From Coffea arabica (lineage: Eukaryota > Streptophyta > Magnoliopsida > Gentianales > Rubiaceae), in contig NC_092323.1 of assembly GCF_036785885.1 (NCBI RefSeq), forward strand, positions 992,001 through 1,056,000: 64,000 nucleotides of DNA. The letters are read 5' to 3'. Positions 1 through 64,000 of this stretch are shown here, piece after piece. How positions within the stretch are numbered: position 1 is the stretch's first letter; every line of letters begins with the position of its first letter. Under the pieces are notes generated by a model, which ran no database searches, had not been told where the DNA came from, and worked only from the letters and a program-made list of their open reading frames with translations. The position numbers and the translations under genes were made by a program.

Positions 1-121
1 TGTTCAAGAATTTTTCATGTTCCTTCAAATTTTGAGTCATTTCTCTTCAATAATTTACTGTTAAGTCATTGTATTTAAAACATTATTTCCCTCATCTGGA
101 TTTCTACACTTACTTTTTCAG

Positions 122-3100
122 ATGGTTGTCTTGCTGAAGAAACTGACTAATGGTGCATTACTTTCTCCATCAGAAGCACCAGAAGAATTCCGTGTTGGCA
201 TAATAAAATGTTTCAGAGCCTTGCTACTTTGTCTGGATCCTTGTATTGATGAGTTGTGCCAATGTAAACAAGTTGTTGGTTTGCCTGTACAACTAGTTAG
301 AAAGGATTCTGTCTCAAAACCTGCTTCAGAGGCAGAGCAATGTTTGCTTGCATTTCTCCAATCTGAGTCTGCTTCAGCTGCTGTTGGACATTGGCTATCA
401 CTTCTTCTTAAGGTTATTATCTATTTTTTTCACCTTATTTTAACTAGTTTTACTATATATGCATGTAAGTATCTTTTAAATCATTTTGTTGTTGGGAATC
501 AAGGCTGCTGATGTGGAGGCAGCACGAGGGCATCGAGGCAGCGCAACACTTCGCGTGGAAGCTTTCAAAACACTTCGTGTGCTTATTGCTAAGGTCTTTT
601 GTTGTACTTTTTGGCATTTGCATGGTTTCTGTTGCATTTGTTATTAGCTGTCTTTAGTGGAAGGCTTCAGTAATGTTCCTGAAAATTTTACTGGTTAACT
701 GAACAGAGCTACTCAATGGGTTTATTTTTCAAATGTAGCTTGAGATTAGATTAGCTGGAGATCGTATGATCATGAGGTATATACATCAAAATTCAGGAGA
801 TCTTCTAGGAAATTGGTTATTCGGTTTACATGATTTGAGAGCTGAGATTCTGTAAAGGCATCCATCCAGTGATATTGGCTCATTTAACAACCTTGTATTG
901 ATCAATCTTATGTGGTCTCTTGCAGGTTGGTAATGCAGATGCATTGGCTTTCTTTTTACCAGGTGTCATTAGTCAAATTGGCAAAGTTCTGCATATGTCC
1001 AAAACAATGGTTAGTGGGGCTGCAGGAAATACTGAAGCTTTAGACCAAGCAATCCGGAGTTTGGCAGAATTTCTTTCAATTGTTCTGAAGGATGATCAAA
1101 ATCTTCCTAGTCTTAGTCAATTTCCGGATGATAGTATTGTCCATCACATATGCAAGGAGAAGCCCCTTGTTTCCTTTCTGGATGAACTTCGTCACCTGGC
1201 TTCAAAGACTCAAGATCAGGGTGAAGTTGTGGTTCACAATGTGAGTGAAGCTGTTCAAAAGAGTACATCAATGCCTGACATCAGAAAGAGTGTGAGTGTG
1301 AATCCTGAAGGAACGAGAGGGGCTTTTCGTGTTGAACGTTCAAAGGATTGGATCATCAATGCTTCAGCTCACATAAATAAAATCTTGTCTAAAACTTTTC
1401 CCCATGTAGGTTTGGATATATATATATATATAATCTACATATATTTTATCTTTTAGGTCACGATTTGGTGCAATTTTTTCCCCTCACATTGTATAACTAA
1501 GTTGTTCCATATTCTTCAGCTTTCTTGTCATCCATCGAAGAAGGTGAGACTGGGAATTTTAGCAGCCATGCAGACACTTTTATTAAGTTGCAGTTACACA
1601 TTAAGAGGAAGCAGATTGTTGCTTTTGGTGAGTTGGAAGCAAATTAAGCTTAGTCGGTATGGCTCTTATGTGAGTTTTGTTATATATTACTAGTGGGCAT
1701 TAGGCTTTGACTGACACTTCACTATTAATAATGCAGGAATGCATTTGTGTTCTTGTTTGTGACGACTCTGAGGAAGTATCCTCTGCCGCACAGGTGTTCT
1801 TTGGATATTTGTTTTCATCAAATAGGGAACATCTGGAACATGATTTTGATGCCATCTTTAGCAGGTTCATTGTACTTCTGAGGAACAAATTATTCTGAAA
1901 TCGCATCCTTGTTTTCGGAAATATGATATGCTACTTGGTTTGAAATCTATTCAGGCTCATTGACAAGATTCCACATGCAGTGTTGGGAAACAATGAGTCA
2001 ATGGCTCTATCACATGCCCGGAAGTTACTTGTAGTGATATATTTCTCAGGTCCACGATTTGTGGCCATCCACCTACTTCAGTCTTCTGTACGTGGGATCC
2101 AGTTTTCTTTTCTCATTTTACACTTCTTGAGGGCCTTTCTATCAGATAAGGGTTAGAGAAACTAGTTTTTCAAATAAAATTTTTAAAAAGTACTCTAAAA
2201 GGTACTCTAAAAAGTAGTCTAATTTTTTTTAATGTTTAAAAATATCCCAAAATATATTTTAAAAACTCTACTACTGTTAAATATTCCAAAATATTTTCTA
2301 AAAATATCCCAAAATATACTCTAAAAACTCTGCTACAGTAAAATTTTTGAAAAACACCCTTAAAAACAGCTGATCCAAATGGAGCCCTAGTTTTGGACCT
2401 CCCTTGTATCATGGGCATTTCTATTAGACGAGTTAGAAAACCTAGTTTTTATGTCTCTTAGATTGGCAGATCATCAATTCCTTGACGTAGTTGTGACCTC
2501 TTTTAACTTAATTTTTAGTTCATAAAGGGAATAACACATCAGTTCTATTGCATGTATTACTTTTGCTTGTCCTGTTGCAAATTGTTCAATGGGCTTCCAT
2601 TTATTTGTTTATTTTATGGATAAAAGTCAGCATTATTGTCTTCTGATGGGTTTTCAGGTGACTGCTGCTCGATTCTTGGATATTTTTGCCCTCTGCCTGA
2701 GTCCGAATACCACATTTTCCGGCTCACTTGACAAGCTTGTTGCAGCAAAACCACCTTCAGCAGGGTATATGCATTCGATTGCAGAGATGAAATCTATGAG
2801 GAATGCTGGTTCTGAAGGTTTCGAGTCCCCTGAAACCACCAAAGTACCTTACCCACCAAAAAATGTGTCAAATGCCTATGTGCTGCCAGGCTTGCCACCT
2901 TGGTTCGCTTATATAAGTGGTCAGAAGCTGTATAAGGTGCTTGCAGCAGTTCTTAGACTTGTAGGATTATCATTGTTTACAGGTTGATTTTGTTTCATGA
3001 ACTATTTGTTTGTTCTTTGTTGTTTTGGTTGTGATTTCTACTTAAGCCTGGTTATCTTCTTTTCTTTTGACTAGACTCCCAAAACGAAGGATCTCTCTCT

Positions 3101-4150
3101 GTCACGATTGATATTCCCCTTGGTTACTTGCGTAAATTGATTTCTGAGATTCGGACTAGGGAATGCAGTATGGAAAGCTGGGAGTCTTGGTATAATAGAA
3201 CGGGATCAGGACAGCTGGTGCGACAGGCTAGTACTGCTGTATGCATTCTAAATGAAATGATTTATGGTCTTTCAGATCAAGCAATTAGTAGCTTTGGAAG
3301 AATGTTTCAGCACTCCAATTTGAAATGGCAAGAGATTGAGGAATGTGATGCAAATGGTTATGCTCAGCCGTGCAAGTGTGATCAACCTGTGCCAGATAAC
3401 AACCTTTGGCATGTTTGTAACCATAGCAGGGCTAGGAATAACTTAATTCACAGTATTGGGAGTGTATTACATGAATATCTTTCTCCTGAAGTGTGGACTC
3501 TCCCACTTGATCATACAGATTCTAGTATACAGTCTTATAGTGGCGGCAGAGCTTTAGCTTTGCATTTCTTCAATGATAATGCTGTGCTTCACCAGGAAAT
3601 ATATCTCTTCTTCTTAAATTTTTTTTTTAAACAATATCACTACAAGTTGTTGGGCCTCTATTATCAATGTTGATTTGAATTTATTATTTCTTAAACAGGT
3701 TATCATTGAAGGAATTGGTGTCCTCACAATGTGCCTTGGGAAAGAATTTTCTTCTTCTGGGTTTCTTCACTCCTCTCTCTTTATGTTGCTGGAGAATCTT
3801 ATATGCTCTAATTTTGAAGTTAAAAGTGCATCTGATGCTGTCTTACACATTATGGCTGCTACACTTGATTACCCAACGGTAGGGGTTGCATTTCTTGAGA
3901 ATTGGTGGATTTTGTTGTTAGTTACATTAAGTTTTTAAATATGTTGTAGGTGGGCCATTTAGTTCTGGCAAATTCAGACTATGTAATAGACTCAATATGC
4001 CGGCAACTGCGTCATTTGGATCTTAATCCTCACATGCCAAACGTACTTGCTGCAATTCTTTCCTATATCGGAGTAGCTCATAAAATACTACCGTTGTTGG
4101 AGGAGCCGGTATGGGTTCACTTTTCCAGTTTCAACATATTGCAGCAGAAA

Positions 4151-4191
<41 letters not shown>

Positions 4192-7100
4192 GTTTGACAG
4201 TACTTGCCTGCCTCTCCATATCAATTGTTATCATTACTCAAACTGCTCCACCTAGGGTCTGACGTGGTGAACAATTTACAGATGCGCGCTGTTTCTTTGG
4301 AACTTGAAATTCTTGGCAGACACCAGCACCCAGATTTGACTGTTCCCTTCTTAAAGGTAATCTCTGTGTACTCATCCATGACTTTCTGCATCCACACAGC
4401 ATCATAATTGTTGTTCCCTCTACATATCATAGATGGTCATAGGACAAAGCTTTTTCATGGAAATTGCTGGAGCCTGTTATGACTGTTTGATTGCTTCATT
4501 TTTTAATCTACATGGAGAATAGATTGGTTTAATGATCTTGTTTTTCTTTTCCTTTTGCGAAACTTTTTCAGGCAGTGGCAGAAATAGGTAAGGCTTCAAA
4601 ACAGGAGGCCTGTACTCTGCCAAATCAAGCAGAAGCATTATACAAGGATATCAAATCCAACATTTTAGATTTAGAGAAGAGAAAAGGGAATGAGTTTTGT
4701 TCTTCAAGATCATCCATTGAAGTTGATGCAACTGTGGAATTCCCAGAATCTGGTTAGTACCTCTGAAAGTTTTGTGAAAAATGCTTGATTTGTAAACATA
4801 CATACTTCTGAGAACAGTTGCATTTCCAGGATCTGGTTAGTATGTAACGGTATATACTTTTGAGTTTTCAAATTGAAAATAATTGCTGTTATTAACTCAT
4901 TGTACATTCTTCTAGATTTAAATACTTGTGACAAACTAGTTGTGTGATTAGTTCATGAATATCGTCTTTGTTTTGAAGTTTGTTTCTGTGCGTTATTGCT
5001 AATTGGTGTCTTTATGATTTTAGCATGCTTACACAATAGATGCATTTTCCCTTTTTTCTTTACTTGTAATTTCATCTCTTTTTTAACCCTAAGGAAGATA
5101 CTCTTAGGATTGCTGGGGGATGAATTTCTATGTTGTGCCAGTAGGTAGCTCTTCAAAATGTCATTTTTTACAACAAAACAATGGCCTTCTTGTTTGTAAC
5201 ATGTGTAAATTGTAAGTGACATCTGTTCTTACTTTTTTTTTATAATGTAGATGGTCACCTATGACAGAATGAATGCCCTTAAATATTTTGACATCTTGAT
5301 ATTTTTTGGGAAACAGAGGTGGGTATCTGTTACAATCATGACAGTAGACAGATACAGCATTGGGAATCAGTTCTGTTCAAATTGAATGATTCTAGAAGAT
5401 GTAGGAGTATAGTTGGATCAATTGCTGGTTCTTGTCTAATTGCTGCTGCTCCTCTTCTCGCTTCATCTATGCTAGCAGCTTGCTTGATAGCTCTTGATGT
5501 AATTGAGGTATGGAATTTTCTCTATAGTATCTAATTTTCTCAGTATTTCGTTAACTGCATTGATCAGAAATCTTTGTTTGAACCTTGAGGAGGTTGCTTT
5601 TGCCTTCTTAGCAGACTTGCTAGACAGAGTATTGCTTCTGCAGTTTCCAGATCAATACTACTATTAGCATCTTTCTTCTACGTATTAATGGTACCAAGCA
5701 CTTATTGTTTTGTAAAATGAGTTTTCTGTCATGTGCCAGATAAGAGAGACTTTCTAATAGGTTTTTGAGCATTATTAGTTTTTATTCAGTTGCCTGCAAC
5801 ACTTTCTTGAAATAGCTCACTGTAAAGATTCAGCTGGTGGTGGGAGTTAAGAGAGAATTGAAAAGAAAGGAAGAGAGAAGTGGATAGGGAGAGAAGAAGG
5901 AGATGAAGCAGATTGCAGGAGGAAGAAAGAGAATGTTGTATTAGACAGAAATGAGAAGTGGCATGTACATTCACCTTGTTCTTTCCACTCGTCCCCACTA
6001 GCTATTTTAACTAGCTCTATATAACTGACAAATGGATTGTGTAACTAATTTACAGTTATTCAATTAGAATTAAATTCACCTATTCCAATTGTACCCTTGT
6101 AGTACTAGATTTATTACACACACCCAATTTGGAAACATTCTGGATTGCTGTTCTTAAAACGTCTAATATTAGAGAAATCTTTCATCTTAAGTTGGTCTGA
6201 AATGATCTCTCATCTAGTTGCCCCAGCTAGGGTCATTGTAGAGCAATATTATCTCCCTTTTAAGTCTTATCTATAGCTGCTGCATTTTAGATGCCCAATA
6301 AACCACCACTGAATTGAAAATACCAGATGAAAGGATGACTTTTAACAATTGTATCTATGATGTATAAGAAATGTATAGATAGCATAATAGATTTATTTTG
6401 AGGTTTGGTTAACATTATGAGTTCTCGCTTTATATTGCTCTTCTTCTCCTTCTTCTTCGTTTTTAAATTTATTTAGGATGCCATTGAGACACTTGCCAAG
6501 GTGGAAGATGCCTACAAGCTTGAGAAGAAAGCTAAAGCAGCACTTCATCAAATCTTCGACTTGTATTCACTTCATAACCTTCGAGATGCACTAGATGCAG
6601 CTGAGGATGAAGCTGGAGAGAACAGATTGCTTCCTGCAATGAACAAAATTTGGCCTTTCTTGATTGCTTGTGTTCGAAATAAGAATCCAGTGGTGAGTGT
6701 TCCATAACTTTCAGTAGGTTTGTTGCCAAAAGTGTGATATAACTTCTTTCTATCTTTGAAGTCTTCTTAGTCCGTTGTTGCCAACATTGTGGTGTATACT
6801 GCATTTAAACAATAGTGGCCAAGCAGCCTAGTATGGTGGATTGTTTACATGATATCAACAATTAAGTGTGTGTTCATGTCCAGGTTAGATATGTGATCAG
6901 GGATTTTAGATGTCCACATAGCTGTTACACTAAACAGCATTCAGTGAGCGAGGTTGGGTTCTTGGAAATCTGCTTGATCCATGTATGAATGAGTAGACTC
7001 TTTCTAAAAGTATTAATGTAAACCTACATTAATCAACATTTACTAGGCATTTCTGCTGTAAGCTTTGATGAGAACAAAAACTCATGATTCTTCTTTGGTG

Positions 7101-7993
7101 TTCTCATGTACCTTTGGCTATAGCTGGTGATGTTAGGTGCCTGATTTGGCAATACACCAACTTAGTGGCTGACTTAAGGTTGATTTGAAGATCAGAATTC
7201 TTCGATTGGTTATCTCTGATCAGTCTTCATAGGATATGGTTAAGTTGGTGTTGCTTGTTGACACCTTCAAATTGGTTTTGCACTAATTGTTTTTATCTTC
7301 ATTTGCACTTCTGCATGTGTCTCAGATTTTGACTTCTCAATTTGGTTATTCCCGTAGGCTGTCCAAAGGTGTTCATGTACAATTAGCAACATGGTGCAAA
7401 TCTGTGGAGGAGATTTCTTTTCTCGGCGTTTTCACACCAATGGGATCCACTTGTGGAAACTTCTAGGCTCATCCCCATTTGAGAAAAAGCCCATTTCAAG
7501 AGAGGATAGAACTCCTTTGCAGCTTCCTTATGGGAGCGTTTCCTTCTCTTCTGAGGGCAGTGTAGCCGAGCTATCTGACCTAAAAGTTCAGGCAGCGGTG
7601 CTCAACATGATTGCTGATATAGCTAAGAATAAAAGGAGCGCTTCGGCTTTAGAGGCAGTCCTGAAGAAGGTTAGTGGTCTTGTAGTAGGAATAGCTTGTA
7701 GCGGTGTTATGGGTCTTCGAGACGCGGCTATAAATGCTCTTGTGGGTCTCGCATCCATAGACCCCGATCTTGTTTGGCTTCTAGTAGCTGATATATACTT
7801 GTCGCTAAAGAAAAAAGATGTTCTTTCACCACCAGGCAACGAGTTTCCAGAAGTATCTCAGATCCTGCCTTCACCTTCATCGTCTAAAGGGTACCTCTAC
7901 TTTGAATATGGTGGGCAGAGTTATGGGTTTGACATTGATTTTTCAGCTGTGGAGCATGTGTTTAAATTGCTGGATGGGCAATATTGTACATGA
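122..7993 (+). CDS. TTI1: TELO2-interacting protein 1 homologue (TTI1-like HEAT/ARM protein), 5' end outside window
   Basis: Twelve exons are traced: 122-412, 504-593, 926-1405, 1520-1627, 1737-1864, 1955-2087, 2658-2982 + 3075-3595, 3699-3878, 3950-4108, 4201-4356, 4572-4752 + 5317-5507, 6477-6692 and 7358-7993 (intron phases agree throughout). They encode the last 1264 residues. The family is about 1330-1350 aa, so roughly 70-80 N-terminal residues lie before the window. The ATG at 122 is not the start: it follows a TTTTCAG acceptor and continues an upstream exon. The protein is leucine-rich helical HEAT/ARM-type throughout, without catalytic motifs. Known family role: scaffold of the TEL2-TTI1-TTI2 co-chaperone complex that matures PIKK kinases (TOR, ATM, ATR). 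The C-terminal exon (from 7358) has the conserved block around residues LKVQAAVLNMIADI. Oddities: the intron after 3595 begins GA rather than GT, and the intron 2088-2657 contains a MITE remnant. The assignment rests on recognised similarity to the plant ARM-repeat TTI1 protein. Confidence 0.85.
2150..2396 (+). mobile_element. truncated MITE remnant in a TTI1 intron
   Basis: An A/T-rich stretch made of variations on AAAATATCCCAAAATATA and AAAACTCTGCTACAGTAAAA ends in CAGCTGATCCAAATGGAGCC. That terminus matches the right end of the large AT-rich element at 20776. A second copy of the same short subfamily lies at 45850-46085 in the opposite orientation and keeps the other terminus. The left end is not recognisable here, so the copy is truncated. 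Boundaries are approximate. It lies inside the intron 2088-2657 and is presumably spliced out. Confidence 0.6.
5508..6476 (+). other. long TTI1 intron (969 bp)
   Basis: Intron between the exons ending 5507 and starting 6477. It holds a purine-rich tract (about 5840-5940, GAGAGAAGAAGGAGATG-like) and otherwise AT-rich sequence. I see no gene, RNA or intact transposon in it. Confidence 0.6.
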
Positions 7994-8593
7994 CATGGGT
8001 TGTATAATGTACAGAACTGTTTTGGCTGAATGGGGAAGGAGGAGGGTTAGTATAGTCAAACAGTGTATATACTTGACCCAAACTTTTTATGTCCGGTATC
8101 CTAGCCGAGACAAAGGCCCTCTGTTAGTTTGGGGTTAAGAGTATGTGGAGACCTTGTACTATAAAATGGAGGGAATGAAGCTTTGAAAAGTTGTACCCAA
8201 TCTTTCAGATGTAGTAGTTCTGTAGTCCAATGAATCATCCTATCAATCTGAATCATCCTATCAATCTGGAGGTAGCAAATTATTGATAACATTTTGCGTA
8301 CTTGGTATCCCTTTGGTAGCCAGTCCATAGTGCTGCATTGTGTCCCGGTATCACGCAAAAATATCGGGTTCTATTTCTAATCAGTTGAACAGAGAACAAG
8401 GCCGCCTTTGACTACAATTCGTTGGCCTTGATAGGGTGGGACAGAACTCAATGGGGCGACTGAAAATTGAAAAACTCGGGATTGATTAAGCTGCAAAAAG
8501 CCAAAGTGGAACTGCATGCGTACTTTAAGTTTGAGCTAACACGCCCAATGAGCCAAGGTTGTTGCACTAACTTGTGACAAAACTAAAGAGTGG

Positions 8594-8625
<32 letters not shown>

Positions 8626-9438
8626 GGTTGAGGGAACTAAAGAGTGATTCAATAGTGTCAAATATATTTTACCTTTTCATTTTATAAACATTACTGTAAA
8701 ACTCCCATCTTTAGTACTATTAGTGACGAGTTATTCACGAGTAGTTCAGTTTAAGTTTGGTGTTAATCAAACTCGAGTCAAGCTCAAGCTATTCAAATGG
8801 ACAAACAAGTAGAATTCGAGCTCCTTAGCTTCAGGTTCAAGTGCTTGACGAGTCTATTCAAGTGTTTAATTTTTTTATTTATTTTCATTACATTTATTAT
8901 GAATTTACATTTTTAGATTTACAAACTATGGAGTTTACGATATAGAATTCTCAAGGGTTGCAAAAATTCATAAAAAAAAAAACTAATCCAAAAAAAAAAA
9001 TTTGGCCCAATTCATTCATACAACGAAGCAAGGTTCTTTGACATTTGCCAAAATTCGAAAACTCAACTCCTTTGTCATCAGTAATTAGTTCTCATCAATT
9101 ACCAATTTCAGTAATCAGTTGACATCTCCTATAATCAATTTTAGTAATCAGTTGATATTAATTTTAAAAATTTTGGAGTATTTTAAAGGATTACTGTAGA
9201 TAAAGTTGAAAAAAGAAACTTATCTATTAAAAACATGCCAAAAACTTACCAAGTTAACAAATGAATGTAGCTAAAACAAAAGGCATGCAAACGATCAAGT
9301 ATAGGTCCAACCAAACCCATGTTTGAACAGTTTGAATGTGATGATTCTTTTAGCAGGTTGGGTATGGTGCTTGAGAGAGCGAGAAAGAGTCGAATCTTTA
9401 CCATTGGAAATGAAGTTAAGAAAAAACTCAACTATCCC
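7994..9438. other. intergenic region downstream of TTI1
   Basis: No coding feature seen. The first few hundred bases are probably TTI1 3' UTR. An 18-bp direct duplication (TGAATCATCCTATCAATC twice) lies around 8231-8266 and a 23-base T run near 8596. Around 8750-8860 there is a decayed stretch rich in CAAACTCGAGTCAAGCTC-type words, reminiscent of the subterminal sequence of the hAT element at 15691-17165 but too degraded to delimit. Confidence 0.5.
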
Positions 9439-9565
9439 TTTTTTTTTTTTTTTTGTCGATACAGGGGTGTTTGGGTCAATCCTTACGGGGCCCGACTAAT
9501 CCCCTGCGCCTCGGGCCCGGCGCCCCAACTCGGCCCGAACACGTTAATCCCTACCATAGGTAATT
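9439..9565 (-). repeat. possible SINE fragment, antisense
   Basis: A T-rich tract at 9439-9454 is followed by a GC-rich segment (GGGGTGTTTGGGTCAATCC ... CTCGGGCCCGG) unlike the AT-rich surroundings. The GGGTGTTTGGG...CGACTAATCC word order resembles the 3' half of Au-type plant SINEs in antisense, with the T run as the reverse-complemented tail. No box A or box B is seen and no target-site duplication is clear, so this could be another dispersed repeat. Confidence 0.35.
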
Positions 9566-10800
9566 GATGAGTGTTCTAGCTCCGATCCCAATGGATTGGA
9601 CCTTTGATCAAATTGCACCCTTAGATCGGCTGACTAGTTTTAAGGAAGGGTTTTACTTTGACCTTAAGAGTGCCATTGATAGATAAATTCTTCTAAACCT
9701 GCACACTATGACTAGCAATGCAGTAGAAGAAATTTCCAACATCTCATAGAAAAAGGTATAAATAAGCAACTGCAAGTTTAGAAATTCATTTCTTCCAATT
9801 GAACTTTCTCGAACTATTTCTTTTTAAGAATCAAAAAAATTTATGCCAAAATAATATATGTCAAGAAGAACAAAAAGCCTTGAGTCATTAGTTGTGGCTA
9901 ATTTAGTCGCTCAACTATATATTTGTAGTCAATCTAATTCTTTTTTTTGGCTGAGTCAAATGATACAAGATTCTTCATTAAAGACTCGAAGAACAGAGGG
10001 GCAAAAATAGAACCCCACTATCCAGGCCTCATTAAAAATTATTTAGGAACAGAATTCATGTTTAGGAAACAATTTTCTAGTATGTATAGTTCTTATGCTC
10101 CAAATTTCATCCTTCCAAGAAAACTTTGTGCACAAAGCTCAGAAAATTATTGTTCAAAATATGACAACAATATCAGAAACTTCTATAATCAATCTAATTA
10201 ATATTACATCCATCTTATCAAATTTGAATTCTTAACATAAGGAACAAGTTATAACCAAGTATATCTACTTTCTCACACAATCACCATTCTTGTGAAACCA
10301 ATACTACCCCCAAAACTATGACCTTTCATTTATATTGTGAATCCCTAGATGCAAAAAGAATTTCATATGCTTTTATAAGGCATGGTTGATCAACCATGTA
10401 GCAAGTGATAAACCCCAACTTAGAAGCATAATAGCCAGCATTAGCCTTGATTTTGCCATAGTCTTTTAAACTTCTTTAAAAAGCTAGCTTTTCATTATTT
10501 TTAGCCAAAATTGTGTTTTGTGCACTTTCTCCATGTTCTTGCTTCTCAGTAAACCGTGAATAGCAGTAGTTGCTTTCCTACGTATTGGTGAACTGTGCTA
10601 CTTGAGTTGAAGAAACCACAATCATAGCTAGTTTGTATTCAATAAAAAATTTTACAAATTATATTGCAAACCACAATGACAAGAGAAATATTCAAAACAA
10701 CTACTCTGTAATTTTCGCAATGATGAAATCTCTGTGCTAGATTGGCATTCTTTCATGAAGTTCTTATCTTCGTTACCTCGCCACACTTACAATATATAAT
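9566..10800. other. gene-free AT-rich spacer
   Basis: No gene, RNA or delimited repeat is supported here. Short open frames exist but lack splice context, family similarity or codon bias. Confidence 0.5.
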
Positions 10801-11163
10801 AGGATTAAAAACAAAAAAGTCCCCTGTGGTATACCTAATACACAAAAAAGCCTTCCATGGTTTCAAAACATACAAAACGACATTTCATGTTTTGAACTAA
10901 ATTGTAAACTAACAGAATTCGTTAAAGTTAACGAAAATGACGGTTTCTGCTGTTAACTTACCGGATTCCATTAAGTTTACCGTTAAATTTAACGGATTCT
11001 GTTAAATTTTCCGTTAAATTTACCGGATTTCGTTAAGTTTAACAAATTTTGTTAGTTTATAATTTAGTTCAAAACATGAGGTGTCGTTTTATATATTTTG
11101 AAATCATGGGGGACTTTTTTGTATATTAGATATACCACAGAGGATTTTTTTGCTTTTAACCCT
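10801..11163. mobile_element. foldback MITE with about 110-bp terminal inverted repeats
   Basis: The left end (AGGATTAAAAACAAAAAAGT...) is the near-complement of the right end (...TTGCTTTTAACCCT). Complementarity extends about 110-120 bp inward on each side, including the GTCCCCTGTGGTATACCTAA word and CATGTTTTGAACTAAATT. The centre (10915-11045) is built from short alternating repeats of GTTAAATTTAACGGATT type. It is flanked by ATATAAT on the left and ATATAAT on the right, a possible 7-bp duplication that could be chance in this AT-rich context. There is no coding capacity, so it is non-autonomous. Superfamily is not determined. Confidence 0.75.
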
Positions 11164-11838
11164 ATATAATAATATATAAATTGGTTTGGCATCATCTTGT
11201 TGTAACGAACTCCCAACCCGATTATATTGGTCCTTCTGGGGTTGTTTGGTAAAATTCAATGGGATCTGAAATTTTGGGTTTAGGTTTTGCTTGAGAAACC
11301 TATTTTCATTCCCATAAATTTGGATTTGTTCATATTTCACCAATGATAAAGTGTTTTTAATGATTTTAATGTGGGTTGGAGTGTAAGGTTTCTTTTGACC
11401 TCCTCTATTCACAGGGTTTGTAGTGGAGATTTTTGTATCATTTGTGGTTTAGCCAAAAAATAATAAAAAAAGAAGAGAAATCAAGATTGGCTTATGTGAA
11501 TATATAGTTTGAGGGATTAAATTGGGCAGACATCAAATTTCAGGGACTATTTGGGCTTCTAATAAGTAGTTTAGGGATCGATCTGGTCACTTCGTCTACC
11601 TAATAACATGCAAAACAAAACGACTTAAAAAAAAAAAGAAAAAAAGTTATCATGTCAAGTCGACAGTAAAAAAAAGAAATTCAAGTCCACAGTAGCCAGG
11701 AAAGAAAGAGAGGTGAGAGTCCATGCATTAGTGAGAATGCGACATGGCATGCAGGCAAAAGGTCTAATGGCCACTCCCGTCAATTTGTCTTGGCAATCCA
11801 ACCTCTCTTCCACTACTACTACTACAACTACTTACTAC
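11164..11838. other. gene-free spacer
   Basis: No gene seen. AT-rich sequence with A-rich tracts (11450-11480, 11627-11650). It includes a phrase near 11510-11580 (AGGGACTATTTGGGC type) common in decayed plant dispersed repeats, but no ends can be set. Confidence 0.45.
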
Positions 11839-12152
11839 TAATGTTTTAAAACTCAGATCGGAAAGTGAATCGAAAAACTTTTCGATTTGCTATTCACCAA
11901 TTCAATCGATTCAATCTCGATTCAAAGTTTAAATTTTTTAATTTATTTTAAGGTTAAAAATTTTGAATAAAACTAAACTATTTGTTTTAGAAAATAAAAA
12001 TTTAATAAAAATCGGTAGAACCTCCCAATTTTTACTGATTTTTGATCGGTTCAATAGATTTTTTGAGTTACTCATTAAACCAGACGGATGCATGGTTGGT
12101 TCATAATTCGACTGTTCGAACTAGTCGATTCGATTCGATTTTTAAAACACTG
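11839..12152. mobile_element. non-autonomous hAT MITE, 314 bp
   Basis: The element is bounded by an exact 8-bp target-site duplication, CTTACTAC, at 11831-11838 and 12153-12160. Its termini are inverted repeats: TAATGTTTTAAAACTC on the left, and CAGTGTTTTAAAAATCG reading inward from the right. The interior is AT-rich with ATCGATTCGATT-type subterminal repeats and no open frame. An 8-bp duplication with short TIRs is characteristic of the hAT superfamily. The exact duplication suggests a fairly recent insertion. Confidence 0.8.
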
Positions 12153-13524
12153 CTTACTACGAACTCTTAGTAAGAGGAAACACTTTCATTTAGATGAGAT
12201 TTTATTAGAAAAACAAATAGCATGGTAGCAACTTACATTCAATTGATTGAATTACAATTGATTCTAACTCATTTTTCCAGTAAAAGAAATATACACAAAC
12301 CACCTAATTTACCGTAGATTCTATGTTTAGATGATCTATAGAGGTTTGCCTACATAAAGGTGTCCAAAGGTATGCACAAAGATGTAACAAAGTCCTTTTT
12401 GGCTAAGAACTACAGGGGAGTGAACAATGCTGTAGGCGATTTCTTTCTTGTTGTAATTAAATCATCCAACAAATTCACTCCCTAATAGAAAATTAGAAAT
12501 TGGAATTGTTAATGCAAATAATATTAGAATTAATTAGGATCACAAATTAAGATATTATCTTGTATTATTAGCATCAATTAGGATGACAATTAGGATAAAT
12601 TAAAATCACAATTAGAGACTTACCTTGTATAATATTAGTCTAAATTCATTCTGTATCAACTTTTTCTTCGATTGAGTGCCATGAAACAACAGTCTGATCA
12701 ATCTATTTAGGATATCTACTGTGACATGGTTTATTTTTTGGATGAGATTGTTGAATCAGAACCCTGATAGAACTACCCCAGTGAAGTAGAAAAATTCTAT
12801 GCTTACCATGATTCTTATCGCCTTATTCTGTTTCGCATGGTCTTACTTGACGAGGTTGACTCCACTCGGACTGCTATTCTCAATAGAAAGCTATTACCTT
12901 CCCTTGATGCTGCTCTTAAGGACATGATATCTTAAGAAACTCGAAGGCAAATAATCTCTTCTCGCTCTGCTAATATGATTCTTACCACTGCTCGTCAGAC
13001 TTATTCGACATCTCGACCACCTATATCTTTCGCTTCAAAATCAACTATTAAGTGTAGGTATTATCAACATTTAGTTCATTTTATTTCTGAATGCCACAAA
13101 CTTCAGTTTAGAAAGAGAGGTCGAGGACAACGTACTTGACACTCTTCTCCTCACACTATGGCTGCTACTAATAAAACCTACTTTCCTATTGAATCTACTG
13201 CTACCACACTTTCTGGATTTGTATCTCCTACTGCTTCTTCCGCTCCTTTTGTAGCTGATTTAGAGGTCATTATTTCTCAAGCTCTTGCTCACACTGCTCA
13301 ACTTTCTGCAAGTGCTTTTTCTGTCACATCAGGTATCTCTTCATGATTCATTGATTTTGAATGTTGTAACTATGTGACCTATAACTCTAACATTTTTTAC
13401 TCAAAATCTTTATTTTCAAAACCTACTTTCATTTTTACAACTGATGGTTCTATTATACATGTTACACATACTGGTACCATCTCAACTAATGGCATTTCTT
13501 TATCTAATGTCTATTTTGTTCCTT

Positions 13525-13676
13525 TTTTTTTAATTTTTTTTTTAGGTGTGTCCCGCAGGGAGTGGACCCCGCAGACTATTCACCACCCTCAGCAACTTGC
13601 TGGCAGCAAGGTTCGAACCAGGGACCTGAGACTCCATCTTCAGCAACCTCAACCACCAGACCAAGCCCCTGAGGGC
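13525..13676 (-). repeat. SINE nested in the copia fossil
   Basis: A 152-bp insertion is flanked by a 16-bp direct duplication, GTCTATTTTGTTCCTT, at 13509-13524 and 13677-13692. Read on the minus strand it begins GGGGCTTGGTCTGGTGGTTGAG, a box A-like start, and carries GGTTCGAACC (13610-13619), a perfect pol III box B. It ends in an A-rich tail, seen as the T-rich tract 13525-13543 on the plus strand. A tRNA-derived head, A-rich tail and long duplication define a SINE mobilised by LINE machinery. The exact duplication implies it is much younger than the host fossil. Confidence 0.85.
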
Positions 13677-15690
13677 GTCTATTTTGTTCCTTAATTATCC
13701 TTCAATTTTCTTTTTGTTGGTCAATTATGTGACCTTGATCTTCAACTTTTCTTTTTTTGTGTTACTTGTCTTATTTAGAATCCATTGATGAAAACAATTG
13801 TTAGGACCGGACGTAAGATTGGACGAATGTTCGAATTGACATCTTTTTGTCTTTCCTCTTCTCGTGCCTTTGCCACTCCCACTATGTTTATATGGTATTA
13901 CAAATTAGGTCATCCCTTTCTTATTGAATTAAAATCTTTGCTTTACTTTTAATAAGAGTGATTATCATGCTTTAGTATCTTTTGCTTTGATCTATTCAGA
14001 TATTTAGGGTCCAGCTCCAGTTTTCACTATGGGAGTTTTCGTTATTTTATTATTTTTGTTGATGATTTTTTTGATATACATGAATCTATTTCTTAAAATT
14101 CTATTATGAATTTGTCTCCATTTTTCATGAATTTAATGTAATGGTACAAATTCAGTTCTTTAAAATTATAAAACTTTTTAAATTTGATAATACGCGTGGA
14201 TATATCTCTGGTGATTTTGAATCTATTATAATTTCTTAAGGCACCTTACCTCATTTATTTTGTCTAGGCATTTCTAAAAAAAAAATGATAAAGTCGAACA
14301 TAAACATCGCCACATTTTAGATACAATTCGATTTTTACTCATTTTTGCATCTTTACGTGAACCATTTGAGGGAGAGACTGCTATTACTGCTGTCTACACT
14401 ATCAATAGGGTTTCATCTCTTATCCTTCACAATAAATCTCTATATGAGATATTGTTTGGTACCATTCCTGCTTACTCCCATTTCAGAATTTTTGGATGTA
14501 CATATTTTATGCTTTTATCCTCATGAACAATCCAAATTACAATATTGTGCTCATCTTTGTTGTTTTCTTGGGTATGACATTACTCATAAATGTTATAAAT
14601 GTTATGATCCTATTTCTCCTAGGTTGCATATTTTTTGCTATGTAATTTTTTGGAAACATAAAATTTATTTTGCCATCCCTCAAACTACTTTGTCTTTCTC
14701 TTTCCTACCACCACATTTTACTAATCCTTCTATAGACCTATTTTCTGAGTGTCCTTCAAATCTTGAGTGTGCCTCTAATGACTATATTTCGTCAGTCGCA
14801 AAATAGTCCTCTACTTCTTCTTATTGCCTTCTTAAATGGATCCATCAGTTGCTTCTCTTTCACGATATCCCTCTTAGATAAGAACTCAACCAGTCTATCT
14901 TCGTGATTACCACTATTTTTTTACTTTAACAACTTTACATGAGTCTATTTTCTTTCGTGAAACTTCTTCTAATCCATTATAACAGAAAGTTATGTAAGAG
15001 GAGTTAGATACTTTGTTCAAGACTCATTCTTGAAACTTGATTGATTGGCCTTTTGACAAAACTATTATTGGTTGCAAGTGAATTTACAAAATTAAAACTC
15101 AGTTTGATGGATCTATTGAACGTTACAAAGATTGTCTTATTGCTAAAAGTTACAGTGAGAAGTATGCTATTGATTATAAGGAAACTTTTGCCCCAATTGC
15201 TCGTCTCATAACTGTTCGTACTCTTATTATTGTTGCTGCTAGTCAGTGTTGGTCTCTCTTTCAAATAGATGTGAAGAATACATTTTTTAATGGTGATCAT
15301 GCTGATGAAATTTATATAAAACCACCTCCTGATTTTCCATATTCCTCTCACAAAATTTATCGTCTTCGTCAGTTCTTGTATGGATTTAAGCAAGTTTCTC
15401 GAGTCTGATTTGTTAAGTTTAGTTCAGCACTTATTAAATTGAGTTCTGCAGCTAGTCCTTATGATTCTACCTTTTTTTTGTGCTGCCCAACCACTGGTAC
15501 TATCTTGTTACTCCTCTATGTTGGTGATATGGTCATCACTGGTGATGATTTGGAAGGGATTCAACAACTCAAACAATATATGAGTCGACAAATTGAAATG
15601 AAGGTTCTTGAGTTTTTTAATTACTTTCTAGATCTTGAGGTGCTTTCGATTATTTCAAGCAAAATATGCTTCTAATCTCTTAGGCTCTAC

Positions 15691-17165
15691 TAGAGCTGTT
15701 AAACGAGCCGAGTCGAGCTCGAGCATATGACAATCGAGCTCGGCTCGAACTTCTAATCGAGCTAACTCGAACTCGCTCGAGTACTAATTCGAGCTTCACA
15801 AGGCACTCGAGCTCAACTCGATATATTGGTAGAGAGCTCGAGCTCGAGCTCGAACTCGAGACAAACTCGAGCCGAGCTTTTCGAACTCGAAACTCGAGCT
15901 CGAGCTTCGGAAAAAGGAGAGTACCTTCCTAATGAATTTTTAATTGATTGGAATGGCGTGCAACTAATTGATCTTTATTAGGCACTAAAATGCAGCAACT
16001 AATAGCTGTAGGGGATATATAACAAATAAATAATACTTCCGCACCTCATTTTGCAATTAAGCCGATTCAAAACTACCTATACAGAACAAAGTATATCTTC
16101 ATCTTCCTTGAGAGAAACAAGGCAAAACGTTGAAGTCAAATTCACAAACAGTTGGTGGACGTTGCAGAAGACAATGCCTTTCTCCATTTCAATAACATCA
16201 ACAGCTCTTCCAAATCTCTTCACACACTCTTCAAATTCATGTTTTCAACCCCAATTCAACTTTGTTTCCATCCTTGACTCGAACAAGAATTTCCTCCCAC
16301 TGTCTAAGTTAGCTTACTCTGCTGCTGCCACCGCCGCGTCAAAGCCGCAGAGTGGGCCGGTGAAGAAACGCCCTCCAGCTCCAAATTCAAAGAAGAAAAA
16401 GAAACCCAGCAATGAGAAGACTAGTAGAAAAAGAGTTAGCAATCTGGAAGTTGTCGAAGAGGAAGAGTCACAGGGCAGTTACCAGAATGCAGTGAATCGG
16501 GGTATGGTAGAGGCCCCTGGCTCTACCGAGGTGGCTCCGTGTGGCTGCTACGTATGGTGAGTCAGTGACGGTGGCAAGAATCAGGCGAGCTACTGGCCAA
16601 GGAAGGAATTCAGTCGCTTGATTCAGTGGGCTGCTTTTGTCAGGAGGGTGCGGCTGCGGCTGCAGGTGTGGAATGGGAAAAAAGTTGACAGAAAGGGGAA
16701 AAGAAAAAATTAGGAGAATGGAGGCTGGCGGTGAGAATGGAGGCTGCGGGGTTGGGTGAGAATGGAGGCTACGGTCAGTGTGGTGAGAATGGAGGATGGC
16801 GCTTGGCGGTGAGAAGGGAGGCTGCGGGGAATGGGGTGCGGGTGCGGGTGCGGGGTGACGGCTCTGGCCTGTGGGATGGGAAACAAAATACCAAAAGAGG
16901 AAAGGAGGAATTAGGGCTACAGCACAGCAGACGGGAGATGACTTAGTGAGTTAGTGTACTACATACACGCTGAAATGACGAAAATGCCCCTATCTTTCGA
17001 GCCTACCGAGCTCATACGAGCCGAGCCCGTTCGGCTCGTTTAATAAACGAGTACTCATTAGAGCTCGAGCTCGGCTCGTTTCTCTCTGTTAACGAGCCGA
17101 GCCGAGCTCTTATCGAGCCGGGTCGAGCTCGGCTCGCGAGCTGCCCGGTTCGATTAACAGCTCTA
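15691..17165. mobile_element. hAT-type element carrying a gene-like fragment (candidate Pack-hAT), 1475 bp
   Basis: Termini are inverted repeats: TAGAGCTGTTAAACGAGCCG on the left, and TAGAGCTGTTAATCGAACCG reading inward from the right. Flanks GGCTCTAC (15683-15690) and GACTCTAC (17166-17173) match at 7 of 8 positions, the 8-bp duplication expected of hAT elements. Both subterminal regions are dense arrays of GAGCTCGAGCTCG words over about 200 bp on the left and 150 bp on the right. No transposase is visible. The interior (15.92-16.98 kb) is different: ordinary composition with an ORF at 16174-16560 and a G-rich segment of GAGAATGGAGGCTGCGG-like repeats at 16720-16860. It interrupts the copia fossil between its RT and RNase H regions. 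Confidence 0.75.
16174..16560 (+). pseudogene. captured presequence-like gene fragment inside the hAT element
   Basis: This 128-residue frame begins MPFSISITSTALPNLF, rich in Ser/Thr and poor in acidic residues for about 60 residues, as in a plastid or mitochondrial presequence. A Pro/Lys-rich basic stretch follows (KKRPPAPNSKKKKK, about residues 70-85), then an acidic Glu/Ser block. After about residue 110 (near 16501, where CGGGGTATGG could be a former donor site) the sequence loses that character. It looks like the first exon of a nuclear gene for an organelle protein, picked up by the transposon. I do not recognise the donor gene. Whether it is transcribed is unknown. Confidence 0.4.
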
Positions 17166-18240
17166 GACTCTACCGGTATAATAAATAGCAAATTTACCTC
17201 TACTCCAATTGAAGCAAATACTCATTTTACTCCTATGGATGGGATATTATTGGATGATCTTACGCGATATCGTTGCTTAGTTGGTAGTCTTATCTATCTG
17301 AGTGTTACCTGACCTGATATTGTTTATGTTGTTCATATCATCAGTTAATTCATGAGCACTTCTCGTTCAGCTCATTATACTATAGTTCTTAGAATTTTTC
17401 ACTATGTCAAAGGCACTCCTTTACATGGACTTTATTTTTTGATTCATTTGTTTCTTGAATTTCGTACCTACTCTGATGCTGATTGGGCTGATAATTTTAT
17501 TGATCATCGTTCCACTACTGATTTTTTTTTTTTTTTGTGATTCTTAATTTTCTGGCGTAGCAAGAAACAATCAGTCACTACCTGCTCTAATTCTAAAGTT
17601 GAATATCGAGATTTAGCTAATACTTCTCAAGAGTTAATTTGGCTTCATTGATTACTTAACGACATGGGTGTTGTCCATTCTTCTTCTATTACTAGTCATT
17701 GTGATAACCCAAGTGTTATTTAGATCACACATAATGATATTTTTATGAGCGCACCAAACATATCGAAATTGATTGTCATTTTTTGTGACAATACCTTGTT
17801 TGTGGTATTTTGAGTTTATCTCCAATTCGTTTATCGGATCAAATTGTTGATCTTTATACAAAGACACTATCTCCCTGTCGCTTTCATGATTTTGTGTGCA
17901 AACTCAAGTTGATTTCCTTACAACCATTTTGAGTTTGAGAGGGGATGTTAATGTAAATAATATTAGTATCAATTAAAATAACAAATTAGGATGTTATCTT
18001 ATATTATTAGCATCAATTAGGATGACAATTAGGATCATAATTAGGGACTTACCTTGTATAATATTAGTTTAGAGAATAATGCAGGATTTGACTCCATGGT
18101 ATGATGACAATTAGGATCATAATTAGGGACTTACCTTGCATAATATTAGTTTAGAGAATAATGCAGGATTTGACTCCATGGGATGCTAATCTATGTAAGC
18201 ACCTTGTCAATCCATTTTCCTATCTTATGTGAGAGAGGAA

Positions 18241-18820
18241 AAGAGAAGTAACAAAAGTTATAAGCACTACTTTTCTTTTTTTTTTTTTAAATTTCTTTCA
18301 TCGCTCTCCAGATCCTTCCTACCTCTACCTCCAATTGTAAGGATCCGAATGTTTGTTAATGAAGTTTCAATCCCAACCTAACTCAAATAGTAAGGGTATT
18401 AGCAATGTTGAATTCTCGCTCTCTTACCTTTCATTCAAGGTTAAAAAAAAAGGAGAAAGTTCCAAATACCAATTATTCATAATATATAAAAATTTATTTA
18501 AGAAAACAACCGCATATTACGTGCGAGAGATTTTTCGTTCCCCGAAATGCCACGCGACTAGCACATTGTCCTTGCTAAAGTCCTTTACTAACAAAACTGG
18601 TTAGACACCCCAGGGCCGAGAGCCATTGGCAATATTACAGCTACCATTATTTAGCCTTCCTCTGCAGAAACACATAAAATAGGGGTGGGGGGAAAAGGAG
18701 AAATCCAAAATTACCATCGAACAAAAGAAAAAGAAATAAATTTTGGGGGAAGAAAACACCACCGTTTGTTTGTTTGACAACTCTGCTTGGGTGCTTCTAG
18801 TTGTTGGTTGGTAAATATCA
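18241..18820. other. gene-free spacer
   Basis: AT-rich sequence with A- and T-runs (18273-18288, 18434-18443). No gene or bounded repeat is supported. Confidence 0.5.
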
Positions 18821-20776
18821 GGGTGTGTTTGGATCCCTTGTTTTTGGGGTTGTTTTTGAAAAACTGTTTTTCACATTTCAAATGCTACAGTAAATGTGTA
18901 TTTCCAAAACAACTCCAAAAACACCATATCCAAATATTATATCAAAAACAAATACATATGTATATTTCAATTATGTATATTATATATATATAAATATATA
19001 TATTATATTAATATAAATTGAAATATACAAATTGAAAATTATATATATTATATATTATATAAATATTTATATAAATTAATATTATACATAATATTGTATA
19101 TTATACATAATATAATATAATATACATAATATGTAATATTGTATACATACATGTGTAAATATTTATACATAATATATTATGTACATTATATTATAATATA
19201 TACATTATTAATGTATAATATTATTATGTACATTATTGTGTATAATAATGTATAATAATGTTATGTATAATATATAATATACATAACATGTAATAATGTA
19301 ATAATGTATATTATGTATAATATATTATATTATGTATATTATGTATATTATGTCTAATATTATATTATGTATAATATATTATATTATGTATATTATGTTA
19401 TATATACAATATTATGTAGATTATACAAATTGAAAATTATATATTATATATTATATATTATATGAATATTTATATAATGAAATATACAATAAATATTACA
19501 AATTGAAATATTATATAAACACCATATTTATAATATTATAATATTTATAATTAATATTAATGTATATAATATATTTTAAATATTTATATATTTATTTATA
19601 CATATTATAAATATTTTTATATATTTATATTTATATGAATATTATATATTATATAAATTATATATCATATAACATATATTATATATTATATATATTATAC
19701 ATTTATATAAATGTACATTTATACATAATATATATATATATTAATGTATATTTATAATATACATTTATATTATGTATTATATATAATATAATACATTTAT
19801 ACATTTATATTAATATACATAATATTAATTTTATATTTATACATAATATTAATACATTTGTACATTTATATTAATTATATTAATACATTTATACTTAATA
19901 CTAATATATATTATTAAAATTATAATTTATACATTTATATAATATTCAGTTGTAATTTATACATTTATAATAATATAGACTTATATGTTTATAAATATAT
20001 TTATATTATATATTATATATAATATAATACATTTATATATTTTTATATAAATACATAAATATATTTATTTATAAATATTTATAATGTATTATAAATGCAT
20101 AAATGTATATTTATATAAAAATATAAAAATTATAATTTATACATTTATACATTTATATAATATTCATCTATAATTTATACATTTACAATAATATACACTT
20201 ATACATTTATAAATATATTTATATTATGTATTATATATAATATAATAAATTTATAATACATTTATATATTTTTATATAAATATGTAAATATATTTATTTA
20301 TAAATATTTATAAATGTATTATAAATGCATAAATGTATATTTATATAAAAATATAAAAATTATAAATTATAAATTGTAATTTATACATTTATATAATATT
20401 CATTTATAATTTATACATTTATAATAATATACACTTACATATTTATAAATATATTTATATTATGTATTATATATAATATAATACATTTATATATTTTTTA
20501 GCGAATATATAAATATAAATATTTATAAATATTTATAAATGTATTATAAATGCATAAATGTATATAAAAATTATAAATTATAAAAATAACCAAAAATATG
20601 TTTTAAAAATACCTCTAAAAACAATCCAAAAAATATCTACAGTAAAAGTTTTTCATATAGTTTTTGAAAAACAACTCCAAAAACAACTAATCCAAACGGA
20701 CTTGTATTTCAAAAACAAAATGCTACAGTACTGTTTTTGAAAAACAACCCCAAAAACAGCTAATCCAAACGGAGCC
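18821..20776 (+). mobile_element. 1.95-kb TIR element with A+T-only minisatellite core, copy A
   Basis: The left end reads GTGTGTTTGGATCCCTTGTT, then GGGGTTGTTTTTGAAAAAC. The right end in reverse complement reads GGCTCCGTTTGGATTAGCTG, then TTTTTGGGGTTGTTTTTC. Both ends carry CTACAGTA words and form imperfect inverted repeats of about 150 bp. Between 18960 and 20590 the sequence is almost only A and T. Its right part is a tandem array of about 220-235-bp units starting near 19951, 20170 and 20403, each with ATAATTTATACATTTATAAT and ATTATATATAATATAATA. Copy B at 55902-57866 is the same length in the opposite orientation. There is no coding capacity. Flanks offer only a 3-4-bp candidate duplication (TCAG). 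It ends about 180 bp before the STR1 start codon. Confidence 0.65.
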
Positions 20777-20958
20777 TCAGTTTTATCAGTTGCAGCAGTA
20801 GCAGCAGCGGCAGGCGGCAGCGGCAGCCTGGTTTGCGAGTTGTTGGGGGCGGAGGTTGTGATCCAAAGATTTCCATTCCAATCCCAGACACGAATTCAAA
20901 CTCTTTCTCCAACACGATTTTGATGGTCCCTTATTGTTTCGCTCAATCTGATTGAAAA
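20777..20958 (+). promoter_or_regulatory. STR1 5' UTR and proximal promoter
   Basis: A short GC-richer segment lies between the AT element and the STR1 ATG, including a GCAGCAGTAGCAGCAGCGGC stretch (about 20790-20830). No TATA box is evident here, so the transcription start may be in this segment or the promoter may overlap the end of the AT element. Confidence 0.4.
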
Positions 20959-23900
20959 ATGGCATCAGCCGTTTTGGCCAGAGCTCTCTCTTCTCACCGC
21001 TTCCTTGTTCAATCTACTTCTTCTCCTCTTTCTCGGAAGACCCATCTCTTCACATCCTTCTTCAGCGTAAGTCCCTTCCCTCGCCACTACTTTTGTTGTT
21101 TATTCTTATCACTCTAGTTTCTGTTCGTCAGCTGCTACTGACCCTAATAAGCCTTTGCTGGTTAATTGGATTTGGGTTAGTTTCCTACTTAATATGATTT
21201 GCTATGTTTTTTGTTTCCCTCAAAACCTGTTTGCTTTTACTGTTGCTCTTAGTGGTTTTCCGATAAGTTGTCTTTGCAGTTTGTACGGAGTTGGTTCCTT
21301 TGTATTTAGGTTTGTGACGTAATGGGTTGGTAATCCCCCTTTCATCTCTATCCACACAAATTTCTGCGTTGTTAAAAGCTTTTTATTCAAAAATGATCTC
21401 ACAGTTTCCAATGTTAACATTGTTTTGTGCTTCTTCTTTGTTAGTAACTATTTCAAATTGCCATCTTACTGTCACAGAAGAGACCATTCAATTCCGATCC
21501 TGCTTCTTCCCATTGGTCCTATAACAAGTCCACAACTCTGTTCTGTAGAATGGTTTCATCAGTGGCTGCGTCACAAGTTTCATTCTCTAATATGTCTCTG
21601 CATCCTACGGAACCTGTTGTTTCGGTTGATTGGCTCCATGCAAACCTTCGGGAGCCTGATATGAAGGTGTGCACTTGAGCTTCTTCTTTTGTATCTTCCT
21701 TTGATCTTCTGTGTGGATGGCTAGATACTTTTATATTCTGTCAATTAGTTCAACAGCAACGAGCAGCTCCTCCTTAGATGTTGAAAATTATTACTCCATT
21801 ACTAACGACGACCTACATAGTTTAGTGTATTAGTGTGCATGCATCCGTATTTTACCTGCTAGCCTTGTCACTTAGATGGATATCTTGGGCTAATCAAAAT
21901 TGCATGGTTTTATACTTGACTGCATCTTATGCATAATATTGTAGAGCCAGATTAAATGGAATCATATTGTAACCATTTAATCGCTTCAGGTTCTGGATGC
22001 ATCTTGGTATATGCCGGATGAGCAGAGGAATCCACTCCAGGAGTATCAGGTTTTAATCCTGTTTCTTCTATTTATTATTGCTGGCTTGCTTCACCATGCG
22101 GTTGTTGGATTACTCTTACGTAATCAAGAAATATCTGCCAGATACTTATGTTGTTCTAATGTGTATCCGTTGTTACTTTGTACTACTCTGCTATATCCCT
22201 TGTCAAGGTTCTTGTGGCATTTTAACTAAGTGTCCTTATGTTGAATTTTACAATTTAATTGCATTGCTCAAACAGGTTGCACACATTCCTGGTGCACTTT
22301 TTTTCGACTTAGATGGCATATCAGATCGAGCTACAAATGTAAGATGTTCAAATCTGCTTGTGAATTATATGTGCTTTCTGTGGATGGCTCTAGCTTCTAA
22401 GCTGACAATATGTGTTGATGTTCTGTGCCCATTATCTCTTATCTCTTGTGTGAGTATGTTTATAGTTTAGTTCTCAGCATATGTATCATATGTAGTTCCG
22501 AGATGAACCAATTGGAAAATTCATGGCTGCTTCTGTTGAAGACTTGTCAATACTGGCAGTTTTGTTGTCTTCTTTTATCAAAGATTTGTCAAATTTGTTC
22601 AATGTTTGTCAGCTGTTCAAATAATCAATGTGTAGATCTTGATCATAATTATTCTTCAATAGATGATTTAAAGAACTTTAATTGCCCAAATTGCATGTAT
22701 CAGTTGCCACATATGTTGCCATCAGAAGAAGCATTTGCTGCTGCTGTTTCTGCGCTTGGTATTGAAAATAAAGATGGGTTGGTCGTCTATGATGGTAAAG
22801 GAATTTTTAGTGCAGCTCGTGTTTGGTGGTAAGCCCCAGTATATTAAAACTTTTCCTTCTGAGTTAATATGCTAGTCTGCAGTAATTCCTTCTTTTTGTA
22901 GTTTTTTACCAATAGATACCTGTCCGTTCCATTGGCATTAAACAGGATGTTTCGAGTTTTTGGGCATGATAGAATATGGGTTCTAGATGGGGGACTACCA
23001 AGATGGCGTGCTTCAGGATTTGATGTTGAATCAAGTGCATCTGGAGATGCAATCTTGAAAGCTAGTGCTGCCAGTGAGGCAATAGAGAAAGTATATCAGG
23101 GGCAGAGGGTAAGTTTTGATTTATTTCATGGAGTATATTTGATATCGATTGTAGTACCTATGACTGATTTGATTGTTCTGTAATCTATAGTTCTGGGTGA
23201 TAGATATATCTGTCATTAATTATGATGATTCAATAGGTTTTTCTCTCAGTTCTAGTTCCTGTATATTCATTGTATGTCATCAGGAGCTGTTGTGTATCTG
23301 CAGGTTGGGCCAATCACATTCCAAACCAAATTTCAGCCGAATCTTGTTTGGACACTTGACCAAGTTAGTACCCTGTTTAATTTTCCTTTTCAAAATTTTC
23401 TAGCACTTGTAGTTACCTTGAGTTTTTTCTCAGGTAGTTTCTGGTAGAATTGTGAGTCAGATTGCATTTGTATAACCTGTTTGCATCAGTGTTCAGGACG
23501 TTGAATGGAAGTAATATGTTTTCTACACTGATTCTCTGCCACCAAAAGAACAGTTAATTGAAATAGTAATAGTTGCAGTAACAATTCAAGAGGTTGGCTG
23601 GTTAGTTCCGCTAAATAAGTGAAAGATAATATACATGCATGTTCATGCATGTATATGTGTCTGAGGATAGAGTGGGTTCTTCAATTTTGGTTAAGGTGGC
23701 ATGCAGTGAGTCTGCGCATTAGGTTGGGCTTTGAACATCATTGCAGAAGATAATACCACAGGTAGCAGAATAGTTGACATTTTCTCATTCTGGATTTTTG
23801 ATGCATTTTCACAAAACTTTCAGGTTAGGGAGAATATTGAAGAGAAGACACATCAACATATAGATGCTCGCGCAAAGCCAAGGTATTTTTTGTAACTTAC

Positions 23901-26411
23901 TGTTTACTGTGTCATTAATAACATTTATTTGTGGTTTTCAACTTCTTGCTTTAGATGCTAGGATTAGTGGTTTTATGCATAAGGAGGGTGTGTTTTTGTG
24001 GTAGCTTTTCATTCTGCACCTACGTGTGAACTATTCACTGAACTTACACATAAAGTGGTTTGTTTTGCCTCATTAGTAGAATTTCACATGAAACTTATAA
24101 TTAAAACTTCTTGGTTATAGTGGCATTTCTACCTAGAAGTGTTTATCTAATTTGAACTAGATAGTTATATTTCACAGGTACCTCTAGAGTTAATTATTTT
24201 GGCTTAAAAGTACTTGATGACATTATATTTAAAGCTCTTAAATTGAGAACCACATGATCAAATTTTGCTGCTGCATTTCTGAATTGGTCTCTGTGTCCGG
24301 AAAATGCTATACTTGATTGAGCAACTCCTCCTAATTATAAAAAAAGCCATCTTTTTCTCTTTGGAAATTGAAAGATCAAATTCATTTGCAAAATAGAACG
24401 CTGTCAAGGTTTTAGGACAAACAGATTTGACTTTTCTCTGAAATTGAATGATTTTGCTGGGACTGACAGTCAGTTACCATCCTTACCAGTTACTTTTTGT
24501 GGGGGGGGGGGAATGAGCTTTTTCTATAATGATCTTTCAGGGCAATTGATTATGTTTCCTTTTAGCTTGTAGAGCAAGGGCAACATGCTTTTATTTGAAT
24601 GTGTATCAAGTGATCTTATTCAGAATTTTTCTATTGTCTGTTTAGTGACTTTTCCTTTCATTCTCTTTCAGGTTTGATGGTGTTGCACCAGAGCCTCGAA
24701 AGGGAATCAGAAGTGGTCATGTACCTGGAAGCAAGTGTGTTCCATTTCCTCAGGTGACACTTCAGTTTTTAAATGATGTGTACATACTATGCAGAGATGA
24801 TAAGCTGAGCTAATTGTTTCTTAACTCCAGCTTATTGTGGCATTTTAGTTGGCAAAAAGAGATACAAAGTTTAGTTTCATGTATATTTATGACATTTTCA
24901 AAATTGGAATCATTTGCACTCTTGACATATCTTGCTGGAAATAGTATTCAGAGTTGACAGGTCTCATGATCCTGGTAATTTTAAAAGTTTACATGCTACG
25001 CTTGATTTTAACTTTTGTGTGTTCCACATCACACATTATGAATTTTGGGCTGAAATAGGCTCTTTTGTGGGTATATCTTTCTTGAAGGCTATCCGTACGT
25101 TATAGTAACTTATGATGCTTCATTCGGTGTCCATTAGGCATCAAGCGTCCAAAAGAAAGGACAAAAGCTTAGTCCTGGATGCCACACCAATGAGTTGATG
25201 CTATTCTTGATTTTATGTCTTTTCCGTCTTCTACTTCGGACATGATAATTTTGGAAGTCAATTTCAGCTCTATTGTGGCTACATCTTTTTCGATGATTGT
25301 CTGTACTTGATGGTTTCTTATGATGATTCACGACACTCTCGGGTCATTTGCAGATGTTGGATGGCTCACAGTCACTCTTGTCTGCTGATGAGCTGAAGAA
25401 AAAATTTGAAGGAGGAGGTAAAAAGTGGTGCAATTCTTTGTCTGATCGTGCGCAAAAGCCTACTATTGTAGTAGCACTTCTGTATTTGTGTGCTGTAAAG
25501 TACGCCTTTCATGTAGACAGTAAGAAAGCTTTCGCGCACTCTTGGCATATCTAATCCCCAAGCAAATCAAACAACTTAAAGGTGATACGGATAAAAAAGG
25601 CAGTTTTGGCAACAAACTAAGTTGAAATCCTTTGAGACAATTTGATATACAAGTTAAAAAGTTACCAAAATGGTTAACACTTAGGGTGAACAATTGCCAT
25701 GCCCTAGTTGGAGTTGATAATCATTAGGGTATTTTTGGGTTGTAAGTGCAAGAAAAATGAGATAATCCTTTAACTTGTTGGGATCAAAGTAGCAAACATG
25801 GTTAATTTTGACTCCAGAACCCTGCCTTCATTTGTTTTGTAAGGTTTACCAAAGTCTAAGATGGTTGGTTGTAGGTTGAAGATTTTGGCATCAAGAATTC
25901 CAAATGGAAAGACAAAATTAAGTTGGGGTATTACAAGTTAGCTCACCAATTGTTGTTTCACTTTATCCTTATCCCTATGATATATTATAAGCTTCTTTTG
26001 ATGAATTGTTTGCTGCATTGTGACTATGATTAACTGTCGTTTAGTGTTGCTGTTGCTAAGGATTTGATCAACTTCCTAAGCGTGTGCTCCTGTTTCAGGC
26101 ATCTCTTTGGACGAGCCGATCATAACTTCATGTGGCACTGGTGTAACTGCTTGTATTCTTGCACTGGTAAAATTTCTTGGCTTTGACTTCTCCCTGATCA
26201 GAACCCCATAAGCAGCCATGCAAGAGAAAGTACATATTGGGAAGCCTGTCGTCCTGGTTTTAAAGACCAAAGTGTCTTTTACCTTATCTAATAATGTCTT
26301 AAATTCACGTAGGGCCTTCATCGACTCGGGAAGACTGATGTTGCTGTATATGATGGATCGTGGACAGAGTGGGGAGCGAATCCGGATACGCCTGTCTCAA
26401 CTTCTGCATAA
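20959..26411 (+). CDS. STR1: thiosulfate/3-mercaptopyruvate sulfurtransferase (two rhodanese domains)
   Basis: Twelve exons: 20959-21066, 21478-21666, 21990-22049, 22276-22338, 22704-22828, 22946-23108, 23304-23363, 23824-23882, 24672-24753, 25354-25417, 26099-26166 and 26313-26411. All have GT-AG borders and consistent phase and give 379 aa, the length I recall for the Arabidopsis STR1/MST1 protein. The N-terminus ([15 protein letters not shown]...) is Arg/Ser-rich with no acidic residues, a mitochondrial-type presequence. The first rhodanese domain includes [10 protein letters not shown] and [11 protein letters not shown]. The second ends with the catalytic loop SCGTGVTA, whose Cys is about residue 336, and the C-terminal YDGSWTEWG signature. 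It transfers sulfur from 3-mercaptopyruvate or thiosulfate to thiophilic acceptors, in cysteine catabolism and cyanide-related sulfur metabolism. The start at 20959 is the first ATG in frame with the presequence. Confidence 0.95.
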
Positions 26412-26982
26412 AAAATAATATAATGCTTCTAAACACGAATTTCAAGTTTTTGCCCTGGTTCACTAGTCATCAGTGATTCTGACGAAAGAAGTTGTATTCA
26501 ACGGAATTTGATTATGTACCTCGAATTTTTTCATTTTCTGGGGTGGTGGATCCAAGAACACAATTCGATGTCGTTATAAATTTATTTTGCTTCAATTTTT
26601 ATGGGAACTAGGAAATCTGGCTAACGGACGGGAGCACGGTTAAGTCTTCAATTAAATGATATGCTGTGTGGCGTGCACTCCCTAATTGTTGAACACAGCC
26701 GCGTTTGTTAAGGAAGTGTACGACGTTCTAACCATGGAGGTGCCTGGTGCAGGGATCCCCCGCCTCTTTTTCCACGTCGCTGTTGTCAAACAAAGAAACA
26801 GACGGAGGAGAGGAAAATGAGGAGCGAAATGGGCTGACAACGAGTGGTGTAAGATTTGTGCGCTTTATCTTTAAACACTTCTCCCAGTGGCTTTCTCCGT
26901 CTCTTTTTCCGTTCTTCGGGCCCGTGTGTAGGTCTCGGTATTTCCCTTGCATGTAAATAGACGTCCAACAGAAATTTCAAGA
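26412..26982. other. STR1-patellin intergenic region
   Basis: It holds the STR1 3' UTR and the patellin promoter/5' UTR. A purine-rich tract near 26790-26840 is the only compositional feature. No other gene seen. Confidence 0.5.
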
Positions 26983-29060
26983 ATGGCAGAGGCGGCAAAA
27001 CCAGAAGGTATCAGGGCGCCCGATATTGATGTTTCTCGGGAACCAGCGGGACCATCTCCAGATGTCAAGGCCAATGAGGCTGCTCAAGAAGAAGCTGCCA
27101 AGGTCGGCAAAGAAGATGGAGAATTACGGAAACAGAAGCAAGCCCAAGTAGAGGAGGAGGTAGATGTGAATGATAGAGGTGAGGAATCGACATCACCCAG
27201 AACAAAGGAGAAGGTTGAAGAGAATGACCAAGGCGAGCCTTCTTCATCCCCTAAAACAGAAGATAATCTAGATGCAAAAGAGAAGGTTGATGTTTCATCA
27301 CCCAATGCAGAGGAGAAACAGGGAGATGCAGTTGATGTAACAGGAGAGACCTCGTCATCCGTTGCAACCAATAAGGGGGATTATTTGAAAAGTGACGAAA
27401 GTGATCTACTTTCTGATTTAAAGGAGAATGAAAGGAAGGCATTGGAAGAACTTAGATCGATTGTTGAAGAGGCCATTTTGGCAAACAAACTGTTCCAGGA
27501 GAAGAAGCGGGAGCAGAAGGAAGAGCCTGATCCAAATGAGGAAGAATCCAAGAAATGCGAGCCAAAAGAAAAACAAATAGAGTCGATAGAAAACGAGAAC
27601 CACAATGATGTTTATGAGGGAAAGTCAGACAGAGGAAAGGCTAAGGTAGAAGATGAAGAAGAGGAGGTTAAATGTGTTGGCAACGATGCAGGTGTTTCGT
27701 CCCTCTGCATCTGGGGTGTGCCTTTAATGCCAAGTAGAGGAGACAAGGGAACAGACGTTATACTGTTGAAGTTCTTGAAAGCCAGAGAGTTTAAGGTCAA
27801 TGATGCCTGGGAAATGTTGAGAAGCACCCTTCAATATCGGAAGGAGAATAACATTGACTCGATTCTGGAAGAAGATTTTGGGTGTGATTATGAGTCAATG
27901 TACTCCATGAGTGGAGTGGACCGTAGAGGCCACCCGGTTTGTTACAATGTCTATGCAGTATTTGGGAATGATGATTTGTACAATAAGACTTTTGGAACAC
28001 AAGAGGGCCGGGAGAAATTTTTAAGGTGGAGGCTGCAGTTGATGGAGAGGCAGATTCAGAAGCTCGATTTCAGGCCTGAGGGAGTTTCCTCATTGCTCCA
28101 AATCAACGATCTTAAGGATGCCCCTGGACCATCGAGGAAGGATCTCCGTCTTGCCCTCAGACAAGCTGTGGCCCTGCTTCAGGAAAACTATCCTGAATTT
28201 GTAGCCACAAATGTGAGTCAAGCAACTTGCGTTTGTCTTCAATTCTCTATTTTTGTAATTTTTCTTATCTTCATTGCTATCCTTTGAGAACTCATTCCTG
28301 TGTTAAAAAAGTACATATTGCTTTTGTAGATATTCATCAACGTCCCGTTCTGGTATTATGCCTTCAACGCACTTCTATCTCCTTTCTTGACACAAAGGAC
28401 TAAGAGCAAATTCGTGTTTGCGCGTGCAAACAGGGTCACAGAAACCCTTCTCAAGTAATAAAATTTTCTATATCTGTATCCTCTGTCTGTGGTTTCAAAA
28501 TTAAATGATCATATCCGCATTGCTTGGCCGACCTGACTGCAGGTACATTGCTGGGGAGGAAATCCCGGTCAATTATGGAGGGCTCAAGAGAGAGAACGAT
28601 CCTGATTTTTCCACGGACGATGGTGTTTCTGATGTCACCGTCAAGGCAGGATCAACTGAAACCATCGAGATCCCTACACCAAAGGTAAACGAGCGAGCAT
28701 CTCATGGATTTAGTCCATCCTTAGTTTCTGTCTTTTCACATTGCACAGCTGCAGTGACCTAAAATGCTTCTACTTTTCTTGGAAACAAAGGCCGGAAGCA
28801 CTTTGGTGTGGGACCTGACTGTGATAGGTTGGGAGGTAAATTACAAAGAGGAATTTGTTCCAAGCAATGAAAGCTCTTATACCATCATTGTCAAGAAAGA
28901 GAGGAGGATAGGGTGGCAGGAAGGATCTGTTCGCAACTCTTTTAAAAGCAATGAACCTGGGAAGGTTGTGATCACCATTGAAAACGGACAATTTAGAAGG
29001 AAACGAGTCCTATATCGTTACAAAATTAAGGATGCTAGCCTTTGCTCTTCTTCCTGTTGA
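26983..29060 (+). CDS. patellin: Sec14-like phosphoinositide-binding protein with GOLD domain
   Basis: Four exons, 26983-28212, 28330-28454, 28543-28684 and 28791-29060, encode 588 aa. Residues 1-230 are a low-complexity, Glu/Lys-rich acidic region, typical of patellins. Around residues 236-270 is the CRAL-TRIO N-terminal block (SLCIWGVPLMPSRGDKGTD, LLKFLKAREFKV). The Sec14 lipid-binding domain spans about 290-450, including GVDRRGHPVCYNVYAVFGN and the INVPFWYYAFNALLSPFLT exit region. The GOLD domain fills about 495-588 (VWDLTVIGWEVNYKEEFVP). Patellins bind phosphoinositides and act at the cell plate and plasma membrane during cytokinesis and trafficking. Subfamily is closest to PATL3/5 by my reading, not proven. 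An upstream in-frame ATG at 26947 would add 12 residues; I prefer MAEAAKPEG. It converges on the methyltransferase gene, 448 bp between stop codons. Confidence 0.93.
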
Positions 29061-29508
29061 GAATTGGTTGATCATCACAAAATCTCCCTTGTAAATTTGG
29101 GTTTAGACCACCGTTTTCACTTCTGTTCTTTTTGTGGTTATTGTTCCTGTAGTTTATGATAAGCCTTACTTGGCTCGCACTCCACCTTAAATGTGCAATT
29201 AGGCAAGGCTCTTATACAGTTCACATGGCATCCAGAGTAATAGAAAAATCTTTAGCATTTCTGGTGTCATTTACTTCATCTCATGGTTTTGTTCTTTGGT
29301 ACGACAGAAGGATTGCTACCATATCATGCTTTTCTTTCCTTTCTACCTGATGTACATCGAAACCAATCCATTATATACTTAAACTGGCAAAACAAGATTT
29401 TAAGAGATGTTCAATATGGTGTCAACAGAAATGGTTTAGCAGGATATTCAGTACAAAAGTTAGTTGGGAAGGATTAGAAAGCAAAGATTTTACATTAATC
29501 TTTGTTAT
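29061..29508. other. convergent intergenic region (3' UTRs)
   Basis: 448 bp between the patellin stop and the stop of the opposing methyltransferase gene. It probably contains both 3' UTRs, possibly overlapping. No further gene seen. Confidence 0.5.
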
Positions 29509-32181
29509 TCACCATCTCCTGTATAGAAGAATGATCATGGGAGCCGACGGCCTATTTAACATTTGGAGCTTGGTGCAGACCCAATTCTGAACTGGTAATT
29601 CAGAAGCAAATGCCTGGACCATCTCAAACTCTTCCCTATAGCAAATACAGGAGACAAATGTCTGAAACATCAATAACAGTTGCGCAACAACTGACAACAA
29701 GCATATAAAAATAGAAGGCACTACCATCACACATGTATTGGAGTCAATTTCTACAAAAAAAACTAAGAGCTCGTGTGGGAGTGTGGTGCATTGTATGATG
29801 AAATTTCAAAAGTACTGATTTAGTTGCTTCTTTCAGGCTAGAAAGCACTTCCAAGCAAAGCTAAAATTTGAAGCTCTAGATTTGACAAGCACTAGACCAA
29901 AAGCCACCGCACTCCTAAAGGGCTTTTAAGTATTTAACGTCATCCAGAGCAAAACAATCATCTCACCCTTTAGGATGCTGCTTTTTGCATAACAGTTGGA
30001 GGAACAATGCTTATTCAAGCTTATTACTCATCCAAAAATCATAAGCACAAAGGGATCCATGTGCAATTATCTCAATTTCAAGCGACTGAATGTCAAAAAC
30101 ACCATCTCATGTATACATAGAACAATCCTTGAAGAGAAAAATTACACAAGTAAATGATCACCTTCCGCCAGGATGGCCGACATAAACCACTATGCTGATG
30201 AGGCCCCCAGGTGCTAGTACTCTCTTGGCAGCCTCTAACGCAAGTAAAGTTGTTTCTGACCTTGTTATAAGCGCCTTTTGTCCTCCTGGAAGGTATCCTA
30301 AGTTGAACACAACTAACCTACACTAGACACAGAAAAAGAATATGACACGAATAAAAGATTGCAACAGCAAAGGGCATCAATTCAATCATGGTAGTGCAAC
30401 TAGGAATGACAACGCTTATTATTGCACTTTAACAGCTCACACTGTATATCCCCATAAGTTAGCTGAAGTAATACCTTACAGCAACATCACTGGGAACAAC
30501 TTCCTCCATTTTGCTATGACACATCAGGAGCAGCTCAACATGCTTTCTCTGAATTTATCAGCATGAAAAAAAATTTAGAAATAATGTGAAATGGGAGAGT
30601 CAGTCTGTACAAGGTTCAATTACGTTGAGAGAGAGAGAGAGAGATTTTAGTCACTTTAAATTCAGACCAAACAAATGTACCTCAGTTTTGGGTTTCAGAG
30701 GTATTTAGTAAAACGTGCGGTTAAGAGAACAAAAGGGGTGCATATTAAGAAATGCAAGCGTAGGAAGTGATGGTTACAGCTGGACCTGCTTCTAGTATTC
30801 TAGAGTCGCAGTTGCATTTCTGAAGAATTAAATGTAAACGTAAAATGCAGTGCTTGGCCAGCTAATGTGCCTGCAAGGACTAGAAAATCTTCAAATTGTT
30901 TTGCTTAAGAGTGATCTCTCAAATTCTGGAAATGACATTGCACTAATTGCATGCATTTAGTCAATCGTAGTCTTCAAAATCTCTAGGCTTCATACATTGT
31001 GTAGAATCTGAAGATATTTAAGAGCGATGCAGATGTACAAAATGCATGAGCCAACTTTTGTGAACTATAAAGACGAGGAATAAAAATGCCAAACGATGGG
31101 CAAGCATTGAACAGACTATACAGAGATGGGGGCAAAAAAAAAAAATCTGAAGATTTAAACAGCTAATGTCCAGAAGCATCCATCAGCGTGTCACCTGATC
31201 TGGAGTAAGAGACTGATCCAGTAAAAGTGAAGTAGTCTCCAAAGAAACTTTCTGAATGTCCATAGCATAAACACGGCCTCCATGTATGGTGTTATCAGCA
31301 ACCAAGTTGACAAGGGCCAAGGTATCATGGCCGTTGCCACAAGTAGCATCAATAACCACGTCACCTTTTTGGACAACACGCTTCCACAAGCTACAGCAAT
31401 AGGAGAATATATTTAGGATATACTTCAGAGGTAATTAGTTGGAATAAGCTGGATACATTGATCAGCATTTAGATATTCAATAGATGAACATGATGCTTCC
31501 GAGCAATCAAAGTGCAGCAGCAGAAGCATGAGAAATGGAAAGCAAGAAACTAAACGGAGTGCTCATCAATCATTTCCTATAGAGTACTAGGGTTAGCACA
31601 AAGCAAGGAAAGAGCAACCAACATAATTATTAAAAAAAAGGTTAAAAAAAACGAAGCGAAAAAAGAAAGTGGAAGACTAAAGAAAAGAGGGAGGAATACC
31701 GACGAGTGAGCAACTTGAGTGGCCTTCTTCTTCCCAAATACATATCCCATCATGACGTCCTCCTCTAATCCACAAAACCGTATATTAAAGAAAAGATAAT
31801 ATTTTAATGACGATAATAATAATAATAAGAGGAAGAAGAAGCAGTGGTGGAGCTAAAGCCTGGAAAGGAACAATAAGAGAAGGGAACGTAAGAACCTTTA
31901 CCTGAAAGAGCAGGAGTGGCGGGAGTGGAGGTGGTTGCAGCTGAGGATGCATCTGTGATGGAGGATAAGGACGAAGCAGAAGAAAAGCAGTGAGGCAGTA
32001 GCGTTGGCGGTGGCGGTCGCAGAGACGGAAAGCGTTTGAGATTGCCCCACCCCGACGCCGACTGGATATTACTACTACTTTTGGAGAATAAATGACGACG
32101 ACTACTAGTAATCGTAGCAGTCGCAGTATGGCAGCAAATACGCATCATAATATTGTGAATGGCCAGGCCAGACATCATCAT
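29509..32181 (-). CDS. organelle-type SAM-dependent methyltransferase, YtqB/MnmM family
   Basis: Six exons on the minus strand: 31902-32181, 31704-31764, 31195-31390, 30475-30548, 30162-30317 and 29509-29635, totalling 297 aa. The first about 90 residues are Ser/Thr/Arg-rich with few acidic residues, consistent with an organelle presequence. The class I methyltransferase motif I is [13 protein letters not shown]. Motif II-like acidic YAMDIQ follows, then FNLGYLPGG (bacterial YtqB has the same motif) and [15 protein letters not shown]. Bacterial YtqB/MnmM methylates the aminomethyl group of wobble uridine in tRNA to give mnm5-type uridine, and plant homologues are known. The activity here is inferred from the family. 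The start is uncertain among three consecutive Met codons (32173-32181) and later Mets. The donor after exon 2 is GTCGGT, weak but phase-consistent. Confidence 0.85.
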
Positions 32182-33059
32182 CCTCTTCAATCGTGATTCC
32201 TGATTACAGCACCGGCCACGGCGAAGGCTAAAACCTCCTACGGAAACCAATTTTAAATTGAAAAAAAAAATATATACTAGTATATAGTTCACCAGTCACA
32301 AGGCGGGTCGCGCATGCGGGACAACAACCATTTGTCGGGTCGGGTCAAGCGTCGTCCTCGTTTCCAAAAAACAAAAAAAACACGCGCGCCTCCACGTAAA
32401 GGGTCATGATGAGCGCGACTCTCCCATTCCGGGATGCTAAATTGCTTGCACTTTTGCTGACGGATTCATTCATTAATTTTGTCTATCACCGGCTGGTTAC
32501 ATAAGTAATAGTTCACCTGCTGAAAATCCTTCCTTCTCCATGTCCATGCCGCATCTACATGTCAACGTCATTGTCTTTTTTTTTTTTTTTCCTGAAACGA
32601 TGGGAAGTCAACGTCAATTGTCCACGGAGGCAAATCCAGTTCTAACGGATCGGATCATTCACTACGGCCAGTCTAGCAATCGCCGGTATAATGTACGCCC
32701 ACCACCTTCCATAAGAATAAGAGCTGGATCAGTGCTCATAAAGATCTTTTAAAAGTGATTGACATTATTGTGTCCGCCCACCGAAGTTTATAGCTTAGCA
32801 GCAGCGCAGAGCAGGATTCGATTATGGTCGCAAACTCGAACAGGATACATAACCTCAAAAACCGCAGCAGTTTCAGAACCAACCAACATTAGCACAAAGT
32901 AATGCATAACAACGGGCAAAATTTATTTCCAAGTCTCATCTACGTATTACACAGCCAGCTATTTTTCAAGATCTAATCCGCTCAGGGGCAAAGCAAGATA
33001 TGCAGCGAATATCTGAGGTAGGCAAATTGCCAAAAAAAAAAAAAAAAAAAAAAGCTCTT
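32182..33059. other. intergenic region between methyltransferase promoter and PGK 3' end
   Basis: Contains the methyltransferase promoter side (32182-32500) and the probable 3' UTR of the cytosolic PGK (about 32870-33059, ending with an A-run at 33033-33053 on the plus strand). No other gene seen. Confidence 0.5.
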
Positions 33060-35527
33060 CTAAGCATCATCAAGGGCAAGTACTCCAGGGAGAGATTTCC
33101 CTTCAAGAAGTTCCAAGCTTGCACCGCCACCTGTTGAAATATGGCTCATCTTGTCTGCAAGCCCCACCTTCTCCACAGCAGCAACAGAATCACCACCTCC
33201 AATGATTGCTGTCACTCCATTCCCGCTAAGCTCAGCCAATTTTTTCGCAATAGCCTGACACATACAAACAACATCAATAAAGCATTTATTTTTCATATAT
33301 GCAATAGCCATCAATGTACCTTTTAAGGTACAATTAAATACTACTATGTCAAACCTCTGTTCCTGTGGCAAATTTGTCATACTCGAAAACCCCCATTGGT
33401 CCATTCCAAATAATGGTTTTAGTGGCATCTAAAGCTTCACTAAATGACTTGATAGCATCAGGTCCAATATCCAATCCCATCCAACCATCAGGAATTCCGG
33501 AAGCTGGAACAACCTGCAGGATAAAATATAAAAAGCACCCTATATCCGATCACAACCTAACTACTTCAATCTATATCAATGATCTTGCCAACTATTTCGA
33601 CAAGTTTGGGCATAGGGGGGAAGAGAGTCAAAGATGGGTTTGATTTCTGACCTTGCTGTTTGCATCAGGAGCAAACTTGTCAGCCGCAACTACATCAGTG
33701 GGAAGCAACAGGGAAACTCCTGTGGCCTTGGCCTTCTCAATGAGGGATAGGGCGAGATCAAGCCTGTCCTCCTCCACAAGCGAGGATCCAACAGAGTGCC
33801 CTTGGGCCTTGTAGAATGTAAAGATCATTCCACCACCCAGTAAGAGGATGTCAACCTTAGCCAACAGTGACTCGATTACACCAATCTTGGTTGAAACCTT
33901 TGCACCACCAACGATCGCAGCAAATGGTTTCTTGGGATTTGCCACAGCTCCCACGAGATAATCAAGCTCCTGAGGAACGAAAGCACAGGGTAAAAGTTAC
34001 ACTGCAAGCGCATGTGCGCGAAGAGAGTAACACTCAAAAGTGAAAAACAAACCTTCTGCATCAGAAATCCAGCAACCGCAGGCTTCAAATACTGGGCTAC
34101 CCCTTCGGTGGAAGCATGGGCTCTATGTGCAGTTCCAAAAGCATCATTGACATACAAGTCTGCAAGAGAAGCCAGCTTCTTTGCAAATTCAGGATCATTC
34201 TTCTCCTCTTCTTTGTGGAATCTGACATTCTCCAGGAGCAAAACTCCACCTTCTGGCAAGGAAGCCACCAATTTCTCTACTTCTTCACCAATACAATCGT
34301 TTGCGATAATGACCTACTTGAGTGTGGATATAGAAGGTAAGTGCTGAGAGCCCCCTTAACCTGTGAAAATTAATGTAGAAAAACAGCAAAATTCGGAAGT
34401 ACGCTAAACAACAGACCTCCACCCCAAGGAGTTCAGAGAGTCTGGGAACAAGAGGCTTCAAGCTGTATTTTGGCGTGACACCTTTTGGACGTCCCTGACA
34501 CCAATATCCAGGCAAATACATCATTTCATTTGCTACGAAGCAAAAAGCTGACAATTACAAGAGCAAATAACCTCCATTCATAGTGAATACAAATAATATG
34601 GCATCCACGGAGTTCACCACTTCACCCCCAAGCAATTTATGTAAGGAATGTTCAAGATAATCCCGAGACGAGGCAATAGAAAAAGTACATTCGGATGATC
34701 AAATAAAAAAAGTTCATTCTTGTTTCCGATTGTTTTATTTGACATCTTATACTTGAGAAACTTGGATACTTATAGTGATTGAATCAAATATTATTTACTC
34801 CCCAAAAAAAAAAGAGCTTCATTCTATGCAAAAAAGAAGACCAGATGATCATATAATTGCCGGTTCACTCACTGTTTTTGTCTATTCTCCCCCTCACGTG
34901 TTTTGGGCTCACGGGGACAGCCTGGAGTACATTTTTGACTGCCCCTAACTGCAATAGCCAGTTGGGGCACCCTCCCTTCACTCAGGCCGGCTAGAGGGAG
35001 TAAAGAGAATTGACACATCAGTTGAGGAGTTAACCCGTAGCTTCGTAGCTCAAAAAAAGGGGGTCTAATGTCTTTTTTTGCAACAACACTTGATCTAACA
35101 AACATAAAGGCATTAGAAAGACATATTTGCAGAGCCATAAAATAAAAGCAAAATTTAGAATTGGAAAAAGGAAAAAAAAAAAAGAGAGGACCGAATAAAA
35201 TGAAATATTCATTGATCTAAAATTTCAAGTGATCAGGAAGAATGGTAGTAACATCTAACATGGGCTTAAAACAGGAAATGCGGCAGCAAAGAATATGTAG
35301 AAAATAGTAAGGGAGTGAAGATATATACGCACCAGGTGAGAAGCGAGGATGATTTTAGCGGAGCAGCCGATCAAGTAGTTGATGGTGGGGACAGCGGCTC
35401 GGATTCTGGTGTCGTCGGTGATGTTGAAGTTGTCGTCCAAAGGAACGTTGAGATCCACCCTCACAAAAACCTTCTTCCCCTTGAGATCAGCTTCCTTGAG
35501 TGACCCCACGCTCTTCTTCGTCGCCAT
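33060..35527 (-). CDS. PGK: phosphoglycerate kinase, cytosolic type (PGK-A)
   Basis: Six minus-strand exons: 35333-35527, 34417-34494, 34053-34313, 33652-33969, 33355-33513 and 33060-33254. They give 401 aa, the normal length of plant cytosolic PGK, with no transit peptide ([17 protein letters not shown]). Key motifs are intact: VRVDLNVPL near residue 22, SHL|GRPKG with the substrate-binding Arg, [52 protein letters not shown] and [14 protein letters not shown]. It converts 1,3-bisphosphoglycerate + ADP to 3-phosphoglycerate + ATP in glycolysis and the reverse in gluconeogenesis. Exon lengths 78, 261, 318 and 159 bp recur exactly in the other two PGK genes here, so the three share one ancestor. 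A roughly 108-bp tandem duplication and a 19-base G run lie upstream. Confidence 0.95.
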
Positions 35528-36727
35528 ACCTACTGTAATACTAGTTACTATTAGTACTACTTGCTATTCCGGGCGATGATTGAATCTGTAACCTGGATGG
35601 GAGGGGAGAACCAGCAAAAAAATTGATTGGATTACATGTTAGTAACTACTACTCCATGAGTAAACCAAAACTAACGGGACAAAAAATGATAAATTGATTG
35701 GTTGATTGATTTATTTAACTTCTAAACTACACCCAAAACAAAACCAAAGAAAAAAAAAAAAAAAAGAAAAAGAGAATACTAGGAAGCTCGAATTGAATGA
35801 GAGTTGGGAGAGACGATGACGATCAAGCAAACATACACACTGATGGATGAGATGCTGGGAGACTTATAACAGCTTCACTCTACTGTCCGCGGCTTAGGTG
35901 ATGGTGATGGAGGTTTTAAACTTCACTAATAAAAAGAGAGTGCCAATTACGTACACCCACTACTTACTCATATACTACTGCTAGTACGGTAGTAGTGGCA
36001 GACTAGAGTGGTATTGAGAATGGAAAGGAGAATCTGCTACCCAATGTTTTGTTTTCTGTCTTCTGGGTCAAGAAACTTTCGAACCATTCCGTCTTCGTCC
36101 AGCCAGTAGTTTTGGCTAGAATTTCAGAATGGAAAGGAGAATCTAGAAACTTCTGCTCCCATCTTTTGTTTTTGGGTCAAGAAACTTTCGAACCGTTCCG
36201 TCTTCGCCTAGCCAGTGGTTTTGTTTAGGCCCATTGGAACCAATCTCCCCCACCAATTTCCGCCACATTAGGGAGTCCAGGGCCGTCCATCCATTTCCAA
36301 GTACTCCGATCTAGTTTTTTTATGACATATCAAGAGCTGGAATGGATGGCTTGCTGCTGCGGTTTCCTGGTTCTATACGCTTTTATCGATCCTTCGGGTT
36401 TTTGCTTGTGTTGGGAGGGGGGGGGGGGGGGGGGGAGCCAGCAGAGGTTGTTTAGTTACCGGTTTTGCAACTATAATTTTCAATGTCCGAGAGTCGGTTC
36501 ATCATTCAGCGCGCTCAGCTACTACGATTTCAATTCTTTCCCAAATAACTCCTAGCTTCCAAAACGTTCCCAAGTCCGACACCCCATCAAAACCCCTTAT
36601 GTTTATTGCGGTTATGGATTCTCTCCACATAAAAATTTTGCTTCTTTTCTTTTTCCCCCAAAACATAAAATAAAATTACTCTTGGTACAAAATAAAACTT
36701 TGCTTACCATTTCGCTTTGTTTGTTCG
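35528..36727. promoter_or_regulatory. PGK-A upstream region
   Basis: 5' flank of the cytosolic PGK. It contains a roughly 108-bp tandem duplication (about 36017-36230) and a homopolymer of 19 G at 36417-36435 (C on the gene's coding strand). No gene seen. Promoter elements were not individually identified. Confidence 0.4.
36017..36230. repeat. tandem duplication of about 108 bp upstream of PGK-A
   Basis: The segment starting GAATGGAAAGGAGAATCT near 36018 repeats near 36126. Both units continue through GGGTCAAGAAACTTTCGAAC and CCGTCTTCG to CCAGTxGTTTTG, with small differences. It lies about 490-700 bp before the PGK-A ATG. Confidence 0.8.
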
Positions 36728-39150
36728 GATGATCTCACAAGGGCAGGCTAAAATCAGACCTTACATTCACCCAAATGCGCACATCGAAATCAACTCCTCT
36801 CTTCCTACATCTCTCCTTTACAAACCCCAAATACCATAAACAAAGGCATTAGGTTTAACAAGAATTTTAGTTTTGGTTTTTGCCTGCGCAGGAACTGGAG
36901 TAGTTTGGTCAAGAGCAATCATACTTGAGCTCCAAACTGGCACCATCCCCGGTGGACATTGGCCCACTAGCAACTCCAACCTTCTCCGCAACTGCAATCG
37001 AATCTCCTCCAGTGATGTTTGAGTCCCTTGCGCTCAGGTCTGCTTGCTTGCTTTTCAGTGGCCTGCAAAAAATATTTGCATTTCTATCGACAACATAATC
37101 TTCCTTTCGTTAACCAACCCCCCTCCTCCTCCTCCTCTCCTCCTTCCCCAACACCAAAACAAGGGAAAAAAAAGAGAGAAAAAACACGTTATTATAATAG
37201 TTAATGCAGGTTACAATAACGGTATTACGTGTCAAGTATTCCTCAAGAAAGGTGCAGGCCCAATCGCAAAACACGCAACCCTGCAACATAGTACAGTTGC
37301 AACGCCTTTCTCCGTTAGCAATTCTTCGTATAACAAAAGTATCTTGATCTCATTTGACCTCGTAATAGACAATCCAACCAGAGTGCTTCCATCTTGCCTT
37401 CTTTCCCCAACCCCCCAACCCAAGGGCTAATCTTATCCGACGCATTCATGAAAAATATGAAACCAAATTCCATATCCAAGCTTACAAGCCTCGGTTCTGA
37501 TGACAAATTCAAAGGCCTCCATCCAATATTACAGTTTTTGTAGTCTCCAAGACCTCACTGAATCTTTTGAGAGAGTCCAGTCCAATATCCCGTCTCATCC
37601 AGCCATCTGGAATAGCAGATGCCGGCACGACTTATGATAATAAACACAAACTTTCAGCTTTTCGACTCACTATTTGGGCCAAAAATGCACGAAGACCAAA
37701 GCATCTGAGATAATCAGCATAATAAGGTGCACGCAATTGAAGAATTTTAATCTTTTCAGAATGCACATAGAAAGTTCCAAAGGAGCAGCGCTTTAAGAAG
37801 CAGACCTGGCAGTTGGCATCAAGGGCAAACTTGCCTACAACAAACATCATCACTAGGCAGCAACAGGCTAACTCCTTTGGCCTTGGCCTCCTCAAGAAGT
37901 GATGTTGCAACATATGACTTGTCCTCCTCTACCAATGACAATCCCACTGAAAGACCTTGAGCTTTGTAGGATGTGAAGATCATTTCCCCACCCAAAAGCA
38001 AAATGTCAACCTGCTCCAAAAGCAATTCAATCCCTCCAATCTTTGAGGAAACCTTTGAACCACCCACACCAGCAGCAAATGGACTTTTTGGGTTTGAAAC
38101 GGCACCAACCAGTGAACCTAACTCCTATAACAGCAGCAGAACAAATTAACATCAACTGACAGGAATCTCAGAAGCAAGCAACAAATACTGGCAACATCAA
38201 TCAGGTAACATGGATTCACAATGTGGCATTTTAAATGCACAAGATTGTTTGTAGAATAATAGCTTAGATGAAGCAAGCAAACCTTTTGTAAGAGGAACCC
38301 CCTAACTGAAGGTTTCAAGAATTTTGTGACACCTTCTGTGGAAGCATGCGGTCTGTGTGCAGTACCAATGTAGCATTAACATGTGTATCTTTTAATGAGA
38401 CAAGCTTCTTTGAATATTCAGGTTAACCTATTCAACAATTCTAAAGGAGAAAGAACGCACGTACAGCAAGATTTAATCTTTCATAACAAAATGAAGTATC
38501 ATATGACCAACTTCTTTTTGCTTTAAAGAAAAGAAAAAAAATTATTTTAAGTGAATTGTAGCCTACTTTGAGAGGACATACCTGAATACCAAGTAATTTT
38601 GATAAGCACGCGACAAGAGGGGCCAGACTGAAATTTGGAGTCACACATTTTGGGTGGCCCTGGAAGCGTGGAGAGCTTTGTTCATTTGTGAATCAAATCA
38701 AGATGAATGCAATGAAAGACATGATCCAAAAGAGAAGACAATTATGTGCATGCAAGAATTAGGCAACCAACCTTGTTCATAACCAAATCATCCAAAATAT
38801 CTAAGGAAATGATAACTCTAAGTTGCAAGATCATACAAAGAAAATATCAGCTTCATACTTTCTTTTTTAAATTCATAATCCTTGAATCTAGATACAAACC
38901 GGGATTTCTTTTCTTAGTGGGAAGCTGGCTCATCCTCACCCAACAGTCCAAAAGAATAATCGTAGTGCTCCATGTAAACAACCTTGAAGACTGAATACAT
39001 CCATAAGACTAACACATAAACTTTCAATAAATTCAAACCTGTTAAATCATTGTGCCAAGTTTGAAACTTTATATAAAATTAGTTTGTAGTGTAGTTAAGC
39101 AGCAGCATTGAAAGCATGAAGCATAATTAATTTCACAAAATAGGATATAT
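36728..39150 (-). pseudogene. PGK pseudogene from segmental duplication of the plastid PGK
   Basis: Remnants in correct order and spacing match the plastid PGK at 47005-49832: exon 6 (about 36880-37065), exon 5 (37510-37635), exon 4 (37806-38125), exon 3 (38282-38420) and exon 2 (38582-38661). Introns and 3' UTR also match (for example, GAAGCTGGCTCATCCTCAC near 38920 and 49005), so this is a DNA-level duplication, not a retrocopy. Exon 1 with transit peptide and start is absent; homology fades near 39080-39150. Exon 3 is truncated and breaks off soon after its GTAHRAHAS-coding part, and exon 6 lacks the stretch for LLEGK. Exon 4 is frameshifted near DDVCCRQ and the first glycine-rich loop is altered ([10 protein letters not shown]). 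It cannot make PGK. Confidence 0.9.
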
Positions 39151-39323
39151 TGTACATACAAAGAATTATTACAGGATGTGTTATAAAGTGTGGCTACCTT
39201 TCACAAAGCAAAGCTAAATATATTACATTCAAACTAACAAAATCAAGGACAAATTACCAAACATGAAATGTACTACTAGTCCATGCTGAAAGTAGGATCC
39301 GTACCCGTCATCGTTTCTGCTCT

Positions 39324-41462
39324 CTAGGTGCTTTTCCTTCTCATGTGGTGTAGAATCAGAGGTACTCCTTCAAATAGATGTGACAAGTAATTCTCCAAAT
39401 CCTCAGACGTGTACTTTATGTACTTTCCAGCATGTTTGCCACTCTCTAGATGACTCCCAAATCTCCCCATGAAGGAACGATAAGCTGGAATCAACTTCTC
39501 TGAAATAGATATCTTAAGCTCATCTCTAAGTTGCAAGTCAGGGACCTTCCAAGCCGTCTGTATCCTATAAATATCTTCAAAACAAGCATTGAAATTCTTA
39601 AACCTCTCCTTCAAAAGCACCTTCGACGCATTACTTGAGCTCCCTCCAATCCCTTCGTCCTTCAAACAAGACAACACCTTGCTCCATGATGCTCTAAGAT
39701 AACTTGTTGCATGCTTTCTAATCTGACCACGACGTTTCCGGATCCAATCATCACCCAAATATTTTGCAAGATCCGAATCTTTAACCTTCTGAACAATGTA
39801 AAGTATATTATTCATCAGAAACACAAATTTCAGCCCTTCCTCCTCATACATGCTTGACTTCTCGTCAAGGTTCAATTCCAAGGACAAGATCAAAGACAGC
39901 AAACGCAGTCCTATTGGACTCATGTTTTTGGCCTCCAGCTCTTCACCATCATTAACCACCTTTGCGTCCTTGGCTTCTGCTTCTTTTGCATCCTCACATT
40001 CAGCTTCCAATAATGCATTAAGTGTATCACTGTAATCAACGAGCAACTTCACATAATTCATTACATAACGCGTCAAGGGGTGAATCTCACCATTTTGAAT
40101 TGGCCTCCTTGAGCTCTCATTCTGAACAGCATTCTGAAATTCAACAAAAGTCCCAATGGCTGCCTCACCCAACCCATCCACAACTCCCTGAGCCTCACTG
40201 TATACCATGTCACCTGCTTCTTTATCACTGCAAAGCTTCTTCAAATCAGGCAAAACATCTTTAAGTGCATCATACATATCAAGAATTCTGAACAACTTCT
40301 CTGATGACCTTCTACCAATAGCCACTGCTTCCCCGAAATTTAATAGCTGCATCACACATCCCTTGGTGGCCTCAATAAAGCAAACATCTTCAATAACATC
40401 CAAACCAGAAAAAATCTCCTCGCAGAGGCACTTTTCAGCGGTTAACAATATCCTGACCACAATTTTCAGCGCGTGAATCCATTTTTTCATTTTCTCATCC
40501 AAAGACTTCCACTCTATCCTCTGAACATCCTCGATACTAAGCTTCTCAACCCCTAAAATTGACATACACTCATCCAAGACATCACGACGGACGCTCGAAT
40601 ACACCTGACAACACTCCTTCTCATATCCTGCACGTATCATTCGGTCAGCAATTCCTTTGAGATCTAAAATAGCATCAGGGTTTACCAAATCATGAAATAA
40701 TTCATCACTCCCCACACTCCCCTTGGCCACATGGCGATTATATCTGCAATAGACAATGCCGTCGCCATCACCCTCATTGTCATTGCCATCTCCATCATTA
40801 TCGCCATGATCAGCAAAACTGCAAACCCCACTGCTGCTAGACTCCAAATCAGGAATCTGTGTAACTCCATCTGCAGGAGTGGAGGAGGAGTCAGAAGTGA
40901 GGCGAACCAAGAACTCATCGATCCTCTCAACATCCAGAGGAACCGTGTTCTGGATTAAGGTGTGACGAAACTCCTCTTCCAACCTTGACATAGCCAACTG
41001 CAGAGCATTCTCCACCCGCTCCAATTCCACACTTTCCAAAGCCAAGTCCTCCATCAACTGTATAACATAATCAACAGCCTGAAAATAATCATCAATGACA
41101 AACTCATCGCTATTTGAGTCCCACCGGTGGATCAGCTCCTCAGCGGCCTCCAATTGCAAATCGGCTTGACTGTTGGGGGAAAAAGACGACATGTTGTCAT
41201 CCCACCCACCAGCACCACCGCTGCCGCCAGCCACGACAGAAGGAGAGGAAGTTGAAGAGGGCGACGCAGCTGCAGCTGCGGCAGAAGCTGACGATGTCTG
41301 CATGATGTTAGACAGATTAGCAAAACGGGCGTCGATTGACGAAAAAAGAAGAATCATATCATCTGTGTTAATGTTTGCTGAAGAGTTAAGGCTCTTGAGG
41401 ATGTGTTGGGCAGCTGCTAAGACTTTTTGCTCTCCATCAGTACTACAAGTTGTCACCGCCAT
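39324..41462 (-). CDS. EXO70 exocyst subunit, intronless
   Basis: A single 712-residue open frame starting [19 protein letters not shown]. An upstream in-frame Met at 41576 adds 38 basic, low-complexity residues and is less likely. The N-terminal helical rod includes [11 protein letters not shown] and [14 protein letters not shown], followed by a Ser/Ala/Gly linker. The C-terminal Exo70 domain has [54 protein letters not shown] and a final [11 protein letters not shown]. Plant EXO70 genes are commonly intronless. The protein binds phosphoinositides and tethers vesicles to the plasma membrane as part of the exocyst. The N-terminus resembles EXO70D-type members, but subfamily assignment needs a tree. 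It lies between PGK-derived loci on the same strand and is functionally unrelated to them. Confidence 0.93.
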
Positions 41463-42029
41463 TTCCCCCTTTTTCCTCGTCTGTCTCTCATCCTCTTCTA
41501 TTTCTTTTCTTCTTCTCCCTAAGACAAAATAGATGTAATTTTGTGAGTGACAAAAGGGGGGATTATTAAAACACACACAAAAAAAAAATGTATTTCAGAG
41601 TAATTAATAATTACACAAAAATGTAGTGAAGATGTCTAAATTCATAGAGTCTGATTATAACGTTTGGGCTATGCAGAAATAAGGCGTCACCAGCACAAAA
41701 TCCAAGACAAAAAATGACCAAATTAAAAAACCTCATTTCAATGAAATCTTTGATCAGAAAATGAAACAGAATATGTATGACCACAGACCTGCCAAATACC
41801 AACCACTTATTGCACAAAGAACCTCATTCACTGCAGTAGTTTCAAAACACCGAGAACATTGGCACTAAGCAATGCATAACAGGAGGTCAAGCCCATAGTG
41901 AAATTTATTCAAACTTCCATTTATACTCTACAGGGCCAACTAATTTTTAAAATCTAATCCACTCAGGGAAAATGCTGAGATATGCCGAGTTATGTATGGT
42001 ACGCAATTTGGGAAAATAGGACAAAAAAA
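41463..42029. other. EXO70 promoter / PGK-B 3' flank
   Basis: AT-rich spacer. The part near 41850-42029 resembles the PGK-A 3' flank (GCATAACA, AAATTTATT, AATCTAATCC words), as expected from tandem duplication of PGK. No other gene seen. Confidence 0.5.
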
Positions 42030-44473
42030 CTATTCAAGCATCTTCACGGGCAAGAATTCCAAGCTTGCAGAACCACCTTCTCCACCTGTTGAGATATGGC
42101 TCATCTTATCAGCAAACCCTGCCTTTTCCATAGCAGCTACATAGTCACCACCTCCAATGATCGTTGTCACTCCATTGCCACTAAGCTCTGCCAATTTTTT
42201 TGCAATAGCCTGAACATGAAAAGATCATCAAACACAAAATTTTACTTCATACGCAAAAGGCAACAGATGTACGCTACTGCAAAATCCGAGACAAATGATA
42301 CCTCTGTTCCCGTGGCAAATTTGTCAAACTCGAAAACCCCCATTGGTCCATTCCAAATAATGGTTTTAGTAGTATCTAAAGCTTCAATAAATGACTTGAT
42401 AGCATCAGGTCCAATATCCAACCCCATCCAACCATCAGGAATTCTAGAAGCTGCAACAACCTGCAAAAAAGCTTGGGTCCTTTTCAAAACCATAAAAAGC
42501 AACCAATTCTTACAGTATAGAATTAGAAATTAATTACTTCAACCCATATCAATGACTTGAGATATAACATACAGCATCAACTAGTTAGACAACAAGTGTC
42601 AATTTGTTTGATCCTAGTGGGCGGAGAGAGAGGGGGGTGAGTTTTGATTTCCAACCTTGCTGTTTGCATCAGCAGCAAACTTGTCAGCCACAACTACATC
42701 AGTGGGAAGCAACAGGGAAACTCCCTTGGCCTTAGCCTTCTCGATGAATGATAGGGCAAGATCAAGCATGTCCTCCTCCACAAGTGAGGATCCAACAGAG
42801 TGCCCTTGGGCCTTATAGAATGTAAAGATCATTCCACCACCCAGTAAAAGGATGTCAACCTTATCTAACAGCGACTCGATCACACTAATCTTAGTTGAGA
42901 ACTTTGAACCACCAAGAATTGCAGCAAATGGTTTCTTGGGATTTGCCACAGCTCCAACGAGATAATCAAGCTCCTGAGGCAGGAAAGCACAGGACAAACG
43001 TTACTCTGCAAATGCATGTGCCATGAAGAAAGTGAAAGGAGTCGCTCAACTGAAAAACCAACCTTCTGCATCAGAAATCCAGAAACAACGGGCTTCAAAT
43101 ATTTGGCTACTCCTTCGGTGGAAGCATGGGCTCTATGTGCAGTTCCAGAAACATCATTAACATACAAGTCTGCAAGAGAAGCCAACTTCTTTGCAAATTC
43201 AGGATCATTCTTATCCTCTTCTTTGTAAAACCGGACATTCTCCAGGAGCAAAACACCTCCTTCTGGCAAGGAAGCCACTAATTTCTCAACTTCTTCACCA
43301 ATACAATCATTTGCCATCTTGACCTATTTGAGTGAAGATATAGAAGGTTTGCGAAAGAAAGCCCCTTAGCCTGTCAAAATTAAGGGGGGAAAGGAAAGAA
43401 AAAACAAAACATGGAAGTACACTTAAACAACAGACCTCAACCCCAAGGAGTTCAGAGAGTCTAGGAACAAGGGGCTTCAAGCTGTACTTTGGGGTGACAC
43501 CTTTTGGGCATCCCTGACATCAATATCCAGGCAAATACATCATTTGATTTGCTCCATGCCAAAAAGCTGACAATTACAAAAGCTATATAACCACCATTCA
43601 TAAGCAAAACGCAAGCAGGACCTCTAAACTCCAGAATGGAAAATAAATAAGGGGATAAAATAATTATGCTATCCATGTAATACTTGTTACCCAAGTAATT
43701 TACATGAAAAATGCTCAATAAAATCCAAGACAAGACAATAAAACCAAGTTCATTGAGGGCCACTCATTTCTATCAAAAAAGGTTATACGTTTACAAGTAA
43801 AGTTTGAACTGTGCAACAGTTGTCGTACTAAAATATGATCATCCATTTTTCTTTTTCTTTTCTTTTTTTTTTGGCATACAATGAACCATTTTTTTTTTTT
43901 CTGTGAAGTATGTAATCATTATAATTTGCAAGTATCAAAGTTTCTCTAGTATAAGATGTCCAATGAAACAATCGGAATAATAATAACAAATAAAAGCCAA
44001 ATTTTGAGGCGAATAGAATTGCCATTAATTTGAAAACACATTTTGGCGTAACATTGAACGACGTAATTGCAGAATCATACATTAGAAGAAAAAAAAAGAA
44101 TCAACTACAATCAAATTGGCATTGACCTCAAACCGACTGTTCTGAATAAGTAGTAATAACATGGACTAATACAGGAAATATTACAGCAATGGATATCTAT
44201 GGAAAACGCTCCAAAACGTTGAGAAGGTAATGTAGACAAGTGTACAGATACTAGAGAGAGAGAGAGAGAGAGACGAACGAGGTGAGAAGCGAGGATAACT
44301 TTAGCACCGTAGGCGATCAAGTAATTAATGGTGGGGACGGCGGCGCGGATTCTGGCGTCGTCGGTGATGTTGAAATTGTCATCCAAAGGAACGTTGAGAT
44401 CCACCCTTACAAAAACCCTCTTCCCCTTGAGATCAGGTTCCTTGAGTGATCCCATGCTCCTTTGTGCCGCCAT
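42030..44473 (-). CDS. divergent cytosolic-like phosphoglycerate kinase paralogue (PGK-B)
   Basis: Six minus-strand exons: 44279-44473, 43436-43513, 43063-43323, 42656-42973, 42302-42460 and 42030-42209. All junctions are phase-consistent and the frame is open for 396 aa without a transit peptide ([17 protein letters not shown]). It is very similar to PGK-A over most of its length, but several otherwise invariant motifs differ. GRPKG is GCPKG, losing the Arg that contacts the 3-phosphoglycerate phosphate. DAFGTAHR is [13 protein letters not shown] is GGSKF, and GGGDSVAA is GGGDYVAA in the nucleotide-phosphate loop. [14 protein letters not shown] is rearranged to [17 protein letters not shown] with a shortened C-terminus. 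The catalytic scaffold is preserved, but activity is doubtful. It could be an early pseudogene, a regulatory or moonlighting protein, or an allele with sequence errors. Confidence 0.8.
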
Positions 44474-45272
44474 ATCTCCAATCGTAATACCGGGGGTAGT
44501 ATTATTCAATCCGATCGTGTATGTGTAATTTCAAAGGGAGAACCAACAATCAAATACTAGCATGATGTCAGTGATTAATGCGCCACAATCATAATGAAAA
44601 GAAATGATAAATTGATTGACTCAACTTCTAAAATACACCCAACAAAAAAAAAAAGGAATGAGATAGTAAAAAGCTTGAATCGAATTGAAACTTAAAAGAG
44701 ACGAAGACGACCAAGCAAACAACATACAATGATGGATGCGATGGAGAGCTTTCCTCTGCCGTCCGCGGTTTGGATGATGGTCAAGGAAAACCCCCTTGCC
44801 TGCCGGTTGCTGCCTACGAGCTTCCAGGGATCAGACCCCGCGGTGAGAGTTTATTTAGTAATAATTAGTCTACCCGAAATGGTTAAGTGGAAAACCCCTT
44901 GCCGCCTACGGGTTACGGAAGCTGAGATGCAAGCACGACGTCGTCTAGAGCAATCTATTGGCGTTTGCGTCGCGTTTGAGTTTACCGGACTTGGCAAGGC
45001 CTCACTTATATCTTAGTTCGGGCAGGATACAAGGGGGAAAAAAAATCGTTCTATTTTACCCCAAAAAAAGGTCTTTCTTAGTCAACAGTAACGCTTAGGT
45101 TGGTTGCTTTAGATTTGACGGGAAAAGAAAAGAAAGCGAGGGAAGATTTTTCCTTTTTTTTTTTTTAATGTTTCAAAGTTGCGGAGCAAGGAAAAGGAAA
45201 AATATGGGAAGATTTGCAGCCTGTTCCGCTTCTACCATGTAATGTAATAGCAATTACGATCACTATAAAAAA

Positions 45273-45317
<45 letters not shown>

Positions 45318-45849
45318 ACAATGATAATAATGGGTTTTTTCAAGATTCCGATATCCATTTACGGATGTTTGGTACCCGCCGCTATGAATGGGAATGCCTC
45401 CTTTTTTCTTTTTTCTTTTTTTTTTAATTATTTGTTTCTTTTTCCATCCTTCTTTCCTGCGTTGATTTGCAGGAAGTTCAATCGAAGCGCTGACAGAGTA
45501 CAAAATCATTTAAATCAAATCCCCTCGCTAACAATTAATATCCTTTTGGATTCCGAATATTTCACCAAAGAATCAAGAACCTAATTTCTTAGCATCCAAA
45601 GTAATTAATTGTTTTTCCTGGGATTATTTCTAGCTAAACCATCTCCTAGGAAGCCAATAGATAAAGATCTTCATGGGGAGATTTGTGAATCATCAATTGC
45701 CTAAGAGATTCACTATCAATTATGTGGATAAATTGGCCAAGCCAATCTCTTTGGATTCCAACCTATTTCCATTTCTGTAAGCAAGGGAAGAAAATAGAGA
45801 GGGAAAGAACTTGGAAGGGATGGACAGCAGCGTAGAGGAAAAGAGAATA
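44474..45849. promoter_or_regulatory. PGK-B upstream region with 43-base C homopolymer
   Basis: 5' flank of PGK-B. A GC-richer stretch at about 44730-45010 (GCCGTCCGCGG, GGGATCAGACCCCGCGG, CCCTTGCCGCCTACGGGTTA) stands out from its surroundings and is not explained by any feature I recognise. A homopolymer of 43 C lies at 45275-45317 (G on the PGK coding strand). No gene seen. Confidence 0.45.
45275..45317. repeat. poly(C)43 homopolymer
   Basis: Uninterrupted run of 43 C preceded by 8 A. The length could vary between individuals or be an assembly estimate. The G-rich strand could form a quadruplex. Confidence 0.85.
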
Positions 45850-46085
45850 TTTTACTGTAGCAGAGTTTTTAAGGTATATTTTGAGATATTTTTAGAATAT
45901 ATTTTGGAATATTTAAGAGTAGTAGAGTTTTTATAATATATTTTGGGATATTTTTTAAACATTTAAAAACATTTAGACTACTCACTTTTTAGAGTACCTT
46001 TTAGAGTAATTTTTAAAAATTTCTATAGTATTTGAAAAACTGATTTTTGAAAAAATTGATAGATCCAAACAGAGAGCTATTGATA
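45850..46085 (-). mobile_element. truncated MITE remnant, sister of the copy at 2150-2396
   Basis: The reverse complement begins CTCTCTGTTTGGATC and runs through TCAGTTTTTCAAATA, AAAAGGTACTCTAAAAAGT, AAATATTCCAAAATAT and AACTCTGCTACAGTAAAA. That matches the TTI1-intron copy almost word for word. This copy keeps the terminus that the other lost, and lacks the GGAGCC terminus. Non-coding. Confidence 0.6.
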
Positions 46086-47004
46086 TCCCTAAGAGTTAAT
46101 AACAATAAATCCCCTTAAGGTAATAACCATTTTACACTTTATTCTCGAATATTATTTTCCTCTTAAGTTGTTTATTTGTCCCTAAAACCATTAGCTAACT
46201 CTATTATTTATTTTGTACCATTTAAGACAAAATAATAATGTTTAAAAAAATTAATATTCCTAACATAATAATAAAAACAATTATATATATTTATGGATAT
46301 AGATTTTGTTAGAAACACAATACGATTGAAACACACGTGTTCAGTCATGTAGGATATATTATTGCTCAAATGAGGAAAATAGAGTAGCGAAAAATATAAC
46401 CAATTTTGCTGCGAGCTTAGTACATGATGTGCAGCGGAAGCACAGCTCCCCGCTGTGGATCTCACAGCGACATAGTTTAAGCTCTTTAACTTATTTTTGA
46501 TGGATATTGGTCTAGATGTAAATAGAAACACTTTCATTGGTAATAGAAATGAAAATTTGCCACTCTGACCCAAAAAAAAAGAAGAAGAAAGAAATGAAAA
46601 TAATCCGAGCACTCCTCAAAAAATCTCACACTCCTCAAACTTTATCTAATGCAAATGAAAGGAGTGTTTGAGATTCTTTTAGGAGTGCTGATATCATTTT
46701 GCAAAAGCAACTACCAACATGTGTTTTCTCTCCGCATAAGAGAATGGATTAGATGACTGAGAATGAAAAAGATGATTGTACTTCAAATTTAGACATGCAA
46801 CTGTTATTGCTTGCGATATTGGTAGTTAGTTTGTGACTTTATTCAGATGATCTGGGAAAGGACAGGCAAAATCAGACCTGACATTGAGCCAAAGGTGAAC
46901 ATCTACAATAACTCACTGCTTCCTACATCTCTCGTTTACAAACCCAAAGACCATAAAGAGGCATTAGGTCGAAATATATATATATATATCAGCTTTGGTT
47001 CTGC
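46086..47004. other. intergenic spacer and plastid PGK 3' flank
   Basis: AT-rich. The last about 150 bp are probable PGK 3' UTR with an (AT) run at 46975-46989, and their sequence is shared with the pseudogene flank at 36728-36880. No gene seen. Confidence 0.5.
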
Positions 47005-49832
47005 CTACACAGGAACTGGAGTAGCTTCATCTAGAGCAATGACACCAGGAAGTTGTTTGCCCTCCAAAAGCTCCAAACTAGCACCACCCCCGGTGGATAT
47101 GTGGCTCATCACACCAGCAACTCCCACCTTCTCCACAGCTGCAACTGAATCCCCTCCTCCAATAATGGTTGTGACTCCCTTCCTGCTCAGGTCAGCTAGC
47201 TTCTTCGCAGTGGCCTGCAAAAAACATTTTAACGCATACACAAGCTATTTTAATACTTAATGCAGGGATCACAACGGAAGTGCTACAAGTCAGGGATTCC
47301 TCAAGAATGGTGCAAGCCCAGTCGTAAAGCCCGCAACTACGCAACACAATACAGTTGCAACCCCGCTGTCTGTTAACACTTCTTTGAAAAACAAATGAAA
47401 CCAAATTCTGTGTCAAAGCATTTTTACCTCTGTTCCGACAGCAAATTTGTCAAATTCAAAGACTCCCATAGGTCCATTCCAAATTACGGTTTTAGCAGTC
47501 TCCAAGACCTCACTGAATGTTTTGATTGAGTCCGGCCCAATATCCAGTCCCATCCAGCCATCTGGAATGGCAGACGCTGGCACAACCTATGATAATAAAC
47601 ACAAACTTTCAGTTTTTCAACTCACCATTTCTGCCAACAATGCATGAAGACCTTAGCATCTTTGATAATCAACATCAATTTCGATCAAGCAATGAAGACA
47701 TTGATCTTTTACAGAATGCATAAAATGCGTCAAGAGAAGCAAAGCTTTAAGACGCAGACCTGGCTGTTGGCATCAGGGGCAAACTTGTCCGCAATAATAA
47801 CATCACTGGGCAGCAACAGACTAACCCCTTTGGCCTTGGCCTTCTCAAGAAGTGATGTTGCAAGATCTAACTTGTCCTCCTCTACCAATGAAGAACCCAC
47901 TGAAAGACCTTGAGCTTTGTAGAATGTGAAGATCATTCCTCCACCCAATAGCAAAATGTCAACCTTCTCCAAAAGTGATTCAATCACTCCAATCTTTGAG
48001 GAAACCTTTGAACCGCCCACAATGGCAGCAAATGGTCTTTTCGGGTTTGAAACCGCACCAACCAGATAGTCCAACTCCTATAACAGCAGGAGAACAAATC
48101 ACCGCTAGTTTACAAGAACCTCATAAGGAAGCAACAAATACTGGCACCATTAATCAGGTAACGTGGATTAACCAATCTGGAAATACAAAAGGCACAAGAT
48201 TATTTGCAGAATGCTCCATACATTATGATAGGTTAGATGAAGCACGCAAACCTTTTGTAAGAGGAACCCAGCAACTGAAGGTTTCAAGAATTTTGTGACC
48301 CCTTCTGTGGAGGCATGCGCTCTGTGTGCCGTACCAAATGCATCATTAACATAAATATCTGCTAGAGAGGCAAGCTTCTTTGCAAATTCAGGTTCATTCT
48401 TCTCTTCCTCCTTATAAAACCTCACATTCTCAAGAAGAAGAACACCACCGTCAGGAAGGGAAGCCACCAACTTTTCAACCTCTGGGCCAATGCAGTCATC
48501 AGCCTTAACAACCTATTCAACATTTGTAAAGGAGAAGGAACGCATGTAAAACGACAGTCAGTCCTTGGTAACATAAGGAAGTATCATCAGGAACCAAAAA
48601 AAAAAAAAAAGAATAAAGATTGTTTTGAGCAATTTGCAGAAGGATATACCTGAATACCGAGTAATTCTGATAAGCGGGGGACAAGAGGGGCCAGGCTGAA
48701 TTTTGGAGTCACACCTTTTGGTCGGCCCTGGAAGCGTGGAGAGCATTTATCATTTTAAAACAAAGCAAGATGGGTGCTAGCCTATAAGAGATATCAACAA
48801 AAGGAGAAGGCGATCATATACATGCAAGAATTAGACAACCAACCATGTCCATAACCAAATCATCCAAAATGTGCAAGGAAATGGTACGATCAAACTTGCA
48901 AGATCATATTAAGAAAATACCAACTTCGTACTTTACTTTATTTATTATTATTTTTTAAAAATAATCCTTGAGAAGATAAGCAGCCAAGCTCTCTTTGGTT
49001 AGTGGGAAGCTGGCTCATCCTCACTCAACAGTCCAAAACGATCATCATACTACTTTACATACCCATTCTTGATGACTGAATACATCTAATACAAAGGGCA
49101 CATTAATGTTCAATTGATTGAAATAAATGTGCAAGTTTGAAACTTTAGATTTAAATCCGCAAGACAGAATCAGGAATAAGATGTGTGTGTGTGTGTGTGT
49201 GTGTTTGTGTATTAATTACAAGCGAAATGAAAAATGAGTTCAAAGAATTCCAAGATAGATTTAAGGGCAGAAAAACAAAATGGGAGGTCAGTCTGGCGTC
49301 TAATTCAAACAACGGGCAGTTCCAACGACATCGCTTGAACATGGATTATGAAAAATACAGCACAGGTGGGAGAGTGAAAAGCTTGGAGTAAAGTGGTCTG
49401 GTGACTCACCAAATGACTGGAGAGGACAACCTTAGCTCCGTTAGAAATCAAATGCTTGATAGTGGGGATAGCAGCTCTAATCCTAGTATCATCAGTGATG
49501 TTCTGGTTGTCGTCGAGAGGGACATTGAAATCGGCCCTGACGAAGACGTTCTTGCCCTTCAAGTCGGCGGCGGCGAGGTCCCCGACACTCTTCTTGGCCA
49601 TTGAGGCAACGCCTCTGATAGGCTTGGCAGAGGCTTTGAGGGATCGGAGCTTGGTGGCAACATGGTGGGTAAAAATTGGGTCGGCGGCGGCAGCAGCGAA
49701 GCCTAGGCGGCGACGGGAAGTGTTGGGGAGGAAGCGGGTGGTGGGGACAATGAGGGAGGAGGGTCGAGTGGTGGAGGATGATGAGGTTGGGGAAACACCA
49801 CGGAAAGTGTGCGGTGCTGCTGCGGACGCCAT
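47005..49832 (-). CDS. PGK: phosphoglycerate kinase, plastid (PGK-C)
   Basis: Six minus-strand exons: 49410-49832, 48650-48727, 48252-48512, 47760-48077, 47428-47586 and 47005-47214. They give 482 aa, the usual length of chloroplast PGK precursors. Exon 1 adds about 75 residues of Ser/Thr/Arg-rich, acid-poor transit peptide ([20 protein letters not shown]...) ahead of [20 protein letters not shown]. Motifs are intact: [74 protein letters not shown] and the C-terminal extension LDEATPVPV. It phosphorylates 3-phosphoglycerate in the Calvin cycle and works in plastid glycolysis. It is divergent from the VIR3-like gene at 51019, 1.19 kb apart; from memory the same neighbours occur in Arabidopsis. 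A 22-base TG-type microsatellite lies in intron 1 (49181-49202). Confidence 0.95.
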
Positions 49833-51018
49833 TCACACGCACTTTCTTCTTGAGGTCTCTTCTAAGAATGGAAAATGAAACTACGGGACTGAGTGCTCTA
49901 CTAGCAGTGCAGCGCTGGAGAGGCAGACTTGCTTTTGAGAGGGGAAGGGAAAGAAACAAAAAACAAGTAGCGGTTCAATTCTGCGAGTCTATGCTGGTAG
50001 GATTTTAGGAACTGGGAAAATGAAAAGAAGGTTGTGTTGTGTGACACAGAAATGTTGTTGATTGATGAAGATGGGGCCGGCGTTGCCAATTGCGGGGAGA
50101 AATCAGAAAAGGGGGGGGGGGGGGGGGGGGGGGGGGGGTATTTGTGGACGTGGAAATTGAAGCAGTGATTGGGAACGGGTGGGTGCTGAGCAGGGGATTT
50201 CTTCTTATCGTCGAGGAGAGGTCCAAGATGTTCGATGATTTTCACGCTCTCACCCTCCTCTCGACTCCTTTCATTGCGACTACAGAGCTCCATACATTTG
50301 CTTTGCCTAATCATTTCTCTGTTTCTTCCCCTGCTGTTATTTATTCATTTTCCATTCCATTCTGAGTACTACTAGCGTCGAAAGTGGTAACTCGAACGGA
50401 CGGTGCCTTTTTTTTTTTTTTTTTTAAATAAATTTTTTGGGTACTTCAAATCAAATCGAATTCAAATTAATTACGTGCAATTTAATCCACTTTCTTGTTT
50501 CTCTACCTTACATGCAAAATAATGAGATAGGATACATGTCTAAAGAACAAATGAGGTGAGAGTCTATAAGGCACTGCTCTTGAGATTGGATTTATGTATT
50601 TATTTATTTTTATCATACGGCAATAGTTACTCTAATCTAACTTCTAGTCTTTCAGAAAGAAAAGAAAGGAAAGCCCAACTCGAAATTGAATTATCTTATT
50701 TCCTATATATTAAAAATGAAAATAATACACTTACAAGAAGTCTTGGGCATGCAAACCTATTACTGTATTATGTTGCGGATGGATTGAAGTGAAAGCAAAA
50801 TCTTGATAAGGTCTGGGCTCACAGAACAGCTGGCTGGACGGGACGGGACGGGAGGCCCGTGAACCAACCACCATAGTTCCATTTGGATTTGAGACTTTGC
50901 ACCCAATTGTAGCGAGCCCACTCCACAGCAGTTTGATTACAATCCTGAACTACTAATAAAAAAAAGTCTGCTAGCAGCAAATCCAGAAGCGAAGACGGCA
51001 AAAAATGCAAAGAGGAGG
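49833..51018. promoter_or_regulatory. divergent promoter region between plastid PGK and the VIR3-like gene
   Basis: 1.19 kb serving two plastid-protein genes in opposite directions. It includes a homopolymer of 28 G (50111-50138), 280 bp upstream of the PGK ATG, and a T run (50409-50425). Specific light-response boxes were not identified with confidence. Confidence 0.5.
50111..50138. repeat. poly(G)28 homopolymer upstream of plastid PGK
   Basis: Uninterrupted run of 28 G, probably in or just upstream of the PGK 5' UTR (C on the PGK coding strand). Hypermutable tract and possible quadruplex; the assembled length may be unreliable. Confidence 0.85.
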
Positions 51019-54000
51019 ATGCTGATGATGACGATGATGAGCAGGCTCCTTTGTTCTTCTCCTCATCCGCCCCTTCCCCTTCATCTTCCCCTCGAACATG
51101 TCCCAAATTCCTATTGCCAGTCCCCACTTGCTGAATTCCGTCCCCGTCCTCTCCAGCTCCAGTCTCCTCCGCCAACCACGCTTGTCTTTATCGGAAGAAG
51201 CAGCAGAAGAAAGAGTACGGGCAGGGGCAGGGCTCTGAGAGAATGGCAAGATTACGAGGAGGCTGTCAAGGACAAGGACCTCGCTCGAGCTCTCCGCTTG
51301 TTAAAGGAGAATTCTTCGATCGAGCCGAATGATGGTGGAGCTTTGCAGAGGAAGGGGGACTGGCAAGTCCTGGATACATGCTTGAATGCTGACGATATGA
51401 GGCTCGTTGCAAGTGCCTACACCTTTCTCAGGGACCAAGGTCGCTTACCCAATTTCGGGAAGTACCGAAATATCGGTAATCACGTCTTGATTTTTCGTTA
51501 TTCTTTTCTCCTACTTGAGCTACTATCTATACACTATGCACCCCTTGATATATTTACAGGTGGTTTTCCGGGAAGGAGCCAATGCGGAAAAAAAAAAAAA
51601 AACTAAATATTTAAGTTACATAAATGTTTTGTTACTTCACAAAAGTTTCTTTGCTCTTCCCTCCATTCTGGCAAGCCCATCTCTTCTGTTTTCTATGAAT
51701 TCTCATTAAATCATTAAATTTTTATTTGAGAGTATAATAGTTATATACCTATAGCCAGGATTGTGTTCATAGCATATGGTCCCATTGATCCATCTATCAG
51801 TTTTCTACCTGTAGCTAGTTCTTTTATTGTACATTGAAATTTGACCTTTGCATATGCCTCCTATCTCGTAAATCTTGATCCCTTCCTGATATGCTTATTG
51901 TGCCATCCATTCTGAAGAACCACTTTCCTATCGCTTGCAAATGTTATAATCACTTAAGATACAAAGTAAACATTTTAACTGATTTTCTCCTGATGATTCC
52001 TTATTTAGTGCAGTTCTGGAAGGACCCAGAGAGATTACACCGAATGTCTTGACGTCTGCAACTGGTTTAGAAGGTGCCATGTAAAACTGGTTTACATGCG
52101 CATGTACCTTTTGTGACAAGTACCGGAATATATTGCATAATGTGATTTCCTTAATGCATTGAGTAGGCTACATTCTGTAAAAATAAATTAATACTCTATA
52201 CAGCATTTGGAGGTCAAATACTCTGAACATGTTAGTTTTACTGCTCCATTCTGTTCTTTCTTATATAGATCCTTTCCCATTACAGTTTCAAAGCTTTCAC
52301 CAAAGAAGTGGGGCCTGTCCGGAAGCTCCAGTGTTCTTCTGATTGCTTTGCTAGCTGGAGTATCCTTTTTGCTAAATCAGGGAATAGATATTAGACCCAA
52401 TCTTGCTGCAGTATTGGGGCTGGCCATGTTAGATGCTATTCTTTTAGGCGGCTCGTGCTTGGCTCAAATCTCAAGTTATTGGCCTCCGTATAAGCGTAGG
52501 ATTTTGGTCCATGAAGCTGGTCATCTTCTTGTAGGTATATGTGTCCACTAATCTCTGGGAAAAAAATCCTTTCCCACAGTTGGACGATAGGTGGTGTATT
52601 TATATGGAAATTTTTCTGTAATAGTTGCATGTTAAAAGCCATTTTTAGCCTTCTGTGTTGGGGATTATTTCTAAGGTATACTTTTTCCTTTCACTGAATG
52701 TCGAAGATGTTTTTATATGAGTAGCTGATGTGCTTCCTCCAATCTCCTTCTGTGGCTTTTTTCTTTTAATGATAATCCGATACATAATTTTGGTGCAATA
52801 TAACCCTTCCATGAACAGACATTTGATCCAAATTATTGCATGAAAATTGCAGCATATCTAATGGGTTGTCCGATTCGAGGTGTAATACTGGACCCTATTG
52901 TTGCAATGCAATCGGGAATTCAAGGCCAGGTAATTCAAATAAAGTCCGTCTTACAGACCATTTTCTTTGTCAAGTATGCAACATGTTTGCCCAGATTAAC
53001 ATGTCAAGCTTATTCTGATTTCACAAACATTTAAAGAAATGTTTTATGTTGTGCTTAACAACTTTCACTCCCATTAAACTTTATCTATTTAAACAGTTTA
53101 ATGTTTTTGAAGTACTTTTAACATAGTGTACACAAGGTTTTCCATCTGACTGATAATTGCTATGTGAACTTCTTGTCTTGCTGGTTTTTCTCTGCAAGTG
53201 GTCCTCCTGTATTTGGTGTGTCCGTCGCTCGGTGCATTCATTTTAGATGACTCTGCTACACTACGTCTTTACCACCAGCTGCCGTATATGAAGATGAAAT
53301 CTTTGTTATCCCAATCCCCCATGTTTTCTAAGCTTGGTTAAAGTTGGCCTTATGGACTCAAAAGTTACAATAGTTCCCCTCAATGTTTTCTCATTTGCTC
53401 TTATCATCTGTGTGCTAGGTTTTTTATGCGCCCCCCCCCCCCCCCACCAAAAAAAGGCCTCTTTTTAAGTGGGGTTATCACCAACCTGATAGTAGGATAG
53501 GAGTTTGTTGGAATGTAGTACTTGCCAATGATGAGCATATTAAGAATGCATTTACTTCTTTACTGAACTCTTTATTTACATTGCTTTTCTGAATCTAAGT
53601 TGATGATTCGTCAAGGAATCACGCAAGGAAATTTCTAGTTTTCCTGCAGGCAGGAACACAGTTTTGGGATGAACGACTGCAAAATGAGCTTGCTGAAGGT
53701 CGGCTGAGTGGATCTTCCTTTGACAGGTAGCGTAACCATGCCCAATCCAGTCAACTGTTCAAAGGGAAAAATTGTATTTTCCTCTCTTTAAGTTTGTTAT
53801 TTATTTATTTATTATTATTTTTTATGAGAGATGCTCGTATTTGTAGGATGTTGGGTGTATTGTATGTATGAATCAGTTGTTTGTGGCAGAATGTCTTTTG
53901 CTCACAGGAATGAACTGGAAATGAAGCATGATCGGGCTCTTTTTTCTCCTGTTTCTTGTATAATTTAGGAAGTCGTTGCACATAGAGCCTGGATTAGATT

Positions 54001-54477
54001 CTGAGCCGTTACCTACCTATTTGATTTCTGCTACTTAAATTACTGGTAGTGCTTCATCACTCTTTAATAGTTTTATCTGAAAGTGTTGGTCTGCTATTTG
54101 CTGAGATCGGCAGGTACTGCATGGTTCTCTTTGCTGGGATTGCAGCTGAGGCTCTTGTGTATGGAGAAGCTGAGGGTGGAGAAAATGATGAAAATTTGTT
54201 CAGAAGTATATGTGTTCTTCTGGATCCACCGCTCTCTGTTGCACAGGTGGTTGTCTTATCAAGCTACTTTTCTTCTTTAAATCCTTGGTATAGAATTTCA
54301 ACATTTACCTATGAATAGATGTCAAATCAAGCACGGTGGTCGGTGCTGCAATCTTATAACCTGCTCAGATGGCACAAGCATGCCCATCGTGCGGCTATCA
54401 GGGCTTTGGAAACGGGATGCAGTCTGAGCACAGTTATCAAGATAATTGAAGAAGCGATGTCTTTGAAAGCTTACTAA
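51019..54477 (+). CDS. VIR3: FtsH-like plastid zinc metalloprotease without AAA domain (VIR3-like)
   Basis: Seven exons: 51019-51475, 52014-52073, 52286-52534, 52853-52929, 53650-53726, 54114-54246 and 54319-54477, giving 403 aa. The N-terminus is Pro/Ser/Leu-rich, then Arg-rich, a likely plastid transit peptide; nearby Mets leave the start uncertain by a few residues. A helical region follows (DYEEAVKDKDLARALRLL). Two hydrophobic segments span about residues 185-203 and 213-233. Then comes the zinc site HEAGH (248-252) followed by LLVAYLMGCPIRG. The C-terminal half (LFAGIAAEALVYGEAEGGENDE) resembles the M41 peptidase domain of FtsH. No Walker ATPase is present. The Arabidopsis homologue VIRESCENT3 affects chloroplast development. 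The HLLVAYLMG junction fixes the exon 3 donor at GTAG|GTATAT, 4 bp after a competing GT. Confidence 0.88.
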
Positions 54478-55901
54478 TGTGTGAAGTAATTATACACTCC
54501 AAGAGGTAAAGCTGGTGATGGTTTCTTTTTGCTCCAACCTGGACAGGCCAAATATGTATATGCTTGTGACCTGGGAGGATGATGGCTCCTGCGTTGGAGC
54601 CTAGATTGCTGTAAAAGTAGTGGATTTGCGGTCTCCGGACTTCTGGCTAGGTAGCTAAAATGGCTTCGCTGGGACAGTTTCATTGACCTATATTTAAATC
54701 CTGCCAAGTCATTGAGGATGCTGTATTGCAAACAGCTTATTTGATGACTGCAAACGGCCTAGCACTTGAGAGGTTTGACCCTTGTTTTTGTGGGGGCGCA
54801 GAAGGAACCTTGGTGGTATGGTTTTAGGGATGATGTCCTCCAGAGGCCTGAAGAACCTATTGTTCAAAATGTGAGACACATTCATTCATTGATTCATATG
54901 GTATGGGTCACTTTTGCAGTAACGAAGTAACACATACTAGATGGGATCCGGATTATGCTAAAACCTAGAGTGATATTAAACATGTTTTAGCCTGGGGGGG
55001 GGGGGGGGGGGGGTAACGCACTTTTAAGTGAGATTGCAGTTGAATGCTGTGAATTGGATGAAGCTGCCCAGCGTGATCGATCTTCTACAACACAAATGCA
55101 AAGTGGGATTCTTTGCGTGGTCACAAGCAACTGAAGTTTACGTCTTCCAAGCAGTGTTTTTTTTTTTTTTTTGATATCATCATCATCTACTGTATTTACA
55201 TCTGTGCTTGTGTTTAGTTTTGAACTCCAAAACCAAGTTGAACAATTTGGTCCAACGATGATGTCGAGTACATTAAAATTTTTTTTAAAAAAAAAAAAGG
55301 AATCTCAAAGGAATGATTTGTAGTACAATAATGAATCATAAAACTCTCCTACAACTTTTTCCTCTCTCCACCGTTCAAAATAAAAATTGAAAATATCCCT
55401 ATGGGCCTGAGAGCCTTACTTTGGCTGAACAAGAGTCTTGCGAAAAAAAGAAATGATTTCATAAAGAAAAAAAAAAGACCATCTCAATCTCATAGCAGGT
55501 TTTTTTACTTTCGCAATAAAATGGTAGGATTTCTTTCTCTCCTTTTACAACAAAGGTAGAAATTAGTAAACAATTTGAAAGGAAGTTAAACTAAAAGAAG
55601 TTAGGAATAGAAAATGGTTGAAATCGAATACGTATCATCCTAGGTTTGTTTGTGTTGACTATATATATATATATAAACCCTTACTTATTCGAGAGTAAAA
55701 CAACGATAAAATAATTTTAACACCAAAGGCAAGTCTCATGCTTTATATATACGAAATGGTAAAAAAAAATGTGATAGAAAGATATCGGTGTGATGGGTGT
55801 TTGTCTAAAACTTTACTGTAATTTACTATAAAAATTTTTTAAAAATTTTTTGAAGTGTATTTTTTAATATTTTGAAGTGTATAGAAAGATATCGGTGTGA
55901 T
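54478..55901. other. intergenic spacer
   Basis: VIR3 3' flank then AT-rich DNA. It contains a homopolymer of 20 G at 54994-55013, a T run at 55157-55172 and an A run near 55289. A 22-bp word, AGAAAGATATCGGTGTGATGGG, occurs twice (about 55777 and 55883), the second copy abutting the left end of the next AT-rich element. No gene seen. Confidence 0.5.
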
Positions 55902-57866
55902 GGGTTCGTTTGGATTAGCTGTTTTTGGGGTTGTTTTTCAAAAACAGCACTGTAGCATTTCGTTTTTCAAATACAAGTTCGTTTGGATTAGTTGTTTTTG
56001 GGGTTGTTTTTCAAAAATTATATAAAAAGCTTTTACTGTAGATGTTTTATGGATTATTTTTAGATGTATTTTTAAAACATATTTTCGAGTATTTTATAAT
56101 TTATAATTTTTATATTTTTATAACAATATATAATTATACATTTATAAATAAATAAATTTATATAAAAATATATAAATGTATTATATTATATATAATACAT
56201 AATATAAATATATTTATAAATGCATAAATTATAAATGAATATTATATAAATGTATAAATGTATAAATTATAAATTATAAATTTTATATTTTTATATTTAT
56301 ATACATTTATGCATTTATAATACATTTATTAATATTTATAAATAAATATATTTAAATATTTATAAATAAATATATTTAAATATTTATAAATAAATATATT
56401 TAAATATTTATAAATAAATATATTTGTACTTTTATAAATAAATATATTCATATATTTATATATAAATGTATTATATTATATATAATACATAATATAAATA
56501 TATTTATAAATGTTTAAATGTATATTACTATAAATATATAAATTATAAATGAATATTATATAAATGTATATTATAATTTATAATTTTTATGTTTTTATAT
56601 TTATATACATTTATGCATTTATAATACAATTATAAATATTTATAAATAAATATATTTATATATTGATGAATAAATATATTTATATATTATTCTAAATAAA
56701 TAAGTGTATTATATTTATAAATAAATTTATATATTATATATAAATAAATAAGTGTATTATATTTATTTATTTATTATATATTATATTTATAAATAAATAT
56801 ATAAATGTATTATAAGTGTATTATATTATATATAATACATAATATAAATATATTTGTAAATGTATAAATGTATATTATTATAAATGTGTATAAATTATAA
56901 ATGAATATTATATAAATGTATATTATAATTTATAATTTATAATTTTTATGTTTTTATATTTATATACATTTATGCATTTATAATACAATTATAAATATTT
57001 ATAAATAAATATATTTATATATTATGTATAAATAAATAAGTATATTATATTTATAAATAAATTTATATATTATATATAAATAAATAAGTGTATTATATTT
57101 ATTTATTATATATTATATTTATAAATAAATATATAAATGTATTATAAGTGTATTATATTATATATAATACATAATATAAATATATTTATAAATATATAAA
57201 TGTATATTATTATAAATGTGTATAAATTATAAATGAATATTATATAAATGTATAAATTAATATATTATAAATATATATTAATACTATGTATAAATGTATT
57301 AATGTAATAAATATAAATGTATACATTTTTTAATATTATGTATAAATGTGTAATTAATATTATGTATATTAATATAAATGTATAAATGTATTATATTATA
57401 TATAATACATAATTTAAATGTATATTATAAATATGCATAAATATATATATTATGTTTAAATGTACATTTATATAAATGTTCAATATATATAATATATATT
57501 ATGTATATATTAAATATATATAATATATAACATTTATATAAATGTATAATAACATATTTATAATATATATAATTTATATAATATATAATATTTATATAAA
57601 TATATAAAAATATATTTTATATAAAGTAAAATATTTATAATATGTATAAATAAATATATTTAAATTAATATAATATATATATCCTATACATAATTGAAAT
57701 ATATAAATTGAAATAAACATATTAAATATGTATTTGGAGTTGTTTTTGATATATTGTTTGGATATTGGTGTTTTTGGAGTTGTTTTTGAAATACACATTT
57801 ACTGTAGCATTTGGATTGTGAAAAACAGTTTTTCAAAAACAGGCCCAAAAACAAGAATCCAAACGG
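55902..57866 (-). mobile_element. 1.95-kb TIR element with A+T-only minisatellite core, copy B
   Basis: The left end reads TTCGTTTGGATTAGCTGTTT then GGGGTTGTTTTTC, duplicated about 75 bp later. The right end in reverse complement reads CCGTTTGGATTCTTGTTTTT and continues CTGTTTTTCACAATCCAAAT and GCTACAGTAAATGTGTATTT, matching the left end of copy A. The element is therefore inverted relative to copy A. The core 56085-57690 is almost purely A+T and contains about four or five repeats of a unit including TATTATATATAATACATAAT and AAATTATAAATGAATATTAT, the reverse complement of copy A's unit. Length is about 1965 bp against 1956 for copy A. Non-coding. It ends about 460 bp before the CBP80 start codon. 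Confidence 0.65.
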
Positions 57867-58323
57867 ATTTTTGAAAAATTTTCTGAAATTACTGTAGTTA
57901 AAGTTTTTAAAAAACTTGTAGTAGATAAAACTTGTCGGCCAAAATTCGGGTCGAATGGGGAATTAACTACTGGAGTCGGACCTGGATCTTGGAGCATAGC
58001 GCGGGAGGATATGGGTTCGGGTCGAATGACGCATGTTATTGTAGTAGTAGTAATAAATGGTACTAAACCATAGGGCATGGGGATATAGCAGCAGCAGCAG
58101 CAGCAGAGCAGGCAATAGAATAGCTAAACCCTTGTCCCCTCCCGTAATCTGAATTTACCTCAGCGCCCCCACCGCCAACACCCCCCCCCCCCTCCCAAAA
58201 AAAAAACCTCTCCTCCTTTTGTCTGGGAGAAAACTGATTTGAGTAGCAGTAGCAAAATAGAGAAGTACTTAGGAGTAGAGGAGGAGGTGTTACTAAAATA
58301 GTAATAAACAAAGAGTAGTTGTG
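57867..58323 (+). promoter_or_regulatory. CBP80 promoter and 5' UTR region
   Basis: 457 bp between the AT element and the CBP80 ATG, with a (CAG)n tract at about 58088-58107 and C-runs (12 C at 58181-58192). No gene seen. The proximal promoter probably lies here. Confidence 0.4.
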
Positions 58324-61300
58324 ATGAGCAGCTGGAAGAGTTTGCTACTGCGTATTGGAGAGAAATGCCCAGAGTATGGCGGAAACGCAGATTTCAAAGA
58401 CCACATTGTTAGTTTCCTTTCATTTAGCTCATTCTTCTCCCTAAATTAAAACCCTAACCTAACCCTAGCCCTTTTCTTCTGATTTTACCACTACAAACTT
58501 AAAATCGCTTGATTTGTTTCTTTCTTCTATACGATATTTGAATTTCCTTGGCTTTTGTTTTTTTGTTAGTGTTGGTTGAACTAGTTGTGGAACCTGACTA
58601 ATTATCATCTTAATTGTTTTTTGAATTATCCAGGAGTCATGTTTTGGCATTGTTCGTCGAGAACTAGATCAGTCTGCTGATGATATTTTGCTGGTTAGCC
58701 CCCCCCCCCCTTCTTTTCTTGTACTTGCAGCTTTTCTATTCAATTATTGCCGTAATTTTTTTCTTTTTCCTATTTAAATTAATGCGTCTCCTCTCCGCAC
58801 AAAACTATGCTTTTCTCCCATACATAACAATTCTTTTAGTCACAACTATGCTTTTCTGTGGATTCTGCAGCAGTATGAAGTTCAGCTGACACAGTTTCAA
58901 ACAATAACAATGGCTTGGGGGTTGTATAGATGAGATGTTGTAATGATAGTGGTGAATGTAAAAAATGTTGTCCTAGGTCCTATTAGACCTGCTCTAACTG
59001 CCTTCATCGCTAATACACTCCTTGACAACAAGAAAAAAGGGTCACAGGAGTTGCTCAATGATTTCTCTTGTATAATGTGCTTCGACTTAGGTGTATGCTG
59101 TGTCCATCAAGTATATTACTCTTTGGTGTGAATTTTTGTTATGAACTCATTTTTGGACTAGGAATTTGCTTGGAAGATGATATGGTGTGGCATTCTTAAT
59201 GCTCGTTTGCTTTTAGTCTCCTTCATCTAATATTTTGCTCTTCATGTCCTGCAGTTTCTACTTGAATGTTCTGAACAATTGCCTCACAAGATTCCTCTGT
59301 ATGGAACGTTGGTATGTTTTATTCTACTCCTGCGTAGTGTTTCTTGTTTGAGAGTTTGTTTTCTGTGTAATTTTGATGGTTGAGAGGCCTCTAATGCTTT
59401 TATGAGCATTTGCATGGCAATGTACCATAGACAAGCAGATGGACGGAATTGAAAACGGCTTTTTCAATTTTAAGGTGTTGAAGATATTGAATTGTACTTT
59501 TGACTGGTTGATCCTAATTTAAAGAGAAAAAAATCGAAGATAAGTGTGTCTAGTGAGGGAAGGATTGGAGGAGATGTTGTTGAAGAAGAAGGACTTGAAA
59601 TTTGCAAGGGACCCAAATTGCCAATTAATAGGAAGGTAGCTGAAGTGAAGTAAATCATTCTTTAATCCTCTCAACGGAGCAAAATATCTATGTATGAAAT
59701 AGAGGATTTTTTTTTTGGCCGTTCTGATGGGAAGAAAAAAGGCTCATTTCTCAAGTCCCCTTTTCCATCTTCATTCCCAGAATTTTGGAAATTAAAAGGC
59801 ATTTTTCTTGAGCTTATTGAAATCACTTCTCAGGCACAGACAATGGAGCAAGATTTGAAATATTGTTGTACCTTGAACTTCTTGACTCTTGTTGTACATT
59901 TAGATTTAAAATTGCCTATGTTATTAATGCTCTTATCTTCTTTGTTGTTTATGATAGCTTTTCTCTGATGCATTATACTATGTATTCAGTGTGAACAAAA
60001 AGGCTTTTGGCTACTCTGATTTGATGTCCTTTCTCCCTTTGCAGGTTGGCCTATTGAATTTGGAAAATGAGGAATTTGTCAAGAAAGTACTAGAAAAAAT
60101 TCAGACCAATTTGCAGGTAAAATAATTCTCATTCATTCAGCCTTTCTTGTTCACTTTCTGTGTTCCTTAAGTTTCTTGCTCTTGGAGGAGCTTCAGCTTG
60201 TTGGGCCATTCAGTTGTCATGATTTCATGCTTTTAGAAATAAAACATCGTTTAAACTGTAATTACTAGTCATGTTTTCTGGTTTACATCTCTATCTGTCT
60301 CTATCTGTAGAATGAAATTATAATCTTGTGAATCTATTTATCTTATGTCTGTTTCTTGCCTTCCATTACAGGATGCTTTGGATTCTGGGAATTGCAATAG
60401 GATCCGCATATTAATGCGCTTTTTAACTGTTTTGGTAGGTGTCATGCAACGCTTGATACTTCTTCTTTCGAAGTGTTCCAAAGTTCTAACATATTTCTCC
60501 TACTTATATTGGGACCTTATGTTAGAAATTATGCGCCTGAACTTTCATTCATTTTCTTGTCTCATTTATCTGTAATGAGAACATGGTAATGTGCTCACTT
60601 TTGAAGGAAAAGTAGTCTACTTGGGTATGAATGAGAGACCTATTGTGCATTTAAATAAGTTTGTTTTACTAGGACCAAATGAACTTGGAGGTTGTGAATA
60701 GTGTGAGGGATAAAATAGGCTATGAAAAGCTTTTGGAAATACAATTCAGTTCTGTTTCTCTTGCACAAGGGACTACTGAATCATTTTTTTTTGGCTCTTC
60801 TATTTAAAGTTTTGGGCCCTTTCACATCTTAATTGATGTTTTGAGTGCTCATATTGGGAACCAGTTTTTCATTTCTTTTTGTGTATTATGCCTTCTCATT
60901 ATCTTATCTGCTGACTAGTGATAATCATAATTAGATAGTTCATTCTTTTTCCTTAGACAGGTCATGTGGTTATTCACCTTTATAAGTTGAAATCTTATGA
61001 TTTTTTTTCTGTGCTACAGATGTGCAGCAAAGTTCTTCAACCTAGTTCTTTAGTTATTGTATTTGAAACCTTGTTATCATCTGCTGCATTAACCGTTGAT
61101 GAGGATAAAGGAAATCCATCTTGGCAAGCACGTGCTGACTTTTATATCACATGCATTCTATCATGTCTTCCATGGGGAGGAACTGAACTTGTTGAGGTAA
61201 ATTTCACTGAAGTTCCTCATGCATTGTAGGCTATGTTGGCTATTCTCTTTTGAAAAGGGTCAAATTCTAATTGCACACTTTCCGAAGTCCACGTCCTTTT

Positions 61301-64000
61301 GTTCCAGCATCATTCATTTATTACTGATACAATTGCTACTGAAATGCAAGTTTTGGCATTTGAAAGAAATTGAAATTATTTTGCATTGGCGAGGGAAAAA
61401 CTTTTGGAATTTTCCTTTGAGAAATACGGAAAAGGTGAAATTTATTTGTTAAGGACCTTATCCAGTATGTTCCATTTCTATCCAGATATTTGGTAATGTG
61501 CAAGAGAGTACAATCATGTCTCTTGAAATAGCTATTTCTAGACTAAAAAGTAGTTAGATCTTCATGTACTGGATTTGCCTTTGTTTTGTATATCTTCTGA
61601 TAATGTCAGAACCCGTTTGAATGGTCAATAACTGGTGGGCTTTTTAAATATTTAGTTTTGTTCTAAACTTTGAGAACCAAACTCGTTTCTGGTGGTGTGC
61701 GAGCTTTGCACTTGTTTTAGAGATTGGTCCTATAATTATTTGAACTTTGATATGTTGGATTTTACTTGCATTATACAAGTTTAGTTGTACGAATGGTGAA
61801 CTAGCTGAATTTCAGTTTCTCTGTCTTCCTTTTGGCTTCGCATGTGTAAGATTTGAATTGAAGGTTTATGTGTTTTTGGTTGATTTGTGCAGCAAGTACC
61901 GGAGGAGATTGATAGAGTTATGGTTGGCATAGAATCCTACTTTAGCATTAGAAGACGTGTTTCAAATGCTGGTTTGTCTGTTTTTGAGGATACTAATGAG
62001 AACAATAAGCTTCTTGATGAAAAGGTGCATTTCCTTGCTACCTGTTCTTTTCCACTGGTTGAAACTTTTCTTTTGTGCAGTAAGTCAGAATTTTCACTAA
62101 CATGTGAGTGTGAGAAAGACTACCAAGGTAATAACAACTTAAAATCTAGTAAATTATAAGCAGAAAAATATTGACGTCCTGTGCTTTATAAATTCTATCG
62201 TGAAGATGTGAACAACTCTAATATAAGATGTGGTTTCTCTTAAAATGAGACTTTTTAACAAAAGGAATGTTTAAAAATCTCATTGTAAAATGAGATTTTT
62301 TAACAAAAGGGAGCTGTTAGCTGGCATGGGTTTAAAGTTATACCTTGATTTGTCAATTGGACAGTATTTCCATCTTTTTATGTGTTAGATTAGAATTTGG
62401 CTTTTCTGAGTCTTTTCAGCTGAGTTAAAGTGAGAACATTTAAGCTATATGCTCAAATTGTTGGATTGGATCCCTCTCTCACAATTCATTGATACTTATC
62501 TATTGTTCAGTTCCGGCAACTTATAGTATTTGAAATACCTTATGTTCTGTGATTTAATGTTTCAAGCTATTAGTGCAGAAAGGAGGAGTGTGAGAGCTTA
62601 CCAGGTCTTTTGTTTAGACACATGGATAGCATGTTGTACATTTTTGTGACCGTGATGATTGATGAGAATTTCAGATGGCTCATTGTTTGTATGTTGAGCA
62701 CTCGTCTGTAGCTTGAAATTGCTGGCTGGATATGAAATTAAGTACCATACCTTAAAGTGGAGTTTTTGTGCAAGTTTAAATGATGAACAAGCACAAGATA
62801 TTTGGACTCAAAATGTTGGGCAGATAAAAAGTAAATTATGGATTGAAATGTTTACTCTTTTGTTTCTTAATTTTGTGAATTTGCTATTGAACAGGAAAGA
62901 AACTATCCTTTAGTTGTCTTCTAAATTGCTTGTAAGGTGTGCAAAATGGTGAATATGTTTTTTTTTTTTTTTAATTTGGTTATTGCCACAGGGACCACTT
63001 TTTCTACTATTAACTTTCTAGTTTTTCACTTATAGGATTTCTTGGAGGATTTATGGGTTCGCATTCAAGATTTATCCAGTGCTGGGTGGAAACTTGAGAG
63101 TGGTATTATTGTTAATTTGTCCTTATTATTCCAATTGTGGTGTATTCTGTTGCTTGCAAAATGCTTTATTATGTGTCACAATGTGAGCAACTTGTTAACA
63201 TTTCCACCCCTACTGAAAGGAGAAAATGAAAAAACATGGCCCAAAATGGTAATAATTTCATGTCAGAAATCATACATGATTGAATGGCCTTCTTTGTGAT
63301 TCTGGGTCTGTGAAACTCAATCTTATTGAGTTTCTCTGTTAGTTTAAGCTGAATCATTGTACCTGAAAATCTGTTTCTTGCTACCTTTATATATGGTGGC
63401 AGTCAAATAACATTGGTAAAAGTTGTTTTCTGTAGAACCATAGTTCACTGGTGTGATATGTCTTATTTGGTCTTCATCCCATTTTTAATTAAGTTAAGCA
63501 AGTATAATTGGATTCAGTAAAAGAAGCATAGGTGGTAAATTGCATTTATCTTAGCTTGTTTATATTGTATTTGTTATATGAAAAAGTTGATTGACCAAAA
63601 TGCGGAAACTCACAGTAATGTAGACACAGTTGATGAAAATTGGTGTGAATTTTTTTTAAAAAATTTAAACCCTTTCATTAGGCCCTTATGTGGGTGAATT
63701 TTTCTCCTGAAGCACTTGTACTTTGCTTGGTAGCTAGACTCTTGCAATCTGATCAAATTTAGTGCTTGATTATTCTTTTATCGTCCAGGTTCTGATTCTA
63801 CTTTCATTTGCAGTTCCCAGACCCCACCTTTGTTTTGAACCTCAGCTGGTTGCTGGAAAGTCTCATGATTTTGGTCCAATCACCTGTCCTGAACAACCAA
63901 ATCCTTCTGCAGCAACCTTCGGGATTTCCTATGGTAGACAAAGGAATGAAGCTGAGTTGAAATACCCTCAGAGAATACAAAGGCTTAATATATTTTCTGC
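58324..64000 (+). CDS. ABH1: nuclear cap-binding protein subunit 1 (CBP80/ABH1), 3' part outside window
   Basis: Nine exons are visible: 58324-58407, 58634-58693, 59255-59311, 60045-60116, 60372-60434, 61020-61196, 61893-62024, 63036-63102 and 63814 to beyond 64000. All are phase-consistent and encode about the first 300 of some 850 residues. The start is the first ATG, giving MSSWKSLLLRIGEKCPEYGG, which matches the conserved N-terminus of plant CBP80. The MIF4G-like helical domain includes FLLECSEQLPHKIPLYGTL, GLLNLENEEFVKKV and ALDSGNCNRIRILMRFL. The large subunit pairs with CBP20 to bind the m7G cap in the nucleus. It functions in splicing, microRNA processing and, in Arabidopsis, abscisic acid sensitivity. 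A telo-box sits in intron 1. The window ends within an exon after the residues RIQRLNIFS. Confidence 0.95.
58449..58457 (+). promoter_or_regulatory. telo-box in CBP80 intron 1
   Basis: AAACCCTAA followed by CCTAACCCTAGCCC, 42 bp into the first intron. Telo-boxes near the 5' ends of plant housekeeping and translation-related genes are known binding sites for telomere-repeat-binding factors and correlate with expression in dividing cells. Function here is inferred from the motif and position. Confidence 0.5.

Follow-up and report, generated by a model that had tools for sequence, protein, structure and literature searches.

PGK-B (42030..44473, minus strand), a damaged cytosolic-type phosphoglycerate kinase gene of six exons, is probably a spare copy that lost its constraint recently and now stands at the first stage of pseudogenisation. 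It belongs to an array of four PGK loci, all on the minus strand, that were detected by tblastn, with PGK-A and PGK-B as queries, within the 64-kb window, which is the whole stretch of DNA analysed here. The sequence-only reading had left a choice among a pseudo-enzyme, a new role and the first stage of decay. Decay fits best, in view of the frameshifted C-terminus, the degraded intron-1 donor and the random-like placement of the replacements, and the low dN/dS is no proof of a non-catalytic role.

The PGK array and its probable duplication history

PGK-A (47005..49832, minus strand), a plastid-type gene encoding 482 aa with an N-terminal extension, and PGK-D (33060..35527, minus strand), a canonical cytosolic-type gene without this extension, are both intact in sequence. 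PGK-D is the twin of PGK-B, while PGK-C (approximately 36720..39074, minus strand) is a plastid-type remnant and the twin of PGK-A. The plastid and cytosolic compartments are putative. We take the window for plant nuclear DNA, given its intron-bearing PGK genes of both types, whose nearest solved relative is 7zy7, the Chlamydomonas enzyme. Between PGK-B and PGK-C lies an EXO70-like gene (39324..41462, minus strand) with one open frame, which scores 431 bits for Exo70_C.

The exons of PGK-B (44473-44279, 43513-43436, 43323-43063, 42973-42656, 42460-42302 and 42209-42030) and those of PGK-D (35527-35333, 34494-34417, 34313-34053, 33969-33652, 33513-33355 and 33254-33060) all read from the minus strand. 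The 396-codon product of PGK-B matches the Pfam PGK family (PF00162) over its full length (residues 11-390; 520 bits, cut-off 27), and PGK-B is a phosphoglycerate kinase by descent; the PGK family was the sole match in the Pfam search, with no added domain. The rest of the protein had been described as close to PGK-A, in an account silent on PGK-D. Over 375 shared codons, however, PGK-B is nearer to PGK-D (89.1% identity) than to PGK-A (79.7%), and PGK-D, not the plastid-type PGK-A, is its right comparator. The use of PGK-A as the sole comparator was dropped, as it is plastid-type and saturated (A-B dS ~2.9).

PGK-B and PGK-D share an alignment of 1.8 kb at 78.9% identity, which begins at the end of intron 1 and runs beyond the stop codon, and a second one around the start codon at 69.6%. 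PGK-A and PGK-C align at 73-81%, and their order and strand match those of the B-D pair. The distances of introns 1-5 overlap between the A-C pair (K=0.50, 0.39, 0.24, 0.34 and 0.33) and the B-D pair (K=0.71, 0.30, 0.26, 0.35 and 0.58), with the intron-1 values of both including poorly alignable stretches. The simplest reading is that A-B and C-D are two copies of one two-gene block, a plastid-type PGK followed by a cytosolic-type PGK, which would have arisen by a single tandem duplication. After it, A and D would have been retained, and their plastid-type and cytosolic-type counterparts, C and B respectively, would have become redundant.

PGK-C is broken and would have decayed thoroughly. Exon 3 bears a 115-nt deletion and, like exons 4 and 6, single-base indels; the intron 5 donor and the intron 4 acceptor are lost, and no exon 1 was found. 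Its differences from PGK-A, summed over exons 2-6, are spread fairly evenly over the three codon positions (34, 39 and 52), and those between PGK-B and PGK-D are uneven (25, 17 and 65). Among the 10 private changes of PGK-D (e.g. Y124H, K261T and F329Y), none falls at a fully invariant column. With PGK-C broken, PGK-B damaged, and PGK-A and PGK-D intact in sequence, the four loci look like a case of reciprocal decay.

Other features of the window include two unusual uninterrupted runs, 43 C at 45275-45317, ~800 bases upstream of the PGK-B start codon, and 19 G at 36417-36435, both of which are possibly assembly artefacts. The segments 18827-20771 and 55907-57864 form an inverted duplicate pair of ~2 kb with 74.7% identity, perhaps a non-autonomous mobile element; all open frames in the 18827-20771 copy are of at most 89 aa. 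An A+T-rich element of ~190 bp occurs at 2164-2347 and 45846-46041 in opposite orientations (88.8% identity), the latter copy between PGK-A and PGK-B, and clear terminal inverted repeats were looked for in this element and not found.

Damage and altered residues in PGK-B

The frame and all splice sites of PGK-B had been described as intact. The 396-codon frame is indeed open, with no internal stop, but its new C-terminus is the product of a frameshift, the only one in the gene and at its extreme end. At the end of exon 6 (42030..42119, minus strand), a 9-nt in-frame insertion expands STGGGAS; after it, in comparison with PGK-D, a deletion of net 28 nt shifts the frame, and the new stop is TAG. 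The 28 nt are missing after GCAAGCTTGGAA, where PGK-B has TT in place of the 30 bases that separate GGAA from CTTGCCC in PGK-D. PGK-D ends in GCAAGCTTGGAACTTCTTGAAGGGAAATCTCTCCCTGGAGTACTTGCCCTTGATGATGCTTAG and PGK-B in GCAAGCTTGGAATTCTTGCCCGTGAAGATGCTTGAATAG. The old ending, LALDDA* in PGK-D, is still legible in the +1 frame of PGK-B as LAREDA*.

All five introns of PGK-B retain GT-AG. Even so, the splice sites are not all intact: the intron-1 donor (44273..44281, minus strand), CTC|GTTCGT, is nearly devoid of predicted U1 pairing. Although the score is crude and the donor GT itself is retained, this is the weakest of the 15 donors of PGK-A, PGK-B and PGK-D, at 0.1 kcal/mol, as compared to -8.9 for TTG|GTGAGT in PGK-A and -4.5 for CTG|GTGCGT in PGK-D, the second weakest of the 15. 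At positions -1 and +3, both A and D have G, whereas B has C and T, respectively. Intron 1 of PGK-B is likely to be spliced poorly. As compared to its twin PGK-D, which is intact in sequence, PGK-B carries damage to both the frame and, by prediction, splicing, as would be expected of a pseudogene, mild in relation to that of PGK-C.

The changes reported earlier in the conserved motifs are all present. In GRPKG, now GCPKG, R67C (43508..43510, minus strand) is encoded by the second codon of exon 2 (CGT in PGK-D, TGC in PGK-B) and aligns with yeast Arg65, in a column invariant among 81 reference PGKs. In DAFG, now DVSG, A149V (GCT to GTT relative to D) and F150S (TTT to TCT) both fall at invariant columns. 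In the nucleotide-phosphate loop, S360Y (TCT to TAT) turns GGGDS into GGGDY, and Tyr360 aligns with Ser353 of the Geobacillus enzyme. To these we add V203F (GTT to TTC), which was absent from the earlier list; it was placed by the motif GGSK-F-STK in the alignment, adjoining the GGSK lysine, between the GGSK and STK lysines.

The references comprise 77 of 80 loci, nearly all titled cyanobacteria, together with 7zy7, 1php, 1vpe and yeast 3pgk. PGK-B departs from them at 10 of the 104 invariant columns (R67C, A149V, F150S and V203F, with six more in the hinge and tail), while PGK-A and PGK-D depart at none. Among the 180 columns of the 97% level, the departures number 19 in PGK-B, 2 in PGK-A and 3 in PGK-D. 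The departures of PGK-B exceed the chance expectation for a working PGK. S360Y lies outside the fully invariant set because yeast has Thr there. An earlier count with 80 references gave 130 invariant columns with 14 departures in PGK-B and none in PGK-A; with yeast included, coverage judged more strictly and the alignment refined, the columns fell to 104 and the departures to 10. K4Q, T40A and S360Y were thereby dropped from the fully invariant set and remain at the 97% level.

Much of the substrate site persists. Among the seven residue positions that bind BPG or 3PG (Asp23, Asn25, Arg38, His62, Arg65, Arg121/122 and Arg168/170), PGK-B keeps six, with Cys at Arg65. Both lysines, the Asn316 equivalent, the GGG and the Asp352 equivalent are also retained, so that in the loop GGGD(S/T) only the Ser/Thr is changed, to Tyr. 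PGK-B departs from the pattern of active PGKs at Arg65, GGGD(S/T), the STGGGAS hinge and the LLEGK-LPG segment. Arg65 is described as belonging to a set of arginines with two tasks, to bind the 3-phosphate and to make the salt bridges of closure (PMC7729029), and is listed among the BPG-binding residues (PMC3900376). Ser353 of the Geobacillus enzyme is described as hydrogen bonding with the alpha-phosphate (PMC7729029). In the human enzyme, Thr375 is among the residues that bind ADP, loop L14 has a hinge point at Gly394, and the C-terminal end folds back to become part of the N-domain (PMC3900376). By our own motif reading, Thr375 and Gly394 would correspond to the GGGD(S/T) and STGGG positions. 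Any protein made from PGK-B would most likely have no activity or very little.

Selection on PGK-B and placement of its replacements

Neutral dN/dS had been named in advance as an outcome that would speak against the interpretation of PGK-B, and over the whole history of the gene it was not observed. Over the 375 codons that PGK-B and PGK-D share ahead of the hinge, dS was 0.291 and dN 0.052, with a ratio of 0.178 (bootstrap 0.12-0.25). In an equal-branch codon model (wB 0.27, wD 0.17), wB=1 was rejected (p=1.2e-8) and wB=wD was not (p=0.18). An unconstrained three-branch model (wB=1, p=0.002; wB=wD, p=0.08) was discarded as not identifiable, with a D branch of 0.009 and an omega of 7.4, because PGK-A is saturated. 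Over the time since the duplication as a whole, PGK-B was not neutral, and it was probably constrained for most of its life. The low ratio would mostly reflect the time before the damage, and is no proof of a present non-catalytic role.

The placement of the replacements is different in kind. Private replacements were polarised with the window's own plastid-type copy, a saturated paralogue (A-D dS ~1.9), and bacterial references. Columns conserved to at least 97% hold 9 of the 20 in PGK-B, where 8.56 would be expected at random, 1 of the 46 in PGK-A and 1 of the 10 in PGK-D (Fisher p=4.7e-5). At the fully invariant columns, the counts are 4 of 20, 0 of 46 and 0 of 10, respectively (p=0.004). 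The contrast is weaker at the 90% level than at 97% (B 13/20, A 13/46 and D 5/10; Fisher p=0.016), where PGK-D alone is not distinct from random. The private replacements of PGK-B are placed as if at random with respect to conservation.

A simple and rough mixture puts the relaxed fraction of the time since duplication at 0.135. This fraction predicts 3.7 replacements in the 89 invariant core codons, where 4 were observed, and 2.5 disabling changes (0.7 stops and 1.9 frameshifts), where 1 was observed (no stop and one frameshift; the probability of at most one is 0.28). The latter probability falls to 0.05 for a relaxed fraction of 0.25 and to 0.0009 for 0.5, and the value at half the time relaxed disfavours a long neutrality of PGK-B. 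If ~9 of the PGK-B changes preceded the relaxation and were D-like, ~11 are left with ~8 conserved-site changes (hand binomial ~0.05), which is slightly above random and not predicted by pure drift.

The probable course of events is as follows. For the greater part of its history after the duplication, purifying selection would have acted on PGK-B, and its constraint would have been lost recently, in about the last seventh of that history by a crude estimate. The losses of this late phase would be Arg65, the Ser that contacts the nucleotide, the normal form of hinge loop L14 and the C-terminal stretch that folds back onto the N-domain, and PGK-B may by now be without function. Several observations run counter to decay: PGK-B has no internal stop, its lone frameshift lies at the very end, its dN/dS of 0.178 is far from neutral, most substrate residues are retained, and wB=wD was not rejected.

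Alternative readings and known systems

A retained pseudoenzyme, in which catalysis was lost, the altered loops are adaptive and PGK-B serves in partner, ligand or nucleic acid binding, is unlikely, though the most probable of the alternatives. The open frame, the low overall dN/dS and the retention of much of the substrate site would all suit it, as would the small surplus of replacements at conserved columns (by hand arithmetic); moreover, predicted-inactive PGK-like proteins with a cell location are described in trypanosomatids (PMC4106842, PMC7729029). However, conserved sites are hit as often as random placement would have it, the period before the damage would by itself yield a low dN/dS, and the C-terminal frameshift and the degraded intron-1 donor both speak against retention. 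Pfam matched the PGK family alone, unlike the multidomain PGK-like proteins of kinetoplastids. Slightly less probable still is the specific form in which PGK-B, after the block duplication, would be a young plant pseudoenzyme with a regulatory or scaffolding role, keeping the PGK fold and a partial ligand site as a plant counterpart of those kinetoplastid proteins.

We also doubt, to a marginally greater degree, that PGK-B still encodes a working cytosolic PGK, of low activity or better, in which the changes are relaxed yet tolerable. It does retain most substrate residues, and a solved yeast chain, 1qpg, has Gln at the Arg65 position; since this chain has a solved structure, the loss of Arg65 alone does not stop folding. 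A literature search for R65Q gave no match. Against activity stands the joint effect of the four changes at columns invariant among the 81 references, the Ser to Tyr change at the nucleotide phosphates, the 3-residue hinge insertion and the missing C-terminal segment. That a normal gene only looks altered through errors of assembly or sequencing is very improbable despite the unusual 43-base C run upstream, as the replacements sit amid silent changes, the B introns are 22-45% different from those of PGK-D, and CGT to TGC and GTT to TTC each take two changes per codon.

Outcomes akin to that of PGK-B are already in print. Maize ZmPGK4 (Zm00001d043194), called a pseudogene, has like PGK-B lost catalytic motifs beside intact paralogues; it is said to be without key motifs and domains (PMC7761438), whereas PGK-B is nearly full length with an intact twin in the same array. 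The kinetoplastid 'dead' PGKs, or PGKL, are likewise described as paralogues that lost substrate residues (PMC7729029, PMC4106842). In TbPGKL, Asp replaces Arg65, where PGK-B has Cys; TbPGKL is described as multidomain, with most phosphate-binding side chains lost (PMC7729029), whereas PGK-B is single-domain, recently damaged and retains most of them. Two tomato genes that carry the name PGK, Solyc07g066600 and Solyc07g066610, have consecutive locus numbers and are presumably neighbours; the present array has four loci instead of two, a doubled pair in which each kind has one damaged copy. Among the matches listed in the literature search, no title describes PGK genes of a plant in tandem or in decay, and neither the maize nor the soybean paper on the PGK family uses the word 'tandem' in its main text.

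The array would be a compact natural record of a doubled plastid/cytosolic isoenzyme pair, in which one of each kind was kept and one of each is decaying, at different stages: PGK-C long broken, PGK-B just starting. With its intact twin and introns side by side, PGK-B may serve as an internally controlled example of the death of a housekeeping enzyme gene. It is also a warning that a probably dead enzyme can lie behind an open frame and a strong family score, here 520 bits.
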